Positions 1-64,000 of a stretch of DNA of 64,000 nt are shown piece after piece. The stretch is taken from positions 1 to 64,000 of the forward strand of contig NZ_JADMJL010000011.1 of NCBI RefSeq assembly GCF_018780585.1. Direction: 5' to 3'. Source of the DNA: Methyloversatilis discipulorum (GTDB lineage Bacteria > Pseudomonadota > Gammaproteobacteria > Burkholderiales > Rhodocyclaceae). A model generated the notes under the pieces. The model did not search any database and was not told where the DNA came from. It worked only from the letters and a program-made list of their open reading frames with translations. A program made the translations under genes and the position numbers. Position 1 is the first letter of the stretch. Each line of letters starts with the position of its first letter.

Positions 1-30
1 TTCCTACGCTTGCCAGGGCAGAACATACAA

Positions 31-44
31 GCGAGCTTGCTCGC
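31..44. repeat. REP-like palindrome, possible terminator of the FUSC gene
   Basis: GCGAGC-TT-GCTCGC forms a short perfect inverted repeat just downstream of the minus-strand FUSC stop codon at 55-57. Read on the minus strand it is followed by a moderately T-rich tail. The core and its right flank (GATGGCGG) resemble REP palindromes known from Pseudomonas genomes, but that is recollection. It may act as a transcription terminator, a dispersed repeat, or both. Confidence 0.35.
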
Positions 45-54
45 GATGGCGGCC

Positions 55-2169
55 TTAACCCGAGTCAGTAGCCTCGATCGAGATCGCCGATTTCGGGGAA
101 AGCACCCCCAGCGTCCGGGCGGCGGTCACGACTGCCTGCGCGTCGGTGCGCGCGGCTTCGAGGCGGCGCGACAAGGGGTCGGAGGGCGGCGATGCGGATG
201 TGCCGCTTGCATCGCTGGCGAGCAGCGCTGCCAGTTCGCGGCGCCCGGCGGCGAGCCGCGCTTCGACATTCGATGCGTCCGGCCGCGCGCTCAGTCGGCG
301 CGCCGCGGCGATGTGGGCAAGCAGCAAATAGCCACGCGTGGTGAGCACGTTCAACGTAGCCAGAGGCTGCTGCTGCGAAGCCGGCTCGTCGCGCATGCGG
401 ACGACCGCGTCGGACAGCGTGCCGAGCGCTTCCTGCACATGGCGGCGGGCGAGCCGGTAGTGCATGTCGCGGGTGTCCGGCGTCAGCGCCAGTTCGACGT
501 ATTCACGCAGCGCGCCGAGCAGGCGGGCGGCCAGTGCGGTGACGCTGTCGCGCTCCCAGCTTGGCAGCACGCGGCTGAACAGCCAGGCGATGGCGACACC
601 GACGACGGTGTCGAAGAAGCGTTCGGAAATGTGGAAGCTGCCAGGGGCGATCAGGTGCAGCTGCAGCAGCGCCATCACGCAGGCGGCGGTGACGGTGACG
701 CGGTAGCGCACGGTGATGAAGGCGTGCGCGATGCCGATGCACACGAACACGATGCCCAGCAGCACCGCCGGTGCCGACACCAGATGCAGTATCACGGCCA
801 CGAACAGGCAGCCGAGCGCATTGCCGATCATCCGGTCGGTCTGACGCTGGCGCGTCTGGCTGAAGCTGGCGCGCATGACCAGCGATACCGTCAGCAGTAT
901 CCAGTAGCCATGGCCGGCCCAGGGTAGCCACCGCGACAGCGCCAAGGCGGCGGCCATCGCCAGCGTGAGCCGCAGCGCGTAGCGCAGTACCGGCGAATCC
1001 AGTCTGAACTCGTCGCGCAGCGCACGCGGCGTGAAGCTCGAGCGCGACAGGAAGCGGCTCATGTCCTCGTCGTCGACCTGCGCGGGCTCGCGCAGCGCGC
1101 GATCGACGCGACGCAGGCCGTCGATGGCGCCGAGCAGCTTGCGTCGCCCGGCTTCGAGTACCGCGATGGCGGCGCTGTGGTCCAGCGCCGGATCGGCCGA
1201 CAGCGCGGCGACCTCCCGCTCCAGCGCAGGGCGCGTGTTGCGATAGGGCGTGTCGTCGAGTACCGGACGGCTGCCCGACAGGCCGCCGTGGGCGAGACGC
1301 AGCACGTCGTCGGCCGCGGCGTGCGTCATCGCCGCCAGCAGGCGCATGACGCGGTGATCGCCGAAGGCCTCGCGCAGCGGTGCGTAGTCGCCCTGGCTGG
1401 CCAGCACCGCTTCGTGGGCGTCGATCAGCGCCAGCAGGCCGTTGGTCAGCGCCTGCTGTTCCGGCGAGCAGCGGTCGACGAACACGAAGTCGCGTGCGGT
1501 CTGCAGCCGCTCGGCGAACGCGGCCTGCCGGCGCACCAGTTCGGCATATACCGCATCGAGGTCGTTGGCCGGGTTGAACAGCGCCGCCTTGCCGCGTACA
1601 TAGTCGGCAAAGGCGTACAGCGCGTCGACGACAGCGCGGCGGCGCATCGCGGTGTCGGTCAGACGCGCCATCAGCAGCGCGTAAAGCAGATAGCTCAGGC
1701 CGCCGGCGAACTGCAGCGCCAGGTGAGCCGCCTGTTCGCGCGGCGGCAGATCCGGCTGGGCCATCGTGAACGCCATCGTCATCATCATGCCGTAGCCCAG
1801 TGGCAGGCCGGGCTTGCCCCAGGCCGTGGCCATGCCCGAGGCGAAGGCGATCAGCAGGATTGCAGCGGCGAACACGGGCAGCGTGTCATGGGTGGCCAGC
1901 ACCAGCAGCGCGACCACCGGCATCTGAATCAGGTTGGCGAGCAGCAGCGGCAGCTTGTTGCGGCGCGGAGCGGGAATGTCGGTCAGGCTCACCACCAGTG
2001 CGCCCGCGGCCATGGCAATGGCCGTCCGCGTGTCGGCCACCGCCCAGGCGAGCAGGGCCACCAGTGCGACGCCGAGCGAGCAGCCGAAGCCGCTCAGTGC
2101 GTGATGGTTGCGCAGCTGGCGCGCCAGCAGCGGGTTGCGGGTGATGCGGTGGGCGAAGCGACGCAGCAT
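55..2169 (-). CDS. FUSC family inner-membrane transporter (YccS/AaeB-like)
   Basis: A 704-residue membrane protein with two copies of the fusaric-acid-resistance/YccS arrangement. An N-terminal block of about six hydrophobic helices (roughly residues 20-175) is followed by a soluble helical region. A second block of helices (roughly 400-530) and a C-terminal soluble tail complete it. FUSC proteins are proposed efflux permeases for aromatic acids and related compounds; the substrate here is unknown. The reading frame runs upstream into the response-regulator gene, but the hydrophobic family-like sequence begins at the ATG at 2169 (MLRRFAHR), so that start was chosen. It is third in an apparent operon with the kinase and regulator genes, 26 bp after the regulator stop, which suggests that this two-component system controls it. 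Confidence 0.8.
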   Translation of the reverse strand: MLRRFAHRITRNPLLARQLRNHHALSGFGCSLGVALVALLAWAVADTRTAIAMAAGALVVSLTDIPAPRRNKLPLLLANLIQMPVVALLVLATHDTLPVFAAAILLIAFASGMATAWGKPGLPLGYGMMMTMAFTMAQPDLPPREQAAHLALQFAGGLSYLLYALLMARLTDTAMRRRAVVDALYAFADYVRGKAALFNPANDLDAVYAELVRRQAAFAERLQTARDFVFVDRCSPEQQALTNGLLALIDAHEAVLASQGDYAPLREAFGDHRVMRLLAAMTHAAADDVLRLAHGGLSGSRPVLDDTPYRNTRPALEREVAALSADPALDHSAAIAVLEAGRRKLLGAIDGLRRVDRALREPAQVDDEDMSRFLSRSSFTPRALRDEFRLDSPVLRYALRLTLAMAAALALSRWLPWAGHGYWILLTVSLVMRASFSQTRQRQTDRMIGNALGCLFVAVILHLVSAPAVLLGIVFVCIGIAHAFITVRYRVTVTAACVMALLQLHLIAPGSFHISERFFDTVVGVAIAWLFSRVLPSWERDSVTALAARLLGALREYVELALTPDTRDMHYRLARRHVQEALGTLSDAVVRMRDEPASQQQPLATLNVLTTRGYLLLAHIAAARRLSARPDASNVEARLAAGRRELAALLASDASGTSASPPSDPLSRRLEAARTDAQAVVTAARTLGVLSPKSAISIEATDSG

Positions 2170-2195
2170 GAGTCGGAGGGCAGAGTGGTCGGCGT

Positions 2196-2822
2196 TCAGC
2201 CGCGCTCGCGGCGGCGCTCCATCGCGAACTTCATCAGCGCGGCGCTGCTGTCCAGTTCGAATTTGCGCTTGATATTGATGCGGTGGCTTTCGACCGTGCG
2301 GACGGACAGGTCGAGCCGGGTGGCGATCTCCTTGTTGCCCAGGCCGTCGGCGATCAGGTCCAGCACGTCGCGTTCGCGCGGCGTCAGTCCCGACTCCGGC
2401 AGGCTGGCGCTGACCAGTGCGTCGGCGACGCGGGCGCTGAACCAGCGCTGGCCGGCACAGACCGCATCGATCGCGGCGATGATCTCGGCCGACGGGCTGT
2501 CCTTCAGCACATAGCCGCGCGCACCGGCGCGGAAGGCCTCGATCACGTACTGCGGTTCGTCGTGCATGGTGAGCATGATCACCTTCAGATCGGGCGCACT
2601 CTGATGCAGCTGGCGCGTCAGTTCGATGCCGTGGATGTCGCGCATCGAAATGTCCATCAGCACGCAATCCGGCGTATGCCGGCGCACCGCGTCGAGCGCT
2701 TCGGTCGCGTTGCCGGCTTCGGCGACGACGGCGAAGCGGGCAACGGCTTCCAGTCGTGCGCGCAGGCCGTCGCGCACCAGCGGGTGGTCATCGACGAGCA
2801 GCAGGCGGAAGTGGGCGGTCAT
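2196..2822 (-). CDS. NarL/FixJ-type response regulator
   Basis: A 208-residue regulator. The N-terminal receiver has the acidic pocket (VDDH), phosphoacceptor Asp57 in VLMDIS, and conserved Lys107 in VLKDS. A C-terminal LuxR-type helix-turn-helix lies at about 145-205 (LTPRERDVLDLIADG, then the recognition-helix region TVESHRINI). The start at 2822 gives MTAHFRLLLVDD, the usual short lead to the receiver; a longer frame start exists at 2903 but overlaps the kinase gene. It lies 13 bp after the kinase gene and is its probable partner. Likely targets are its own operon and the divergent cstA promoter (inference). Confidence 0.9.
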   Translation of the reverse strand: MTAHFRLLLVDDHPLVRDGLRARLEAVARFAVVAEAGNATEALDAVRRHTPDCVLMDISMRDIHGIELTRQLHQSAPDLKVIMLTMHDEPQYVIEAFRAGARGYVLKDSPSAEIIAAIDAVCAGQRWFSARVADALVSASLPESGLTPRERDVLDLIADGLGNKEIATRLDLSVRTVESHRINIKRKFELDSSAALMKFAMERRRERG

Positions 2823-2835
2823 CGGGCGGATCGGG

Positions 2836-4185
2836 TCAGGCAACGGGCAGGCGGGCGGACAGCAGCGTACCGGAGCTGCCGGAAGAAAGGTCGAAGCGGC
2901 CACCGAGCGCTTCGACGCGCTCGCGCATGCTGCTCAGGCCGAGGCCGCGCTGTGGCGACGCGGAGACTGCCTCGACGTCGAAGCCGCGGCCGTCGTCGCG
3001 GATGCTCAGCGCAATGGCGCCCGGCTCGCGGCCGAGCCGCAGTTCGACCCGGCTGGCACGCGCGTGACGCTCGATATTGTTCAGCGCCTCCTGCAGCAGC
3101 CGGAACAGCGCGGTGCCGGCGTCACCGGGGGCGACGATGTCGGCGTCGGCCTGCATGTCGACGACGACGCCGCTGCGCTGCGCGAATTCGTCCACCACCT
3201 GCTTCATCGCCGGCACCAGTCCGAGTGTGTCGAGCATGGTCGGGCGCAGCCCGTGCGAGATGCGCCGCACGTCGCCCAGTACCTCCTCGACGCCGGCCAC
3301 GCCGCGGGCGAGGGTGCGGCGGGCCGCGTCGAGCGCGTCGGCGGCCGGCTGTTCGAGCCGCGCCTGCGCCGATTCGAGCAGGAACTTCACCGACACCAGG
3401 CTCTGGCTGACGCCGTCGTGCAGTTCGCCGGCGACCCGCGCCCGCTCGTTCTCCTGCGAGCGCACGACCTGGCGCGCCAGTTCGCGCATCTTCAGCTCGG
3501 CATCGCGGCGGTCGGACACGTTCAGGGCCAGCCCGGCCAGTGCGACCAGCAGCGTCGCCACCACCGCAATGCCGGCGATCACGCCCATCGTATTGCGTAT
3601 GGCGACGCGCGCCTGGCGGTCGATGCGCTCGCGCGCGGCGACGATGTCGTCGGTGTAGAGACCGGTGCCGACCATCCATCCCCACTGCGGCACGGTGGCG
3701 ACATAGCCCAACTTGTTCTCGATGCGACCGGTGGAGGGGCGTCGCCAGATGAAGTCCACGAAGCCGCCGCCGTCGCGCGCGCGCGAAACGAGGTTCTGTA
3801 TGGTCGGCCGGCCCTGCGGGTCGCGCAGTTCCCACAGGTTCTGCCCGACCAGATCGGGCTGGCGCGGATGCATCAGCACCTGGCCCGACAGGTCATAGAC
3901 GAAGAAGTAGCCGTCGTTGCCGAACTCCAGCTGACGCAGCACGCGCAGCGCCTCGTCGCGTGCCGCCGGTTCGTCGCGGGCCGTCAGGTGGGCGATGCTG
4001 GCCAGCGCCAGCGTCACGTAGTTCTGCAGTTCATGCCGGCGCGAATCCATCAGCGCCGGTTCGACGATGGCGTGCTCGGCATCGGTCAGCGCCTGCGACT
4101 GCAGCTTCACCACCGCCGCCACCGCCGCGATGGCGAGCAGCAGCGGCACGATGGCCAGCAGCACGAATTTGAGGCGAAGTTGCAT
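2836..4185 (-). CDS. Cache-domain sensor histidine kinase (HisKA_3 type)
   Basis: A 449-residue membrane kinase. TM1 is at about 6-26, followed by a periplasmic single-Cache (sCache_2-like) domain at about 35-185 with DGYFFVYDLSGQVLMHP. TM2 is at about 199-223. The HisKA_3 dimerisation domain carries phosphoacceptor His256 in GELHDGVSQSL, and the HATPase domain shows an N-box (LLQEALNNIERHA, about 363-375) and a G-box (DDGRGF, 397-402). The start at 4185 directly precedes the first membrane helix; the longer frame to 4296 has no support. Cache domains of this kind usually bind small organic acids or related nutrients. Together with the neighbouring CstA family transporter, that makes a carbon-source signal plausible. 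Confidence 0.9.
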   Translation of the reverse strand: MQLRLKFVLLAIVPLLLAIAAVAAVVKLQSQALTDAEHAIVEPALMDSRRHELQNYVTLALASIAHLTARDEPAARDEALRVLRQLEFGNDGYFFVYDLSGQVLMHPRQPDLVGQNLWELRDPQGRPTIQNLVSRARDGGGFVDFIWRRPSTGRIENKLGYVATVPQWGWMVGTGLYTDDIVAARERIDRQARVAIRNTMGVIAGIAVVATLLVALAGLALNVSDRRDAELKMRELARQVVRSQENERARVAGELHDGVSQSLVSVKFLLESAQARLEQPAADALDAARRTLARGVAGVEEVLGDVRRISHGLRPTMLDTLGLVPAMKQVVDEFAQRSGVVVDMQADADIVAPGDAGTALFRLLQEALNNIERHARASRVELRLGREPGAIALSIRDDGRGFDVEAVSASPQRGLGLSSMRERVEALGGRFDLSSGSSGTLLSARLPVA

Positions 4186-4301
4186 GGGGCAGGGCGGATG
4201 GCGGAAGCGGAATGATAAGGCCTGCGCAGCGCCTGAAATGAGCGGTCCGCTGATTGCGTTGGTGCCGGAGAGGGGGCCGACGGTATCTCCGATCACCGCC
4301 G

Positions 4302-4575
4302 CTGTCGGGGTCAGAAGACCCGTCCTACAGAATCCCGGCTCCGGTCACAGGTCGGGTGCGATCGCTGTGGCAGCGGCCTTGGCCGCGACGCGGCTGCTGC
4401 GTTCCGCGGGCTTCGATCCAAGCCACTGTCGGGGTCAGAAGACCCCTCCCACAGAACCCGGGCTCCGGCCGCGGGTCGGGCGCGATCCCTGTGGTAGCGG
4501 CCTTGGCCGCGACGCGGCCGCTGCAGTCCGAATGCCTCGATACGGGCCGCTGTCGGGGTCAAGACCCCTCCCTCA
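4302..4575. repeat. Tandem hairpin repeat (about 124-nt unit) in the divergent gap
   Basis: Two and a half copies of one unit occupy the space between the kinase gene and cstA. Each unit holds a GCGGCC-TT-GGCCGC hairpin and a GGGGTC-AGAA-GACCCC hairpin, and begins with CTGTGG and ends with CCACAG or a variant. Copies start near 4365 and 4489, and a half copy covers 4302-4364; the last GGGGTC arm has lost one base of the loop. A related copy occurs at 59400-59489. The units look like a non-coding REP/MITE-type dispersed element, not a gene. No credible ORF was found in 4186-4767. Confidence 0.75.
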
Positions 4576-4687
4576 GATACCCCTGCTTCGACAACAGAAC
4601 CACCCCCACAACGCACCCGCCCCAGGGTTTTCCCCTACGTGTTTGCACGGATCTCGCCTGCGTAGTGCCCCCGATGCGGCAGGTCTT

Positions 4688-4702
4688 GTATGAAAACCAT
4701 AC
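4688..4702. promoter_or_regulatory. Dyad-symmetric candidate operator upstream of cstA
   Basis: GTATG-AAAAC-CATAC is a perfect 5+5 inverted repeat centred about 73 bp upstream of the cstA start, in the AT-richer end of the divergent gap. Its size would suit a dimeric regulator such as the adjacent LuxR-type response regulator. No motif match can be confirmed by eye. Confidence 0.3.
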
Positions 4703-4767
4703 TCCGGGCAGGCCGCAAAGAGGCGGTCGGCAGGCCGGGTTCACCGGTCGCACCCGAGAGGAGACAC

Positions 4768-6834
4768 ATGAACAACCTTCTTCCCAAACTGGGCTGGGCG
4801 GCACTCTCGCTGCTTGGCGCCGCGTCGCTCGGCGTGGTCGCACTGTCGCGCGGTGAAACGATCAGCGCGTTGTGGATCGTGCTGGCTGCGATTTCGGTCT
4901 ATTTCATCGCCTACCGCTTCTACGCCCGCTTCATCGCCTACCGCGTGCTCGAAGTCGACGGCAATCGCATCACCCCGGCCTGGGCCAAGAACGACGGCCT
5001 CGACTACGTGCCGACCAACCGCAACATCCTGTTCGGCCACCACTTCGCCGCCATCGCCGGCGCCGGACCGCTGGTCGGGCCGGTGCTCGCGGCGCAGATG
5101 GGCTATCTGCCGGGCATGCTGTGGATTCTGGCCGGCGTCGTGTTCGCCGGCGCGGTGCAGGACTTCATCGTGCTGTTCATCTCGACCCGTCGCGACGGCC
5201 GCTCGCTGGGCGACCTGATCAAGTCGGAACTGGGCGAGGTACCGGGCGTGATCGCGCTGTTCGGCGCCTTCATGATCATGGTCATCATTCTCGCGGTGCT
5301 GGCGCTCATCGTCGTCAAGGCGCTGGCGCATTCGCCGTGGGGCACCTTCACGGTGGCGGCGACCATCCCGATCGCCATCCTGATGGGCGTGTACATGCGC
5401 TACATCCGTCCGGGCAGGATCGGCGAGATCTCCATCGTCGGCTTCCTGCTGCTGATGGCGGCCATCGTGGTTGGCGGCTGGGTCGCGGCCGATCCGATAT
5501 GGGGTCCGATGTTCACCTTCGACGGCACCGAACTGACCTGGATGCTGATCGGTTACGGCTTCGTCGCCTCGGTGCTGCCGGTGTGGCTGCTGCTGGCGCC
5601 GCGCGACTACCTGTCCACCTTCCTGAAGATCGGCACCATCGTCGGTCTGGCACTGGGCATCTTCATCGTTGCACCGCAACTGCAGATGCCGGCGATCACC
5701 AAGTTCATCGACGGCAGCGGTCCAGTGTGGTCGGGCAACCTGTTCCCCTTCCTCTTCATCACCATCGCCTGCGGCGCGGTGTCGGGCTTCCACGCGCTGA
5801 TTTCGTCGGGCACCACGCCCAAGCTGCTGGACCGCGAAACCGACGCACCGCTGATCGGTTACGGCGGCATGCTGATGGAGTCCTTCGTCGCCATCATGGC
5901 GCTGGTCGCTGCCTCGGTCATCGATCCGGGCGTCTATTTCGCGATGAACAGCCCGGCAGCGCTGATCGGCAAGACCGCGCAGGAAGCGGCCACCGTGATT
6001 TCGCAGTGGGGCTTCGTGGTGACGCCGGAAGTGCTGACGCAGACCGCGGCCGACGTCGGCGAATCGACCATCATTTCGCGCGCCGGTGGCGCACCGACGC
6101 TGGCCGTCGGCATGGCCCACATCCTGCATCAGGTGATAGGCGGGCAGGGCATGATGGCCTTCTGGTACCACTTCGCCATCCTGTTCGAAGCGCTGTTCAT
6201 CCTGACCGCGGTCGACGCGGGCACGCGGGCGGGCCGCTTCATGCTGCAGGACCTGATGGGCACCTTCGTACCGGCCTTCAAGCGCACCGAGGCACTGGTG
6301 CCGAACCTGGTCGCCACCGGCCTGTGCGTCGCCGCCTGGGGTTACTTCCTGTACCAGGGGGTGGTCGATCCGCTGGGCGGCATCAACACGCTATGGCCGC
6401 TGTTCGGCGTCGCCAACCAGATGCTGGCCGCCGTGGCACTGGTGCTCGCCACCGTCGTGCTGGTGAAGATGAAGAAGCAGCGCTACATGTGGGTGACGGT
6501 GATGCCCACCGTGTGGCTGCTCGCCTGCACGCTGACCGCCGGCTGGCAGAAGGTCTTCAGCGACAACCCGAAGATCGGTTTCCTCGCGCACGCCGCCAAG
6601 TTCAGCGCCGCCGCCGAGAACGGCGAAGTGCTGGCGCCGGCCAAGAGCATCCAGCAGATGCAGCAGGTCATCTTCAACGACTACGTCGATGCCGCGCTCG
6701 CGTCGATGTTCGTGCTGGTCGTGCTGTCCATCACCTTCTTTGGCATCCGCAAGGTGCTGCAGGCGCTGCGCCACGAGCACCCGACGGTGCGCGAGACGCA
6801 TCACGGCGTGCACGGCGAGACCGTCAAGGCCTGA
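4768..6834 (+). CDS. cstA: CstA/BtsT family transporter (peptide or pyruvate uptake)
   Basis: A 688-residue polytopic protein of the carbon-starvation CstA family with about 16-18 hydrophobic helices. The N-terminal region carries the family sequence [17 protein letters not shown] and the loop [17 protein letters not shown]. Family members import peptides (CstA) or pyruvate (BtsT/YjiY) in exchange with protons; the precise substrate cannot be read from sequence. The start at 4768 has a strong Shine-Dalgarno (GAGAGGAG) seven bases upstream; the frame's earlier ATG at 4690 lies inside the dyad element. It is followed by ybdD and yjiA, the same order as yjiY-yjiX-yjiA in Escherichia coli, and diverges from a two-component operon. 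Confidence 0.93.
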
Positions 6835-6905
6835 GGTCCTTCGTGATGCGCATGAACATGTCCTCCGGTCGATGGTCTGCCTCACAAGGGCTGGCCGTCG
6901 TGTCT

Positions 6906-6938
6906 GCCGCGCGCCTGCTTATCCTGCGGGCGCGCGGC
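6906..6938 (+). promoter_or_regulatory. Intercistronic hairpin between cstA and ybdD
   Basis: GCCGCGCGCC (6906-6915) pairs perfectly with GGCGCGCGGC (6929-6938) around a 13-nt loop, with no T-run behind it. It could act as a partial terminator or as an mRNA-stabilising structure that sets the ratio of cstA to downstream transcripts. Confidence 0.4.
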
Positions 6939-6966
6939 GGGCAGGGCATGCACTGAGGGCGCCGCC

Positions 6967-7161
6967 ATGTTCAAGGACCTCGCGCGCATGGGCGAATACC
7001 TCGGGCAAGCTGCCCGCCTCATGGTCGGGCTGCCGGACTACGATACCTATGTCCAGCACATGCGCATGAAGCACCCGGACCAGGTGCCCATGACGTATGA
7101 GGAATTTTTCCGTGAACGCCAGGAGGCGCGCTTCGGCGGTGCCTCCGGCAAATGTTGCTAG
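6967..7161 (+). CDS. ybdD: YbdD/YjiX family small protein
   Basis: A 64-residue soluble protein of the YbdD/YjiX family, recognised by its length, the core [19 protein letters not shown] and the terminal cysteine pair. Family members are almost always encoded next to cstA or btsT, and some work implicates them in activity of that transporter. The gene sits 132 bp after cstA. The start at 6967 gives the usual family N-terminus. Confidence 0.9.
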
Positions 7162-7268
7162 GCCGGCGTCGACGACGACGACGACGGCTTTCACCGATGT
7201 ACCACCCTCCTCCTATTGGCCGGGGTCGGCGCAAGCCTTCCCCGGCATCTTTTTTGGAGAGAGTCTCG

Positions 7269-8300
7269 ATGACCCCTCATGAATCCATCCCGGTCACCCT
7301 GCTGACCGGTTTCCTCGGCGCCGGCAAGACGACGCTGCTGAATCGCCTGCTGGCTGCCAATCACGGCCAGCGCATCGCCGTGGTCGAGAACGAGTTCGGC
7401 GCCGCCGGCATCGACGGCGCGTTGCTCGACCGTGCCGCGGTGTCGGTGGTCGAATTGTCCAATGGCTGCATCTGCTGCACCGTGCAGGGCGAGCTGGGTG
7501 ACGCGCTGGCCGGCCTGCTGTCCCGGCGCGATGCAGACGACCTGGCTTTCGACCGGCTCATCGTCGAAACCACCGGTCTGGCTGACCCGGCGCCGGTGGT
7601 GCAGACCTTTTTCAACGACGCGCGGCTGCGCGAGCGCTACCGTCTGGACGGCGTCGTCACCGTGGTCGACGCGGTGCATTTCGACGGCCAGTTCCGGCGC
7701 GAGCGGGTCGCCGCCTCGCAGGTCGCCTTCGCCGACCGGCTGCTCATTTCGCACGCCGATCTGGTGACGCCGGAAGCGCTGTACGAACTCTGTACGCGGC
7801 TGCAGCGCGTCAATGCGCGCGCACCGCTCATCGTCGCCGGCAGCGCCGACGAGAGCTGGCGCGATCTGTTCTCGATCAAGGGCTTTTCGCTGGACGAACG
7901 CGGTCTGCCGGTGCGTGGCTGGCACCCGGTGTCGCCGCGCGCGATTTCCGGCATCGCCGGCATGGCGCGCAAGTCGTGGGACGACGCGGTCGGCTCGCTG
8001 CTGCTCGAATGCGAGGCGCCGCTCGATCTGGAGCGCGTGTCGGCCTTCGTCGATACGCTGATCAACGAGCACTCGGTCGATCTGCTGCGCTACAAGGGCA
8101 TCCTGTCGATCGAGGGCGAGAACCGCCGTCTCATCTTCCAGGGTGTGCACCGCATTGCCGGTTTCGACTACGGCCGGCCGTGGGAGGCGGGGGAGGCGCG
8201 CATGAGCCGCGTCGTGCTGATTGGCCGCCATCTGCCGGCAGAAGCACTGCGCGCCCGCTTTCTCGCCACGGTCGCCGCACCGGCGGCCGAAGCGGCCTGA
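7269..8300 (+). CDS. yjiA: G3E-family GTPase (YjiA/CobW-like)
   Basis: A 343-residue P-loop GTPase. Walker A is GFLGAGKTT near residue 15, the metal-binding CxCC motif is in [10 protein letters not shown] near residue 65, and ETTGLADP is the switch-type motif. The C-terminal CobW_C domain spans about 240-335. G3E proteins handle zinc, cobalt or nickel delivery; YjiA binds zinc and is linked to the cstA-type operon through synteny. The start at 7269 has a purine-rich ribosome site (TTGGAGAGA). The 5' extension of the frame is a low-complexity arginine run and was dropped. Confidence 0.9.
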
Positions 8301-8306
8301 CGCGCG

Positions 8307-8329
8307 AGGCGCCCGCCGTGCGGGCGCCT
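8307..8329. terminator. Strong hairpin between convergent yjiA and rnk
   Basis: AGGCGCCCGC and GCGGGCGCCT form a 10-bp perfect stem with a 3-nt loop in the 36-bp gap between two converging genes. There is no T-tract on either strand, so it is at best a weak intrinsic or bidirectional terminator. Confidence 0.5.
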
Positions 8330-8336
8330 GCGCTGC

Positions 8337-8762
8337 TCATCGCGCGAAATCGCCGGCCCGTTCGGGCTGGTACACCACCTTGTCTATGCGCACGCGCAGC
8401 GTGCCGCCACTCGGTCCCGGCCAGTCGATCTCGTCGCCTTCGCTGAGCCCGAGCAGCGCGCTGCCGACCGGAGCCAGCACCGACACCGTGCCGTTGCCGT
8501 CGCCCACTTCACGCGGAAACACCAGCGTCAGGCTCTGTGTTTCGTTCGCCGGTGCGATGCTGAAGCGCACGGTCGAGTGCATGGTCACCACGTCCGGCGG
8601 CACTTCACGCGAGGGCACGATGTCGGCGCGCAGCAGTTCGGCGGCCAGCGCGTCGCGTCCGGGCATGTTGCGCGCCGGCAAGGTCGACAGCAGCGCGTCG
8701 AGGCGATCGGCGTCCAGTTCGGTCAGCGTGATATTGGGCTTGATGTTCGGCTTCTTGGTCAT
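8337..8762 (-). CDS. rnk: Rnk-like GreA/GreB family protein (nucleoside diphosphate kinase regulator)
   Basis: A 141-residue protein: a short helical N-terminus followed by a C-terminal GreA/GreB-type FKBP-like domain (about 55-135) with SVLAPVGSALLGLSEGDEIDW. Rnk binds RNA polymerase like Gre factors but has a short coiled coil and lacks the acidic catalytic tip. Here the N-terminal helix pair is likewise short. The ATG at 8762 is preferred because AGGA lies seven bases upstream; an in-frame ATG at 8777 is possible. Confidence 0.85.
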   Translation of the reverse strand: MTKKPNIKPNITLTELDADRLDALLSTLPARNMPGRDALAAELLRADIVPSREVPPDVVTMHSTVRFSIAPANETQSLTLVFPREVGDGNGTVSVLAPVGSALLGLSEGDEIDWPGPSGGTLRVRIDKVVYQPERAGDFAR

Positions 8763-9129
8763 GTATTCGGTCCTCATGCGGGGCTCGTCGCAAGGACGAG
8801 CAGCCGCGTGACGCATCATTGCGCAGCGCGGCGGAAATTCGGGAAAGTGGCCGGAAGTGGCCGGTGTCGGGCACGCGCGCCCGTCAGGCGGCGACGGTCT
8901 GGTACAGCTTCAGCTACAGACGGTCGCCGGGTCAGCCTCGCAGGCGCTCACCTCATGCAGTCGGTGCGCGAGCGCCGCGCACGACAGACGAGTGCCGGCG
9001 CGCAGCAGGGCTGCGGTCGGATTCGGCTGGACAGAGGTGCGCAATACGTTCACGGGAGCGGGCGAGGGGTGGGATCGTGCGAAGGGATGGACCGTAGCAT
9101 CGAAGTGCGCCGGCGGCAAGCCGCGCTCA
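8763..9129. other. Intergenic stretch, nothing recognisable
   Basis: 367 bp between the start of rnk and the end of the cupin gene, both on the minus strand. Several overlapping open frames exist, but none shows family-like sequence or a ribosome site. It should hold the rnk promoter; no clear -35/-10 pair was found. Confidence 0.5.
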
Positions 9130-9447
9130 TCACTCGACCAGCGGCGTCGGCTTCTGCGACGACACGAAGATGACGGCGTCGCTCAGCGCCACGACGTCGT
9201 GTTCCTCACCGGCTTCGGTGTGGAGATAGTCGCCGGCCTCCAGCTCGACGCCGCCGATGGCGACGCGACCGGCAATCACCACCACCTCCTCGCCCCCCTG
9301 ATGCGTGTGCCGCGGAAAGCGGCTGCCGACCGCCAGCCGCACGAAGGAAGCCCGACCGCCGTGCTCGGTGTTGCGGAACAGGCTGCGTTCGATGCCCGGA
9401 AAATCGGTGGCGGCCCAGCTGCGGGTGGCGGCCTTGTTGACCAGCAT
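9130..9447 (-). CDS. Small cupin-domain protein (ChrR-like)
   Basis: A 105-residue single-domain cupin. Motif 1 is RHTHQGGEEVVVIAG, with two histidines and a glutamate as likely metal ligands; motif 2 lies in AGDYLHTEAGEEHDV, with a further histidine. It resembles the cupin half of ChrR anti-sigma factors, but no zinc-binding anti-sigma domain is fused to it and the sigma pair at 17.5-18.8 kb is not adjacent. The function (metal-dependent enzyme or stress sensor) is unknown. Confidence 0.8.
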   Translation of the reverse strand: MLVNKAATRSWAATDFPGIERSLFRNTEHGGRASFVRLAVGSRFPRHTHQGGEEVVVIAGRVAIGGVELEAGDYLHTEAGEEHDVVALSDAVIFVSSQKPTPLVE

Positions 9448-9612
9448 GGCGGATCTCCGCGGAAGACAAGCCGCAAGTGTGCCGCGTTTCGTTGCCGTCG
9501 GTGACCGCAGTGCCCGCCGTGGACTTTGCCCGTCATTCCGGATTGATATTGCGCACGACCCCGAGCGTCGCGAAGCCTAGATTCTGTCCCGGTCCGTTCC
9601 GGGAGTTTCTGT

Positions 9613-10596
9613 ATGAGTGCATCACCCAGGCAGCGCGGATGCAGCCGCCTGCTGCCCGTCTTCGTCGCGTTCTTCGCGCAGCTTGCCGCACCACTGCTGA
9701 GTGCCGACGAGGGCAATCGTTTCTGCGGTGGCGCGATGCAGCCGGCGTCGCCGGACGATCTCGACAACGCGGTCGGCGAACTGTCGCTGCAGTATGTGGC
9801 GTCGCAGCCGGCCGGGCCGGTCAGCTGCGCGGCCGGCTACCTGCTGTCGAAATGCGGCGACCACGAAACGGCGAACAGGGTGTTCGACAAGTGCATCGCC
9901 GCCGGCTACACCGGCGCACTGATCTGGAAGGCGCTGATGTACGAGAACGGGCACGGTGTGCCGCAGGATCCGGTCAAGGCCACCGAAATGCTGCTGCGCG
10001 CGGCGAACAGCGGCGACCCGTATTACGGGCCGCTGGGCAAGATGCACTACGCCACCGCGCTTTATCAGGGGCGGGGCGTCGAGCGCAACGTCGAAGAGGC
10101 GATGCGCTGGTTCCGCGAGGCGGCGGCCGAGGGCGACGAATCGGCGCAGGAGTTCCTGCGCACCGGCCACCACACCGCGGTGCGCGACGGCAGCGGGCAG
10201 GGCGTGGGTGAGGCGCCGGAACCGGCCATGACGGCCGAGGCAAGCGCCGACCTCGCGGCGGCCGATTTTCAGCTGGCGGTCGCCCGCACCGACGCGGCGC
10301 TGGCGCCACCGGTGCGCGCGCGACGCATGGGGGGCGCCGACACCGCCGCGCCTGCACCGGCCGTGACGCCGCTGCCCGCGCCGGTCTCTGCCCCCGAAAT
10401 CGCGCAGCCCGCCGGCCGCCGGCTGGTCGAGGTCACGGCACAGCCGCCGGCAACGCCCGGGCCGGACGGCGCATGGCTGCTGCCCCTGCTGGCAGCCTTC
10501 GTCGCAGGCGCGCTTGCCCGCCTGCGGCAACGCCCGGCGCCCGCGCGGGCGCCGGAACCGCAACACCGCGCGCTGCCGCTGCGCCGCGCCGCCTGA
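9613..10596 (+). CDS. Exported Sel1-repeat protein with C-terminal membrane anchor
   Basis: A 327-residue protein with a cleavable-looking signal sequence (residues 1-31). Two or three Sel1-like repeats follow at about 90-190 (ALMYENGHGVPQDPVKATEM and ALYQGRGVERNVEEAMRWF). A proline/alanine-rich linker leads to a hydrophobic helix near 290-305. Sel1 repeats mediate protein contacts. The gene ends 28 bp before an ExbB/TolQ-like gene, so it is probably the periplasmic partner of that channel module (inference). No enzymatic motif is visible. Confidence 0.75.
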   Translation: MSASPRQRGCSRLLPVFVAFFAQLAAPLLSADEGNRFCGGAMQPASPDDLDNAVGELSLQYVASQPAGPVSCAAGYLLSKCGDHETANRVFDKCIAAGYTGALIWKALMYENGHGVPQDPVKATEMLLRAANSGDPYYGPLGKMHYATALYQGRGVERNVEEAMRWFREAAAEGDESAQEFLRTGHHTAVRDGSGQGVGEAPEPAMTAEASADLAAADFQLAVARTDAALAPPVRARRMGGADTAAPAPAVTPLPAPVSAPEIAQPAGRRLVEVTAQPPATPGPDGAWLLPLLAAFVAGALARLRQRPAPARAPEPQHRALPLRRAA

Positions 10597-10624
10597 ATTC
10601 CTTCCGCATATATATAGAGCAGAC

Positions 10625-11158
10625 ATGACGCCCTCCATTGAAAGCGCGCTGTACGGCGTAAGCCAGTTCTTCCTGACCCCGGTGCTGCTCGCGATCGCCG
10701 CGCTGTTCCTGTACGCCTTCTTTGCGCTCGGCGCCTTCGTCGTGCAGGCGCTGCAGCGGCGTGCCGGCCAGGCGGCCGGATTCGAACTGAGCCAGGTGGT
10801 GCGCACCGACCCGCGCATCGGCAGCGGCGAACTCGAAGTGATCGCAGCGCAGCGCCTGGAATGCGTGCGCATCGCCACCCGCGTGGCGCCACTGCTCGGT
10901 CTGGTCGCCACCATGATTCCGATGGGCCCGGCGCTGGCCGCGCTCGGCGACGGCGATCTGGCGGCGGTGTCCGGCGGGCTCGGTGTGGCGTTCTCGGCGG
11001 TCATCCTGGCGCTGATTGCTTCGGCCATCACCTATGCCGTGGCCCAGGTGCGGCGCCGCTGGTACGCCGCCGACCTGCTGCGCATCGAGCGCGAGCGCGC
11101 CGGTGACGCGTTGGCCGAGCATCGTGTGCCGATGCTGCAGGCGGAGGCGGCACGATGA
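10625..11158 (+). CDS. MotA/TolQ/ExbB-like proton channel protein
   Basis: A 177-residue protein with three hydrophobic segments (about 13-38, 84-103 and 116-140), matching the ExbB/TolQ pattern. The last two enclose LLGLVATMIPMGPALAALG, the family pore region. It is shorter than classic ExbB (about 230-240 residues). The start at 10625 precedes the first helix. Its stop overlaps the next ATG by ATGA, so the two are translationally coupled. Such proteins use the proton gradient to drive a partner in the cell envelope. Confidence 0.8.
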   Translation: MTPSIESALYGVSQFFLTPVLLAIAALFLYAFFALGAFVVQALQRRAGQAAGFELSQVVRTDPRIGSGELEVIAAQRLECVRIATRVAPLLGLVATMIPMGPALAALGDGDLAAVSGGLGVAFSAVILALIASAITYAVAQVRRRWYAADLLRIERERAGDALAEHRVPMLQAEAAR

Positions 11159-11466
11159 GGACGCGCCTGCTCGACGACACCGAGGACGACGACCCCATCC
11201 TGTCGGTGGTCAATCTGATCGACGTGTTCCTGGTCATCATCGCCGCGCTGCTGATCGCCGTGGCGCGCCACCCGCTGAATCCCTTCGCCGCCGGCGACCT
11301 GACGGTGATCCGAAACGCCGGCCAGCCGGACATGGAAATCGTCGTGAAGAAGGGCGACCAGCTCAGCCGCTTCCGCGGCGAGGGCGAGGCGGGGGCAGGC
11401 CGCGGCGTCAAGGCCGGCACCGCCTACCGGATGGAGGACGGCTCGCTCGTCTACGTGCCGGAGTAG
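11155..11466 (+). CDS. DUF2149 family membrane protein
   Basis: A 103-residue protein with one N-terminal membrane helix preceded by an acidic stretch (EDDDPILSVVNLIDVFLVI) and a soluble C-terminal domain ending in a YRMEDGSLVYVPE-like tail. This topology mirrors ExbD/TolR. DUF2149 genes are often found next to MotA/ExbB-like genes and sometimes near cobaltochelatase-like or TonB-receptor genes. It probably forms the second channel subunit with the preceding protein (inference). Confidence 0.75.
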   Translation: MRTRLLDDTEDDDPILSVVNLIDVFLVIIAALLIAVARHPLNPFAAGDLTVIRNAGQPDMEIVVKKGDQLSRFRGEGEAGAGRGVKAGTAYRMEDGSLVYVPE

Positions 11467-11675
11467 GGCGTCCGCAGCCGCCCACACCGCTCACACCGCC
11501 GCCACCGCTCAACTGCCCGCGTCGGACCACACCGACACGACACGGGGATGCGCCTACAGGGCGCTGCCCGATCACCTATACGCTTCAAGGCGCCGTACGC
11601 CCATGATTCGGTCATGCAGCGGCGGCGCCACAGCCTCCGCTCCGGTACCGACTTTCCTCACGCAAGGAGATCGTC

Positions 11676-11849
11676 ATGCTGAAGTGGGCACTCATTTTCG
11701 CGATCGTATCCATCGTCGCCGGTCTGTTCGGCTTCACCGGCATCGCTGCCGGCGCCGCCGGTATCGCGAAGATTCTGTTCTTCGTGTTCGTCGCCATTTT
11801 CGTCGTACTGCTCGTGCTCGGTCTGCTGGGCCTCAAGGCACTCGACTGA
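11676..11849 (+). CDS. DUF1328 small membrane protein
   Basis: A 57-residue protein with two hydrophobic helices: [20 protein letters not shown], then a glycine/alanine-rich link, then [20 protein letters not shown]. This is the typical length and sequence of DUF1328/YtjA proteins. A strong ribosome site (AAGGAG) lies seven bases before the ATG. It heads a run of three small stress-associated genes. No function has been established. Confidence 0.85.
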
Positions 11850-11881
11850 GCCCGGCACGTTGAAACGCCAAGGAGAATCTC

Positions 11882-12445
11882 ATGAACATCGCAAGCCTTC
11901 CGCTATCCGATCCGGCGCCCGTGACGCGGCCGCTCGAGCTTGACCACGCGGCATTGCAGCGCGTCCACCAGCAGATGCAGGATGGCGCCGTCACGCCGGC
12001 CATGAGCCCCTGGGCGGCCGACATTGTGCGGCTGCTCAACGGGGCGCTGGCCACCGAACTGGTCTGTGTGTTGCGCTACAAGCGCCACCACTTCACCGCG
12101 ACCGGACTCAATGCGCCGGCAGTGGCCGCCGAATTCATGGTGCACGCGAACGAAGAGGCAGGGCACGCCGACCGTCTTGCCGCGCGCATCGTGCAACTCG
12201 GTGGCGAGCCCGATTTCAGTCCCGAGGGTCTGCTTGACCGCAGCCATGCCGCCTATGACGCGGCGCTCGACCTGAAGTCCATGCTGCGCGCCAACCTTCT
12301 CGCCGAGCGGGTGGCGGTCGAAGCCTACCGCCAGATGATCGCGCTCGTTGCCGACAAGGACCCGACCACCCGGCGTCTGCTCGAAGACATCCTCGTTGAT
12401 GAGGAAGAGCATGCCGACGAACTGGCCGGTCTGCTCGAACGCTGA
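11882..12445 (+). CDS. Ferritin-like (bacterioferritin-type) di-iron protein
   Basis: A 187-residue four-helix-bundle protein. Metal ligands are visible as E in NGALATELVCVLRY, ExxH in NEEAGHADRL, E in LLAERVAVEAYRQM and ExxH in DEEEHADELAGLL. This is the E, ExxH, E, ExxH pattern of bacterioferritin/Dps-like ferritins. It probably oxidises and stores iron or protects against peroxide. An AAGGAGA ribosome site precedes the ATG, nearly identical to that of the upstream DUF1328 gene, which suggests co-expression. Confidence 0.85.
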   Translation: MNIASLPLSDPAPVTRPLELDHAALQRVHQQMQDGAVTPAMSPWAADIVRLLNGALATELVCVLRYKRHHFTATGLNAPAVAAEFMVHANEEAGHADRLAARIVQLGGEPDFSPEGLLDRSHAAYDAALDLKSMLRANLLAERVAVEAYRQMIALVADKDPTTRRLLEDILVDEEEHADELAGLLER

Positions 12446-12517
12446 CCGGTCTACCGATCCGCCGGCGCGCACGCCGCGCCGACCGGAACCTTCCGTCCAT
12501 CCATGAAAGGAATCGCC

Positions 12518-12715
12518 ATGAATACCGATCGTATCGAGGGAAACTGGAAGCAGATCAAGGGCAAGGTGCAGGAACAGTGGGGCAAGCTCACCGACGATGA
12601 CTTCGACGTCATCGCCGGCCGCCGCGAACAGCTCGCCGGCAAGATCCAGGAGCGCTACGGCATCGCCAAGGACGAAGCCGAACGGCAGGTTCGCGAGTGG
12701 GAAAAGCGCCTCTGA
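12518..12715 (+). CDS. CsbD family stress protein
   Basis: A 65-residue hydrophilic protein matching CsbD: MNTDRIEGNWKQIKGKVQEQ, then WGKLTDDDFDVIAGRREQL. CsbD-like proteins (YjbJ in Escherichia coli) are abundant under general stress, with unknown biochemistry. The start at 12518 has AAAGGA upstream; the ATG at 12503 would give a non-conserved extension. A hairpin follows the stop. Confidence 0.9.
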   Translation: MNTDRIEGNWKQIKGKVQEQWGKLTDDDFDVIAGRREQLAGKIQERYGIAKDEAERQVREWEKRL

Positions 12716-12722
12716 CCGAGTT

Positions 12723-12750
12723 GGCCGGCGTTGCTTCGGCGACGCCGGCC
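12723..12750 (+). terminator. Hairpin terminator after csbD
   Basis: A 12-bp stem closed by a TTCG tetraloop (GGCCGGCGTTGC/GCGACGCCGGCC, with one T-G pair) begins eight bases after the csbD stop. No T-run follows, so termination may be partial. Confidence 0.55.
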
Positions 12751-12935
12751 GGGTCCGGTCGCGTGCCCGGTGTTTGATCCAGGTCGTTGCAGGCGCAGCC
12801 GGCCGGGCTACACTGGGCGCCCTTCCGGGCACCCTCCGCAGTGCCCGGAACCCGATCCTCCTTTTCCGACAAGCACAAGAAGAACCGACCTGATATCCGC
12901 GCCGTGCAGTCCTTGCATGGCGTTCTCCGTCCCGA

Positions 12936-14666
12936 ATGCGCCTCCACCGACTTTTCTGGCTGGTCAGCCTCCTGCTCGCCTGCGCCGTTCTCGGCCTGTC
13001 GCTGCGCATCGTCGTGGTCGAATGGTCTCGGGCGGCGCAGGCGCGCAGTGGCCTGGAGGCGATGGAGCATCTGCGCCATCTGCTGCTGGCCGCCGAGATG
13101 GCGTCGCGCGAGCGCGGGCCGGCCAACGGCGTGCTCGGCGACGACCTGCCCGGTGACCCGGCGAAGCGCGAGCGTCTGGCTCAGGCGCGGGCGCGCACCG
13201 ACGCCGCCTTCGCCGTGCTGGAACGCACCGTGGGTACGCCGGCGGCGCCGCGCAACGAGGTGCGCGCACTGATTGCGCGCGCCGCGCTGCAACTCGCCCA
13301 CGCGCGCGAAGCGATAGACCGCACCGCCGCCCTGCCGCGAGCGCGTCGCAGCCCGGCCGACATCAGCGAGGCGATCGGCAAGATGTTCGCCGTGATCGAC
13401 GACCTGTCGCCGGCGCTGATGCGGCTGACCAACGAAGCGGTGGCGGCCTACCCGCGCGCTGCCGATGCGCTGATCGGCGCCCGCATCGCCGCCGACCTGC
13501 GCGAATACGCCGGTCAGCTCGGTTCGCAGTTCACGGTGGCGCTGACCTCGCGGCAGCCGCTGCGCGACGCCGAACATGTCGAAATCGAACGGCTTCGCGG
13601 CCGGGTCGAGCAATTGCGCAAGCTGCTGGTGCAGCGCACCGAAGCGGCACCCGACCGCGTGCCGGTACAGACCGCCACCGCGACGATGCAGCTGCGCTAC
13701 TTCGAATCCGCCATCCCCTTCGTCGAGGCGCTGACCGCACACGGTCTGGACGACGCACAGTACGGCATGGACGCCGCCGGCTTCGCCGCGCGCTACGTGC
13801 CGGACATGGATTCCATCGTCACGCTGCGCGACGTGCTGATGGACGAAGCGCTCGATCAGGCGCGCAGCGGTCACGCCGAGGCGCGCACTGCGCTGATCTG
13901 GATCGGCGCCGGCGGCCTGCTCACGCTGGGCCTGCTCGGCCTGACACTGTGGGTGGTGCATCACCGTGTGGTGCGGCCGCTCGAAGAAACCGCCGATCTG
14001 CTCGTGGCGATCGCCCAGGGCAATCTGCAGCGCACGGTGCCCAGCCCGCGCTACCGCGACGAAGTGGCCGACGTGCTGCAGGCGATCAGCGTGCTGCGCG
14101 CCAACAGCATCGCGCGCGTCGCGCTGGAGGATGAGCGCCAGCGTCTGGTCGAGCAGCTGCGCGACCAGTCCAACACCGACTTCCTGACCGGGCTGCCGAA
14201 CCGGCGTGGCTTCTTCACGCTGGCCGAGCGGCACATTCCGAACCAGCAGCGCCACGGCTACCCGGTGGCGGTCGCGCTGTTCGACATCGACCACTTCAAG
14301 CAGGTGAACGACGGCTACGGCCACGTCGTGGGCGACGCGGTGCTGGTCGAGGTGGCGCGGCTGTGCGGCGAGCAGAGCCGGCGCGGTGACGTGGCGGCGC
14401 GCTACGGCGGTGAGGAGTTCGTCGTGCTGATGCCGCACACCGACGTCGCCAGCGCCATCCAGCACGCCGAGCGCCTGCGCAGCGCGATCGAGGCGCTGCG
14501 CATTCCGCTCGATGACGGCGGCGAACTGCGCATCACCGCCAGTTTTGGTGTCGCCGCCTGCCGGCCGGACGACGATTCGCTCGACGCCGCCATCGCCGCC
14601 GCCGACGAGTGCCTGTACCGGGCCAAGCGGCAGGGGCGCAATCGCGTGGTGTGCGCCGCTGCCTGA
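12936..14666 (+). CDS. Membrane-bound diguanylate cyclase (GGDEF)
   Basis: A 576-residue protein with an N-terminal helix (residues 7-28), a long helical periplasmic region to about 320, a second membrane helix (about 326-347), a HAMP-like segment and a C-terminal GGDEF domain (about 410-570). The active-site motif is GGEEF at 491-495. An RxxD inhibitory site (RRGD) lies five residues upstream, so product inhibition by cyclic di-GMP is expected. The periplasmic part has no recognised sensor fold. It converges on a second cyclase gene. Confidence 0.92.
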   Translation: MRLHRLFWLVSLLLACAVLGLSLRIVVVEWSRAAQARSGLEAMEHLRHLLLAAEMASRERGPANGVLGDDLPGDPAKRERLAQARARTDAAFAVLERTVGTPAAPRNEVRALIARAALQLAHAREAIDRTAALPRARRSPADISEAIGKMFAVIDDLSPALMRLTNEAVAAYPRAADALIGARIAADLREYAGQLGSQFTVALTSRQPLRDAEHVEIERLRGRVEQLRKLLVQRTEAAPDRVPVQTATATMQLRYFESAIPFVEALTAHGLDDAQYGMDAAGFAARYVPDMDSIVTLRDVLMDEALDQARSGHAEARTALIWIGAGGLLTLGLLGLTLWVVHHRVVRPLEETADLLVAIAQGNLQRTVPSPRYRDEVADVLQAISVLRANSIARVALEDERQRLVEQLRDQSNTDFLTGLPNRRGFFTLAERHIPNQQRHGYPVAVALFDIDHFKQVNDGYGHVVGDAVLVEVARLCGEQSRRGDVAARYGGEEFVVLMPHTDVASAIQHAERLRSAIEALRIPLDDGGELRITASFGVAACRPDDDSLDAAIAAADECLYRAKRQGRNRVVCAAA

Positions 14667-14691
14667 GCGTTGCCGCGCGCGCGGTGCCGTG

Positions 14692-16284
14692 TCAGCCGCG
14701 GCGCACCGCGCGCAATACCTCGACGTCTTCGCTGGCCACCCGCACCACGCGGTTGCGGCCGGCGCGCTTGGCTTCGTACAGCGCCTGATCGGCCAGCCGC
14801 ACCAGCTGGTCCGGCGTGTCGTCGTCGGTCGGCACCATGACGGCCACGCCGATGCTGGCCGTCAGCACGCCGAAGGGCGAGCGCACGTGCGGCTGGCCGC
14901 GCGCCTGCAGCGCGGCGCAGACGGCGTGCGCGGTGGCGAGCGCGCCGTCGGCATCGACACCGGGAATGATGAAGGCGAATTCCTCGCCGCCGTAGCGCGC
15001 CACCAGATCACTGGCGCGGCGTACGTGCGCGTTGATCACCTCGGCCACCAGGCGCAGGCAGTCGTCGCCGGCCAGGTGGCCGTAGTGGTCGTTGTAGGGC
15101 TTGAACAGGTCGACGTCGAGCAGGCACAGCGCCAGCGGTTCGCCGCTGCGACGCGCGCGGGCCCACTCGGCGTCCATCGTTTCGTCGAAGCGGCGGCGGT
15201 TGGCGATGCCGGTCAGGCTGTCCGTGGCACTCAGCTCGGCCAGACGGCGGTTCGACGCTTCGAGCTCGACCGTGCGCTCGCGCACCTTGTCCTCAAGCTC
15301 GTGTGCCAGCGCGCGCTGCTCGCGCAGCAGGATGGACAGCCCCATGCCGATGATGCTCAGCGTCAGGATGTACTCCTGAGCGCGCAGTATGGTGTCGTGC
15401 GGCGACGCCGCGCCGAAGGGCTGGTGTCCGGTGGTGACCGACCATGCGGCGCCGAGCGCGATCAGCGCCACCGTCAGCGCGGTGCAGCGCGTGCCGCAGC
15501 GCACCGCCACCCACAGCAGCGGCAGCAGCAGCAGGTGCGGCGTCAGCGCGACGTGGAAGGCGGCGCCGGCATTGACCGGCTGGGTGAACAGCAGGGCGGC
15601 GAAGGCCAGCGTCAGCGCCACCATCGCGATACCTGCCGGGCCCCCGCGCGCGCCCTCCGGGTCGGGGCGCAGGAAGGCCAGCAGCAAAGGCGTGTAGATC
15701 AGGAGGCCGAGCGCGTCGCCGAACCACCACAGCAGGGTCAGCGTCGAGTAGGGTGCGCTGACCCGGTCCAGCGTCAGCAGCACGACACCGGCCAGCAGCG
15801 AGGCGCCGAGCGACCCGAGCAGCGGCCCGGCCAGCAGGAAGCGGCCGAAATCGTGGATGCGCTCCAGTCCCGGTGAAACACCGAGCCGGCGCATCAGCAG
15901 ATAGGTGAAGGCCACCTCGGACAGATTGCACAGGCTGACGAGCGTCGCCTGCAAAGGCGGGAAGGCGGGGATGTTCGCGTAGATGTCGGAAGCCAGCACC
16001 AGCGCCGCCATCCAGCCACCGCGCGCGCCCTGCCAGTGCAGCAGCGCGGCCAGCAGCACGGCGTTCGGCAGCCACACCACGACCTCGTTCTCCGGCGACA
16101 TCGCGAGCGACATCGTCAGCTTCACGCTGGCGAAGTGCAGCAAGGGCAGCAGCAGGAACACGCGCCAGTCGGGGCGCGACGGAACCGTAGCGGAAGGCGG
16201 AGCGGTGAGGGCCACAGCGTCTCGGGGGCGTCGGGTGCTCAAGGCGCGCCAGCATGCCCGAACAGCCGGTACATGGCGAGACAT
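14692..16284 (-). CDS. MASE1-type diguanylate cyclase (GGDEF)
   Basis: About 530 residues. The N-terminal half is an eight-helix membrane sensor of the MASE1 type (ENEVVVWLPNAVLLAALL is characteristic), followed by a coiled linker (ELEDKVRERTVELEASNRR) and a GGDEF domain. Active site GGEEF is at 432-436 with an RxxD inhibitory site (RASD) five residues before it. The start is uncertain: the ATG at 16284 was taken, but the frame is open to 16383 and no clear ribosome site marks either. Ligands of MASE1 domains are mostly unknown. Confidence 0.88.
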   Translation of the reverse strand: MSRHVPAVRACWRALSTRRPRDAVALTAPPSATVPSRPDWRVFLLLPLLHFASVKLTMSLAMSPENEVVVWLPNAVLLAALLHWQGARGGWMAALVLASDIYANIPAFPPLQATLVSLCNLSEVAFTYLLMRRLGVSPGLERIHDFGRFLLAGPLLGSLGASLLAGVVLLTLDRVSAPYSTLTLLWWFGDALGLLIYTPLLLAFLRPDPEGARGGPAGIAMVALTLAFAALLFTQPVNAGAAFHVALTPHLLLLPLLWVAVRCGTRCTALTVALIALGAAWSVTTGHQPFGAASPHDTILRAQEYILTLSIIGMGLSILLREQRALAHELEDKVRERTVELEASNRRLAELSATDSLTGIANRRRFDETMDAEWARARRSGEPLALCLLDVDLFKPYNDHYGHLAGDDCLRLVAEVINAHVRRASDLVARYGGEEFAFIIPGVDADGALATAHAVCAALQARGQPHVRSPFGVLTASIGVAVMVPTDDDTPDQLVRLADQALYEAKRAGRNRVVRVASEDVEVLRAVRRG

Positions 16285-16542
16285 GCGACGAAAAGTCACC
16301 GTCCGGGACCGGGGTGAGACGGCCGGAGAGCGATGAATACGCGGCAGGCGAGCACGACGGGTCGATTCTCGAATCATCGTCAAGGTATTGATCCGTCGGG
16401 AAAAATATGGCGAGAAGGGGGCTGCGGCCGATGCCGAGGCGTGGCTGGACGGCGGTCTGCCACATCCCGAAAAGCTTTATCCGGATATTCGCCGCCCCCA
16501 GTCTGTCCATCCTGCTGAACCGCAACCGGGGAGGAGACAGAC

Positions 16543-17346
16543 ATGAAGAAATCAACGGCGGCAGTTTCGGCAGTGGTGCTGGCTGTGGCGGGCGTGGGCG
16601 GCTACCTTTACTGGCAGCAGCGCGAGGCGGCGCCGGCCGATGCGCCGGCCCCGGTCGAGGCGCCCGTCGCCGCGGCACCCGAGGTTCCGGCGCCTGCGCC
16701 GGAGCCGGCGCCGCACTACCCGATCGCCGCGCCAGAAGTGCCCGAGGCTGCAGGTGCCGAGGTCGATCCGGACGCGAAGCTGTTGGCCGCGCTGCGCGCG
16801 CTGTTCGGTGCCTCGGTCGACACGCTGTTCATCACGACCGACATCGTGCGGCGCATCGTCGTCACCGTGGACAACCTGCCGCGCGAGAAGGTGGCGCGCC
16901 GCCTGATGCCGGTGAAACCGGTGCCGGGCCCGATGGCGACCGCCGGTAGCGGCGACGCGCTGGTGCTGGACGAATCCAATGCCGCCCGCTACCGCACATA
17001 TATTCATCTGGTCGACACCGTACCGACCGCGGCCGTCGTCGACGCCTATGTGCGCAACTACCCGGCGTTCCAGCAGCGTTACGTCGAACTGGGCTACCCG
17101 GACGGCTATTTCAACAACCGCCTGGTCGAGGTGATCGACCACCTGCTGGCCGCCCCAGAACTTGCCGGGCCGCTGCGCCTTGCCCAGCCCAAGGTGCTCT
17201 ACACCTTCGCCGACCCCGAGCTGGAAAAGCTGTCGGAAGGCCAGAAGATCATGCTGCGCATGGGTCCGGACAACGCGGCTCGGGTGAAGGCGAAGCTGCG
17301 GGAGATACGGGCGGCGGTGACGAAGCATACGCGGAGTGCACAATAG
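16543..17346 (+). CDS. DUF3014 family membrane-anchored protein
   Basis: A 267-residue protein with one N-terminal anchor helix (residues 7-24), a proline/alanine-rich spacer to about 75, and a conserved soluble domain. Family hallmarks are RRIVVTVDNLPREKVARRLMP, QQRYVELGYPDGYFNNRLVE and VIDHLLAAPE. It faces the periplasm by topology. No function is known for DUF3014. The ATG is preceded by a strong GGGGAGGAG ribosome site. Confidence 0.85.
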   Translation: MKKSTAAVSAVVLAVAGVGGYLYWQQREAAPADAPAPVEAPVAAAPEVPAPAPEPAPHYPIAAPEVPEAAGAEVDPDAKLLAALRALFGASVDTLFITTDIVRRIVVTVDNLPREKVARRLMPVKPVPGPMATAGSGDALVLDESNAARYRTYIHLVDTVPTAAVVDAYVRNYPAFQQRYVELGYPDGYFNNRLVEVIDHLLAAPELAGPLRLAQPKVLYTFADPELEKLSEGQKIMLRMGPDNAARVKAKLREIRAAVTKHTRSAQ

Positions 17347-17561
17347 GTGAACGTCATCGAGTTCTTGGCTCAATGCCGGGGCAGTGGAGCGGACGTTCTG
17401 CAACGAGCCGCCACAACATAGGCGTGGTCGCACTTACGATGAGACGCGGTTGGCTCGCTAAGATGCGTTGGTCTCGATCTCGGCGTTCGTCCCCGTCTGC
17501 GCCGCGTCGTCGTCACCCGCTGAGTCCGTCCCGGTGACGTGGGGCGGTCGGGCCCAAGAGG

Positions 17562-18269
17562 TCACATCACCTTCACCGCGCGCCCGATGTACAGGATGGG
17601 GCCAGTCGGGCGACCAATCGGCGAACCGTATTCGGGTTCAAGCGTGATTTCGAACAGCTGATTGGGCTCCAGCGGCGGCAGTTCCTTCATCTGCACGTCG
17701 AGCGGGCGGCCCGGCTGCACCAGGCCCAGCGAGACTGGCCCCTTCCACTTGTCGCCCTTGGTCCAGAACTGCAGCGCCTTGGCCTGCGGCACGTCGGTCA
17801 CGCCAAGCGGGATGAGCTTGAGCGACTGTTCGGTGCTGGCCTGCACCACCCAGCCCGGTGCCTTGTCGTCCGGTGCCACCAGCACCACCATGAACTTGGG
17901 CTCGCCGGCCGGCTGCGTGCCGGGCAGACCCACGACGGCGAGCAGCATGGCGGCAGCGAAACCGGTGGCGGCCAGCGAGCGCCAGAACGCGAGGCTGTCC
18001 CACAGCCGGCTGAAAAGAGAGGAGGGCACCGATGCCGCGCCCGCGCGCGGCGCAGGCCACAGGCTGCGTTCGATGCGCGACCACAGCCCGGGCGGCAGCG
18101 GTTCCGGTTCGACCATGCGTGTCAGCGGCAGAAGCCGCTCCTCCCAGTCGGCGACGCGTGCCTGCAGCGCCGCGTCGTTCTCCATGTCGCGCTCGACTTC
18201 ATTGCGGCGGGCGGCGTCGAGCAGGCCCAGTACATAGAGGCCGGCGATGTCTTCGGGGGTCTGGATCAT
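17562..18269 (-). CDS. RskA-type anti-sigma factor
   Basis: A 235-residue protein. The N-terminal cytoplasmic part (about 1-85) carries the anti-sigma pattern GLYVLGLLDAARRNEVERDM. A single membrane helix at about 100-118 is followed by a periplasmic RskA domain (about 125-230). It would hold the cognate ECF sigma factor at the membrane until a signal triggers release. The ATG at 18269 overlaps the sigma stop (ATGA), which fixes the start and implies translational coupling. Confidence 0.88.
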   Translation of the reverse strand: MIQTPEDIAGLYVLGLLDAARRNEVERDMENDAALQARVADWEERLLPLTRMVEPEPLPPGLWSRIERSLWPAPRAGAASVPSSLFSRLWDSLAFWRSLAATGFAAAMLLAVVGLPGTQPAGEPKFMVVLVAPDDKAPGWVVQASTEQSLKLIPLGVTDVPQAKALQFWTKGDKWKGPVSLGLVQPGRPLDVQMKELPPLEPNQLFEITLEPEYGSPIGRPTGPILYIGRAVKVM

Positions 18270-18829
18270 GCGAGGCACTCCTTCAGTGCCTGCAGGCCGC
18301 GGCGTATCCAGGCTTTGATCGTGCCGAGCGGCGTGGCCAGCCGGTCGGCGATTTCGGTATGGGTGCAGCCTTCGAGGTAGGCGAGCAGGATGCTGGAGCG
18401 CTTCGCGGCGTCGAGCCGTCCAAGGCAGTCGTAAAGCATGCCGGCCTCCGAGGACAGCAGTACCTGCTGATAAGGGTCCGGCACGCTGGAGGAGGTTTCG
18501 TGCTCGAAGCTGTCGGTCAGCGATTCGTCGGCCGGCACCTCGCGCGCGTGGTCGCGAATGTGGTTCAGCGCGCCGTGGCGCACGATGCTGTAGATCCAGC
18601 CGCGCGCGCTGCCGCGACTGGCGTCGAAACTGGACGCCTTTTCCCAGATGCGCACGAAGGCATCGTGCACGACGTCCTCGGCGACGTCGCGACGGCGCAC
18701 GATGCGCAGGGCCACGCCCATCAGGCGGCCGCCCTCACGCTCGTATATGCGGCGCAGGGCGCTGCGCTCGCCGGCGGCACAGGCGCCGAGCGCCGCCTCG
18801 AAATCGAAATCGTCCGTGGTGCTTGTCAT
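18266..18829 (-). CDS. ECF-family RNA polymerase sigma factor
   Basis: A 187-residue ECF sigma factor. Region 2 is at about 20-90 (RIVRRRDVAEDVVHDAFVRIWEK holds the -10 recognition helix). Region 4 is at about 125-182 (LAYLEGCTHTEIADRL, then TPLGTIKAWIRRGL). It is paired with a RskA-type anti-sigma gene on the same transcript. The start at 18829 (MTSTTDDFDF) is preferred; the longer frame to 18895 has a different composition. The regulon cannot be read from the window. Confidence 0.9.
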   Translation of the reverse strand: MTSTTDDFDFEAALGACAAGERSALRRIYEREGGRLMGVALRIVRRRDVAEDVVHDAFVRIWEKASSFDASRGSARGWIYSIVRHGALNHIRDHAREVPADESLTDSFEHETSSSVPDPYQQVLLSSEAGMLYDCLGRLDAAKRSSILLAYLEGCTHTEIADRLATPLGTIKAWIRRGLQALKECLA

Positions 18830-19245
18830 GGTTCTGCCTTGAACGGGTGGAGGATCGCCGAGCACCGCTGCCGTGAGCCGGCGCCAGCTTCTCACGGCTT
18901 ACCCGCGAGTCGCCTACACGGATGCAGTCGGACGCGATTTTTTTCGATGCCGGGTTGGCGGTCGATTGTTGCAATGCGAAAAAGAGCTTGCAAACATACA
19001 TGCCCGTCTGTAAAGTTCGCGCCTTCGTGCTTTCCCCGCGTCTGCTCCTGGCGACGCATTCCCGGTTTGGTCCGGCGCTGGCACGAGAAAGTTATCGTCC
19101 CTGGCCTGTCTTTTTCTCCCGCCTGTTTGGTCAAGCGTGGTTGATCGGTTAGTGCCGATAGAACGTCGGGATTTCGCCCGACCAACCCGCTCCTTCCGCA
19201 CTGCTTCTCGCAGCGCGGCGGGTAGCCATTGTGTGGAAAAAATAC
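18830..19245. promoter_or_regulatory. Divergent control region of the sigma operon and rhlE
   Basis: 416 bp without a credible gene. Two small hairpins lie in the probable rhlE leader: ATCGG-TTAGTG-CCGAT (19144-19159) and GTCGGG-ATTTCG-CCCGAC (19165-19182). An AT-rich patch near 18930-19010 probably holds promoter elements, but no convincing consensus pair was found. Confidence 0.45.
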
Positions 19246-20559
19246 ATGGAATTCTCAGAACTCGGTCTTAACGAATCCCTTCTTGGCGCAATCGTCGAGG
19301 CCGGTTACCCCAATCCCACCGCCGTGCAGGAAAAGGCCGTCCCCGCCGCTCTGGCTGGTCGTGACCTGATGGTGTCCTCGCAGACCGGTTCGGGCAAGAC
19401 CGCCGCCTTCATGTGGCCGGCGCTGAACCGCCTGACGCAGGACTCGGCCGTCAAGGCCCGCGGCCCGCGCATCCTGGTGCTGACGCCGACGCGCGAACTG
19501 GCCATCCAGGTCACCGACGCCTGCCGCAAGTATGGCCGTGGCCTGCGCTACGCCAAGGCAGTCAGCGTGGTCGGTGGTACCTCCTACGTCATGCAGAACA
19601 AGCTGCTGGCCCAGCCCTATGAAGTGCTGGTCGCCACGCCGGGTCGTCTGATCGACCAGATGGACAGCGGTCGCATCGATTTCGGCCGTCTGGAAATGCT
19701 GGTGCTCGACGAAGCCGACCGCATGCTGGACATGGGTTTCATCGAGGACATCGAAGCCATCGTCGACCGCCTGCCGCAGAGCCGTCAGACCCTGCTGTTC
19801 TCGGCCACCTTCGAGCCGCGCGTCTGCCGTCTGGCCGAGCGCCTGACCAAGGACGCACAGCGCATCGAAATCCAGGCAACCGCCGCCCAGCACGAGAACA
19901 TTGAACAGCGTCTGCTGTTCGCCGACGGCATGGGCCACAAGCAGCGCCTGCTCGACCACCTGCTGCGTGACGAGGGCGTCGAACAAGCCATCGTGTTCAC
20001 CGCCACCAAGCGCGACGCCGACCAGATCGCCGAGCAGCTCGGCGAGAACGGCTTCCTGGCTGCGGCACTGCACGGTGACATGCACCAGGGCGAACGCAAT
20101 CGCACGCTGGGTCACCTGCGCCGCGGCGCGCTGCGCGTGCTGGTCGCCACCGACGTTGCCGCCCGCGGCATCGACGTGGCCGGCATCAGCCACGTAATCA
20201 ACTTCGATCTGCCGAAGTCGGCGGAAGACTATGTGCACCGCATCGGCCGTACCGGTCGTGCCGGCCGCAGCGGCATTGCGGTCAGCCTGGCTTCCGGCGA
20301 CGACGTGCGTCGCGTCAAGACGATCGAACGCTTCATCCGTCACACCATCCCGGTGCACACCATTCCGGGTCTGGAGCCGCGTGTGCAGCCGCGTACGTCC
20401 GCTCCGCGCGGCCCGCGCACCGGCACCGGTCGTCCGGGCAGCTGGGGCAACAAGCCGGGCAACGGCCCGCGTCGTCCGGGTGGCGGTGCGCCGCGCAGCG
20501 AGGGCGGCTGGCGTGGCAACAGTTCCGGCCGCAGCGACCGCGCGCGTCGAGCGGACTGA
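19246..20559 (+). CDS. rhlE: DEAD-box RNA helicase, RhlE type
   Basis: A 437-residue helicase with the full motif set: Q motif (PTAVQEKAVPAAL), Walker A SQTGSGKT, PTRELA, DEAD, SAT, TDVAARGID and HRIGRTGRAG. The C-terminal tail of about 65 residues is rich in Arg, Gly and Pro, as in RhlE proteins that bind structured RNA. It probably acts in ribosome assembly or mRNA turnover, especially in the cold. The ATG at 19246 gives the usual MEFSELGL start; a GTG at 19231 is in frame. Confidence 0.92.
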   Translation: MEFSELGLNESLLGAIVEAGYPNPTAVQEKAVPAALAGRDLMVSSQTGSGKTAAFMWPALNRLTQDSAVKARGPRILVLTPTRELAIQVTDACRKYGRGLRYAKAVSVVGGTSYVMQNKLLAQPYEVLVATPGRLIDQMDSGRIDFGRLEMLVLDEADRMLDMGFIEDIEAIVDRLPQSRQTLLFSATFEPRVCRLAERLTKDAQRIEIQATAAQHENIEQRLLFADGMGHKQRLLDHLLRDEGVEQAIVFTATKRDADQIAEQLGENGFLAAALHGDMHQGERNRTLGHLRRGALRVLVATDVAARGIDVAGISHVINFDLPKSAEDYVHRIGRTGRAGRSGIAVSLASGDDVRRVKTIERFIRHTIPVHTIPGLEPRVQPRTSAPRGPRTGTGRPGSWGNKPGNGPRRPGGGAPRSEGGWRGNSSGRSDRARRAD

Positions 20560-20603
20560 TCGCTGTCGCAGGCTGAAGCACAGAGGGTCGACCAGACCCC
20601 AGA

Positions 20604-20638
20604 GGGGCACCGGGCAATCGGTGCCCCTTTCGTTTTTT
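20604..20638 (+). terminator. Intrinsic terminator after rhlE
   Basis: The perfect 9-bp stem GGGGCACCG/CGGTGCCCC with a 6-nt loop is followed by TTTCGTTTTTT. This is the clearest Rho-independent terminator in the window; it ends the rhlE transcript and insulates purE. Confidence 0.92.
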
Positions 20639-20720
20639 CCATGTTTGTCGATTCGCTGTCGCGCGGGTGTAGAATCCGCGCCTTTTTCCGGGCCGACGAG
20701 GCCGGCGAAGGATGAAGCCG

Positions 20721-21227
20721 ATGAGTGCTGAAGACCACGCCCGCACGCCGCTGGTTGGCGTCGTGATGGGATCGAACTCCGACTGGGACACCATGCGCGC
20801 CGCCTGCGCCATGCTGGAACAGTTCGGCGTGCCGTTCGAGGCGCGCGTCGTATCGGCGCACCGTACGCCGGACCTGCTGTTCTCCTACGCCGAGGAGGCA
20901 CGCAGTCGCGGCCTGCGCGCCATCATCGCCGGTGCCGGTGGTGCTGCCCATCTGCCGGGCATGCTGGCGGCCAAGACCACGGTGCCGGTACTCGGCGTGC
21001 CGGTGCAGTCGCGGGCGCTCAACGGCATGGATTCGCTGCTGTCCATCGTGCAGATGCCCAAGGGCATTCCGGTCGCGACCTTCGCCATCGGCGAGGCCGG
21101 TGCAGCCAACGCCGGACTGTTTGCGGTGGCCTTGCTCGCGGGCGAAGATGCATCGCTTGCGCAGGCGCTCGAGGACTTCCGCGCCCGGCAGGCGCAGACC
21201 GTGCTGGACATGAAGCTCGACGGCTGA
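20721..21227 (+). CDS. purE: N5-carboxyaminoimidazole ribonucleotide mutase
   Basis: A 168-residue class I PurE. It converts N5-CAIR to CAIR in purine synthesis. Motifs are [22 protein letters not shown] (catalytic histidine) and [14 protein letters not shown]. The ATG at 20721 is favoured because GAAGGA ends eight bases before it; that site overlaps an ATG at 20712. purK follows 123 bp downstream. Confidence 0.95.
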
Positions 21228-21350
21228 CAGCCGTCGCTGCGTCTGCCGTCCGCTGCATCCATTTTCAGGTTTTAATCCGCGTTCATCCGCCACATCCGCA
21301 TCCGTCCGCGGTCACGAGAAGTTGAGCCGGATCTTTCGGAGCCATTGCAG

Positions 21351-22496
21351 ATGATTCTTCCTCCCGCAACCCTCGGCATGCTCGGCGGCGGTCAGCTCGG
21401 CCGCTTCTTCGTGCTGGCTGCGCACGAAATGGGCTATCGCGTCGTCGTGCTCGACCCGGACCGCAACAGCCCGGCCGGCAAGGCAGCGGACGAGCACCTG
21501 TGCGCCGCCTACGACGACATGCAGGCGCTGGAACGACTGGCGCAGACTTGCGCTGCGGTGACCACCGAGTTCGAGAATGTGCCGGCGGACACGCTGGATC
21601 ACCTGTCCAAATTCATCCCGACCCGTCCCAACGCCGCCTGTGTCGCGGTGGCGCAGAACCGCATCGCGGAAAAGACCTTCCTGTCCGACCGCGGCTTTTC
21701 GGTGGGTCCGTTTGCCGCGATCCGCAGCGTGGCGGACATCGAGGCGGCCGATCCGTCCCTTTTTCCGGCCGTGTTGAAAGTGGCGCGTTTCGGCTACGAC
21801 GGCAAGGGGCAGGCGAGGGTGGCCAATGTCGCCGAAGCGAAGGCGGCGTTCGAGAGCTTCAATCGCGAAGCCTGCGTGCTGGAGAAGATGCTGGCGCTCG
21901 AACTGGAAGTGTCGGTGGTGCTGGCCCGCGACGCAGCCGGCCGTGTCGCACCGTTTCCGGTGGCCGAGAACAGCCACAGCAACGGCATTCTCGACGTGAC
22001 CATCGCGCCGGCGCGCATCAGCGGCGCACTGGCGGCCGAGGCGACCGAAATGGCGTCCGGTATCGCCGCCGAACTGGGCTACGTCGGTGTGCTCGGTGTC
22101 GAGTTCTTCATCGCCGGCGGCCGTCTGATGGTCAATGAAATGGCGCCGCGGCCGCACAACAGCGGCCATTACACGATCGATGCCTGCGTCACCAACCAGT
22201 TCGAACAACAGGTGCGCATCCTGTGTGGCCTGCCGCTGGGCGACGCACGCCAGCATTCGCGCGCGGTGATGGTGAATCTGCTCGGCGACCTGTGGTACCA
22301 GCAGGACGCTCATCACGCCCATGAGCCGGACTGGTCGCGCCTGTTGCGCCACCCCGGTCTGAAGCTGCATCTCTACCAGAAGCATCACGCACGCCCCGGC
22401 CGCAAGATGGGCCACTTCACCGTGCTGGGCGAGAGCGGCGATCCGGTCATCGACACCGCGATGAATGCGCGCGGCGCCATCGGCATTGCCGGCTGA
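21351..22496 (+). CDS. purK: N5-carboxyaminoimidazole ribonucleotide synthase
   Basis: A 381-residue ATP-grasp enzyme that carboxylates AIR with ATP and bicarbonate to give N5-CAIR for PurE. The N-terminal GMLGGGQLGRFF dinucleotide-fold motif, the ATP-grasp segment KVARFGYDGKGQ, and MVNEMAPRPHNSGH are all typical. The ATG at 21351 with GGAG upstream is preferred over an in-frame TTG at 21345. The next gene starts four bases after the stop. Confidence 0.95.
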   Translation: MILPPATLGMLGGGQLGRFFVLAAHEMGYRVVVLDPDRNSPAGKAADEHLCAAYDDMQALERLAQTCAAVTTEFENVPADTLDHLSKFIPTRPNAACVAVAQNRIAEKTFLSDRGFSVGPFAAIRSVADIEAADPSLFPAVLKVARFGYDGKGQARVANVAEAKAAFESFNREACVLEKMLALELEVSVVLARDAAGRVAPFPVAENSHSNGILDVTIAPARISGALAAEATEMASGIAAELGYVGVLGVEFFIAGGRLMVNEMAPRPHNSGHYTIDACVTNQFEQQVRILCGLPLGDARQHSRAVMVNLLGDLWYQQDAHHAHEPDWSRLLRHPGLKLHLYQKHHARPGRKMGHFTVLGESGDPVIDTAMNARGAIGIAG

Positions 22497-22500
22497 CGCA

Positions 22501-23481
22501 ATGAGCGCGTCGGATGCCGACATCGCCGACGCAGCGCGCCGGCTGCGCGCCGGCGAACTGGTCGCGCTGCCGACAGAGACCGTCTATGGGCTGGGTGCCG
22601 ACGCGATGAACCCGGCGGCGGTGCGCCGCATATTCGAGGCAAAGGGGCGGCCGGCCGACCATCCGCTCATCGTGCATCTGCCGGACGCCGAACAGATGAC
22701 CGTCTGGGCGCGCGACATTCCACGCGAGGCGATCGCGCTGGCGCAGGCCTTCTGGCCGGGGCCGCTCACCCTCATCCTGAAGCGGGAGGAAGACGTACCG
22801 CTCGAGGTGACCGGCGGTCAGGACACGGTGGGGCTGCGCGTGCCGGGGCATCCGGTCGCGCTGAAGCTGCTGCGCGCCTTCGGCGGCGGCGTCGCTGCAC
22901 CATCGGCCAACCGCTTCGGTCGCATCAGCCCGACCACGGCGCAGCATGTGCGCGATGAGTTCGGTGACTCGGTCACCGTGCTCGACGGCGGCGCGTGTGA
23001 GGTCGGCATCGAATCGACCATACTCGATCTGTCCGGAGACACACCGCGCATCCTCAGGCCGGGCGCCATCAGCGCCGGTCAGATTGCTGCCGTGATCGGT
23101 CGCGTGCCGGCAGGCAAGGGCGATGAGAATTCACCGCGGGTGTCCGGTGCGCTGGCTGCGCATTACGCGCCGCGCAGCGCGATGCGCAAGATCGCGCCGG
23201 CCCGGCTGCGCGATTTCCTGAATGCCTTCCGCCACAGCGGTCGCCATTGTGCGGTGATTGCACACAGTCAGCCGCCGCTGTCCGACTGCCCGCATCGCTG
23301 GTTCATGCTGCCGGCCGAACCGGCCGGTTACGCGCGGGGTCTTTATGCCGCGATGCGCGAGGCGGATGCGGTCGGAGGTTCGATGATCGTGATCGAAGCC
23401 ATTCCGGAAACGCCTGAGTGGGCCGCGGTGAACGACCGCCTCGGACGCGCGCTCGCCGGCGCCGGCATCACGCCACAGTAA
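22501..23481 (+). CDS. L-threonylcarbamoyladenylate synthase (Sua5/YrdC family)
   Basis: A 326-residue two-domain Sua5-type protein. The N-terminal YrdC domain (about 5-195) shows LPTETVYGLGADA, KGRPADHPLIVHL and PSANRFGRISPT. The C-terminal Sua5 domain follows ENSPRVSGALAAHYAP. It makes threonylcarbamoyl-AMP for the t6A modification of tRNAs that read ANN codons. The gene is directly behind purK. Its last 14 bases overlap the converging lipoprotein gene. Confidence 0.92.
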   Translation: MSASDADIADAARRLRAGELVALPTETVYGLGADAMNPAAVRRIFEAKGRPADHPLIVHLPDAEQMTVWARDIPREAIALAQAFWPGPLTLILKREEDVPLEVTGGQDTVGLRVPGHPVALKLLRAFGGGVAAPSANRFGRISPTTAQHVRDEFGDSVTVLDGGACEVGIESTILDLSGDTPRILRPGAISAGQIAAVIGRVPAGKGDENSPRVSGALAAHYAPRSAMRKIAPARLRDFLNAFRHSGRHCAVIAHSQPPLSDCPHRWFMLPAEPAGYARGLYAAMREADAVGGSMIVIEAIPETPEWAAVNDRLGRALAGAGITPQ

Positions 23482-24205
23482 AGCGGGTCAGCTCCCACAC
23501 GATCCAGTCCTCACGCAGCAGCGGATGGCGGCTGCGCAGCTTGGGCATGTACTGGCCACGCCACTCGCGCTTCACCCAGCGTTTCACCTCGGGTACGAAC
23601 CACAGGTGTTCGACGCGTTCCGACTGCGTGCGGAAGAAATCCGGATGTTCGAACTTGATCAGCCGACGCACGCGCAAGGCTTCGAACTCACCCGCCGGCA
23701 CGGTCACGCGCTCGTAGCCGAGCGTGTCGATCTGCACGTGCCAGCGGCGCGGCCGCTCCTTCGGATCGGTGGTCACCATCGACTGCCACGCCTCGCGCAC
23801 GCCGGGTTCCAGCAGCGCCGGAAGCACCGGTAGCGGCGCGTCGTAACGGTTGTCGCGGTCATAGACGGTGTCACGGCTGACCACCCAGGGCGCCGCGTAC
23901 TCCTCGAACTGGCCGCTGCGCAGACTGCTCAGCGGCTTGCCATCGACTTCCACGCGCAGACGCGGCGGGTCCGCCTGCTCGACGACGTAGCGGATCCCGG
24001 CTTGCCGCTCGCGGTTGTAGCCATTCAGTTCTTCGTACACCCACTCGTCGCCGATGGCGAGCTGCGCCGCCATGTGCTCGGCCTGCTCGTACTGCCGCGC
24101 CGTCGCGCAGCCGGCCAGCCAGAGCGGCGACGCCACCAGCAGCGCGCCCGCTGCGCTGCCGCCGATGAAGCGCCTGCGATCCATTCCGTCGATTTCTTGT
24201 TTCAT
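23468..24205 (-). CDS. Tat-exported putative lipoprotein
   Basis: A 245-residue protein with a twin-arginine signal (DRRRFIGGSAAGALL) that ends in a lipobox (LAGC). The mature part is beta-rich with many tryptophans and tyrosines (GDEWVYEELNGYNRERQ, VTVPAGEFEALRVRR, EHLWFVPEVKRWVKREW). It has the look of an outer-membrane-associated or periplasmic binding lipoprotein of unknown role. The start could also be the ATG at 24184, which shortens the region before the twin arginines. Confidence 0.7.
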   Translation of the reverse strand: MKQEIDGMDRRRFIGGSAAGALLVASPLWLAGCATARQYEQAEHMAAQLAIGDEWVYEELNGYNRERQAGIRYVVEQADPPRLRVEVDGKPLSSLRSGQFEEYAAPWVVSRDTVYDRDNRYDAPLPVLPALLEPGVREAWQSMVTTDPKERPRRWHVQIDTLGYERVTVPAGEFEALRVRRLIKFEHPDFFRTQSERVEHLWFVPEVKRWVKREWRGQYMPKLRSRHPLLREDWIVWELTRFTVA

Positions 24206-24264
24206 CGTGTCTGAAGTCCGTACCGGTGATGATGCTGCGACCGTGTGATTCTGTTCGATGTTCC

Positions 24265-24293
24265 TTCACAACCGGCATCCGAGGCCCTATAAT
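24265..24293 (+). promoter_or_regulatory. Sigma-70 type promoter of tRNA-Ala
   Basis: TTCACA (24265-24270) and a perfect TATAAT (24288-24293) are separated by 17 bp. The expected transcription start is about five bases before the mature tRNA. Confidence 0.85.
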
Positions 24294-24304
24294 CCGCAGC
24301 CGTT

Positions 24305-24380
<76 letters not shown>

Positions 24381-25466
24381 ACCTTATTGTTGCAAGGATC
24401 CGATGAATATCGGGTCTTCATCCTGCAAAGCTTTCGGCATCGTCTCGGGAAGCTGGCTGGAAATGCCGGCCATGGTACCGGGATGCGAGCAAAGGAAATG
24501 CCGATTGAGTTGGTCCATGAATTCCGTCGTCCAGCGTAGTCGCCGTAAGTTCGATGCTGCAGCAGGAAGAACGGCGTAATGCGGGTTTCGGGGGAGGCGA
24601 GCGCGGTCGGGTTTGAGACAATGGCCGTCACGCAAGTTGGCCAGTTCGGCTGCACGGCCATGATCGTTCAACATCCAAGCGCGGTCAGCTACGAACTCCG
24701 CAGCATGGTAAGGGCGACGAAGCCGTTTTCACTGAATCCAGACGAAGTCAGCGAATCGTTGCCGATCGAGGGGCGCAGTATTTTCGGTGGCGTGTCCCGA
24801 TCGTACCGTTCGAGATGGAAGTGGACACCACGACAAGTTTTAGTGGCATGTTTTTCTGCACTGAAAAATGCCTGGCGTCGATTAGATGTGGGGCAGATTC
24901 TTACTCCTTTTATCCGTCCTGCGGGAAACTCTGTTAATAGGCGGAGGCGCCCGTCTGACGAGGCTGGTCTGAGACGACGCGCGCCGACTTACGTCTCACC
25001 TAGGATCGTACAAGGATGAAGTGCGATCGCAAGTCGCTTCGGAAACGTCACTTTCCTGTCGAGGGATGCCACGCGAACCCGCCGACTCGCCTGAACTCTG
25101 CGAGCGACCCGTCCCGGCTCGGTGTGAGGTTCCGCAACCGGGTGCGCCGACCGACACTCTTCCCTAGGCTATCTGTTATTGACCAACTTCCTGCCGAATT
25201 GGGTAGAACGACAAGATAAGCAAGAGTCACGGCATGAGGTGCTCACCTTTGTTCCGGGAATAGATCCAGTTTGAAGTCCTGCGCTATCCCTCGGCATGAT
25301 AAACGTCGGTGCATGTCTGCTGGGGCGAGAGTCAGGGGCCACCCGCTGGGCTTTGCGTTCACCCTGATGCAATTGTGGAACATTGCTAGATCGCGATGCG
25401 GTACTTCGCTGTCATGCTGACGGGTGTCTTTTCGTCGGGGCTTGCGAGAAATCGAAGAGGTTAACT
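24381..25466. other. 1.1-kb stretch with no recognisable gene
   Basis: Between tRNA-Ala and wecB. Short open frames occur on both strands, but none has a ribosome site or family-like sequence; the one running antisense through the tRNA is spurious. Base composition drops towards the polysaccharide cluster. The stretch must contain the promoter for that cluster. No JUMPstart/ops element and no clean sigma-54 site was found. It may be decayed insertion DNA at the tRNA end. Confidence 0.5.
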
Positions 25467-26591
25467 TTGAGAGTGCTTTCTGTTTTTGGTACTCGACCAG
25501 AGGCCATAAAAATGGCTCCGGTTGTCAAGGCTCTGGCCGATATCAGATCCATTGAAGCGAGAGTGTGCGTTACCGCGCAGCATCGGCAAATGTTGGATCA
25601 GGTGCTGAGCCTCTTTGATATTGTTCCGGACTTCGATCTCGACTTGATGAAGCCGGGGCAGGATCTGACGGATATTACATCCAACGTGCTGTTGGGGATG
25701 CGCAGTGTTTTTAGGAAATGGCGGCCAGACTACGTACTGGTGCACGGCGATACAACTACCACACTCGCGACCAGCCTCGCTGCGTATTATGAAAAAATTC
25801 CTGTGGGTCATGTTGAGGCCGGGCTGCGAACTGGGAACATCTACTCGCCATGGCCGGAGGAAATGAATCGACGTATCGCTGGGTCGGTTTCACAAGTTCA
25901 TTTTGCGCCCACAGAAACCGCAAAATCGAATCTTTTGCGTGAGGGCGTTGATGACTTCGCCATTCATGTCACCGGGAATACAGTCATTGATGCACTGCTT
26001 AAGGTGGTGCAGCGTCTTCGTGCCGACGCGGAGCTGCGGGGCGGCATGGATGAGCGTTTTCGTTTTCTGGACTCACGGAAGCGCTTGGTTTTGGTTACCG
26101 GACATCGCCGCGAGAATTTCGGAGCGGGTTTCGATAACATTTGTACAGCACTGAGCAGGATTAGTGAGCGGAATGACGTCGAGATTGTATATCCGGTTCA
26201 CCTCAATCCCAATGTCCAGGAGCCGGTGAAGCGTTTGCTCGGAAATTGCAGGAATATTTACCTCATAGAGCCTCTGGATTATCTCCCCTTTGTTTATTTG
26301 ATGGATCGCGCCGATATCCTGCTGACTGATTCAGGCGGGATTCAGGAAGAAGCGCCGTCCCTCGGCAAGCCCGTACTTGTTATGAGGAATACTACCGAAC
26401 GTCCTGAGGCCGTGCTGGCCGGGACTGTAAGACTGGTCGGTACTGACCCAAAGACCATCGTGATGGAAACGCAGAGGCTGTTGGACAATCCTGCCGAATA
26501 CGACCGTATGAGTCATGCCCATAATCCATACGGCGATGGGCAGGCTGCGAAGAGAATCGTTAATATTCTGAGTCGAAATAATGAAAAATGA
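25467..26591 (+). CDS. wecB: UDP-N-acetylglucosamine 2-epimerase (non-hydrolysing)
   Basis: A 374-residue enzyme that interconverts UDP-GlcNAc and UDP-ManNAc. It has the N-terminal [47 protein letters not shown] and [17 protein letters not shown] motifs. The start is a TTG at 25467 with GAAGAGG seven bases upstream, since no ATG fits the conserved N-terminus. Codon use is more AT-rich than in flanking core genes. It opens the polysaccharide operon and overlaps wecC by 11 bp. Confidence 0.92.
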
Positions 26592-27831
26592 GTTTCGCTG
26601 TGTGTCCGTTATAGGTCTAGGTTACATCGGCTTGCCCACTGCAGCCATGCTGGCCTCCAGGAAAATCAAGGTCGTTGGTGTGGATGTCAACCAGCTTGCT
26701 GTGGATACCATCAATCGCGGTGAAATACATATCGTCGAGCCTGAATTGGATATTGTCGTTCAAGCAGCCGTCACCCAAGGCTACCTGCGCGCTACCACTC
26801 GTCCGGAGCCCGCGGACGCTTTCTTGATCGCGGTGCCAACGCCATTTAAGGGCGATCACGAACCGGATCTGAGTTATGTCGAAGCTGCCGCGAAATCCAT
26901 CGCACCCGTTCTCAAGAGAGGTGATCTCGTAATTCTGGAGTCAACGTCGCCTGTCGGCACTACCGAGCAGATGGCGGTTTGGCTTGCGCAAGCAAGGGCA
27001 GATTTATCTTTCCCCCATCAGCGAGGCGAGCAGGCGGATATAAGTGTCGCCTACTGCCCGGAGCGGGTACTTCCGGGCAGGGTTGTGCATGAGCTTGTCA
27101 GCAACGATAGGGTCATTGGCGGGATGACGGCACGCTGTTCGCGGCGCGCCACGGAGCTCTACAAGAACTTTGTCGAGGCCGAATGCATCCCGACCACAGC
27201 ACGAACAGCCGAGATGTGCAAGCTGACGGAGAACTCCTTCCGGGATCTGAACATCGCTTTTGCCAACGAGCTGTCGATCATCTGCGACAAGCTCGGCATT
27301 AACGTCTGGGAACTTATCAAGCTGGCCAACCACCACCCGCGCGTCAATATCCTTCAGCCGGGGCCTGGGGTGGGCGGGCACTGCATCGCTGTTGATCCTT
27401 GGTTTATCGTGAGCAAGACCCCGGATGCCGCTCGTCTCATTCACACGGCGCGACAGGTCAATGACGGCAAACCGCATTACGTAGTGGATCAAGTGGTGGC
27501 CGCCGCGGCCTCGGTGGACGCCCCGGTCATTGCCTGTCTCGGACTGTCCTTCAAGCCAGATATCGACGACCTGCGGGAAAGTCCGGCGATGGAAGTGGTT
27601 CACTTGCTGGCCGCGCGCAAGATCGGACGGATTCTTGCTGTGGAGCCTCACATAGCAGAAGTGCCGGCATCACTGGCTGGGTTCGGCAACATCGAGTTGA
27701 CCTCTCCGGAGGACGCGATTCGACGTGCAAACATCGTCGTCATGCTTGTCAGCCATCGTTCCTTCTATGAGATAGACAGGACCATGCTGCAGGACAAACA
27801 GCTAATCGATACGCGCGGAGTGTGGCAATGA
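26581..27831 (+). CDS. wecC: UDP-N-acetyl-D-mannosamine dehydrogenase
   Basis: A 416-residue UDP-sugar 6-dehydrogenase. The N-terminal Rossmann motif is [11 protein letters not shown]. The substrate-binding loop around [18 protein letters not shown] and the catalytic cysteine in [15 protein letters not shown] are clear, and the C-terminal domain carries [17 protein letters not shown]. With WecB it should yield UDP-ManNAcA for the polymer. The stop overlaps the next ATG (ATGA). Confidence 0.92.
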
Positions 27832-29978
27832 AGCAGGTACTCATAAAGAGCGGCTCAGCAGTTGTCGAGAACGTGCCGGCTCCGCAGGTCAGCCGGAAGA
27901 ACATTCTGGTCCGGGTTACGCACTCGTGTATCAGTGTCGGCACGGAAATGGCCGGCGTGAAAATGTCCGGCTTGCCGCTCTATCAGCGCGCATTGAAGCA
28001 GCCCGAAAACGTAAAGCGGGTCCTCGAAATGATGCGCGACCAGGGCGTCAAGCGCACCATGGATCGGGTGACAGGCAAGCTCTCTGCTGGCAGCGCGACA
28101 GGCTACTCCGCGGCAGGGATTGTCATTGAACTGGGCGATGACGTGGAAGGCTTCGCAGTCGGCGATCGCGTTGCGTGCGCAGGTGCCGGTGTTGCCAATC
28201 ATGCCGAGGTGATAGATGTGCCGGTCAACTTGGCCGTTAGGATTCCCGATGGGCTCGATTCGGGCCTCGCTTCGACGGTTACTTTGGGCGCGATCGCCAT
28301 GCAAGGCATCCGCCGAGCCCAACCGACGCTGGGTGAAACCTTCGTCGTCGTCGGGCTGGGCATCCTGGGGCAGATTACTGCCCAGATGCTCTCGGCTAAC
28401 GGTTGTCGGGTTATCGGCGTGGATCTTGATGCCAAACGGGTGCAGCTCGCACTCGACAACGGAATGGATGTCGGCATCAACCCCGCTATCGACAACTACG
28501 TCGAGCGTGTCCGCAAGCATACCGATGGCCTTGGTGCGGATGCGGTGATCGTCACGGCCGCCACGGCAAGCAATCAGGTGATCAGCGAGGCCATGCAGTC
28601 CTGCCGCAAGAAGGGCCGCGTTGTACTTGTCGGCGACGTGGGGCTGGACCTGAATCGGGGCGATTTCTATAAGAAGGAGTTGGATTTCCTGATCTCCACT
28701 TCCTACGGGCCGGGGCGCTACGACCCCTTCTACGAGGAGGGCGGGCAGGACTATCCGATTGCCTATGTGCGCTGGACCGAAAACCGCAACATGCAGGCGT
28801 ACATCGACCTTCTTGCCAAGGGTAGGGTCAGACTGGGCAATCTCTATCATCCGCCTTATCCCATAGACAAGGCGGGCGAGGCCTACGATGCGCTCAAGGG
28901 CGATGGCGAGAAGCCGCTGCTGGTGCTGCTGGAGTACCCCGAGAGGGAAGGGCTTCGCGTCACACGGGTGGCGTTGAGTAAGCCCGGGGCCAGATCAGAC
29001 AGGATCCGTGTCGCTCTGGCGGGAGCCTCGAGTTTTGCCCAAGGCATGCATCTGCCCAATATGGTCAAGCTCAGGGATCGCTTTGCCTTGCAGGCAGTGA
29101 TGAGCCGTACCGGCGCTAACGCCCGTGCCGTGGCCACGCAGTATGAGGCGGCCTACTGCACCTCCGCCTACGAGGACATCCTCGGGGACGATGACGTCGA
29201 TCTGGTCATGGTGGCCACCCGACATGATCTACATGGCCCCATGGTGCTGCAGGCACTACGCGCAGGAAAGCACGTGTTCGTGGAAAAACCTCTTGCCCTG
29301 AAGGAAGCGGAGGTCGCCGAGATCGAGCGTTTCTACACCGAGCACCCCGATGGTCCGCTGCTCATGGTGGGTTTCAACCGCCGTTTCTCTCCCGCCACGC
29401 AGACCATGCGCCGTATTCTCGCGGACCGGACAACCCCGATCATCGCCAACTATCGGATGAATGCCGGCTACATTCCTTTGGATCACTGGGTTCATGGTCC
29501 GGAAGGCGGCGGTCGCAATATCGGTGAAGCCTGTCATATCTACGACCTCTTCAATGCCCTGACCGGTACGTCCGAGGTTGAAGCCGTCACTGCCCACTCG
29601 ATTGCTCCCCGTACGCCGCAATGGCGTCGCAACGACAATTTTGTTGCGACGCTTAAGTATGTGGATGGTTCAGTCTGCACCCTTACCTATACAGCGCTCG
29701 GTGACAAGTCCTATCCGAAGGAGAGGATGGAGGTATTCGCTGATGGCAAGGTGCTGATGATGGACGACTACAAGTCCGTCTCGGTGCACGGCAGCAAACA
29801 CAAGGGCTGGTCGGCGACCGCAGTGCAGAAGGGGCAGATGGAGGAACTCGAGGCGTTGTCTGCGACCCTGCTTAAAGGCGCTCCCTGGCCGATCAGTCTG
29901 GAAGAGCAACTGCAGGTGAGTCGCATCAGTTTCGAGATTGAGCGGCTGATTGGCGGCAACGAAATGTGGGTTGAATAA
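27828..29978 (+). CDS. Bi-domain oxidoreductase (MDR alcohol dehydrogenase + Gfo/Idh/MocA)
   Basis: A 716-residue fusion. Residues about 1-370 form a medium-chain dehydrogenase of the zinc-ADH fold with nucleotide motif VVVGLGILGQ; catalytic-zinc ligands are not obvious. Residues about 385-700 form a Gfo/Idh/MocA sugar oxidoreductase with HVFVEKPLAL and GFNRRFSPAT. This architecture is found in many O-antigen and EPS clusters, usually near heparinase-like proteins. The reaction is unknown; it may make a rare sugar or uronate derivative. A second copy lies at 40958. The ATG at 27828 is coupled to wecC. Confidence 0.85.
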   Translation: MKQVLIKSGSAVVENVPAPQVSRKNILVRVTHSCISVGTEMAGVKMSGLPLYQRALKQPENVKRVLEMMRDQGVKRTMDRVTGKLSAGSATGYSAAGIVIELGDDVEGFAVGDRVACAGAGVANHAEVIDVPVNLAVRIPDGLDSGLASTVTLGAIAMQGIRRAQPTLGETFVVVGLGILGQITAQMLSANGCRVIGVDLDAKRVQLALDNGMDVGINPAIDNYVERVRKHTDGLGADAVIVTAATASNQVISEAMQSCRKKGRVVLVGDVGLDLNRGDFYKKELDFLISTSYGPGRYDPFYEEGGQDYPIAYVRWTENRNMQAYIDLLAKGRVRLGNLYHPPYPIDKAGEAYDALKGDGEKPLLVLLEYPEREGLRVTRVALSKPGARSDRIRVALAGASSFAQGMHLPNMVKLRDRFALQAVMSRTGANARAVATQYEAAYCTSAYEDILGDDDVDLVMVATRHDLHGPMVLQALRAGKHVFVEKPLALKEAEVAEIERFYTEHPDGPLLMVGFNRRFSPATQTMRRILADRTTPIIANYRMNAGYIPLDHWVHGPEGGGRNIGEACHIYDLFNALTGTSEVEAVTAHSIAPRTPQWRRNDNFVATLKYVDGSVCTLTYTALGDKSYPKERMEVFADGKVLMMDDYKSVSVHGSKHKGWSATAVQKGQMEELEALSATLLKGAPWPISLEEQLQVSRISFEIERLIGGNEMWVE

Positions 29979-31993
29979 TGTGCGGCATTGCGGGAATTCT
30001 GGGCTTGGGCGAAGCCGGACGTTTTGACGAGGGTGTGCTTTCATCGATGCGGGACACGATGTTCCATCGTGGTCCGAATGGCGGCAGCAATTGGGTTTCG
30101 CCCGACGGCCAGGTCGGTCTTGCGCACCGCAGGCTCTCCATCATCGATTTGTCCGAAGCGGCAACGCAGCCGATGTCGAACGAGGACGGACGTGTCTGGA
30201 TCACCTTCAATGGCGAGATATACAACCACGCGGCATTGCGCAGGGATCTTCAGACCGCAGGACATCGTTTCCGTACCGATCACTCCGATACCGAGGTGCT
30301 GGTCCACGGCTATGAGGAATGGGGGCTGGACGGGCTTCTGAGACGCGTAGCAGGCGATTACGCCTTTGCGATCTGGGACGAGGGCGCACAACTTTTGTCA
30401 TTAGCGCGAGATCGCATCGGTGTAAAGCCACTGTATTTTCGCGCAGGTCAGGAACAGTTTCTGTTCGGATCCGAGATCAAGGCCATTCTCGCCCACCCGG
30501 ATGTGCCCCGCGATGTGGAGCCGGTGGCGATGTACCACTACCTGAGCTTCCTCACCACTCCCGCGCCACTGACCATGTTCCGTGGCATCTACAAGCTGCC
30601 TGCGGGCCATGCCATGACGGTGGATCGTCAAGGCGTGATCAAGGCTTGGCGATACTGGGACGCGGTGCCCGGTCAGGGGATCGTTGCTGAGGAGGTGCGT
30701 GGGCTGTCTGAGGCGGCCACCGAGGACTTTTACGTAAGCGGCATCCGTCATCGTCTGGAGAAGGCCGTCGAGCGCCGCATGATGTCTGACGTGCCGTTTG
30801 GCGTGTTCCTCTCGGGAGGGGTGGATTCCTCGACCAACGTGGCGCTGATGAGTCGCCTTATGGATCGTCCGGTGGATTCGTTCACGGTGGGTTTCAAGGA
30901 CTACGCCCATCTGAATGAGCTGGAGTATGCCGATCAGGTGGCGCGGGAGTTCAAGACTAACCATCACCAGATACTGATCGACGAAAATGACATGGTCGGA
31001 TATCTCGATCAGCTCATCCATCATCAAGACGAGCCCATCGCGGACTGGGTGTGCATACCCTTGTACTTCGTTTCCAAGCTCACGCGCGACAACGGCGTCA
31101 CCGTTATCCAGGTGGGCGAGGGGTCGGATGAGCAATTCAGCGGCTATGCCAGTTACATGGGTTATCTCAAGCTGTATCACCAGTACTGGTCCCCTTTCAG
31201 GCGCTATGTGCCCGAACCGTTGCAGCGCATGGCTGCCGGTGCGGCCAAGGCGGCGGCGAAACTCAAGCCGGGGTTGGCGCTGTACGCCGACATCATCGAT
31301 CGCGCCGCACGTAACCGCGAGCATTTCTGGAGCGGAGCCACGGTGTTCTGGGACACTCTCAAGCGCGATCTGGTCAATGCGAACGCGGACTGGTCTGCGG
31401 AGGTTCCCGAGTCCGTGCGCAACAGCGGTTTACTGCCGCCGGGCTATCTCGAAACCGACACCTTCAACGTGATCTCCTCCTTCCTCGGACCGTTCGACGA
31501 GGCACATCCAGGTCAGGATGCGCTCACGCGCATGATCTACAACGAGTTCAAGCTGCGCTTGCCTGAACTGCTTCTGATGCGCGTGGACAAGATCACCATG
31601 TCCGAGTCGCTTGAAGCGCGAGTGCCCTTTCTTGACCACGAACTCGTCGAGTTCACCATGGACATTCCGGAAGCGTGGAAAACCCGCAACGGCGAAGCCA
31701 AGTATCTGCTCAAGAAGGCGGTCGAAGGCCTGATTCCGGATAACATCATTTACCGCAAGAAGATGGGCTTCGGTGCTCCCATGGCTGATTGGCTGCGTGG
31801 CGATTTCGGCCGCCAGGCCGAACAGGCAGTACTCAGCAGTGCGTTGCTGCGCAGGGGGCACCTTGACGTCGGACATGTGAAGCAATTGTTCAACGATCAC
31901 CGCAGCGGGCGACGCGACACCAGCCTGTACCTGTGGACGCTGTTCAACCTCACGTCCTGGTATGACTACTGGATTGATCGACGAACCCACTGA
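29978..31993 (+). CDS. Asparagine-synthase-like glutamine amidotransferase
   Basis: A 671-residue AsnB-family protein. The mature N-terminal Cys2 nucleophile is in MCGIAGILG, and the glutaminase domain includes HRRLSIIDLS and FNGEIYNH. The synthetase domain has the PP-loop LSGGVDSS and GEGSDEQFSGY. AsnB homologues in polysaccharide clusters (for example WbpS) are associated with amidated uronic acids. Amidation of ManNAcA is therefore a plausible role here, although plain asparagine synthesis is not excluded. The TAATG overlap shows coupling to the upstream oxidoreductase. Confidence 0.85.
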   Translation: MCGIAGILGLGEAGRFDEGVLSSMRDTMFHRGPNGGSNWVSPDGQVGLAHRRLSIIDLSEAATQPMSNEDGRVWITFNGEIYNHAALRRDLQTAGHRFRTDHSDTEVLVHGYEEWGLDGLLRRVAGDYAFAIWDEGAQLLSLARDRIGVKPLYFRAGQEQFLFGSEIKAILAHPDVPRDVEPVAMYHYLSFLTTPAPLTMFRGIYKLPAGHAMTVDRQGVIKAWRYWDAVPGQGIVAEEVRGLSEAATEDFYVSGIRHRLEKAVERRMMSDVPFGVFLSGGVDSSTNVALMSRLMDRPVDSFTVGFKDYAHLNELEYADQVAREFKTNHHQILIDENDMVGYLDQLIHHQDEPIADWVCIPLYFVSKLTRDNGVTVIQVGEGSDEQFSGYASYMGYLKLYHQYWSPFRRYVPEPLQRMAAGAAKAAAKLKPGLALYADIIDRAARNREHFWSGATVFWDTLKRDLVNANADWSAEVPESVRNSGLLPPGYLETDTFNVISSFLGPFDEAHPGQDALTRMIYNEFKLRLPELLLMRVDKITMSESLEARVPFLDHELVEFTMDIPEAWKTRNGEAKYLLKKAVEGLIPDNIIYRKKMGFGAPMADWLRGDFGRQAEQAVLSSALLRRGHLDVGHVKQLFNDHRSGRRDTSLYLWTLFNLTSWYDYWIDRRTH

Positions 31994-32004
31994 GGCCGAT
32001 TACG

Positions 32005-32871
32005 ATGACCAAGCAAGTGGCACTCGTTGACCGGGAGCAGTTCCGCAGAATGTATCTCAGCAGCGTCAACGACGTGTTGCGCTTCTGGACGTCGTCGATG
32101 CAGACTGAAATGTCGCGTCACAACGTAGGCTGGCGCGAGGAGAGGACGGATATCGGCGGCTACCTGCGCCTGTCCGAATTGCGTTACTGGATCGCCTTCG
32201 ATGTGGTGCGGCGGACCGGACCGTTCATGTCCTATTGCGACGTCGGTGGCTTCTTCGGTGCTTACCCGCTCACGTTGCGGCGCCTCGGCATAGACGTGGT
32301 GATGACCGAAGCCCTAGGCTATTACAGCGATTCCTTCTCGCCGCTGTTCGCCTACCTGCGTGGCGAAGGCGTGGAGATCATCGATCACGATCCTTTCGAA
32401 CAGGGGCCATTGGGCGGTCGCCTTTTCGACGTGGTGAGCGCCATGGCGGTGCTCGAACACTACCCACATTCTCAGCGACGCTTTCTGGAATTCATGAAAT
32501 CCATGATGGCGCCGAGCGGTCGTCTGTACGTCGAGGTGCCCAATATCGCCTTCTGGCCGCGCCGCCTCGCTTTATTGAAGGGCCGTACCCCACTGCCTCC
32601 CATTGAAGACATCTTCCAGTCGGAAGTGCCCTTCCTAGGACATCACCACGAGTACACAATGAATGAATTGTACCGGCTCGCAGATCTGGCCGGTCTGTCG
32701 GTTGTAGACGAGGAGCAGTTCAATTACTCCTTCGTGGGCCCGTGGATCAAGCGTTTCGTATCCGATCCGCTGCTGACGTTGATGTCGATGCGGCCTCACA
32801 TGCGTGAGTGTCTGGCCGTTGTGCTGGCGCCGTCTGCAAACAGTAGGGCAGGGACGGAAGGCCATGGCTGA
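32005..32871 (+). CDS. SAM-dependent methyltransferase (polysaccharide cluster)
   Basis: A 288-residue class I methyltransferase. The SAM-binding region begins at CDVGGFFGAYPLTLRRLG, and FDVVSAMAVLEHYPHSQRR is motif IV-like. It probably methylates a sugar or lipid-linked intermediate. The sequence lies within the operon, 11 bp after the amidotransferase gene, and overlaps the next gene by eight bases. The acceptor is unknown. Confidence 0.75.
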   Translation: MTKQVALVDREQFRRMYLSSVNDVLRFWTSSMQTEMSRHNVGWREERTDIGGYLRLSELRYWIAFDVVRRTGPFMSYCDVGGFFGAYPLTLRRLGIDVVMTEALGYYSDSFSPLFAYLRGEGVEIIDHDPFEQGPLGGRLFDVVSAMAVLEHYPHSQRRFLEFMKSMMAPSGRLYVEVPNIAFWPRRLALLKGRTPLPPIEDIFQSEVPFLGHHHEYTMNELYRLADLAGLSVVDEEQFNYSFVGPWIKRFVSDPLLTLMSMRPHMRECLAVVLAPSANSRAGTEGHG

Positions 32872-34933
32872 TCTGATCGGCAAGATCCGCCGTGGCCTGC
32901 GCAAGCCGCCGCGCGTCATAGTGGCTCGCGTACGGGCTATGGCGCGTACGCAGACCGAGCGCTTGCGTTTGCCTGGACGCGTTGGAATGTCACAGAGTCT
33001 GCTGCTTCGGGAACTGCGGTCTTCCTCGCTTGACGCGCTGTGGCAGCGGCTGACCCTGCGACCGTTTCCTGCTTGGTGCAGGCCGCTCGATCCCATCGAC
33101 ATCGACACGTTTTGCGGCGCGAGCGAACGCCTTACCTTGTTGTCTCGTGCGGAAGATGCGTTGGCTCACCGGGTCGATTTGTTGGGGTCAGGCCCCGTCG
33201 AACTGGGCAGTCGGATTGATTGGCACACCGACTTCAAGACGGGATGTGTCTGGCCTCCGGCCTATTTTGCCGATATCGAGTACAACAATCCTGACCGTCC
33301 TAGCGACGTGAAGGTGCCTTGGGAATTGTCGCGTCTACAATGGCTCATGCCTGTGGGGCAAGCCTTCCTTCTAACAGGGGAGGATCGCTATGCCTCCGCC
33401 GTGCGCGATGTACTTGACCAATGGATAGGTGCCAATCCCTGCGGAGCCTCGGTCAACTGGTCCTGCACCATGGAAGCGGCGCTGCGCGTCCTCAGTTGGA
33501 CTTGGTTCTTCCATGTTTTCCATGATGCGCCGTCCTGGCGAGATGCTGATTTCCGTTTTCGCTTCCTGCGTGCCCTCTACCTTCACGTGGAGTTCACCGA
33601 CCGCCATATCGAACGTTCCGACGTCAACGGCAACCATTACACCGCCGACGCGGCCGCGCTCGTTGTGGGTGGCCTTTTCTTCGGCGAAGGCCACGGGCCG
33701 CAACGTTGGCAGAACGAAGGCTGGCGGATCCTCTGTGAGGAAATGCCGCGGCAGGTGTTCGCTGATGGTGTGGATTTCGAGGCCTCAGTACCGTACCACC
33801 GGTTGGTGACCGAACTGTTCCTGTGGCCTGCGATGTACCGTACCGCGCAAGGGCTGGCGGTGGAATCAAGCTATATCGAGCGGCTGTGCGCCATGGCACG
33901 ATTCTCGCGCACCTACTGCCGTCCAGACGGCAGCGTGCCGCTGTGGGGCGATGCAGACGACGCGCGTGCATTGTCTTTCGGCATGCAGGACATCAATGAT
34001 CACCGTTACCTGCACACCCTCATCGGTCTGTATGCGCAGCAGCCGGGCCTGTGTCACGATGCCTCGGCTGCAGTCGGCGAAGTGGTGTGGACGTTTGGCG
34101 CCGAAGCGGTACGCCGCTGGCTCGCCAACCCGCCACCTCCCCCGGAGTCGCGGGACTTTCCAGATGGAGGCTTCTATGTCATGCGCAGTGCGCGGGACCA
34201 CGTTTTCATCGATTGCGGGCCGCTCGGCCTCGCAGGCAGAGGCGGGCACGGGCACAACGACTGTCTGTCGTTCGAAGCCGTTCTGGATGGCGTACCGCTC
34301 GTGAGCGACTGCGGTGCCTACCTGTATACGGCGTCTTTCGAGGAACGCAACCGTTTTCGTTCGACCGACCTGCACAACACCCCACGCATCGACGAGGAGG
34401 AGATCAACCGTTTCATCCGTCCGGATTATCTCTGGAACCTGCACAACGATGCCCTGCCGCGTGCGCTGGGCTGGCACGACGACGCAGAACGGAGCTGGTT
34501 CTGCGGCGAGCATAGTGGTTACCACCGCCTCACGAGCCCGGTCACGCCTCGCCGTGCCTGGGTACTGGACAAAGCCTCGCACACGCTTCTGGTGGCTGAT
34601 CGGCTGTTGGGGGACGGCGAGCACGACATCCAGATTCCGCTACATCTGCACGCCGATGTGTGCGTCGAGTCACTGGATTCCGGGAATGCAGTGCTTGCAT
34701 CCAATGGCCGGCGCTTCCTTTTGACTTGGCAAGGATTAGGAGGGGAGGAACCCCTGCTCGAACCAGCCAGGATGTCGCCCAGCTACGGGCGCGTAAGGGC
34801 AACGTCGCGACTGGTCTGGCGCACCCGTGCGCGGCTGCCGGTTGGCATGTACGTAATGCTTTCACCTCTGGGCGAGGAGAACGAGGCGGAGGGCCTCCTG
34901 TCGCAGGTCGCTGCAATGCTGGAGGCAGAATGA
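32864..34933 (+). CDS. Heparinase II/III family protein, copy 1
   Basis: A 689-residue protein without a signal peptide. An N-terminal alpha/alpha-toroid (about 100-430) contains SDVNGNHYTADAAALVVGG, where the Asn-His is a conserved active-site element. The heparinase II/III beta-sandwich includes GHGHNDCLSFEAVLDG and VSDCGAYLY. Family members are uronate-type polysaccharide lyases, but relatives in biosynthetic clusters may act on lipid-linked or nascent chains. The start at 32864 has GGACGGAAGG upstream. The stop overlaps the next ATG. Confidence 0.82.
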   Translation: MADLIGKIRRGLRKPPRVIVARVRAMARTQTERLRLPGRVGMSQSLLLRELRSSSLDALWQRLTLRPFPAWCRPLDPIDIDTFCGASERLTLLSRAEDALAHRVDLLGSGPVELGSRIDWHTDFKTGCVWPPAYFADIEYNNPDRPSDVKVPWELSRLQWLMPVGQAFLLTGEDRYASAVRDVLDQWIGANPCGASVNWSCTMEAALRVLSWTWFFHVFHDAPSWRDADFRFRFLRALYLHVEFTDRHIERSDVNGNHYTADAAALVVGGLFFGEGHGPQRWQNEGWRILCEEMPRQVFADGVDFEASVPYHRLVTELFLWPAMYRTAQGLAVESSYIERLCAMARFSRTYCRPDGSVPLWGDADDARALSFGMQDINDHRYLHTLIGLYAQQPGLCHDASAAVGEVVWTFGAEAVRRWLANPPPPPESRDFPDGGFYVMRSARDHVFIDCGPLGLAGRGGHGHNDCLSFEAVLDGVPLVSDCGAYLYTASFEERNRFRSTDLHNTPRIDEEEINRFIRPDYLWNLHNDALPRALGWHDDAERSWFCGEHSGYHRLTSPVTPRRAWVLDKASHTLLVADRLLGDGEHDIQIPLHLHADVCVESLDSGNAVLASNGRRFLLTWQGLGGEEPLLEPARMSPSYGRVRATSRLVWRTRARLPVGMYVMLSPLGEENEAEGLLSQVAAMLEAE

Positions 34934-35760
34934 ACCTCGCCCCGTTTGTATATCCGGACCTCTTGCCGGAAAACGTGTTCGGTCACCGGCACAAGGTCGA
35001 GTGCTTGCGCGCGTCAATGGATGGGCTGCGTGCGCCGCAACGCCCCCATCTCCGCGTTCTCGACGCAGGCTGTGGCAGCGGATATGCGGTGACGCGATTC
35101 CTGCCACGTCGAGGCGACAGAGTGGTCGGAATCGATCTGTACGCGCCGTCCATCGACTACGGGCAACGTAACTTCGGCGGTGAGGAACTACGTTTCGTGT
35201 GCGCAGATCTTGCGACTTTGCCATACAGCGAAGGCCAGTACGACGTGGTTGTACTCGCCGACGTACTCGAACACATCGACGATCCGCTTGCCGTGTTGTC
35301 GGCTGCAGCAGCTCGGCTCGTGCCGGGTGGGCTGTTGCTCGCGTCCGTCCCGAATGGACGAGGGCCATTCGAGATCGAGAGCGCCTTGTCCAGAGTTCCG
35401 GTTCTGGGTCCTGTGCTTCTCAGGCTGACCGACCTGTCTGTTGCGGTGCTCAACAAGTTCATTATGAAGGGGGCATGGAGTCGGATGACGGACTCGACCC
35501 CGGTCGATCTGCCTTACAACGCCGATTCCGGGCATGTACAGTTCTTTTCACGACCCGAAATGATCAGTCTGATCCGTGGCGCGGGGTTGGAGGTGGCGGG
35601 ATCAAAGAGTTTGTCTTTTCTTGCCGGACCCTTTACCAACTACCTTCTGTCGCCATCGCAGGCCTTCTGCAGATGGAATGTGCGTTCCGCGAGTCGTTTG
35701 CCGCATTGGCTGGCGAGTGCCTGGTATTTCGAATGCAGGAAGACCGAGGCCAAGGATTGA
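34930..35760 (+). CDS. SAM-dependent methyltransferase (polysaccharide cluster)
   Basis: A 276-residue class I methyltransferase with motif I VLDAGCGSGYAVTRFL, motif II-like VVGIDLYAPS and VVVLADVLEHIDDPL. The C-terminal part has hydrophobic helices near VLGPVLLRLTDLSV that could place it at the membrane. It is coupled by ATGA to the lyase gene. Substrate unknown. Confidence 0.78.
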   Translation: MNLAPFVYPDLLPENVFGHRHKVECLRASMDGLRAPQRPHLRVLDAGCGSGYAVTRFLPRRGDRVVGIDLYAPSIDYGQRNFGGEELRFVCADLATLPYSEGQYDVVVLADVLEHIDDPLAVLSAAAARLVPGGLLLASVPNGRGPFEIESALSRVPVLGPVLLRLTDLSVAVLNKFIMKGAWSRMTDSTPVDLPYNADSGHVQFFSRPEMISLIRGAGLEVAGSKSLSFLAGPFTNYLLSPSQAFCRWNVRSASRLPHWLASAWYFECRKTEAKD

Positions 35761-35764
35761 TGTC

Positions 35765-36982
35765 GTGACCCGTGAAGTGTTATGGACGTTGGTCGTCCGT
35801 GCATTGCTGATTGCCGCAGGTTTCATTTCGAGCATCATCACGGCACGGTTTCTCGGGCCGGAGGGACGTGGGGTTTTCTTTTACTGGACGACGCTTGCTG
35901 CGCTTGCAATACAGTTCGGTAACCTTGGCCTTCACTCGAGCAACACTTACTACTTGGCCAAGGGGCATGTGCGCCTGTCTACATTGGCCGCGAATTCCTT
36001 CTGGACTTCACTTTTCGGGGGCGTCGTCCTCGGCGGCCTGCTGACCTTGTTCCTCTGGCTGACCGGCGGACTTCTGCGAGACACATGGCCGCTGCTTCTG
36101 CCGGCCTTGCTGATGATTTCGTCGGGGCTGTATTTCCTGCTGGGCACGAATCTGCTGGTGGCGGATAGCCGCATCGGCGAATACAACGGTTTTGAACTGG
36201 CCAGCCGGTATCTGGGACTTGCGACATTGTCCTTTGCGGCGTGGTACTGGCGTACGCCACAGGCGCTGCTTGTTGGCATGAGCATTGTTGCTGCGCTGAT
36301 CTGTCTGCCGCTGTATTACCGATTGCGGGTACTGGGCGGAGAGGGGCAGGCCAGCTTTCGTCTGATAAAGGACGGCTTTGGCTACGCCATGCGTGCCTAT
36401 CTGGCGACAGCGATCGGATTTGCAGTCTTGCGACTGAACGCCCTGCTGCTTGGGCAATACATGGATGCTGAGGCGCTGGGCATCTGGTCCATTGCCGCAC
36501 AGCTCCTTGATGTCATCATTGTCATTCCGAGCACGATTGCCCTGGTTCTGTTGCCCCGGATCATGCGGTCGGAGCAGCCATACGATTTGATGCAGTCTCA
36601 GCTTCGTCTGGTGGCCCTTGCCCTCGCCCTGGTGTGTGCCATTGCCGCTTGGCTGGGACATGGCGCGATCACAATCGTCTATGGAGAACATTTCGCAGGG
36701 GCTTCCACGATGTTGTTGTGGGGGCTCCCGGGTGCTTGGGCTCTTGGCTTGACGAGCATACTTTCCCAGTATCTTGCGTCGGTGGGCATCCCGCTCGCCC
36801 TGATCTGGATCTGGCTTGCGGGACTGGTGGTGGAACTGGCTATGGCCATGTGGCTGATCCCCATGAGCGGCGGTGTGGGAGCGATGGTGTCACTTTCGGC
36901 TGCCTATCTGACCATTCTTGGGATGGTCTGGACTTTGGCTGCCCGTCATCGCAGCGCACACAGGGAAAACAGAAATGCATGA
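35765..36982 (+). CDS. Wzx-like polysaccharide flippase
   Basis: A 405-residue, very hydrophobic protein with about 12 membrane helices and the N-terminal TARFLGPEGRGVFFYW motif of the MOP/Wzx superfamily. It should move undecaprenyl-linked repeat units across the inner membrane. The start is a GTG at 35765 with AAGGA eight bases upstream; no in-frame ATG fits. It overlaps the next gene by eight bases. Confidence 0.85.
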   Translation: MTREVLWTLVVRALLIAAGFISSIITARFLGPEGRGVFFYWTTLAALAIQFGNLGLHSSNTYYLAKGHVRLSTLAANSFWTSLFGGVVLGGLLTLFLWLTGGLLRDTWPLLLPALLMISSGLYFLLGTNLLVADSRIGEYNGFELASRYLGLATLSFAAWYWRTPQALLVGMSIVAALICLPLYYRLRVLGGEGQASFRLIKDGFGYAMRAYLATAIGFAVLRLNALLLGQYMDAEALGIWSIAAQLLDVIIVIPSTIALVLLPRIMRSEQPYDLMQSQLRLVALALALVCAIAAWLGHGAITIVYGEHFAGASTMLLWGLPGAWALGLTSILSQYLASVGIPLALIWIWLAGLVVELAMAMWLIPMSGGVGAMVSLSAAYLTILGMVWTLAARHRSAHRENRNA

Positions 36983-37790
36983 AGACGCCCGGGTCGAGGC
37001 CCAGAAGCAGTGGAACGCGCGCGCGTGCGGCGAACTTCCGGGGGATAAACAGTCCATCGACTACTTTGATGCTGTTGCGCGCGACAGATATCTTCAGCAG
37101 CCTTGGATGCACGACTATTTCAGGTACGAGCGCTTCACCGGGAAGCACGTGCTGGAGATCGGTATCGGACAGGGCACTGACATGATGCAGTTCGCGCAGG
37201 CGGGTGCTGTCTGCCACGGCGTGGACATCACCGCGAATCATCTAAAGCTGACCGCACTGAATGCGACGTTGCGCGGCATCACGGTCGATCTGCACGAACA
37301 GGACGCGACCCGCCTGCCGTTTCCGGACAACTCGATGGACTGCGTCTACTCGTTCGGCGTGCTGCATCACATTCCGGAGATTGATCAGGTCGTCAGCGAA
37401 ATCTATCGAGTGCTGAAACCAGGCGGGCGCGTGATGATCGCGCTGTACTACAAGTGGTCGGCCTTCCATCTGTTTTGGAAGCTGCTGGCTAACGGCCTTC
37501 GTAACGGATGGCTGTTTACAAGAGGCTACGATGGACTGCTGGCCACCATTGAGATGGGCGCCGACGGCATCACCACGAAACCTTACGTGCGGCTATATAG
37601 CAAGGCCGAGGTATGTCGTCTCATGAAGGTTTTCGAGCAGCATGACCTGTCGATCCATCAGCTGCACGAGGACCACTTCTGGCCATCCTTCGTGGGGCGA
37701 CTGGCGCGAAACCATCTTAAACGGCTCGAGCCACGCATGGGCTGGTACGTCACTTACCAAGGATTCAAGCCGCATGCGGCTTTCAAATGA
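36975..37790 (+). CDS. SAM-dependent methyltransferase (polysaccharide cluster)
   Basis: A 271-residue class I methyltransferase: motif I HVLEIGIGQGTDMMQFAQ, CHGVDITANHLKLT, LPFPDNSMDCVYSFGVLHHI and VLKPGGRVMIALYYK. It is the third methyltransferase in the operon and the most UbiE-like. It likely modifies a sugar of the repeat unit. Confidence 0.8.
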   Translation: MHEDARVEAQKQWNARACGELPGDKQSIDYFDAVARDRYLQQPWMHDYFRYERFTGKHVLEIGIGQGTDMMQFAQAGAVCHGVDITANHLKLTALNATLRGITVDLHEQDATRLPFPDNSMDCVYSFGVLHHIPEIDQVVSEIYRVLKPGGRVMIALYYKWSAFHLFWKLLANGLRNGWLFTRGYDGLLATIEMGADGITTKPYVRLYSKAEVCRLMKVFEQHDLSIHQLHEDHFWPSFVGRLARNHLKRLEPRMGWYVTYQGFKPHAAFK

Positions 37791-39496
37791 CAATGACTTT
37801 CGATACTCACGTTTCGCTGATCCTGACGGCGTATCCCCTGTCAGCCTCTTTCGAGCGCGCTGTACGCGGACTCTTCAGCCAGGACACCAAGACAATCACT
37901 ATTGCTCAATTGCGCTCTGAGGGCATGGTGGGGCTGTTGCGCCAGCTTTGGAGCATGCGTGGTGACCCGATCGTGATGCCCATAGAGGAGGAGAACAGTG
38001 CCGCGCTGTTGCCGGTGCTCAAGCTGCTCGCGGCTTGTACGCGATCGCGTTCGATATGCGTCGTACATCCCGATCTCCGTCGCGAGACGATAAGCCGATG
38101 GCATATCGCCCGAGACGGCCTGCGTTTTGCGGCCGCGAGCCTGGCATGTCTGTGGGCGGCGTATCGTTCTCGGCGCGAGCTGTCTGCCTTGCTGGCGCAG
38201 CCCCGTATTACGCCTCGCGCCCTGACCGTGCAGGGGGCGGTGCTCTATCTGAAAACCAATCTATGGTTCGGCATCAAGGCTGGCGGGTCTGTCGGCCATA
38301 TCGCCGGCGTGGTCAATGGGCTTAGGCGCCTGGGTCATCCGCTGACCTTCGCGTCTGCTGAGCCACCAGTGATGATCGATGACGGCGTGAACGTCCTGGC
38401 GGTACAGCCGCCCAGAGCATTTGGCTTGCCCTATGAACTCAACAACTACCGTTTTCAGCATGGCTTCGAGCGCACGCTGGAAGCCGGTGCGGCAGTAACC
38501 TCGGCTGATCTGATCTATCAGCGCCTCTCCGCCGCCAACTACCTGGGCGTTACGCTGTCACGTCGTCATCGTCTGCCGCTAGTGGTCGAATATAACGGTT
38601 CCGAGGTTTGGGTGGCCAAGCACTGGGGTCGGGGCATGAAGTTTCAGAAGCTCGCGGAAATGGCCGAGGAGTCGATGCTGCGACACGCGCATCTGGTGGT
38701 GACCATTTCGGAAGTTCTGCGCGATGAACTGATAGAGCGGGGGATCGAACCCGCGCGCATCGTCTGCTATCCCAATTGCATTGATCCAAGGGTGTTCGAT
38801 CCCCAGCGTTTCTCACCGGGTGAGCGGGCGTCGCTTCGGTTGCGCTATGGCATTGCGTCTGATTCAACCGTGCTCGCTTTTATTGGCACTTTCGGACAGT
38901 GGCACGGTGCAGAGATGCTGGCGGAGGCGATCGCCTATCTTCATTTCCGGGAACGTCAGTGGCTCGCAGACCACAAGGTGCATTTCCTGCTCGTCGGAGA
39001 CGGTCTGAAGATGCCGCAAGTGCGCGCCATTATCGAGCAAGCGGGCGCACAGGACGTGTGCACATTGACCGGGCTGGTGCCCCAGGATCAGGCCGCCGTG
39101 CATCTGGCGACAGCGGACATTCTCGTTTCACCTCATGTGCCCAATCCAGACGGGACCCGGTTCTTCGGTTCGCCGACCAAACTTTTCGAGTACATGGCCA
39201 TGGAGAAGGGCATCGTCGCGTCGAACCTGGACCAGATCGGAGAGGTCCTCTCGCCGGGACTCGATGCTGGTGCACTGCCCACCGGTGAGGCCGGTGCCGA
39301 CTGTCGGGAACTGGCCGTCCTTTGCGAACCGGGGAATCTGGAGGAGTTGATCAAGGGCATCAGATTCCTGGTCGAGCGCCCGGACTGGCGGGGGGCTCTG
39401 GGTAAGAATGCGCGGCGGCGCACATTGGACAGGTACACATGGGGTCATCATGTCCAGGCGATCCTGGATGGTTTGAATCGGGCGGAGCAGTCCTGA
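37787..39496 (+). CDS. Group 4 glycosyltransferase with N-terminal extension
   Basis: A 569-residue protein, longer than most GT4 enzymes (about 370-410). Residues about 1-150 form an extra region with no recognised domain. The GT-B fold then follows, with FGIKAGGSVGHIAGVVNGL near the N-lobe start. The donor-binding C-lobe carries FGSPTKLFEYMAMEKGIVAS, the E-x7-E-like element. It probably adds one sugar of the repeat unit on the cytoplasmic face. Confidence 0.8.
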   Translation: MTMTFDTHVSLILTAYPLSASFERAVRGLFSQDTKTITIAQLRSEGMVGLLRQLWSMRGDPIVMPIEEENSAALLPVLKLLAACTRSRSICVVHPDLRRETISRWHIARDGLRFAAASLACLWAAYRSRRELSALLAQPRITPRALTVQGAVLYLKTNLWFGIKAGGSVGHIAGVVNGLRRLGHPLTFASAEPPVMIDDGVNVLAVQPPRAFGLPYELNNYRFQHGFERTLEAGAAVTSADLIYQRLSAANYLGVTLSRRHRLPLVVEYNGSEVWVAKHWGRGMKFQKLAEMAEESMLRHAHLVVTISEVLRDELIERGIEPARIVCYPNCIDPRVFDPQRFSPGERASLRLRYGIASDSTVLAFIGTFGQWHGAEMLAEAIAYLHFRERQWLADHKVHFLLVGDGLKMPQVRAIIEQAGAQDVCTLTGLVPQDQAAVHLATADILVSPHVPNPDGTRFFGSPTKLFEYMAMEKGIVASNLDQIGEVLSPGLDAGALPTGEAGADCRELAVLCEPGNLEELIKGIRFLVERPDWRGALGKNARRRTLDRYTWGHHVQAILDGLNRAEQS

Positions 39497-40932
39497 TGGA
39501 CCATAGGAATCACGCGGGATCATTGGGTGTTCTCGTGGGATACGCGCCACTCTGGGCTCATCTGTCCGTCTACGCGGTGACCTGCCTGATTGCGGCGATC
39601 TTCTTCTACTCCGGTCACAGGCCGGCGTTGGCCCTTGTCGAGTATTTTTCCGGGGCGATCGTGCCGACGGAGTATTCGCTCCGACAGGCGGCGGTTCTGT
39701 GGGCGCTTTTGCTCGGGGCTCCTGCCTTGCTCTCACTCGGATTCGTTGCGGCCATGCGAATCAGGCTGGAGGGCGTTTCCAGCTTGCTGCGACGGCTTGT
39801 CGGAAGCAGTGACAAGGAGATTCCGGTCTGGATTCCGTTTCTGCTTTTTGCAGCAGCAGCGGGCGTTGGCGCACATGACCTGACTCGCGCAGGAGCCTTT
39901 GCTCGGTTGGGCGCGTGGAGTGACTACGGTGCATGGGTTGAGGGACGCTGGATGCTCTTCGCTACCCTGGGCTATTTCAGCTTCGTTAATCTTTATCTGA
40001 TTCTCCCGGTTTCGACCACATGGCTGATTCTGGCTATTCCGGGGCGAGGGTGGAAAGTCTTGGTGATGCGCCTGCTTCCTCTGGCTATTGTCGTTGCACT
40101 GACTCTTTTCCTGTTCCAGAAGAAAGCGCTGATCGTTTCCCTCATTCTCATTTTCGGCGCGGTGCTGCTACACCGTGTCCTTGCCGGAGCATGGACAAGG
40201 CGCCTGACGTGGTTGCTTATTACCACCGCAGGTCTGCTTGCCATGGTGTATTTCGTGTTGGTCGTGTTGCCCATTTATTCGGAAACATCGCGAACCGCCA
40301 ACGAAGCTCTGGTTGAGCAGAGCGGGAGCAACGATGCTCGCCATAAGCCCTGTGAGAAGACAGGTACCCCAGAAAAGACAAGACAGGTATGCAGGGAGGT
40401 CGTTTCGTACATCGGAACCGAAAGAAGTGCTCACGTGATGTCCTACGTGCTGCTGGCGCCAATGACGAGGACATCACTGCCAGCGATGTACTATCCGATC
40501 GTTTTTCCGGAACATCACGATTACTATGGCCTTGATTTCGGTCAGGACATCCTTGGGTTTGGCGGGATGCCCGATGACAATATCGTGATCTGGAAGCACA
40601 TGTATCCGGATCTGCCTGGCGGAAGTGCCGGGGCGCCCTATCAGTTCGCTCTGTACAGTCAGGTCGGTGTGATCTGGACCCTGTTGCTGTGCGTCACCGT
40701 CGGCCTCGCGCTGGGGGTGATGTGGCAGGCGGTACTGACCGATGGCATCAGCCGCATATGGCGCAGCCTGATGGGGGCGGTGCTTGTGCTTTACGGCATC
40801 TATCTCGCAATCGATTCCATTCGAGGCGGACTACTGGCCAGCTATGGCCTCATTTGGGCCTGGGCATTCATCATAATTTCTTTCCTCATCGGCCGACTGC
40901 TCGGGTCCAGGCAGCAATTCAAACCCGCCTGA
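39496..40932 (+). CDS. Wzy-like repeat-unit polymerase
   Basis: A 478-residue protein with about 11-12 hydrophobic helices and one large periplasmic-type loop (about 270-365) that contains two cysteines (KPCEKTG and RQVCREV). Size, topology and position support a Wzy-type polymerase; sequence conservation in this family is too low for firm assignment. The ATG overlaps the preceding stop (TGATG). Confidence 0.7.
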   Translation: MDHRNHAGSLGVLVGYAPLWAHLSVYAVTCLIAAIFFYSGHRPALALVEYFSGAIVPTEYSLRQAAVLWALLLGAPALLSLGFVAAMRIRLEGVSSLLRRLVGSSDKEIPVWIPFLLFAAAAGVGAHDLTRAGAFARLGAWSDYGAWVEGRWMLFATLGYFSFVNLYLILPVSTTWLILAIPGRGWKVLVMRLLPLAIVVALTLFLFQKKALIVSLILIFGAVLLHRVLAGAWTRRLTWLLITTAGLLAMVYFVLVVLPIYSETSRTANEALVEQSGSNDARHKPCEKTGTPEKTRQVCREVVSYIGTERSAHVMSYVLLAPMTRTSLPAMYYPIVFPEHHDYYGLDFGQDILGFGGMPDDNIVIWKHMYPDLPGGSAGAPYQFALYSQVGVIWTLLLCVTVGLALGVMWQAVLTDGISRIWRSLMGAVLVLYGIYLAIDSIRGGLLASYGLIWAWAFIIISFLIGRLLGSRQQFKPA

Positions 40933-40957
40933 TGAACTGAGCTGACAGATATCAAAA

Positions 40958-43099
40958 TTGAAACAGATTCTCCAAAGCCTTAAGAATGGCTCGGTTGAAT
41001 TGGCGGATATACCGTGCCCGAAGGCAGGCCCCGGCCAGTTGCTGATCCGCACCCGATCCAGTCTCATATCCGGAGGCACCGAGCGCATGCTGGTGGACTT
41101 CGGAAAGGCCAATATGCTGGACAAGGCGCGTCAGCAGCCGGACAAAGTGCGTATGGTGCTGGACAAGATCAGGACAGATGGTCTGATGCCGACGCTAACG
41201 GCTGTGCAGAACAAGCTGGACCAGCCGCTTGCACTGGGCTACTGCAACGCCGGTGTTGTTATTGATGTCGGGCCAGGCGTGCAAGGTTTTGCGATCGGCG
41301 ACCGCGTGGCGTCCAACGGAAAGCATGCCGAAGTGGTGAGCGTTCCGGCGATACTTGCGGCGCGGATACCGGAAGCCGTGACCGACGAAGCGGCGGCCTT
41401 TACCGTGATCGGTGCGATCGCCCTTCAGGGTATCCGACTGGCCCGACCCACTCTGGGTGAGGGCTTCGTCGTGATCGGGCTGGGACTGATCGGTCTGGTC
41501 ACGGTGCAGTTGTTGCGAGCGCATGGTTGCAGGGTTCTGGGCGTCGATCTCGACGACTCGAAGCTGGCCCTTGCCCGGCGATGCGGTGCAACTACGGTCA
41601 ATCCTTCGCGCGGCGAGGATGTTCTTGCTGCAGCGCAGGTCTTCTCGCGCGGTCGTGGTGTGGACGGGGTGCTCATCACGGCATCGACCAAGAGCAATGA
41701 GCCGGTTCACCAAGCGGCGCAGATGTGCCGCAAGCGTGGTCGCATCGTGCTGGTGGGAGTGACGGGCCTTGAGTTGTCGCGTGCTGATTTTTACGAGAAG
41801 GAACTGAGCTTCCAGGTGTCCTGCTCATATGGGCCGGGGCGATATGACCCGGAATATGAGGAGAAGGGCCAGGACTATCCGCTGGGCTTCGTGCGCTGGA
41901 CGGAACAGCGCAACTTCGAAGCGGTGCTGGACATGCTCGCCGAAGGGCGCATTGATGTGACCCCTCTGATTTCGCATCGATTCGCCTTGGCCGACTTCCA
42001 GGAGGCTTATGCACTGGTGGGCGGCGCAGGGCCGTCGCTGGGCATCGTTCTGGATTACCCGGCCGAAGCGGAAAGACCGACGCGGAAGGTGATCGCTCGC
42101 ACGGTTGCCCTGTCGGATACAGTGCCAAAAGGCGATGGGCCTGTAGTGGGTTTCATCGGTGCGGGAAACTATGCTGGGCAAGTGCTGGTGCCCTCTTTCC
42201 GCGATGCCGGGGCAAGATTGAAGCGGGTGGCCTCAGCGGGGGGCGTCAGCGGGGTTCACGTTGGACGCAGAAACGGTTTCGAGAGCGCGACCACAGACCT
42301 CGATGCCATCTTTGCCGATCCGGAGGTGAATGTCGTTGCCATTGCCACTCGCCATGATGCACACGCTCGCCAGGTGTGCGCTGCGCTGAGGGCGGGCAAG
42401 CACGTGTTCGTGGAAAAGCCGCTCGCGCTCAGCCGCCAACAGTTGAACGAGATTACGGACGCCTACCAGCGTGCAGATGCTCAGGAGAGGAAAATCCTGG
42501 CCGTAGGTTTCAACCGTCGATTTGCGCCTCAAGTTGTGCGCATGAAGGAACTGCTTGACTCCGTCAAGGAGCCGAAGTCCTTCATCGTGACGGTGAATGC
42601 AGGCGCAATTCCGCCGGAGCACTGGACCCAGGATCCCGACGTCGGAGGCGGGCGCATCGTCGGAGAAGCCTGTCACTTCATCGACCTCCTGCGCCATCTC
42701 GTGGGTCATCCGGTGACGGGATGTCAGGCCACGATGATCGGGGGAGGCGAAGCCGTTGCTGTGCATGAGGACAAGATGAGCTTTACGCTGCGTTTTGCTG
42801 ATGGCTCTTTCGGCACCGTGCATTATCTCGCCAATGGGAACAAGTCCTTCCCGAAGGAGCGCATCGAGGCATTCTGCGGAGGGCGGATACTCCAGCTGGA
42901 CAATTTCCGGAAGTTGACGGGCTGGGGTTGGCCTGCGTTCAGAAAAATGAATCTTTGGCGCCAGGATAAGGGGAATGCGGCGTGTGTCCGCGCTTTCGTC
43001 GAGGCCGTTCGCAACGGAGGGGAGGCGCCTATCCCGTTCGACGAACTGCTTGAAGTTGCGCGGGTGAGTCTTGAGGTGATGGACGCTGCGATGCTTTGA
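40958..43099 (+). CDS. Bi-domain oxidoreductase, copy 2
   Basis: A 713-residue paralogue of the product of the gene at 27828, with the same domain order: MDR dehydrogenase (about 1-370, VVIGLGLIGL) then Gfo/Idh/MocA (about 390-700, HVFVEKPLALS, GFNRRFAPQV). It starts with TTG at 40958 (MKQILQSLKNGS), since no ATG lies near the conserved N-terminus, and the ribosome site is weak. It is followed immediately (TGATG) by a heparinase-like gene, so the pair probably works on one sugar. Confidence 0.85.
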   Translation: MKQILQSLKNGSVELADIPCPKAGPGQLLIRTRSSLISGGTERMLVDFGKANMLDKARQQPDKVRMVLDKIRTDGLMPTLTAVQNKLDQPLALGYCNAGVVIDVGPGVQGFAIGDRVASNGKHAEVVSVPAILAARIPEAVTDEAAAFTVIGAIALQGIRLARPTLGEGFVVIGLGLIGLVTVQLLRAHGCRVLGVDLDDSKLALARRCGATTVNPSRGEDVLAAAQVFSRGRGVDGVLITASTKSNEPVHQAAQMCRKRGRIVLVGVTGLELSRADFYEKELSFQVSCSYGPGRYDPEYEEKGQDYPLGFVRWTEQRNFEAVLDMLAEGRIDVTPLISHRFALADFQEAYALVGGAGPSLGIVLDYPAEAERPTRKVIARTVALSDTVPKGDGPVVGFIGAGNYAGQVLVPSFRDAGARLKRVASAGGVSGVHVGRRNGFESATTDLDAIFADPEVNVVAIATRHDAHARQVCAALRAGKHVFVEKPLALSRQQLNEITDAYQRADAQERKILAVGFNRRFAPQVVRMKELLDSVKEPKSFIVTVNAGAIPPEHWTQDPDVGGGRIVGEACHFIDLLRHLVGHPVTGCQATMIGGGEAVAVHEDKMSFTLRFADGSFGTVHYLANGNKSFPKERIEAFCGGRILQLDNFRKLTGWGWPAFRKMNLWRQDKGNAACVRAFVEAVRNGGEAPIPFDELLEVARVSLEVMDAAML

Positions 43100-44730
43100 T
43101 GTTGTTTCGTTACTACCATACGCTGAAGCATCTCAGGCCGGCGCAGATCGCTGGCCGTATCCGTCACCGTCTGCATCGGCCGCGACCGGATCTGCGCGTT
43201 CCACCTCCACGGCGACTTGTTGGGGGACATTGGCACGTGCATCGTTGGCGGGAGCCCGCAATGCTGGGGCCGACGCGCTTTCGTTTTCTGAATGACGAAA
43301 GAGCGCTCACATTTCCCGATGCTTGGAATGGCACCGATCTCGACAAGCTCTGGCTCTATAACCTGCATTACTTCGATGACCTGAATGCGAGGGACGCCGA
43401 AGAGCGGAGAGCCTGGCATGACGGCGTGATCCAACGCTGGATTTGCGAGAATCCTCCAGTACATGGAAATGGCTGGGAGCCTTACCCACTTTCCCTGCGC
43501 ATCGTGAACTGGATCAAGTGGGCGCTGGCGGGGCATGACCTGAGCTCGCAGGCGGCTCACAGCCTCGCAGTTCAGGTCCGGCACTTGCGCCGGAGGCTTG
43601 AATTCCACCTGTTGGGCAATCACCTGTTCGAAAACGCCAAAGCACTGGTTTTTGCGGGGCTGTTTTTTTCAGGAAAGGAGGCTCTGGAGTGGTTCTCACT
43701 CGGGAGAAAGCTGCTTGATCGGCAGATTCAGGAGCAGATATTGCCCGACGGGGGGCATTTCGAACTGAGTCCCATGTATCACGGCCTGATCCTCGAAGGC
43801 CTTCTGGACCTCATGAATCTCCATTCGGCGTTCCAAATGCAACCTCCTGACGCCTGGCAGGATGCTACGGCGCGTATGTTCGATTGGCTCAGAGTGATGT
43901 GCCATCCAGATGGAGGAATCTCCTTTTTTAATGACGCAGCCTTCGGCGTGGCACCTCGTCTCGAAGACTTGGAGCACTATGCGGCTGGCCTCGGTTTTGT
44001 GCAGAGACCGGAAGGGGCCGGCTCCCGCTTGCTTGAGGCGAGCGGCTATGCCCGACTGGAGAGAAACGGCGCCGTTGTGCTCGCGGACGTCGCGGCGATT
44101 GGGCCTGACTATTTGCCCGGTCACGCGCATGCCGACAGCCTGAGTTTCGAGTTTTCGCTCCATGGACGGCGTGTTCTGGTCAATTCGGGAACGTCCGTCT
44201 ATGGCCTCGGGACGGAGCGCCTGCGGCAGCGAGGAACCGCGGCTCACAATACCCTGCGGCTGGACGGCGTCGATTCATCCGAGGTCTGGTCCGGTTTTCG
44301 GGTCGCACGCAGGGCCCGCGTTACAGTGGAGCGATTTGATGCGTTGCCAGAATGCCAGTTGCAGGCTGCGCACGACGGATACCGGCGAATTTGCGGCCAT
44401 CCCATTCACCGACGGTACTGGGCATTGGGCGATCAAGGTTTTGAAGTGAAGGACGTCGTTGAGGGGGACGGCCACCATCTGGTTGAGGTCTTTTTTCACT
44501 TTCACCCGAGCATCCACCTTCAAGCAGCCGGCCCCAATGTTTTCGTGGTCCTGTGCAACAGGGGCGTGTTCGCGCTTGACTTCGTAGGTGACGACCGGCT
44601 GCGCTGGTCAGTGAAGTGCGGATCCTGGCACCCACGTTTCGGCGTTTCAGAGGCTAACGTCTGCCTCTCGGGAGTCTATGAGGGACCATTGCCAACGCAG
44701 TTCTTGACCAGACTCACCTGGCCGGCCTGA
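43099..44730 (+). CDS. Heparinase II/III family protein, copy 2
   Basis: A 543-residue relative of the protein encoded at 32864 with the same toroid and beta-sandwich plan. HLLGNHLFENAKALVFAGLFF holds the conserved Asn-His, and GHAHADSLSFEFSLHG plus VNSGTSVYG mark the C-terminal domain. It has no signal peptide, so it is cytoplasmic as written, which is odd for a degradative lyase and favours a role in assembly. It is coupled to the upstream oxidoreductase gene. Confidence 0.82.
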   Translation: MLFRYYHTLKHLRPAQIAGRIRHRLHRPRPDLRVPPPRRLVGGHWHVHRWREPAMLGPTRFRFLNDERALTFPDAWNGTDLDKLWLYNLHYFDDLNARDAEERRAWHDGVIQRWICENPPVHGNGWEPYPLSLRIVNWIKWALAGHDLSSQAAHSLAVQVRHLRRRLEFHLLGNHLFENAKALVFAGLFFSGKEALEWFSLGRKLLDRQIQEQILPDGGHFELSPMYHGLILEGLLDLMNLHSAFQMQPPDAWQDATARMFDWLRVMCHPDGGISFFNDAAFGVAPRLEDLEHYAAGLGFVQRPEGAGSRLLEASGYARLERNGAVVLADVAAIGPDYLPGHAHADSLSFEFSLHGRRVLVNSGTSVYGLGTERLRQRGTAAHNTLRLDGVDSSEVWSGFRVARRARVTVERFDALPECQLQAAHDGYRRICGHPIHRRYWALGDQGFEVKDVVEGDGHHLVEVFFHFHPSIHLQAAGPNVFVVLCNRGVFALDFVGDDRLRWSVKCGSWHPRFGVSEANVCLSGVYEGPLPTQFLTRLTWPA

Positions 44731-44733
44731 CAC

Positions 44734-45924
44734 ATGCGCATCCTTTTCCTGAGCTTCTATTACACGCCGGACCTGTGCGCGGGCTCGTTCCGTGCGGCGG
44801 CACTGATCCGGGCCCTGCGGGCGCAGCTTCCGGCTGGCTCCCAGATCGACGTCATCACCACCATGCCGAATCGCTACTCCAGCTACAGTGCAGAGGCCCC
44901 AGAGATCGAAGACGCTGAGGGGATCTCCGTTCGCCGGATTCTTCTGCCATCGCACAAGAGCGGAATGCGGGATCAATCGAAGGTCTTTCTGACCTATGCG
45001 CGCAGGGTGCACGCGTATGTGAGCAATCACGAATACGATCTGGTCTTCGCTACGTCATCCAGACTGATGACCGCCGTGCTTGGCGCCCGTATCGCCCGCA
45101 GTCAGAAGGCGCCGCTGTATCTGGACATTCGTGACATCTTTGTCGATACGATCCGGGACATACTGCCGCGGTGGTTGGCCCTTCCGCTCGGAGGGCTTTT
45201 TTCGTTTCTGGAACGTTATGCCATTGGTACTGCAGCCAAGGTGAATCTGGTGTCGCGCGGATTCGAACCCTACTTTTCACAGCGATATTCCAGGCAGCAG
45301 TTTTCGTTCTTTCCCAATGGAATTGACGATGAGTTCATCGTGTCTACACTGGCGCCTACAGACGGAATTTCGTCGTTGGATCGGCCGCTTTCAGTGCTGT
45401 ATGCGGGCAATCTAGGGGAGGGGCAGGGGCTGCATTCAATATTGCCCGGATTGGCACGAGCGTTGCGGGAACGTGCGAACTTCACGGTCATAGGAGATGG
45501 TGGTCGCAAGAACCAGTTGAAAAAGGCGCTGGAAGAACATGAGGCCGATAACGTAACCTTGCTGGATCCGGTCAATCGCGATGAGCTGATTGTGGCCTAT
45601 CAAAATGCTGATGTGCTTTTTCTTCATCTGAACGATCACAATGCATTCCGTAAGGTTCTGCCCTCCAAAATTTTCGAATATGCGGCGACCGGGAAGCCGA
45701 TCTGCGCAGGTGTGGCGGGATATGCCGCCAAATTCATCAGTGAAGAAGTTGAAAATGCGCAAGTTTTTCCGCCGTGCGACGTGGATGGAGCTATTCAGGC
45801 TTTAGCCCGACTGCAGATGAGGCTGGTCGGTCGCAAGGATTTCGTCCGTAAATATCAAAGACGGGCAATCATGCGGGAACTGGCCATGGACATTGTTTCG
45901 GTTGGCCGTGGCGGTAATCCGTGA
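44734..45924 (+). CDS. WbuB-like group 4 glycosyltransferase
   Basis: A 396-residue GT-B enzyme resembling WbuB, which transfers N-acetyl-fucosamine in some O-antigens. MRILFLSFYYTPDLCAGSFR begins the N-lobe, SVLYAGNLGEGQGLHSIL opens the C-lobe, and LPSKIFEYAATGKPI is the donor-site element. The actual sugar cannot be deduced. It starts four bases after the lyase stop and overlaps the next gene (GTGA). Confidence 0.82.
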   Translation: MRILFLSFYYTPDLCAGSFRAAALIRALRAQLPAGSQIDVITTMPNRYSSYSAEAPEIEDAEGISVRRILLPSHKSGMRDQSKVFLTYARRVHAYVSNHEYDLVFATSSRLMTAVLGARIARSQKAPLYLDIRDIFVDTIRDILPRWLALPLGGLFSFLERYAIGTAAKVNLVSRGFEPYFSQRYSRQQFSFFPNGIDDEFIVSTLAPTDGISSLDRPLSVLYAGNLGEGQGLHSILPGLARALRERANFTVIGDGGRKNQLKKALEEHEADNVTLLDPVNRDELIVAYQNADVLFLHLNDHNAFRKVLPSKIFEYAATGKPICAGVAGYAAKFISEEVENAQVFPPCDVDGAIQALARLQMRLVGRKDFVRKYQRRAIMRELAMDIVSVGRGGNP

Positions 45925-46868
45925 AAGTGCTGATTACCGGGGCCGCTGGATTTGTGGGTCGTTCATTGTGTGAGGTGGTGAGCGCACGCGGCCATCAGAT
46001 GGTTCCAGTGGTCAGGCGCAGTGCCGGAATGAGCGGCGAGGTGATTATTCCCGAGATTGATGGCCAATCCGAATGGATGGAGGTTCTCTCTGGCTGCAAC
46101 GCGGTTATTCATCTCGCGGCGCGGGTACATGTAATGAATGAAGAATTTCCGAATCCACTGGAGGAGTTCCGCAAGGTCAATGTGCGGGGCACGCTGGCCT
46201 TGGCTCGGCAGGCCGCGCAGGTGGGTGTGCGACGTTTCGTTTTCATCAGTTCGATCAAGGTAAACGGTGAGCGTTCGACACCAGATCGGCCGTTTCGGGA
46301 AAGCGATGAACCTGCGCCCGAAGATGCTTATGGACAGTCAAAGCTTGAAGCCGAGCAAGGCTTGATGGCTCTGGCCCATGAAACCGGAATTGAAGTTGTG
46401 ATTATCCGACCTCCCCTGGTCTATGGTCCGCGCGTCAAAGGCAACTTCGCCTCCATGGCGCGTTGGCTGCGCAGGGGCATTCCCTTGCCGCTGGGGGCCG
46501 TCTGCAATCTGCGCTCGCTGCTGGCGCTGGACAATCTGACCGATTTCATCGCCCTGTGCGCAGATCCCGAGCGATCTCCTCGCGCTGCGAATGAGGTGTT
46601 CTTGCTTTCAGATGGTGAGGATGTTTCGACAGTCGAACTCTTGCGCAAGGTTGCGAAGGCATACGGCGTACGTCCGAGATTGATACCGGTGCCGAGGCGC
46701 TTGATGCGGGTAGTTGCCTGCGCGCTGGGCAAGAGCGCGGTGGCCGACCGGTTATTGGGGTCCTTGGTGGTCGATAGTTCTAAGGCGCGAGAGCTGCTCG
46801 GGTGGGGGCCAGTCGTTTCGATGGATCAGCAATTAGAGAAGATGGCGACGCATGACTCGTTTGTTTGA
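45921..46868 (+). CDS. NAD-dependent sugar epimerase/dehydratase
   Basis: A 315-residue extended SDR enzyme: GAAGFVGRSLC nucleotide motif near the N-terminus, a serine site in FISSIKVNGE, and the catalytic YGQSK motif. Relatives next to WbuB and small phosphoglycosyl transferases act as UDP-HexNAc 4-epimerases or reductases. It starts with GTG, coupled to the preceding gene, and overlaps the transferase gene by 17 bases. Confidence 0.85.
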   Translation: MKVLITGAAGFVGRSLCEVVSARGHQMVPVVRRSAGMSGEVIIPEIDGQSEWMEVLSGCNAVIHLAARVHVMNEEFPNPLEEFRKVNVRGTLALARQAAQVGVRRFVFISSIKVNGERSTPDRPFRESDEPAPEDAYGQSKLEAEQGLMALAHETGIEVVIIRPPLVYGPRVKGNFASMARWLRRGIPLPLGAVCNLRSLLALDNLTDFIALCADPERSPRAANEVFLLSDGEDVSTVELLRKVAKAYGVRPRLIPVPRRLMRVVACALGKSAVADRLLGSLVVDSSKARELLGWGPVVSMDQQLEKMATHDSFV

Positions 46869-47406
46869 TGTTGTTCTTTCCCTGGCAGGACTGATTCTGG
46901 GGGTACCTGTTCTGGTGCCTTTGTGGCTGTTGGGGTTGTTTGACACCGGGTCCCCGCTATTCCGGCAGGAGCGCGTGGGGCGTCATCAAACTCCATTTAT
47001 TCTGGTGAAGTTCCGGACCATGCGGCCAGGTACGGCATCCGTAGCCTCTCATTTGGCGGATGCGTCGGCCGTGACCAGGTTGGGGCGTATCTTGCGTCGC
47101 ACCAAGCTGGATGAATTGCCACAGTTGTGGAACGTACTCAAGGGCGAAATGAGTCTGGTGGGCCCGAGGCCATGCTTGTTCAATCAGACCGAGTTGATTA
47201 CCGAACGCGCATCGCGAGGGGTTTTCGATGCGCGGCCAGGCATCACCGGCCTGGCTCAGATCAAGGGAATAGATATGTCCACGCCCAGACTGCTTGCAGA
47301 AACCGATGCACTTATGCTGAGGGAGATGAATTTGACGTCTTACTTCACTTACATCCTCAGAACGATTGGTGGGTCGGGTAGCGGCGATCGGATCATGCCT
47401 CGGTGA
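46852..47406 (+). CDS. Small phosphoglycosyl transferase (initiating enzyme, PglC/WcaJ C-domain type)
   Basis: A 184-residue monotopic phosphoglycosyl transferase. The N-terminal re-entrant helix is about 4-28; LFRQERVGRHQTPFILVKFR, then TKLDELPQLWNVLKGEMSLV with the catalytic Asp-Glu pair, and VGPRP follow. It should transfer a sugar phosphate to undecaprenyl phosphate and so start the repeat unit. The large N-terminal part of WcaJ is absent. It is the last intact gene of the cluster. Confidence 0.9.
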   Translation: MTRLFDVVLSLAGLILGVPVLVPLWLLGLFDTGSPLFRQERVGRHQTPFILVKFRTMRPGTASVASHLADASAVTRLGRILRRTKLDELPQLWNVLKGEMSLVGPRPCLFNQTELITERASRGVFDARPGITGLAQIKGIDMSTPRLLAETDALMLREMNLTSYFTYILRTIGGSGSGDRIMPR

Positions 47407-47439
47407 GACGGAGGGGCAGTCCGCATCGTCCCCGGCTTT

Positions 47440-47675
47440 CTCGACGGTTCCCGTTGATCAAAGAGGCACTGGCGTTCGATGTCTGCCGGGAATGGCTGGG
47501 CGGAGTATCCCAGGCGGATCGCGTGTTCGCGCTTGCGGAACTGGAAGAAGCTCTCGGCCATGACCTAGTCGCGGAAGTCACCGCGGCAGCTCATGCTCGG
47601 CCGCAACGGTTGCAACTTAAGGATGCCTTTCCAGCCCGTGGCAGCTCTACTGGTTGTCCTGATCGGAACTCACCG
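47440..47675 (-). pseudogene. Decayed IS3-family transposase (orfB) fragment
   Basis: On the minus strand one frame reads SSDQDNQ (near 47670), resembling the HSDQGSQY block of IS3-type DDE transposases. After a frameshift another frame reads SMSCRGDFRD, a TAG stop, then VMAESFFQFRKRE, matching the usual SMSRRGNCHDNAVAESFF-type block. Only about 80 codons survive. No terminal repeats were found. The relic lies just beyond the polysaccharide cluster and indicates past transposition at this junction. Similarity was judged by eye. The rest of 47407-47870 shows nothing recognisable. Confidence 0.55.
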
Positions 47676-47870
47676 TCTGCTGGCTTGCCTTGCGGGGCGA
47701 TCCGTCGTGGCGCATTTGTCGTCATCACCCGAGGGATACCTGTGTAAGGTCGCGGTACCCCAGCGCGAGGTTATGCATCCGGACGCGAGCGGCCTATGAT
47801 GTGCGCAGTGGGTGCTGCCGGGGGAAGTCCCTTTTCATGGCAGCACGGCGGATCGAATCAGGGGGTTACA

Positions 47871-48314
47871 GTGAAGATTGCGTACGACGCTCAGGAGACC
47901 GTGACTGCAGACGTGCCGAAGCGTCTGGTCAGCATCCTTGCCGACGGCGGTGAACGCTTGCTCAAGCTGCAGGCCGAGTCGGTCAGTTCCGCGCTGACCA
48001 CCCAGATGCGGGCCATCGAGCCGCCGCAGACAGTCGCCGAGGCGATGTCTGCGCTGTGGCAGTTGCCGCAGCTTTACGGTGCCTTGCTCGAAGAGATGGC
48101 CGAGCACGCGCGGCAGTCCTATCACATCATGTCGCAGGTGCAGAACGAGCTGGTCGACCTGGCTTGCGATTCGGTGGTGCAGCAGGCGCCGGCGCTGACC
48201 GAGGCATTGAGCAGCGGCAACGTGCTGTTTGCCGACCGGCGTCACCGGTCGGTGGTGATCAACTTTCCCGACCGCCGCGGCATGATTGCGCGCAGCCGCT
48301 CGCAGAGCGCCTGA
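47871..48314 (+). CDS. Phasin-like protein
   Basis: A 147-residue, mostly helical protein ([20 protein letters not shown], then a run of heptads to about residue 105) that resembles phasins, which coat polyhydroxyalkanoate granules. The GTG at 47871 with a GGGGG-rich ribosome site gives [11 protein letters not shown]; the frame is open further upstream. No PHA synthase gene is nearby, so the role is inferred from weak family resemblance. Confidence 0.6.
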
Positions 48315-48484
48315 CCGAGGCGCCGAGCGGCGCCGTTCGATGCGTTCCGGCGGTTGTCGGTGGCGACCTGCACGGCATTCGCCGGGAACCCCCGCGCCGC
48401 GGTAAAATCCTGACCCTTTCGCACGGGCGGCCTGTCCGACGCCGTGCGGCCCGCTATTTCCGCACCTTCCGGTTCCCCAACACG

Positions 48485-49387
48485 ATGAGTACATTGACGC
48501 ACCTGCAACGGCTGGAAGCCGAGAGCATCCACATCATGCGCGAAGTGGTGGCCGAGGCCGAAAACCCGGTCATGCTCTATTCGGTCGGCAAGGACAGCGC
48601 CGTCATGCTGCACCTCGCCGCCAAGGCCTTCTATCCGTCGGTCCCGCCCTTTCCGCTGCTGCACGTCGACACCACCTGGAAGTTCAAGGCGATGTACGAG
48701 TTTCGCGACGCAATGGCGCGCAAGCTCGGCATGGACCTGCTGGTGCACATCAATCCGGACGCCAAGGCACGCAACATCAACCCGTTCGACCACGGTTCGG
48801 CGCTGCACACCGACATGTGGAAGACCGAGGGCCTGAAGCAGGCGCTGGACAAGTACAAGTTCGACGCCGCTTTCGGCGGCGCCCGTCGCGACGAGGAAAA
48901 GTCGCGCGCCAAGGAGCGCATCTTCTCCTTCCGCACCGCGCAGCACCGCTGGGACCCGAAGAGCCAGCGCCCGGAGCTGTGGAAGCTGTACAACGCGCGC
49001 AAGCATCCGGGTGAATCGATCCGCGTGTTCCCGATCTCGAACTGGACCGAACTGGACATCTGGCAGTACATCCACCTCGAGAACATTCCCATCGTCCCGC
49101 TGTACTTCGCGGCCGAACGGCCGGTGGTCGAGCGCGACGGCACGCTCATCATGGTCGACGACGAGCGCATGCCGCTGCGTCCGGGCGAGACGCCGCAGAT
49201 GAAGAGCGTGCGCTTCCGCACGCTGGGCTGCTATCCGCTGACCGGCGCGGTCGAATCGACCGCTGCCACGCTGACCGACATCATCCAGGAAATGCTGCTG
49301 ACCACGACGTCGGAGCGCCAGGGCCGCGTGATCGACCACGATTCCTCCGGTTCGATGGAAAAGAAGAAGCAAGAGGGTTATTTCTAA
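48485..49387 (+). CDS. cysD: Sulfate adenylyltransferase subunit 2
   Basis: A 300-residue ATP-sulfurylase catalytic subunit: PP-loop [13 protein letters not shown] at about 33-45, [20 protein letters not shown], and a conserved C-terminus ending in EKKKQEGYF. With CysN it forms APS from ATP and sulfate for assimilation. The stop is followed at once by cysN, with no gap. The start at 48485 is the conserved [11 protein letters not shown]. Confidence 0.96.
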
Positions 49388-51118
49388 ATGGCACACGTTT
49401 CCGACCTCATTTCGCAGGACATCGAGGCCTACCTGCGCCAGCACGAGCACAAGAGCCTGCTGCGCTTCATCACCTGCGGCAGTGTCGACGACGGCAAGAG
49501 CACGCTGATCGGTCGCCTGCTGTACGAATCGAAAATGCTGTTCGAGGACCAGCTGGCCGCGCTCGAAGCCGACTCGAAGAAGGTGGGCACACAGGGCGGC
49601 GACCTCGACTTCGCGCTGCTGGTCGACGGCCTGGCCGCGGAGCGCGAACAGGGCATCACGATCGACGTCGCCTACCGCTTCTTCTCGACCGACCGGCGCA
49701 AGTTCATCGTCGCCGACACGCCGGGCCACGAGCAGTACACGCGTAACATGGTCACCGGCGCCTCGACCGCCGATCTGGCCATCATCCTGGTCGACGCCCG
49801 TCACGGCGTGCAGACGCAGACCCGCCGCCACAGCTTCCTGGTGTCGCTGATCGGCATCAAGCGCGTCGTCGTCGCCATCAACAAGATGGACCTGGTCAGT
49901 TACTCGAAGGACGTGTACGAGCGCATCGAGAAGGACTACCGGGATTTCGCTGCGCAGATCGGCCTCTCCGACATCCTGTGCATCCCGATGTCCGCGCTGA
50001 AGGGCGACAACATCATCGAGAAGAGCGCTGCCACGCCGTGGTACGCCGGTCCGGCGCTGATGGACCACCTGGAAACCGTGCAGATCGAGGACGACCTGCA
50101 GGCGCGTCCGTTCCGTCTGCCGGTGCAGTGGGTCAATCGCCCGAATCTCGACTTCCGCGGTTTCTCCGGCCAGATCGCTTCCGGCACCGTGCGTCCCGGC
50201 GACCGCGTGCGCGTGCAGCCGTCCGGCCGCGACACCACGGTCGAGCGCATCGTGCTGTCGACGCACGATCTGAGCGAAGCGGTGGCTGGCCAGTCGGTCA
50301 CCGTTACCTTCGCCGACGAGATCGACTGTTCGCGCGGCGACGTGATCGTCGCCGCTGATACGCCGGCACTGATCGGCGACAGCTTCGACGCCACGCTGGT
50401 GTGGATGAGCGATGAAGCCATGGCCACCGGTCGCAGCTATCTGATGAAGTGCGGCACCCGTACGGTCGGCGCCACCGTCAATGCGATCGAATACCGTGTG
50501 AACGTGAATACGATGGAGCGCTCCGCCACCGCCGCGCTTGCACTGAACGAGATCGGCCGCGTGTCGCTGCTCACGGACCGACTGCTTGCCTTCGATCCGT
50601 ACGAGTCGGTGCGTGATACCGGCAGCTTCATCCTGATCGATCGCCTGACCAACAACACGGTCGGCGCCGGCCTGCTGCATGGCGCTCGCAGCCGACCGCG
50701 CGACCTGAGCTGGACGCGCCTGGAAACCGGTCGCGCTGCACGCGCTGCACTGAAGCAGCAGTCGCCGCTGCTGCTGTGGGCAGGCGAAGGCATCGCCGCC
50801 GACAAGCTTGAACAGAAACTCATGTCGCTCGGCCGCCACACCATCACGCTGCCGGCTGCCACCGCAGATCTGCCGCGCATCGCCGGCATCCTGCTCGATG
50901 CCGGTCTGGTGGTGGTGATCGACGCCGACTCGGCGCAGCCGGACAGCCTGGTTGCCGCACTGCCGTCTGGCGAGCACGTCGAACTGAAGATCGACGCCGG
51001 CGCCGCGCAGGCCGCGCTGGACGCCAGCGGCCAGCGTCTCGTGCTGGCTGCCGGCGCGGCGGAAGAAGTGGTCGAACAGATCGTCGAAACCCTGCGCCGC
51101 GCCGGACGTCTGAGTTGA
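49388..51118 (+). CDS. cysN: Sulfate adenylyltransferase subunit 1 with degenerate APS-kinase-like tail
   Basis: A 576-residue protein. The GTPase part (about 25-240) has GSVDDGKSTLIGRLL, DTPGHEQYTRNM and NKMD, followed by two beta-barrel domains to about 445. Plain CysN ends near there, but residues about 452-576 form an extra domain. Its LKQQSPLLLW, KLMSLGRHTITLP and LLDAGLVVVI segments align with CysC. The expected Walker A (GLSGAGKS) reads GEGIAAD and the DGDN motif is gone. APS kinase activity is therefore unlikely, and the tail may be structural. Confidence 0.93.
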   Translation: MAHVSDLISQDIEAYLRQHEHKSLLRFITCGSVDDGKSTLIGRLLYESKMLFEDQLAALEADSKKVGTQGGDLDFALLVDGLAAEREQGITIDVAYRFFSTDRRKFIVADTPGHEQYTRNMVTGASTADLAIILVDARHGVQTQTRRHSFLVSLIGIKRVVVAINKMDLVSYSKDVYERIEKDYRDFAAQIGLSDILCIPMSALKGDNIIEKSAATPWYAGPALMDHLETVQIEDDLQARPFRLPVQWVNRPNLDFRGFSGQIASGTVRPGDRVRVQPSGRDTTVERIVLSTHDLSEAVAGQSVTVTFADEIDCSRGDVIVAADTPALIGDSFDATLVWMSDEAMATGRSYLMKCGTRTVGATVNAIEYRVNVNTMERSATAALALNEIGRVSLLTDRLLAFDPYESVRDTGSFILIDRLTNNTVGAGLLHGARSRPRDLSWTRLETGRAARAALKQQSPLLLWAGEGIAADKLEQKLMSLGRHTITLPAATADLPRIAGILLDAGLVVVIDADSAQPDSLVAALPSGEHVELKIDAGAAQAALDASGQRLVLAAGAAEEVVEQIVETLRRAGRLS

Positions 51119-51124
51119 GCGACA

Positions 51125-51151
51125 GGCCGGACGCGCGCTGCGCGCCCGGCC
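51125..51151 (+). terminator. Hairpin after cysN
   Basis: GGCCGG/CCGGCC outer and GCGCG/CGCGC inner stems with a 3-nt loop follow seven bases behind the cysN stop. There is no T-tract, only a C/T-rich tail, so terminator strength is uncertain. Confidence 0.45.
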
Positions 51152-51178
51152 CTCCCTCCCACCGACGCCGGAGCCGCG

Positions 51179-51826
51179 ATGAGCGCCCAACCTCCCGCAG
51201 ACGAGGACGCGGTCCGCGCCGCGTCGATCGAGAAGTACCGCAGGCGTGCCGCCGGCTATGACGCCACCTGCGGACCGACCTGGCCGATCCGCGAACGCGC
51301 GATTGCACTGCTCGGCCTGCAAGCCGGTCAGTCGGTGCTCGACGTCGGCTGCGGCACCGGGCTCAGCCTGCCGTTGCTGCGGGCTGCCGTCGGCGATACC
51401 GGGCGGGTCTATGGCTTCGACCAGAGCCCGGACATGCTGGCGCAGGCGTGCCGCCGCGTGGCAGAGGCCGGCTGGGACAACGTCGAACTGTTCGAAACCG
51501 CGGCGCAGGGCCTGCGCTTGCCGGACCGGGTCGATGCGCTGCTGTTCCACTACACCCACGACATCCTGCGCTCGCATAGCGCGATCGACAGCCTGCTGGC
51601 CTGCGCGCGACCGGGCACCGTGGTGGCAATCGCCGGCATCAAGTATTTCCCGCGCTGGCTGGCGCCGCTCAACCTCTGGGTCTATCTGAAGAACCACGGC
51701 TACAACGGCGCGCCGGGCGAGCTGCGTGCGCCGTGGGATCGCATCGCACCGCGCCTGGTCGATTGGTCGATCACGATCACGCAGTACGGCATGGGCTATC
51801 TGGCCCGCGGCCGCGTGCCGGAATGA
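51179..51826 (+). CDS. SAM-dependent methyltransferase
   Basis: A 215-residue class I methyltransferase: YRRRAAGYDATCGPTW, motif I VLDVGCGTGLSLPLL, and VYGFDQSPDMLAQACRR. It resembles UbiE/phospholipid-type methyltransferases, but the acceptor is unknown. The stop overlaps the ATG of the membrane sulfatase gene (ATGA), which suggests a joint envelope-related role. Confidence 0.8.
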   Translation: MSAQPPADEDAVRAASIEKYRRRAAGYDATCGPTWPIRERAIALLGLQAGQSVLDVGCGTGLSLPLLRAAVGDTGRVYGFDQSPDMLAQACRRVAEAGWDNVELFETAAQGLRLPDRVDALLFHYTHDILRSHSAIDSLLACARPGTVVAIAGIKYFPRWLAPLNLWVYLKNHGYNGAPGELRAPWDRIAPRLVDWSITITQYGMGYLARGRVPE

Positions 51827-53556
51827 CCGACAGACGCGCGTCGGGCCCGCAGCAGGCCATCGTCGCGCTGGCCGCGCTGCTGCTCGGCAACGCGCTGCTC
51901 AGCGCCAACAATCTGTGGCCCACGCCCTTCATCGTGCCGGATCACCGGCTGTCGCCGGAGTTCGTCGGCCTGTGGCTGGCACTGATGGTGGTAGTTGCCC
52001 GCTATGGCCGCCTGCCGGCTCGCGCACTTACGGTCTTTACTGCGCTGTTCCTGCTGTTCGCGCTCGGTCGCTATGCCGACGTGACCGTGCCCGGCCTGTT
52101 TGGCCGGCCGGTCAATCTGTTCTGGGATGGCCAGCAGATTCCACGCTTTCTCTGGGTGACGGCGCAGGGCCTGCCCTGGTGGGTGAGCGTCGGTGCGCTG
52201 GCAGCGATTTCGCTGCTCAGCTGGGCACTGTGGCGCGGCGCGCGTGCGCTGGTCGGGCAGATCGCGCACCGGGCGGTTCCGTATGCGCTGCGTCACCGCT
52301 GGTCGCGCGTCGCGACCGCGCTGGCGATGCTGCTGGTGGCCGCCAATCTGGCCGGCGTCGAGGCAACCTGGCCGGTGGTGTCGCGGCCGATCACGCCGAC
52401 CTACTGGCGGCAGGCCACTTTGCTTGCCACGCTGATGTCGCCGGAGGCGGTGGCGCGCGCGCTGCCGCAGGTGCCGGCGCTGAACGACGCGCTGGCGCAG
52501 CCGCCGGGCCGTGCGCTGAGCGCGCTGCGCGGTCGCGACGTCTATCTGATGCCGCTCGAGTCCTACGGCGCCGTGGTCTACGACGATGCGCAGGCGGCGC
52601 GTCTGCTGCAGCCGGCGCGCGACCGTCTTGCGCAGGACCTGGCTGCCGGCGGCTGGCAGGTGGTGTCGGCTTTCATGCGCTCGCCCACCTTCGGCGGCGC
52701 GTCCGATCTTGCACAGCTCGGCATGCTCTCCGGCCTCGATCTGAGTGACCCGCGGCGACACGACCTGCTGGTCACGACCGAGCGACCGACGCTGATCACC
52801 CTGTTCCGGCGCAACGGCTACCGCACGTACGGCTTCTATCCGGCGCTGTTCTGGGAGTGGCCGGAACGCGTGTTCTACGGTTACGACGTGTTCATCGACG
52901 GCCGCGACCTGCGCTACCCGGGTCCCGAAATAGGCTACTGGAAGATTCCTGACCAGTATTCGGCCGAGCGATTCGAACAGCTGCACCCGCGTGAGGCCGA
53001 CGCGCCGCCGCGCTTCGTGTTCTTCCCGACCATCACCAGCCATCTGCCGTTCTCGCCGGTGCCGCCCTTCCAGCCCGACATCGACCGCCTGCTCGGCGAC
53101 ACGCCCTTCGATCCGGTCGATGCGGCACGCGCGCTGGCGAAGAAGCCAGACTGGCTGAACATGTTCCCGGACTACATCGGAACCATCGAGTACACCTACC
53201 GCTGGCTGGGCGACCACCTGCGACGGGCGCCACCGCGCGACACGCTCTACGTGCTGGCCGGCGATCACCAGCCGGTGGCCGGCGTCAGCGGCGAAGGCGC
53301 GTCGTGGGACGTGCCGGTGCACATCGTGTCGCGCGACCCCGAATTGCTCGCGCGCTTCGTCGCACAGGGCTTCCAGCCCGGGCTGACGCCGCCGCGCGCA
53401 GCCGTCGGCGGTCTGCACGACCTGACGACCCTGCTGCTGCGCGCGTCCGGCGATCTGCCGATCGCGCGGCTCGGCCTCGCCTCGCAGTCTTCGGCGCTGA
53501 CCGCTCAGGCGACGTCGAGCGCGGCCGGTGTTGCTTCCACTGCGTCGTCGCGATAG
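51823..53556 (+). CDS. LTA-synthase-like membrane sulfatase-domain protein
   Basis: A 577-residue protein. About five membrane helices (residues 10-200) are followed by an extracytoplasmic sulfatase/phosphatase domain of the LtaS/OpgB type. Recognisable elements are YLMPLESYGAVV, RSPTFGGASDLAQLGML, FFPTITSHLPF and LAGDHQPVAG, the last with metal-binding Asp-His. Relatives transfer glycerol phosphate or phosphoethanolamine to envelope glycans; the substrate here is unknown. Its last 52 bases overlap the converging ATP-grasp gene. Confidence 0.85.
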   Translation: MTDRRASGPQQAIVALAALLLGNALLSANNLWPTPFIVPDHRLSPEFVGLWLALMVVVARYGRLPARALTVFTALFLLFALGRYADVTVPGLFGRPVNLFWDGQQIPRFLWVTAQGLPWWVSVGALAAISLLSWALWRGARALVGQIAHRAVPYALRHRWSRVATALAMLLVAANLAGVEATWPVVSRPITPTYWRQATLLATLMSPEAVARALPQVPALNDALAQPPGRALSALRGRDVYLMPLESYGAVVYDDAQAARLLQPARDRLAQDLAAGGWQVVSAFMRSPTFGGASDLAQLGMLSGLDLSDPRRHDLLVTTERPTLITLFRRNGYRTYGFYPALFWEWPERVFYGYDVFIDGRDLRYPGPEIGYWKIPDQYSAERFEQLHPREADAPPRFVFFPTITSHLPFSPVPPFQPDIDRLLGDTPFDPVDAARALAKKPDWLNMFPDYIGTIEYTYRWLGDHLRRAPPRDTLYVLAGDHQPVAGVSGEGASWDVPVHIVSRDPELLARFVAQGFQPGLTPPRAAVGGLHDLTTLLLRASGDLPIARLGLASQSSALTAQATSSAAGVASTASSR

Positions 53557-54845
53557 GGCGCGCGCCAGCCGAGCAGGTCACTGGCCGTTTCCGCCCGTGC
53601 GCGCAGTTCGGCCGCGTCGGCGCCGTCCAGATGGACGATGCCGTAGCGGTGGCTGCCGGTCCATTTCAGGTCGCGCCGCAGCGCCCGGCCGCGGCGGCCG
53701 AAAGCGAACAGCAGGCCGTCCGGAAAGGCCTCGGCGAAGCGCGCACGCCGCGCCGTGTCGGGCATCGGCGGCACGGTGGCCGTGTCGAAGGCGCGATAGA
53801 CCAGGCTGGCCGCGACACGGGCACGTGGCGTCTCACGACGCAGCAGGCGCGGGTCCTCGCCGTGCGCCAGTGCGAGCGACCAGGCGTGGGCGTCGATGCC
53901 GTGCACGCGCAGGTAGAGGTCGGAAAACTGCGACGCCAGACGCGGATTGCACTCGATCACGGTAAGCCGGTCGCGCGCATCGTCGTAGAAGAACTCCAGG
54001 TTGAAGAAACCGTGGTCGTAGCCGATCGCGCCAAGGAAGCGGCGTGCCACGTCGAGCGCGCGCACCTGCACCGAGGCGGGCAGCCGGCTGGGCAGTTCCC
54101 AGCGCATGAAGGCCTGGGTGCCCGGGTGCATGATGGCGTCGACCACGCCCAGCGCATGCACCTGTCCGTCAAACACCCAGCCGTCGAGATTGAACTGCGG
54201 CGTCGCCGGATCGATCGGCTCCTCCAGCAGCATGCGGTGCGCGCTGCCGGCCGCGGACAGACGCGCGCGGCAGACGCGGTCGAAAGGTTCGATCAAACGT
54301 CGGATGATCCAGCGCTCGGCCACGTCGAAGCGGGTGTGCGCCTGCAGCACCTCGCGGCTGCCGACTTCGCGCGCCAGCACGGAAAAGGCCGCCTTGATCG
54401 GCTTCGCGTAGACCGGGTAGGCAAAGCCGGCCGGCAGCCCTGTCGGCACGTCGTCGCCACACGCCATGTCCAGCGCGGCGAAACGCAGGCAGGCCTCTGG
54501 CGCGACGGCTTGCAGCACGCGCCGCGCGTGCAGCTTGTGCTGCGCCGCCAGGATGGCTTCGGGCGGCGCGCAGGGCAGGTCCAGCCTTTCTGCGACCAGC
54601 GCGGCTGCCAGTGCACCGAAGGCCTCCTGGTGCGACAGCACTGCCGACCAGCCGCGCCGTCGTGCGCGCGCCGCGGTGCGCTCGGCGAAGCGTTCGAGGT
54701 CGAAACCGATCAACCGCAGACTGGACGGGAACGAAAACAGATCGAAGCCCGCGTGGTCGAAGTCGTGGCCCGCGCCTGAGCGCGCGAAGCCGATGCGATC
54801 CCAGTCGTAGGCGAACAGCAGGCCGGCGCGCGGTCTGGAGGGCAC
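53505..54845 (-). CDS. ATP-grasp enzyme of unknown function next to egtD
   Basis: A 446-residue protein with an ATP-grasp fold at about 110-330. FAYPVYAKPIKAAFS gives the first nucleotide lysine. GFFNLEFFYDD and LTVIECNPRLASQ give the Mg-binding Glu and Asn pattern. The N-terminal part (about 1-105) is a pre-ATP-grasp domain. Such enzymes join a carboxylate to an amine or thiol. It diverges from egtD with a 94-bp gap and could share control with the hercynine/selenoneine genes, so a role in tailoring or using that product is possible. Other roles are equally open. Confidence 0.8.
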   Translation of the reverse strand: MPSRPRAGLLFAYDWDRIGFARSGAGHDFDHAGFDLFSFPSSLRLIGFDLERFAERTAARARRRGWSAVLSHQEAFGALAAALVAERLDLPCAPPEAILAAQHKLHARRVLQAVAPEACLRFAALDMACGDDVPTGLPAGFAYPVYAKPIKAAFSVLAREVGSREVLQAHTRFDVAERWIIRRLIEPFDRVCRARLSAAGSAHRMLLEEPIDPATPQFNLDGWVFDGQVHALGVVDAIMHPGTQAFMRWELPSRLPASVQVRALDVARRFLGAIGYDHGFFNLEFFYDDARDRLTVIECNPRLASQFSDLYLRVHGIDAHAWSLALAHGEDPRLLRRETPRARVAASLVYRAFDTATVPPMPDTARRARFAEAFPDGLLFAFGRRGRALRRDLKWTGSHRYGIVHLDGADAAELRARAETASDLLGWRAPYRDDAVEATPAALDVA

Positions 54846-54885
54846 GTATCATCCTTGGCGAGTGGCCGGTCGCGCCGGCGGGATC

Positions 54886-54915
54886 CACTGCGGGCAATCG
54901 GCCGCCCGCGCAGTG
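54886..54915 (+). promoter_or_regulatory. Imperfect hairpin in the egtD leader
   Basis: CACTGCGGGC pairs with GCCCGC-GCAGTG across an 8-nt loop with a two-base bulge. It lies in the 94-bp gap between the divergent ATP-grasp and egtD starts, upstream of the egtD ribosome site (GAGGGGAA). It could be an operator or an RNA structure. Confidence 0.3.
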
Positions 54916-54939
54916 CACAGAATACGAGGGGAATGGACC

Positions 54940-55905
54940 ATGGTGCGCACGCCGCGTTTCATCCAGCTGCAGCCGGTCGACGACGCGGGGCAGATGCCGG
55001 CGCTGTGGGGCGGTCTGCAGGCGCCGGTGGCGCGGGTGTCGCCGAAGTATTTCTACGACGCACTGGGTTCGCGGCTGTTCGAGGCGATCACCGAACTGGA
55101 CGAGTACTACCCGACGCGCACCGAGGCCGCCATCTTCGACGCCCACGCCGCCGACATGGCAGCGCGGCTGCGCGCGCACGCGGGCCCGGCGCACGATCTG
55201 ATCGACCTCGGTGCCGGCAGCTGTGCCAAGGCGGCGAAGCTGTTTCCGCTGTTCGCGCCGCACCGCTACGTCGCGGTCGACATCTCGGTCGACTTCCTGA
55301 AGCACTCGCTCGAGTGCCTGCAGCGCGCCCATCCGGACATGGACATGGTGGGTGTCGGCCTCGACTTCTCCGCCGCCCTCGCACTGCCAGCCGCGGTGTA
55401 CGACGGGCCGGCGCTGGTGTTCTACCCTGGCTCCAGCATCGGCAACTTTGCGCCGGACGAGGCGCTGCGCCTGCTGCGCGAAGCGCGCACGGTGGCCCGC
55501 GGCGGCGCGCTGCTGATCGGCGTCGATCTGGTCAAGGACAAGGCCGTGCTCGACGCCGCCTACGACGACGCGCTCGGGGTGACCGCCGCATTCAACCTGA
55601 ATGTGCTGCGCCATCTGAACCGCATCGCCGGCACCGATTTCCGCATCGCCGACTGGCGCCACGTCGCCTTCTTCGATCCGGCGTGTTCGCGCATCGAAAT
55701 GCACCTGGAGGCGCGCCAGTCGCTCACCGTGCACTGGCCGGGCGGCGAGCGCCGTTTCGCCGCTGGCGAGCGCATCCTCACCGAACACTCATGGAAATGG
55801 ACGCGCGAGCGCTTCGACGCGCTGCTGCGCGAAGCCGGTTTCCGCGACATGAGCTGCTGGACCGACGCGTGCGACCGGTTCGGCGTGTTCCTCGCATGCG
55901 CCTGA
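54940..55905 (+). CDS. egtD: L-histidine N-alpha-methyltransferase (hercynine synthase)
   Basis: A 321-residue EgtD: ELDEYYPTRTE at 52-62, SAM motif DLGAGSCAKAAKLFP from residue 89, VDISVDFLKHSLE, and FYPGSSIGNF. It trimethylates histidine to hercynine, the precursor shared by ergothioneine and selenoneine. The ATG at 54940 has a good ribosome site; the longer frame to 54862 crosses the leader hairpin. The gene converges on the EgtB/SenA gene with an 11-bp gap. Confidence 0.94.
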   Translation: MVRTPRFIQLQPVDDAGQMPALWGGLQAPVARVSPKYFYDALGSRLFEAITELDEYYPTRTEAAIFDAHAADMAARLRAHAGPAHDLIDLGAGSCAKAAKLFPLFAPHRYVAVDISVDFLKHSLECLQRAHPDMDMVGVGLDFSAALALPAAVYDGPALVFYPGSSIGNFAPDEALRLLREARTVARGGALLIGVDLVKDKAVLDAAYDDALGVTAAFNLNVLRHLNRIAGTDFRIADWRHVAFFDPACSRIEMHLEARQSLTVHWPGGERRFAAGERILTEHSWKWTRERFDALLREAGFRDMSCWTDACDRFGVFLACA

Positions 55906-55916
55906 GACGTGCCGTG

Positions 55917-57128
55917 TCAGCGGATCGCGCAGCTGCGGAAGCCGGCCGGCACGTCGTCGCGCTCGGGCCGGAAGAAGTTGCGGTAGCGCGGGTCGCGCAT
56001 GCGCGGCTGCGTCATGAAGGAGGCGCCGCGCAGCACGCGGCGGTCACCGAACCACGGCGCCGAATAGTCGCGATAGGGATGCGGCGCGAAGCCGGGGTAG
56101 GGCAGGAAGTCGCTGGCCGTCCATTCCCATACGGCGCCCCAGCGGAAGCGATCCGGCGCGCTCAGTGCAGCACACTCCCACTCCGCTTCGGTCGGCAGCC
56201 GGCGGCCGGCCCAGCGACACCACGCTTCGGCTTCGTAGGCGCTCAGGTGGCAGGCTGCGGTGTCCGCGCCCAGCACCTGCCAGCGACCGTATGTGCAGCG
56301 CTCCCAGCAGCTGCCGGTGCGTCTCAGGTAGCGCGGCTGCGTGCGCCCCTGCGCCATGCGCCAGCGCCAGCCGTCGGCGCTCCACCAGCGCGGGTCTTCG
56401 TAGCCGCCGGCATCGACGAAGGGCAGGTAGTCGCGCCAGCTCACTGCGGCGCTGTCGATGTCCAGCGCCGGCACGTTCACCGTGTGCGCGCACAGTTCGT
56501 TGTCGAAGGCGAAGCCGTCTTCGCTGCTGCCGAGCAGGTGGCGGGCTGCGGGCACCGACAGCGTGTCGCGTGCGCCGGCCGCTGTCGGCTGCCAGCGCGG
56601 GTCGTCCACCGCGATGTCAAGCTGCTGCGCCATGTACAGCGCGGCTTCGTGGTGCATGTCCTCGTGCAGCAACGACAGGCGGAAGAAGTAGAGCGCGTCG
56701 TCGCCATCGTCCGGCACGCCTGCCAGCAGCGAAAGGACACCGTCCAGTTGCCGGGCGAGATCGTCCAGCGTCGTATCGGCGTCCGGCAGCGGCAGGGTGG
56801 GGCGGCTCGCGTGGGGCACGCGGCTGGAGTCGTACAGCGCGTCGGCGTTGGCCCGCAGCGGCGGCGTGCGCGCGACGTCGGGGTCGGCACGCACGCCCTT
56901 CAGATAAAGCGGATTGCGCAGCGTCCACCACGCCTGGAACCATCCGATGTGACCCAGCTCCCACAGCGGCGGATTCAGCGTTTCGTGGACCGGAATGCGC
57001 AGTGTCGGGCGGGCGCGCCGATAGTCGGCGAAACGGGCCAGCGTGTCATCGCGGCTCGCGCGCAGCGCTGCCGCGAGAGCCGTGCGGTCTCCGCGACGCG
57101 CGACCGCCGATTGATCTGAGGCCTCCAT
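55917..57128 (-). CDS. senA: SenA/EgtB-type non-haem iron enzyme (probable selenoneine synthase)
   Basis: A 403-residue protein with a DinB-like N-terminal domain and a C-terminal formylglycine-generating-enzyme-like domain (RRLPTEAEWECAAL, GAVWEWTASDF, RVLRGASF). The iron ligands appear intact: His60 in LWELGH, and His155 and His159 in HEDMH. EgtB joins hercynine to a thiol donor; SenA homologues join it to a selenosugar. Assignment to SenA rests mainly on the adjacent senB-type and selD genes. The ATG at 57128 is 13 bp from the divergent senB start. Confidence 0.85.
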   Translation of the reverse strand: MEASDQSAVARRGDRTALAAALRASRDDTLARFADYRRARPTLRIPVHETLNPPLWELGHIGWFQAWWTLRNPLYLKGVRADPDVARTPPLRANADALYDSSRVPHASRPTLPLPDADTTLDDLARQLDGVLSLLAGVPDDGDDALYFFRLSLLHEDMHHEAALYMAQQLDIAVDDPRWQPTAAGARDTLSVPAARHLLGSSEDGFAFDNELCAHTVNVPALDIDSAAVSWRDYLPFVDAGGYEDPRWWSADGWRWRMAQGRTQPRYLRRTGSCWERCTYGRWQVLGADTAACHLSAYEAEAWCRWAGRRLPTEAEWECAALSAPDRFRWGAVWEWTASDFLPYPGFAPHPYRDYSAPWFGDRRVLRGASFMTQPRMRDPRYRNFFRPERDDVPAGFRSCAIR

Positions 57129-57141
57129 CGAACACACGTCC

Positions 57142-58131
57142 ATGTCCCGTCCATCCATCGTCATCGTCACGCCGGCGCTGGCCGACGCCAACAACGGCAA
57201 CTGGCGCACCGCACGTCGCTGGGCCGCCATGCTGCGGCCGCGTTTTGACGTGCGGCTGGTATCCGACTGGCAGGGCGGCGACGAGGTATTGATGATCGCA
57301 CTGCACGCCCGCCGTTCCGCCGCAGCCGCCACTGCGTGGCGGAAGGCACACCCGTCGCGTCCGCTGCTGCTCGCGCTGACCGGCACCGATCTGTACCGCG
57401 ACATCGACTGCGACGCCTCGGCCCGGCATTCGCTCGCCATTGCCGATCGCCTGATCACGCTGAACACGCTCGGCGCGCGTGCGCTGCCGCCGGCGCTGCG
57501 CGCACGCTGCAGCGTGCTGCTGCAATCGACGCCGGTGCGCGCACGCGTTGCACCGCCGACGCGCCATCTGCGCGCGCTGATGATAGGCCACCTGCGCATC
57601 GAGAAGGCGCCGGACACGCTGTTCGATGCGGTGCGCCGGCTGCGCATGCGCACCGATATCCGCATCGACCACATCGGCGGGGCGCTGGATCCCGCGCTGG
57701 GCGAGCGGGCGCGCACGCTGATGCACGAATGCCCGCACTATCGCTGGCTGGGCGGGTTGACGCACGGCGACACGCTGCGTCGGCTGGCGCGCGCCAGCGT
57801 GCTGGTGCATCCGAGCCGCATGGAGGGCGGCGCACATACAGTGATCGAGGCAGTGCGCTGCGGCGTGCCGGTGATCGCGTCGCGCATCGACGGCAACGTC
57901 GGCCTGCTCGGCGAGGACTACGATGGCTGTTTCGAGGTGGGCGACGCGGCGGCGCTGGCCGCATGCATCGCCCGCGCACGCGACGATGCCGGCTGGCTGG
58001 CCCGGCTCGACCGGCAGTGCGCCGCGCGCGCGCCGCTGTTCGCACCCGAACGAGAGCGTGCGGCACTGGTCGCGCTGGTCGACGGATGTCTGGCATCCTT
58101 CGGCCCGCGACATGGCGTCGCGACCGCATGA
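57142..58131 (+). CDS. senB: SenB-type glycosyltransferase (probable selenosugar synthase)
   Basis: A 329-residue GT-B enzyme of the group described as TIGR04348, now linked to SenB. SIVIVTPALADANNGNWRTA starts the N-lobe, and VHPSRMEGGAHTVIEAVRCG with VPVIASRIDGNVG is the donor-binding site. SenB makes a selenosugar from selenophosphate and a UDP-sugar, the first dedicated step to selenoneine. The stop overlaps the selD start (ATGA), which strongly supports joint function. Confidence 0.88.
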   Translation: MSRPSIVIVTPALADANNGNWRTARRWAAMLRPRFDVRLVSDWQGGDEVLMIALHARRSAAAATAWRKAHPSRPLLLALTGTDLYRDIDCDASARHSLAIADRLITLNTLGARALPPALRARCSVLLQSTPVRARVAPPTRHLRALMIGHLRIEKAPDTLFDAVRRLRMRTDIRIDHIGGALDPALGERARTLMHECPHYRWLGGLTHGDTLRRLARASVLVHPSRMEGGAHTVIEAVRCGVPVIASRIDGNVGLLGEDYDGCFEVGDAAALAACIARARDDAGWLARLDRQCAARAPLFAPERERAALVALVDGCLASFGPRHGVATA

Positions 58132-59225
58132 CAACCCCGCAAGAACTGGATGGACAGATGAACGAAGCGCAGGCAGCGAGCACCGAACCCCGACTGACTT
58201 CCCTCTCGCATGGCGGCGGCTGTGGCTGCAAGATCGCGCCCGGCGTGCTGTCCGAGATACTGAAGCACACTGCGGCGATGCCGGTGCCGCCGGAACTGAT
58301 GGTGGGCATCGAAACGTCGGACGATGCGGCGGTGTATCGCCTCAACGACGAACAGGCGCTGATCGCGACCACCGATTTCTTCATGCCCATCGTCGACGAC
58401 CCGTTCGACTTCGGCCGCATCGCCGCCACCAACGCGATCAGCGACGTCTATGCGATGGGCGGCCGGCCCATCCTCGCGCTGGCGCTGGTCGGCATGCCGA
58501 TCAACGTACTGTCGACGACGACCATAGGCCGCATCCTGGAAGGTGGGGCGTCGGTCTGCCGCGAGGCCGGCATCGTCGTCGCCGGAGGCCACACCATCGA
58601 TTCGGTCGAGGCGATCTACGGTCTGGTGGCGCTCGGCATCGCCCACCCGGATCGCATCCGCCGCAATGCCGACGCGCAGCCGGGCGATGTGCTGGTGTTG
58701 GGCAAGCCGCTCGGCGTCGGCGTCATGTCGGCCGCGCTGAAAAAGGGTGCGCTGGACGAGGCCGGCTACGCGCGCATGATCGCCAGCACCACCAAGCTGA
58801 ACACACCGGGGCCGGATCTGGCGGCGTTGCCCGGCGTGCATGCGCTGACCGACGTGACGGGGTTCGGACTTGCCGGCCACGCGCTCGAGCTGGCGCGCGG
58901 TTCAGGCTGCGACGTGTCGATCGACTGGTCGGCAGTGCCGCTGCATGCCGGCACGCGCGAACTCGCAGCGCAGGGCTTCGTCACCGGCGCATCGAACCGC
59001 AACTGGGCCGGCTACGGCGAGCGCGTCGTGCTGGCCGACGGCTTCGCGGCGGAAGATCGCGCACTGCTCACCGATCCACAGACCAGCGGCGGCCTGCTCG
59101 TGTCCTGCACGCCGGACGCGCTGGATGCGGTGATCGCCACCTTCCGCCGTCACGGCTTCGATGCGGCCACCGTGATCGGTCGCGTCGGTGATCGCAGCGC
59201 AGCGCCGGTCGTGCGCGCCGGCTGA
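58128..59225 (+). CDS. selD: Selenophosphate synthetase (SelD/SenC)
   Basis: A 365-residue SelD: SHGGGCGCKIAP carries catalytic Cys32 and Lys35 (a cysteine form, not selenocysteine), with ETSDDAAVY, TTDFFMPIVDDPFDFGRIAA and LTDVTGFGLAGHALEL. It makes selenophosphate from selenide and ATP. Coupled to senB, it fits the SenC role, though it may also serve tRNA selenation or selenocysteine synthesis if it is the only copy. The ATG at 58128 was chosen for the coupling; 58158 is an alternative. Confidence 0.93.
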   Translation: MTTPQELDGQMNEAQAASTEPRLTSLSHGGGCGCKIAPGVLSEILKHTAAMPVPPELMVGIETSDDAAVYRLNDEQALIATTDFFMPIVDDPFDFGRIAATNAISDVYAMGGRPILALALVGMPINVLSTTTIGRILEGGASVCREAGIVVAGGHTIDSVEAIYGLVALGIAHPDRIRRNADAQPGDVLVLGKPLGVGVMSAALKKGALDEAGYARMIASTTKLNTPGPDLAALPGVHALTDVTGFGLAGHALELARGSGCDVSIDWSAVPLHAGTRELAAQGFVTGASNRNWAGYGERVVLADGFAAEDRALLTDPQTSGGLLVSCTPDALDAVIATFRRHGFDAATVIGRVGDRSAAPVVRAG

Positions 59226-59265
59226 TTCACGTCTCATCGGTGGCATACTCGCCGCCGTTCCGTCC

Positions 59266-59350
59266 GCCCGGATGGTGAAACTGGTAAACACAGCGGACTT
59301 AAAATCCGCCGCCGCAAGGCTTACGGGTTCAAGTCCCGTTCCGGGCACCA
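59266..59350 (+). tRNA. tRNA-Leu(TAA)
   Basis: An 85-nt class II tRNA with encoded CCA. The acceptor GCCCGGA/TCCGGGC, anticodon stem GCGGA/TCCGC with loop CTTAAAA (anticodon TAA), a long variable arm and T loop TTCAAGT are all present. Confidence 0.95.
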
Positions 59351-59399
59351 ATGCAGGACCAGTCGCCTCAGGCTCAGTTCGCCGAACTGGCGCATTTCC

Positions 59400-59489
59400 C
59401 TGTGGGCGCGGCCTTGGCCGCGACTGGGTCGCCGCGGTCCGCCGGCTTCGGTTCAGGCTGCTGTCGCGGTCAGAAGGTCCCTCCCACCG
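59400..59489. repeat. Dispersed hairpin repeat, second locus
   Basis: A diverged single copy of the element at 4302-4575: TGTGGGCGCGGCCTTGGCC, then GGCTTCGGTT, then CTGTCGCGGTCAGAAGGTCC and CTCCCACC. Both inner hairpins are recognisable, with some mismatches. It lies between tRNA-Leu and the lipoprotein gene. The remainder of 59351-59676 holds no gene. Confidence 0.7.
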
Positions 59490-59676
59490 CATCCGCGTGT
59501 GCGGGCGATCAGCCGGCTCGGCTTCCGCGCGCAACGCCCGCCAGCCGTCGGATTCCGCCGACAGATCGCTTCGTTGCCGGCCTACCGCGCGACAGCGCAT
59601 CGCTCCCTAGACTTCAGATCAAGCCGCGAGCGATCGACATCGCGTGCTGACCGATCAATGACTGCGGAGAAACGCG

Positions 59677-59904
59677 ATGAAAACGCCGATCCATACCCTC
59701 AAGACCGTATCCATCGTGGCCGTGCTGGCTGCCCTGACGACTGGCTGTGCCGGTATGAGCCGCAGCGAAAGCAACGCGATGATAGGTGCCGCGGCCGGTG
59801 GTGTCGCCGGCTCCGTGCTGACCGGCGGCAGCACTGTCGGTACCGTGGGTGGTGCCATCGTTGGTGGCGCCATCGGTAACGAGATGGGCAAGAAGAAGCG
59901 CTGA
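59677..59904 (+). CDS. Glycine-zipper outer-membrane lipoprotein
   Basis: A 75-residue protein with a lipoprotein signal ending in LTTGC and a mature part made of glycine-zipper repeats (MIGAAAGGVAGSVLTGG, VGTVGGAIVGGAIGNEMG). It resembles OsmB/SlyB-type small lipoproteins that respond to envelope stress. A strong terminator follows, so it is probably monocistronic. Confidence 0.85.
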   Translation: MKTPIHTLKTVSIVAVLAALTTGCAGMSRSESNAMIGAAAGGVAGSVLTGGSTVGTVGGAIVGGAIGNEMGKKKR

Positions 59905-59934
59905 ACGAGCGAGGCGAAAGTCAGTCCCGCTCCG

Positions 59935-59975
59935 GGGCCGGTGGTGCACAGGTGCGCCGCCGGCCCTTGTCGTTT
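59935..59975 (+). terminator. Intrinsic terminator after the glycine-zipper gene
   Basis: A 14-bp stem (GGGCCGGTGGTGCA with TGCGCCGCCGGCCC, including two G-T pairs) and a 4-nt loop, followed by TTGTCGTTT. Confidence 0.8.
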
Positions 59976-60029
59976 CCTGGCTGGGCTGAGCAGCGCTATG
60001 CTGACCGGATCCGCTTACCACGACCGATC

Positions 60030-60818
60030 ATGCTGATCGATACCCACTGCCACCTCGATGCCTTTGAATTCGACGCTGACCGCAGCGCGATGATCGCGCG
60101 CGCGCGCGCTGCCGGCGTCGGCTGCATGGTGCTGCCGGCCGTCGACCGTGACGGTTTCGGCCGGGTGAGGGCACTGTGTGACGGGCAGGCGGATCTGCGC
60201 TTTGCATTGGGCATCCATCCGCTCTTCGTGCCGGCCGCGCGACCCGACGATCTGGACCGGCTGGCGATGGAACTGGATGCTCATGACGTCCTCGCCGTAG
60301 GCGAGATCGGTCTCGATTTCTTCGTCACCGACATCGATCCCGAACTGCAGGAGTGGTACTTCGTCGCCCAGCTGAAGCTCGCGCGCGAACGCGGCCTGCC
60401 GGTGCTGTTGCATGTGCGGCGCAGTCAGGACCGGATACTCAAGCACCTGCGCGCCGTGTTCGGCCGCAACGGGCCGGGCGGCATCGCCCATGCCTTCAAC
60501 GGCAGCCGTCAGCAGGCCGACGAATTCATCAAGCTGGGCTTCGCGCTCGGCTTCGGCGGAGCGGTGACCTGGCAGCGCGCACTGAATCTGCGCCGTCTGG
60601 TGACCGAACTGCCGCTTGAATCCATCGTGCTCGAAACCGATGCACCGGACATCCCGCCGGAATTCGCCGCCGGTGAACGCAACGAGCCGGCCCATCTCCC
60701 GCGCATCGCGCAGGTGATCGCCGGCATCCGGGGCATTGCGACCGACGAACTGGTTGCCGCCACCGGGGCCAACGCGCTGCGCGTGCTGCCCCGGCTGGCG
60801 AGCGCTTACATCGAGTAG
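60030..60818 (+). CDS. tatD: TatD family metal-dependent DNase/hydrolase
   Basis: A 262-residue TIM-barrel hydrolase: DTHCHLDAF, GIHPLFVP, VGEIGLDFF, LLHVRRSQD, HAFNGSRQQA and ETDAPDIPP give the metal ligands. Family members act as 3'-5' DNA exonucleases or deacylases. The start at 60030 gives the conserved MLIDTHCH. Its last 13 bases overlap the converging receptor gene. Confidence 0.92.
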   Translation: MLIDTHCHLDAFEFDADRSAMIARARAAGVGCMVLPAVDRDGFGRVRALCDGQADLRFALGIHPLFVPAARPDDLDRLAMELDAHDVLAVGEIGLDFFVTDIDPELQEWYFVAQLKLARERGLPVLLHVRRSQDRILKHLRAVFGRNGPGGIAHAFNGSRQQADEFIKLGFALGFGGAVTWQRALNLRRLVTELPLESIVLETDAPDIPPEFAAGERNEPAHLPRIAQVIAGIRGIATDELVAATGANALRVLPRLASAYIE

Positions 60819-63013
60819 GACGCGGACAGGCCGATCAGCCAGGTGCGTTCTGCGGCCGGGGCGTAGTAGCGGCCGGTCAGCGCGTTACCTGCGTTGATGT
60901 ACACCGAGCCTACGTAGTCCTTGTCGAACAGGTTGTCGATGCGCGCGAACTCGTTCAGCGTCCAGCCCTTCACCTTCTGCGTGAAGCCGGCGCGAATCGC
61001 CGCAACGCCATAACCACCGACACGAACGTCGTTGGTGTCGTCACCGAACATGCGTCCGCTGGCGCGGTACTCCAGTGCGCTCTTGAAGCCCCACGGATCG
61101 TGCTTGTAGGTCACTTCGCCGTAGAAGGACTTGTTGGCAATGCCGGCGATGCGGTTGCCGTCGCTCACGGTGACTGCCTGTCCCGGTGCGCAGGGGGTGG
61201 CGAGACAGGTGCGGAAAGCATCGTCGAACTCGGCCTTGATGAAGGTTAGCGAGGCGTATGCGCCAACGTCACGGGTGAGCCGCGAATCGAGCGCTAACTC
61301 GATGCCACGACGCGAGGTGTCACCGGCGTTCTGGTACACCGCACGGCCGTTCTCGTTGCTGCGGATGACGATCTCGTCGGACGAATCGATGTAAAAGGCA
61401 GCGGCGTCAAGGCGAGTCGAATCGTTCAGGAAAGTCTTCACGCCGACCTCATACTGGTTGCTGGTCGACGGCTTGAGATCGAAGTTCAGACCGCTGCCGC
61501 CATCCGGACGATATGCCAGTTCGATCAGCGTCGGCGCCTCGAAGCTGCGGCCGGCGTTGGCGTAAAGGTTGGTGGTCTGGGTGACTTTCCACACCGCGCC
61601 GAGGGCCGAGGTCCAGTCGCTGTAGGAGACCGAACCGCTGTCATCCGGGTTCACGCCGGCGGCGTTCGTCGTGCCGGAGCAGCCGCCGTTGCAGACGAAG
61701 TGGTCGCGCGACTTGAAGTCGAGCTTGGTGTAGCGCAGGCCACCGGACAGCAGGACGGTGTCGGTGGCCGCCCATTCGCCCTGGAAGAAGGCGCCTGACT
61801 GCTCGGCCACGTTGTTCTCGTCACGCTTCAGATCGCCGCGGAAGCCGAACACGGTGCTCAGCGCCTGTGCCCCACTCTTCGTTTCGCCGTTGCGATAGCC
61901 ACGACGGTGTTCGTCGGCGCGCTCGTACTCGGCGCCGAGACTGAAGGTGACCTTCTCGTACTTGCGGGTCCAGCGCAGGTTGGTACCCCAGTAATCGCGA
62001 TCGAACGCTGACACGCCGCCCGAAGCAGTCACGTTGTCCTGTGTGCCGGCGTTTAGTGCAAGGTACTGCTCGTTGTTCCGGTTGCCGAGGTAGAACATCG
62101 CGCGCAGCGAATCGCGTTCGGTCAGCTGCGCCTCGAACACGGCACCACCCTGGGTGTTCTCAAGCGTGCGGCGGGTGCCGTAGAAGGAAGCGGTTCCCGG
62201 ATTGCCGGCCAGATTGCGGTTGGACGTGCCCTGCTGACGACGATTGTCGTTAAGTTGGGCGAAGGTCAGGCCGAGCGGGTCCTGGCCCTGCTGGTGCATG
62301 TAGTTGCCCACCACGGTTAACGTCGCGTTGTCGCTCAGACGCCACTTCGCCTTGAAGTTCGCCTGGTCCTTGTCGGACTCGCTGTAGGCGCGGTAGCCGT
62401 CGGTGCGGAAGTGCGACACGCTGGCGGTGTAGTTGAAAATGCCGATGGTGTCGCCGAATTTCAGTCCATAGCGGGCCGTGTCGTAGCTGCCGAACTGGAA
62501 GCTGGGCGTCATCGTAAAGCGCTCCGGGCCGTCCTCGGTAAACACCTGCACCACGCCACCCGAGTGGTTGCCGTACAGCGCCGAGAAAGGGCCGCGCAGC
62601 ACTTCGATGCGGTTGGCCGAGGCGAGGTCGAAAAGGCCGGTACCGCCCTGGCCGTCCGGCGTGCTGGCCGGAATGCCGTCGGCGAACAGCTTCACGCCGC
62701 GCACACCGAAGGCTGAGCGCGCACCGAAGCCGCGGATGGTGAGCGACTGTTCCTGGGTGTAGTTCTCCTTGCCGGCAGCGGCCACGCCGGGTACGCGGTT
62801 GATCACTTCGGACAGGTTCACCGTCGCGCGCTGCTCCTGGATGGTTGCTGCATCGATCGAATCGATGGCCATCGGCAGGTCGAAGGAATTCTGCTCGACC
62901 CGGGTACCGGTGATGACCACCGTCGGGGCGAGGATGGGCGGAGCGGCCAGCGCGGTGTGACCCATCAGCGCAAGGGCGAGGGCAATCGGGGTGTGGCGGA
63001 GCACGGTTGTCAT
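60806..63013 (-). CDS. TonB-dependent outer-membrane receptor
   Basis: A 735-residue receptor: signal peptide 1-23, TonB-box-like segment PTVVITGTRVE, plug domain (about 40-150, with LSEVINRVPGV and RIEVLRGPFSALYGNHSGG) and a 22-strand barrel. It resembles FecA/PupB-like iron-chelate receptors, although no N-terminal signalling domain is present. A CNGGC pair sits in an extracellular loop region. The chain ends in SASYSM and not in the usual aromatic residue. The ligand is not predictable; a citrate- or siderophore-type iron complex is plausible. Confidence 0.9.
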   Translation of the reverse strand: MTTVLRHTPIALALALMGHTALAAPPILAPTVVITGTRVEQNSFDLPMAIDSIDAATIQEQRATVNLSEVINRVPGVAAAGKENYTQEQSLTIRGFGARSAFGVRGVKLFADGIPASTPDGQGGTGLFDLASANRIEVLRGPFSALYGNHSGGVVQVFTEDGPERFTMTPSFQFGSYDTARYGLKFGDTIGIFNYTASVSHFRTDGYRAYSESDKDQANFKAKWRLSDNATLTVVGNYMHQQGQDPLGLTFAQLNDNRRQQGTSNRNLAGNPGTASFYGTRRTLENTQGGAVFEAQLTERDSLRAMFYLGNRNNEQYLALNAGTQDNVTASGGVSAFDRDYWGTNLRWTRKYEKVTFSLGAEYERADEHRRGYRNGETKSGAQALSTVFGFRGDLKRDENNVAEQSGAFFQGEWAATDTVLLSGGLRYTKLDFKSRDHFVCNGGCSGTTNAAGVNPDDSGSVSYSDWTSALGAVWKVTQTTNLYANAGRSFEAPTLIELAYRPDGGSGLNFDLKPSTSNQYEVGVKTFLNDSTRLDAAAFYIDSSDEIVIRSNENGRAVYQNAGDTSRRGIELALDSRLTRDVGAYASLTFIKAEFDDAFRTCLATPCAPGQAVTVSDGNRIAGIANKSFYGEVTYKHDPWGFKSALEYRASGRMFGDDTNDVRVGGYGVAAIRAGFTQKVKGWTLNEFARIDNLFDKDYVGSVYINAGNALTGRYYAPAAERTWLIGLSASYSM

Positions 63014-63044
63014 TGGAGGTCTCTCTCTGGGTGTCTACGGCCGG

Positions 63045-63056
63045 GCGCAATTGCGC
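63045..63056. promoter_or_regulatory. Perfect palindrome in the leader of the receptor gene
   Basis: GCGCAATTGCGC is a 12-bp perfect palindrome about 32 bp upstream of the receptor start codon. A TATACT hexamer, read on the minus strand, lies farther upstream near 63113-63118. The palindrome could be an operator or a leader hairpin. Confidence 0.3.
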
Positions 63057-63183
63057 GGGCCTGCTGTCTCGGATGCGCGGCGCGTCTGTGCGCGCCTGAT
63101 CGAACGGGCGCGAGTATAGGCAGCCGCTGCTTACAAAGCCTCACGAAAAACTTGAACCGGCTGGCCGGGTGCCGACGCCAGGT

Positions 63184-63627
63184 TCAGCGCGCCAGCAGGA
63201 CGGCGAGCGCGGGCGGTGCCACCACCTTCAACGTCGACGGGCACAGCCGGTGCCGGCCAAGGCGCAGCACGGCGCGGTCGCGCGATACCAGCAGGTCGGC
63301 GCCACTGCGCACGGCGAGGTCGAAAAACTTCTGGTCCTCGCGATCCCGGCAGCGCGGCAGCGATGTATCGGGCTGCTCAGGCAGCGGATGCAGTTCGATC
63401 CGTGCGAGGTAGTCGGCGTACAGGCGGGCGGCGGCCTCGTCGTCGAGGCCGAACTTGTCGTAGCGCAGCACGGTGCGCAGTTCGCGCAGGCAGGCTTCGT
63501 CGCACGACAGCCGCGCGCGGCCGTCGGCCAGCGCCTGTGCCACGCAGTCCAGTTCGGCGTTGTGCCACAGCAGCAGGTCGAGTACCGCGTTGGTGTCGAG
63601 AACGATGTGCTTCACGATGTCCTTCAT
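63184..63627 (-). CDS. PIN-domain ribonuclease-like protein
   Basis: A 147-residue PIN protein with the acidic set visible: Asp in VLDTNAVLDLLL, Glu in DEACLRELRTVL, and Asps in CRDREDQKFFDLA and LLVSRDRAVL. This resembles the toxin-like PIN family annotated as a putative toxin component. No antitoxin gene is adjacent, because the next upstream gene is on the opposite strand. It may be an orphan toxin or a housekeeping RNase. Confidence 0.82.
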   Translation of the reverse strand: MKDIVKHIVLDTNAVLDLLLWHNAELDCVAQALADGRARLSCDEACLRELRTVLRYDKFGLDDEAAARLYADYLARIELHPLPEQPDTSLPRCRDREDQKFFDLAVRSGADLLVSRDRAVLRLGRHRLCPSTLKVVAPPALAVLLAR

Positions 63628-63719
63628 GATCGGCGCGCAGTGTAGGGCTTCAGCGTCGCCGCGGCGAACGTTTCCGCCCGGCGCGCGGTCTGTTGCGCAT
63701 CGGCGGAAGGAGGTGCGTC

Positions 63720-64000
63720 ATGGTTTCGCAGGAACTGCTGGCCTTTCTGGTCGACCTCGCAGCCAAGCTGTCCGGCTATCCGCCCATTCCGGTCGACGCG
63801 CTGCCGCCGGTGCAGGTGCTGACGGAAGCCGAACTGGCGAAGGCGGTCTGTCCCGAGGCAGCGGCCGGCTGCACCAATATCGCGGCCACCTTCGAGACCG
63901 AGCACTACGTCATCTACCTGCGCGATACGCTCGACCTCGAGAACGCCGCCGACAATTCCTTCCTGCTGCATGAACTGGTGCATGTGCTGCAGCACAAGGC
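63720..64000 (+). CDS. Partial gene with a HExxH zinc-protease-like motif
   Basis: The first 93 codons of a gene that runs off the window. A very strong ribosome site (AAGGAGGT) lies five bases before the ATG at 63720. The sequence reads MVSQELLAFLVDLAAKLSGY, later NIAATFETEHYVIYLRDTL, and ends with LLHELVHVLQHK, where HELVH fits the HExxH zinc-binding signature of metallopeptidases. No signal peptide is visible. The rest of the protein is needed for classification. Confidence 0.7.
   Translation, partial: MVSQELLAFLVDLAAKLSGYPPIPVDALPPVQVLTEAELAKAVCPEAAAGCTNIAATFETEHYVIYLRDTLDLENAADNSFLLHELVHVLQHK

Follow-up and report, generated by a model that had tools for sequence, protein, structure and literature searches.

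Judging from its gene content, the region between positions 53505 and 59225 of the window (the whole 64,000-nucleotide stretch of DNA that was analyzed) is very probably a selenoneine locus of the senABC type that has its own egtD, as in Methyloversatilis, and the product predicted from these genes is almost certainly selenoneine. The core of the locus is of the known sen kind, and what sets it apart is an extra, recurrently linked gene for an ATP-grasp protein. This ATP-grasp gene is linked to EgtD, and the protein that it encodes most likely has a further enzymatic role in hercynine-betaine metabolism.

The earlier note on this DNA had read the interval 53505-59225 as a block of four genes. 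The four that it named, egtD, senA, senB and selD, are all present, with family matches having E values from 7e-106 to 1.5e-159, but the interval holds five genes in total, its first 1.34 kb being an ATP-grasp gene that had gone unmentioned. This gene (53505..54845, minus strand, GTG start) encodes a candidate carboxylate-amine ligase of 446 aa and is divergent from egtD (54940..55905, plus strand), which encodes the predicted L-histidine N-alpha-methyltransferase (hercynine synthase). Beyond egtD lie senA (55917..57128, minus strand), for a predicted selenoneine synthase of 403 aa, senB (57142..58131, plus strand), for a predicted selenosugar synthase of 329 aa, and selD/senC (58128..59225, plus strand), for a predicted selenide water dikinase of 365 aa. 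The senA gene is opposite in strand to egtD, senB and selD, and its start is 13 bp from that of senB. The coupling of senB and selD by an ATGA was borne out, with the overlap located at 58128-58131. On the other side of the ATP-grasp gene are two possible accessory genes, both on the plus strand, one encoding a class I SAM methyltransferase (MT; 51179..51826; Pfam Methyltransf_25) and the other a sulfatase-superfamily protein (51823..53556; PF00884, Pfam Sulfatase, E 4.9e-7) in which N-terminal membrane segments were apparent by eye. The sulfatase gene overlaps the stop of the MT gene by an ATGA and the 3' end of the ATP-grasp gene by 52 bp. The order cysDN-MT-sulfatase-ATPgrasp-egtD-senA-senB-selD is collinear in two Methyloversatilis loci (L157 and L188) and mostly so in a third (L156). 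At Rfam gathering thresholds, the only RNA element found between 48000 and 64000 was a tRNA (59266-59347), and inspection by eye of a four-sequence alignment of the region between the ATP-grasp gene and egtD gave no clear palindrome that could be a conserved operator.

The SenA protein passes the NCBIfam cut-off for SenA (NF041186, 522.7 bits against a cut-off of 420) and fails those for EgtB (TIGR03440, 253.9 bits against 360) and OvoA (103.3 bits against 400). Its nearest solved structures in the PDB are those of SenA (8ryz and 8k5i, 423 bits), with OvsA at 153 bits and EgtB at 145 bits. Placement of this EgtB-like protein on a SenA/EgtB tree had been suggested as a check. In our tree of 59 rows, of which 41 were over the SenA cut-off and 18 below it (15 from the searched genomes and three EgtB references from ATP-grasp loci), SenA and EgtB were split by one branch with support of 100/100, and the window protein fell within the SenA clade. 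His60, His155 and His159, which had been described as intact iron ligands, are indeed present and align with His residues of the solved V. paradoxus SenA. An EgtB identity of the protein was rejected on the basis of the failed cut-off, the tree and the difference in structure bits, and an OvsA identity on that of the 153 bits to OvsA against 423 to SenA. While homology to EgtB, seen in the TIGR03440 score, and an egtD common to both pathways would suit a locus that makes ergothioneine, with the SenA-like protein truly a sulfoxide synthase and SelD there by chance, we consider this highly improbable given the cut-offs passed and failed, the fully supported grouping with SenA, and the mutually overlapping senB and selD that adjoin senA. 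Even less probable is a locus that makes ovoselenol rather than selenoneine. Enzymes of the OvsA type form the C-Se bond on histidine. OvsA (PDB 8ux5, 8u41) is a homologous C-Se synthase and the next solved relative after SenA, but the window protein is far less similar to it than to SenA, and the egtD within the block would provide hercynine, the substrate of SenA.

The remaining core proteins point to selenoneine as well. The glycosyltransferase, for which a search against the TIGR04348/SenB model had been proposed, scored 425.4 bits in NCBIfam (cut-off 300) and aligns almost over its full length with the solved SenB structures 8k5u and 8fbx (351 bits). Its Lys155 is aligned with the Lys of one solved SenB, and it has an EGGAHT motif; for published SenB, K158 and an EGGAHV motif are given in a passage of PMC10891094. 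With SenA in the SenA clade and SenB passing TIGR04348, neither sequence test therefore refutes the selenoneine reading. SelD passes PRK00943 (530.5 bits, cut-off 299) and matches the solved SelD 3u0o with an E value of 7e-96, and Cys32 and Lys35, which we take to be the catalytic pair, were found in place, as had been stated. EgtD passes TIGR03438 (353.8 bits, cut-off 290.9) and matches solved EgtD structures with E values down to 6.5e-49. The proposal that the four genes supply the known steps to selenoneine thus agrees with the family matches, EgtD, SenA and SenB being over curated cut-offs and SelD over those for SelD. SenA is an O2-dependent enzyme. From the strong family membership and the published biochemistry of homologues, we infer that EgtD would convert histidine to hercynine, SelD would make selenophosphate, SenB would form a selenosugar from selenophosphate and a UDP-sugar, and SenA, an iron enzyme, would form the C-Se bond to hercynine, giving a selenoxide that would then break down to selenoneine. 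PMC9814287, PMC10702425 and PMC10891094 give the same sequence, in which SenC/SelD makes selenophosphate and SenB the selenosugar, SenA joins Se to a hercynine carbon, and selenoneine is released; EgtD appears as the hercynine supplier in a passage of PMC7278568.

The locus has three enzymes in common with the sen cluster of Variovorax paradoxus. As in that cluster, senB overlaps selD, and the Lys of SenB and the His ligands of SenA are kept. The cluster, consisting of senA, senB and senC, was reportedly described by Kayrouz et al. in 2022. Unlike it, the block analyzed here contains egtD and has the divergent ATP-grasp gene and the MT-sulfatase pair alongside. The route by which sen was discovered was its overlap with selD (PMC9814287), and the cluster is described as three genes in passages of PMC10702425 and PMC10891094. 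The presence of egtD had been taken to make this a self-contained version of the system. While egtD is in the block, its inclusion is not special, as EgtD was found within the stretch in 10 of 38 other SenA-centered stretches (L120, L126, L128, L135, L137, L147, L149, L152, L153 and L155), so an egtD-bearing sen block is a common form and novelty of its inclusion is ruled out. Over the cut-off there were 41 distinct SenA places, made up of these 38 stretches, the window, L103 and G266:C19 (1.5-kb flanks only). Elsewhere in the organism's own genome are a second EgtD (contig C61), OvoA with a PatB-family lyase (C3), and MnmH. Hercynine and selenophosphate therefore need not serve selenoneine alone, and exclusive use of selD or egtD for selenoneine is ruled out by the genomic MnmH and the second EgtD. 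The locus shares EgtD and hercynine with the ergothioneine EgtB/EgtD pathway, whose EgtB is homologous to SenA, but differs from it in the SenA-clade protein, the selenosugar synthase gene and the finding of no EgtB match at E<=1e-60 in its own genome.

The ATP-grasp protein of the window, taken alone, had no Pfam match at E<=0.01 and no match in PHROGs at E<=1, and its NCBIfam matches were weak and far under the cut-offs. Pfam ATP-grasp_4 (PF13535) was found in 10 of 11 members of its family. We aligned 66 relatives, picked for length and spread from 81 possible rows (the window and 80 loci), with L229 excluded on account of a stop in frame. K148, E208, E284, E298, P301 and R302 were invariant in this alignment, and N300 nearly so; E284, E298, N300 and R302 are candidates for metal-binding residues. 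When a profile of 11 relatives was compared with the PDB, carbamoyl-phosphate synthase came first, followed by the L-amino acid ligase BL00235, D-Ala-D-Ala ligases and BacD, the resemblance to the L-amino acid ligases being weak (29-40 bits). The 66-row profile of closer relatives matched only five chains, with BL00235 at 22 bits and BacD absent. The family has an E-x-N-P-R motif in what would be an ATP-grasp core like that of BL00235 and BacD, which are among its nearest solved relatives after carbamoyl-phosphate synthase, but at such low scores it stands as a separate, EgtD-linked family. Our literature search, which was short on subscription journals, found no paper on an egt/sen-linked ATP-grasp gene, on hercynine with an amino acid ligase, or on selenoneine or ovoselenol together with ATP-grasp. 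In two ergothioneine papers, ATP-grasp is mentioned in connection with glutathione enzymes.

We analyzed the gene neighborhoods of the best 80 of 307 ATP-grasp relatives in GTDB contigs, and the counts therefore describe the close subfamily. Near these 80 relatives, EgtD was found at 36 loci, SenA at 32, SenB at 27, SelD at 21 and EgtB at 9, SenA and EgtB being assigned by the better tblastn score. Sulfatase relatives were found at 12 of the same loci and MT relatives at 24, a tblastn count that may be inflated by generic methyltransferase similarity. At least one egt/sen gene was near 43 of the 80, and near 29 of the 48 whose flanks reached 5 kb or more in each direction. The arrangements are varied. 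At six of the 80 loci the ATP-grasp gene is followed by a co-directional egtD, the gap from hit to hit being 57-75 bp, whereas at L156, L157, L188 and L202 the two are divergent at 89-194 bp; the order MT-EgtB-ATPgrasp occurs in L160, L171 and L182, and MT/sulfatase pairs are near the ATP-grasp gene in L159, L168, L169, L173 and L179. Two class-level relatives, L112 and L113, adjoin large proteins of one cluster, and both genomes have EgtD. Of these large proteins, the one of L112 was scanned. In it a molybdopterin oxidoreductase is fused to a cysteine desulfurase, as in the MES type, and this agrees with what PMC10903977 describes for MES, an ergothioneine synthase. In G156, one of these two genomes, a SenA/EgtB-family protein also adjoins egtD (L254, 33% to SenA), so a route beside MES may exist there as well.

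The pairing with EgtD was also followed on a tree of the ATP-grasp proteins, for which 102 of 116 stretches were kept, the others having no ATP-grasp match, a stop, or fewer than 350 aa. Labels were given to 65 rows, the other 37 of the 102 having less than 5 kb on one side. Along the tree the label for EgtD nearby needs 16 changes (mean after shuffling, 21), and starred branches force at least 9 of them, so the pairing of ATP-grasp and EgtD has been gained or lost repeatedly. Alternatively, the ATP-grasp protein may be an ordinary neighbor with an unrelated job, and its co-occurrence with EgtD may come from ancestry, genome size or ecology. Such a job could be with YHS-domain or patatin proteins, as among the best 80 of 307 loci a YHS-domain cluster is near 32 and a patatin cluster near 21 (one exemplar of each scanned). 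Parts of an ABC transporter were likewise near, at 20-23 of these loci. Consistent with an ordinary neighbor, no egt/sen gene was found in the available stretch of 37 of the 80 close relatives, many of which are on cut contigs, and the ATP-grasp gene was found in none of the 38 other SenA-centered stretches. However, the co-localization recurs across the tree, and it does so with SenA, EgtB and MES-like partners.

The distribution across genomes bears on the same question. Among 240 Burkholderiales genomes, searched at E<=1e-60 for EgtD, E<=1e-120 for SenA and E<=1e-30 for ATP-grasp, EgtD was found in 103, SenA in 53 (51 over the cut-off) and ATP-grasp in 28, the last spread over 12 family labels. 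All 28 ATP-grasp-positive genomes had EgtD, compared with 75 of the 212 negative ones, and 23 of the 28 had SenA, compared with 30 of 212. The hypergeometric probabilities, uncorrected for phylogeny, are 5e-12 for ATP-grasp with EgtD, 4e-13 for ATP-grasp with SenA, and 7e-5 for the link with SenA inside the EgtD genomes. Genome size is a confounder of the co-occurrence of ATP-grasp and EgtD. When only genomes of at least 3 Mb were considered (37 of a 60-genome sample), all ten with ATP-grasp had EgtD (23 of 37 overall, p 0.003) and all ten had SenA (17 of 37 overall, p 6e-5). One genome, G397, was scored positive in the 60-genome sample on a match of 45 residues at the end of a contig and is uncounted in the 240-genome set. 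Of the five ATP-grasp genomes without a SenA call, three (G478, G490 and G593) have EgtB; G528 is SenA-negative at E<=1e-120, yet a 39% SenA adjoins its egtD, and in G563 neither SenA nor EgtB was found at the thresholds used. In the class set of 369 genomes, 15 of 19 other genomes with better-scoring ATP-grasp relatives have EgtD. The four without it (G322, G155, G362 and G363), which would fit an ordinary neighbor, have relatives of 28-33% identity, as do many of the other 15. The association with SenA is mostly not one of adjacency, as ATP-grasp lies beside senA in only 6 of the 53 SenA genomes (G000, G371, G467, G540, G544 and G575), and no ATP-grasp match at E<=1e-30 was found in 30 of the 53, although fragmented contigs may hide some. 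With EgtD in every positive Burkholderiales genome, and in every positive one among the larger genomes, we regard an ordinary neighbor as a possible but not a probable explanation.

A role in hercynine-betaine metabolism remains our preferred reading for the ATP-grasp protein. Since its close relatives are always accompanied by an EgtD gene in the bacteria searched (the 240 Burkholderiales genomes), the protein may finish or modify the product. The chalcogen enzyme beside the family varies (SenA, EgtB and perhaps MES) and EgtD is the constant, suggesting that the common scaffold would be the hercynine betaine and the simplest product an amide of hercynine itself, of ergothioneine or of selenoneine. 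Because the amine of hercynine is quaternary, only the carboxylate would be open to an ATP-grasp ligase. We tentatively propose that ATP would be used to phosphorylate hercynine, ergothioneine or selenoneine at its carboxylate, which would then be coupled to an amine, and we are much less sure of this substrate and reaction than of the selenoneine core. Another role may be considered in cases where the ATP-grasp gene is directly after EgtB (L160, L171, L182, L184 and L221), as the protein could, in keeping with its weak similarity to amino acid ligases, make the thiol donor of EgtB in the form of a gamma-glutamylcysteine-like dipeptide. This is unlikely, and it fits poorly because 19 of the 28 ATP-grasp genomes, including that of the window, are without EgtB over the cut-off, while 17 of those 19 have SenA (E<=1e-120), a user of selenosugar and not of a thiol.

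To our knowledge, few selenium natural-product pathways are known. In PMC9814287, PMC10702425 and PMC10891094, selenoneine is described as the end point of its pathway. If the metabolism of hercynine-derived betaines includes a ligase of the amino acid type, as we suggest with reservation, selenoneine and ergothioneine may instead be precursors of conjugates. The ATP-grasp family could then found a previously undescribed branch of chalcogen-histidine metabolism in which the carboxylate is capped, dependent on EgtD, by an amino acid or other amine in producers of the SenA, EgtB and MES types; many sen loci might really end in peptide-like selenoneine conjugates, on which the linked MT and sulfatase-family protein would perhaps act further. 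This extended reading is speculative, possible but not probable. If true, such conjugates would escape mass-spectrometry searches for the free compounds, and the gene-level link between ATP-grasp and EgtD is specific enough for direct testing.

The start codons of senA and senB, which lie on opposite strands of the window, are separated by 13 bp (57129-57141), and there is therefore almost no room for a promoter between the two genes. This divergent order was seen again in other sen loci, with mostly wider gaps. Elsewhere in the window, the sulfatase-family gene (51823-53556) shares an ATGA overlap with the methyltransferase gene, and at its 3′ end it has 52 bp (53505-53556) in common with the ATP-grasp gene, which is convergent with it. 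Directly 3′ of selD, Rfam places a tRNA gene on the forward strand (59266-59347), in whose anticodon loop TAA was read by eye.

We also considered the neighbours of ATP-grasp relatives, using the best 80 of 307 loci for counts. A YHS-domain protein cluster (domain scanned in one exemplar; L211:1499-2251, cluster C2) occurs in 32 of these 80, often 3′ of the ATP-grasp gene, and is a possible partner of the ATP-grasp protein. In stretch L103, the ATP-grasp gene and egtD are separated by a PhnCDE-like transporter (7960-11439), whose binding protein exceeds the cut-off of TIGR04553 (putative selenate ABC transporter); ABC clusters of similar appearance (C4, C5 and C7) were found in 20-23 of the best 80 of 307 loci. 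Large proteins directly adjoin the ATP-grasp relatives in L112 (10627-14046) and L113 (5940-9359). By domain scan, the former is a molybdopterin oxidoreductase/cysteine desulfurase fusion, resembling the ergothioneine synthase MES, and the latter clusters with it.

The window's own genome encodes a second EgtD (contig C61, 149464-150363, minus strand; L236:8950-10203), which exceeds the EgtD cut-off at 366 bits. By eye, its adjoining genes resemble glycogen branching enzymes. On contig C3, OvoA (both domains over cut-off) is followed by a PatB-family C-S lyase (L237:8612-11970, plus strand), a predicted ovothiol pathway in the same genome as the selenoneine locus. MnmH/SelU, the tRNA 2-selenouridine synthase (contig C46, 148250-149170, minus strand), is also over its cut-off, and the SelD product therefore has a second user.
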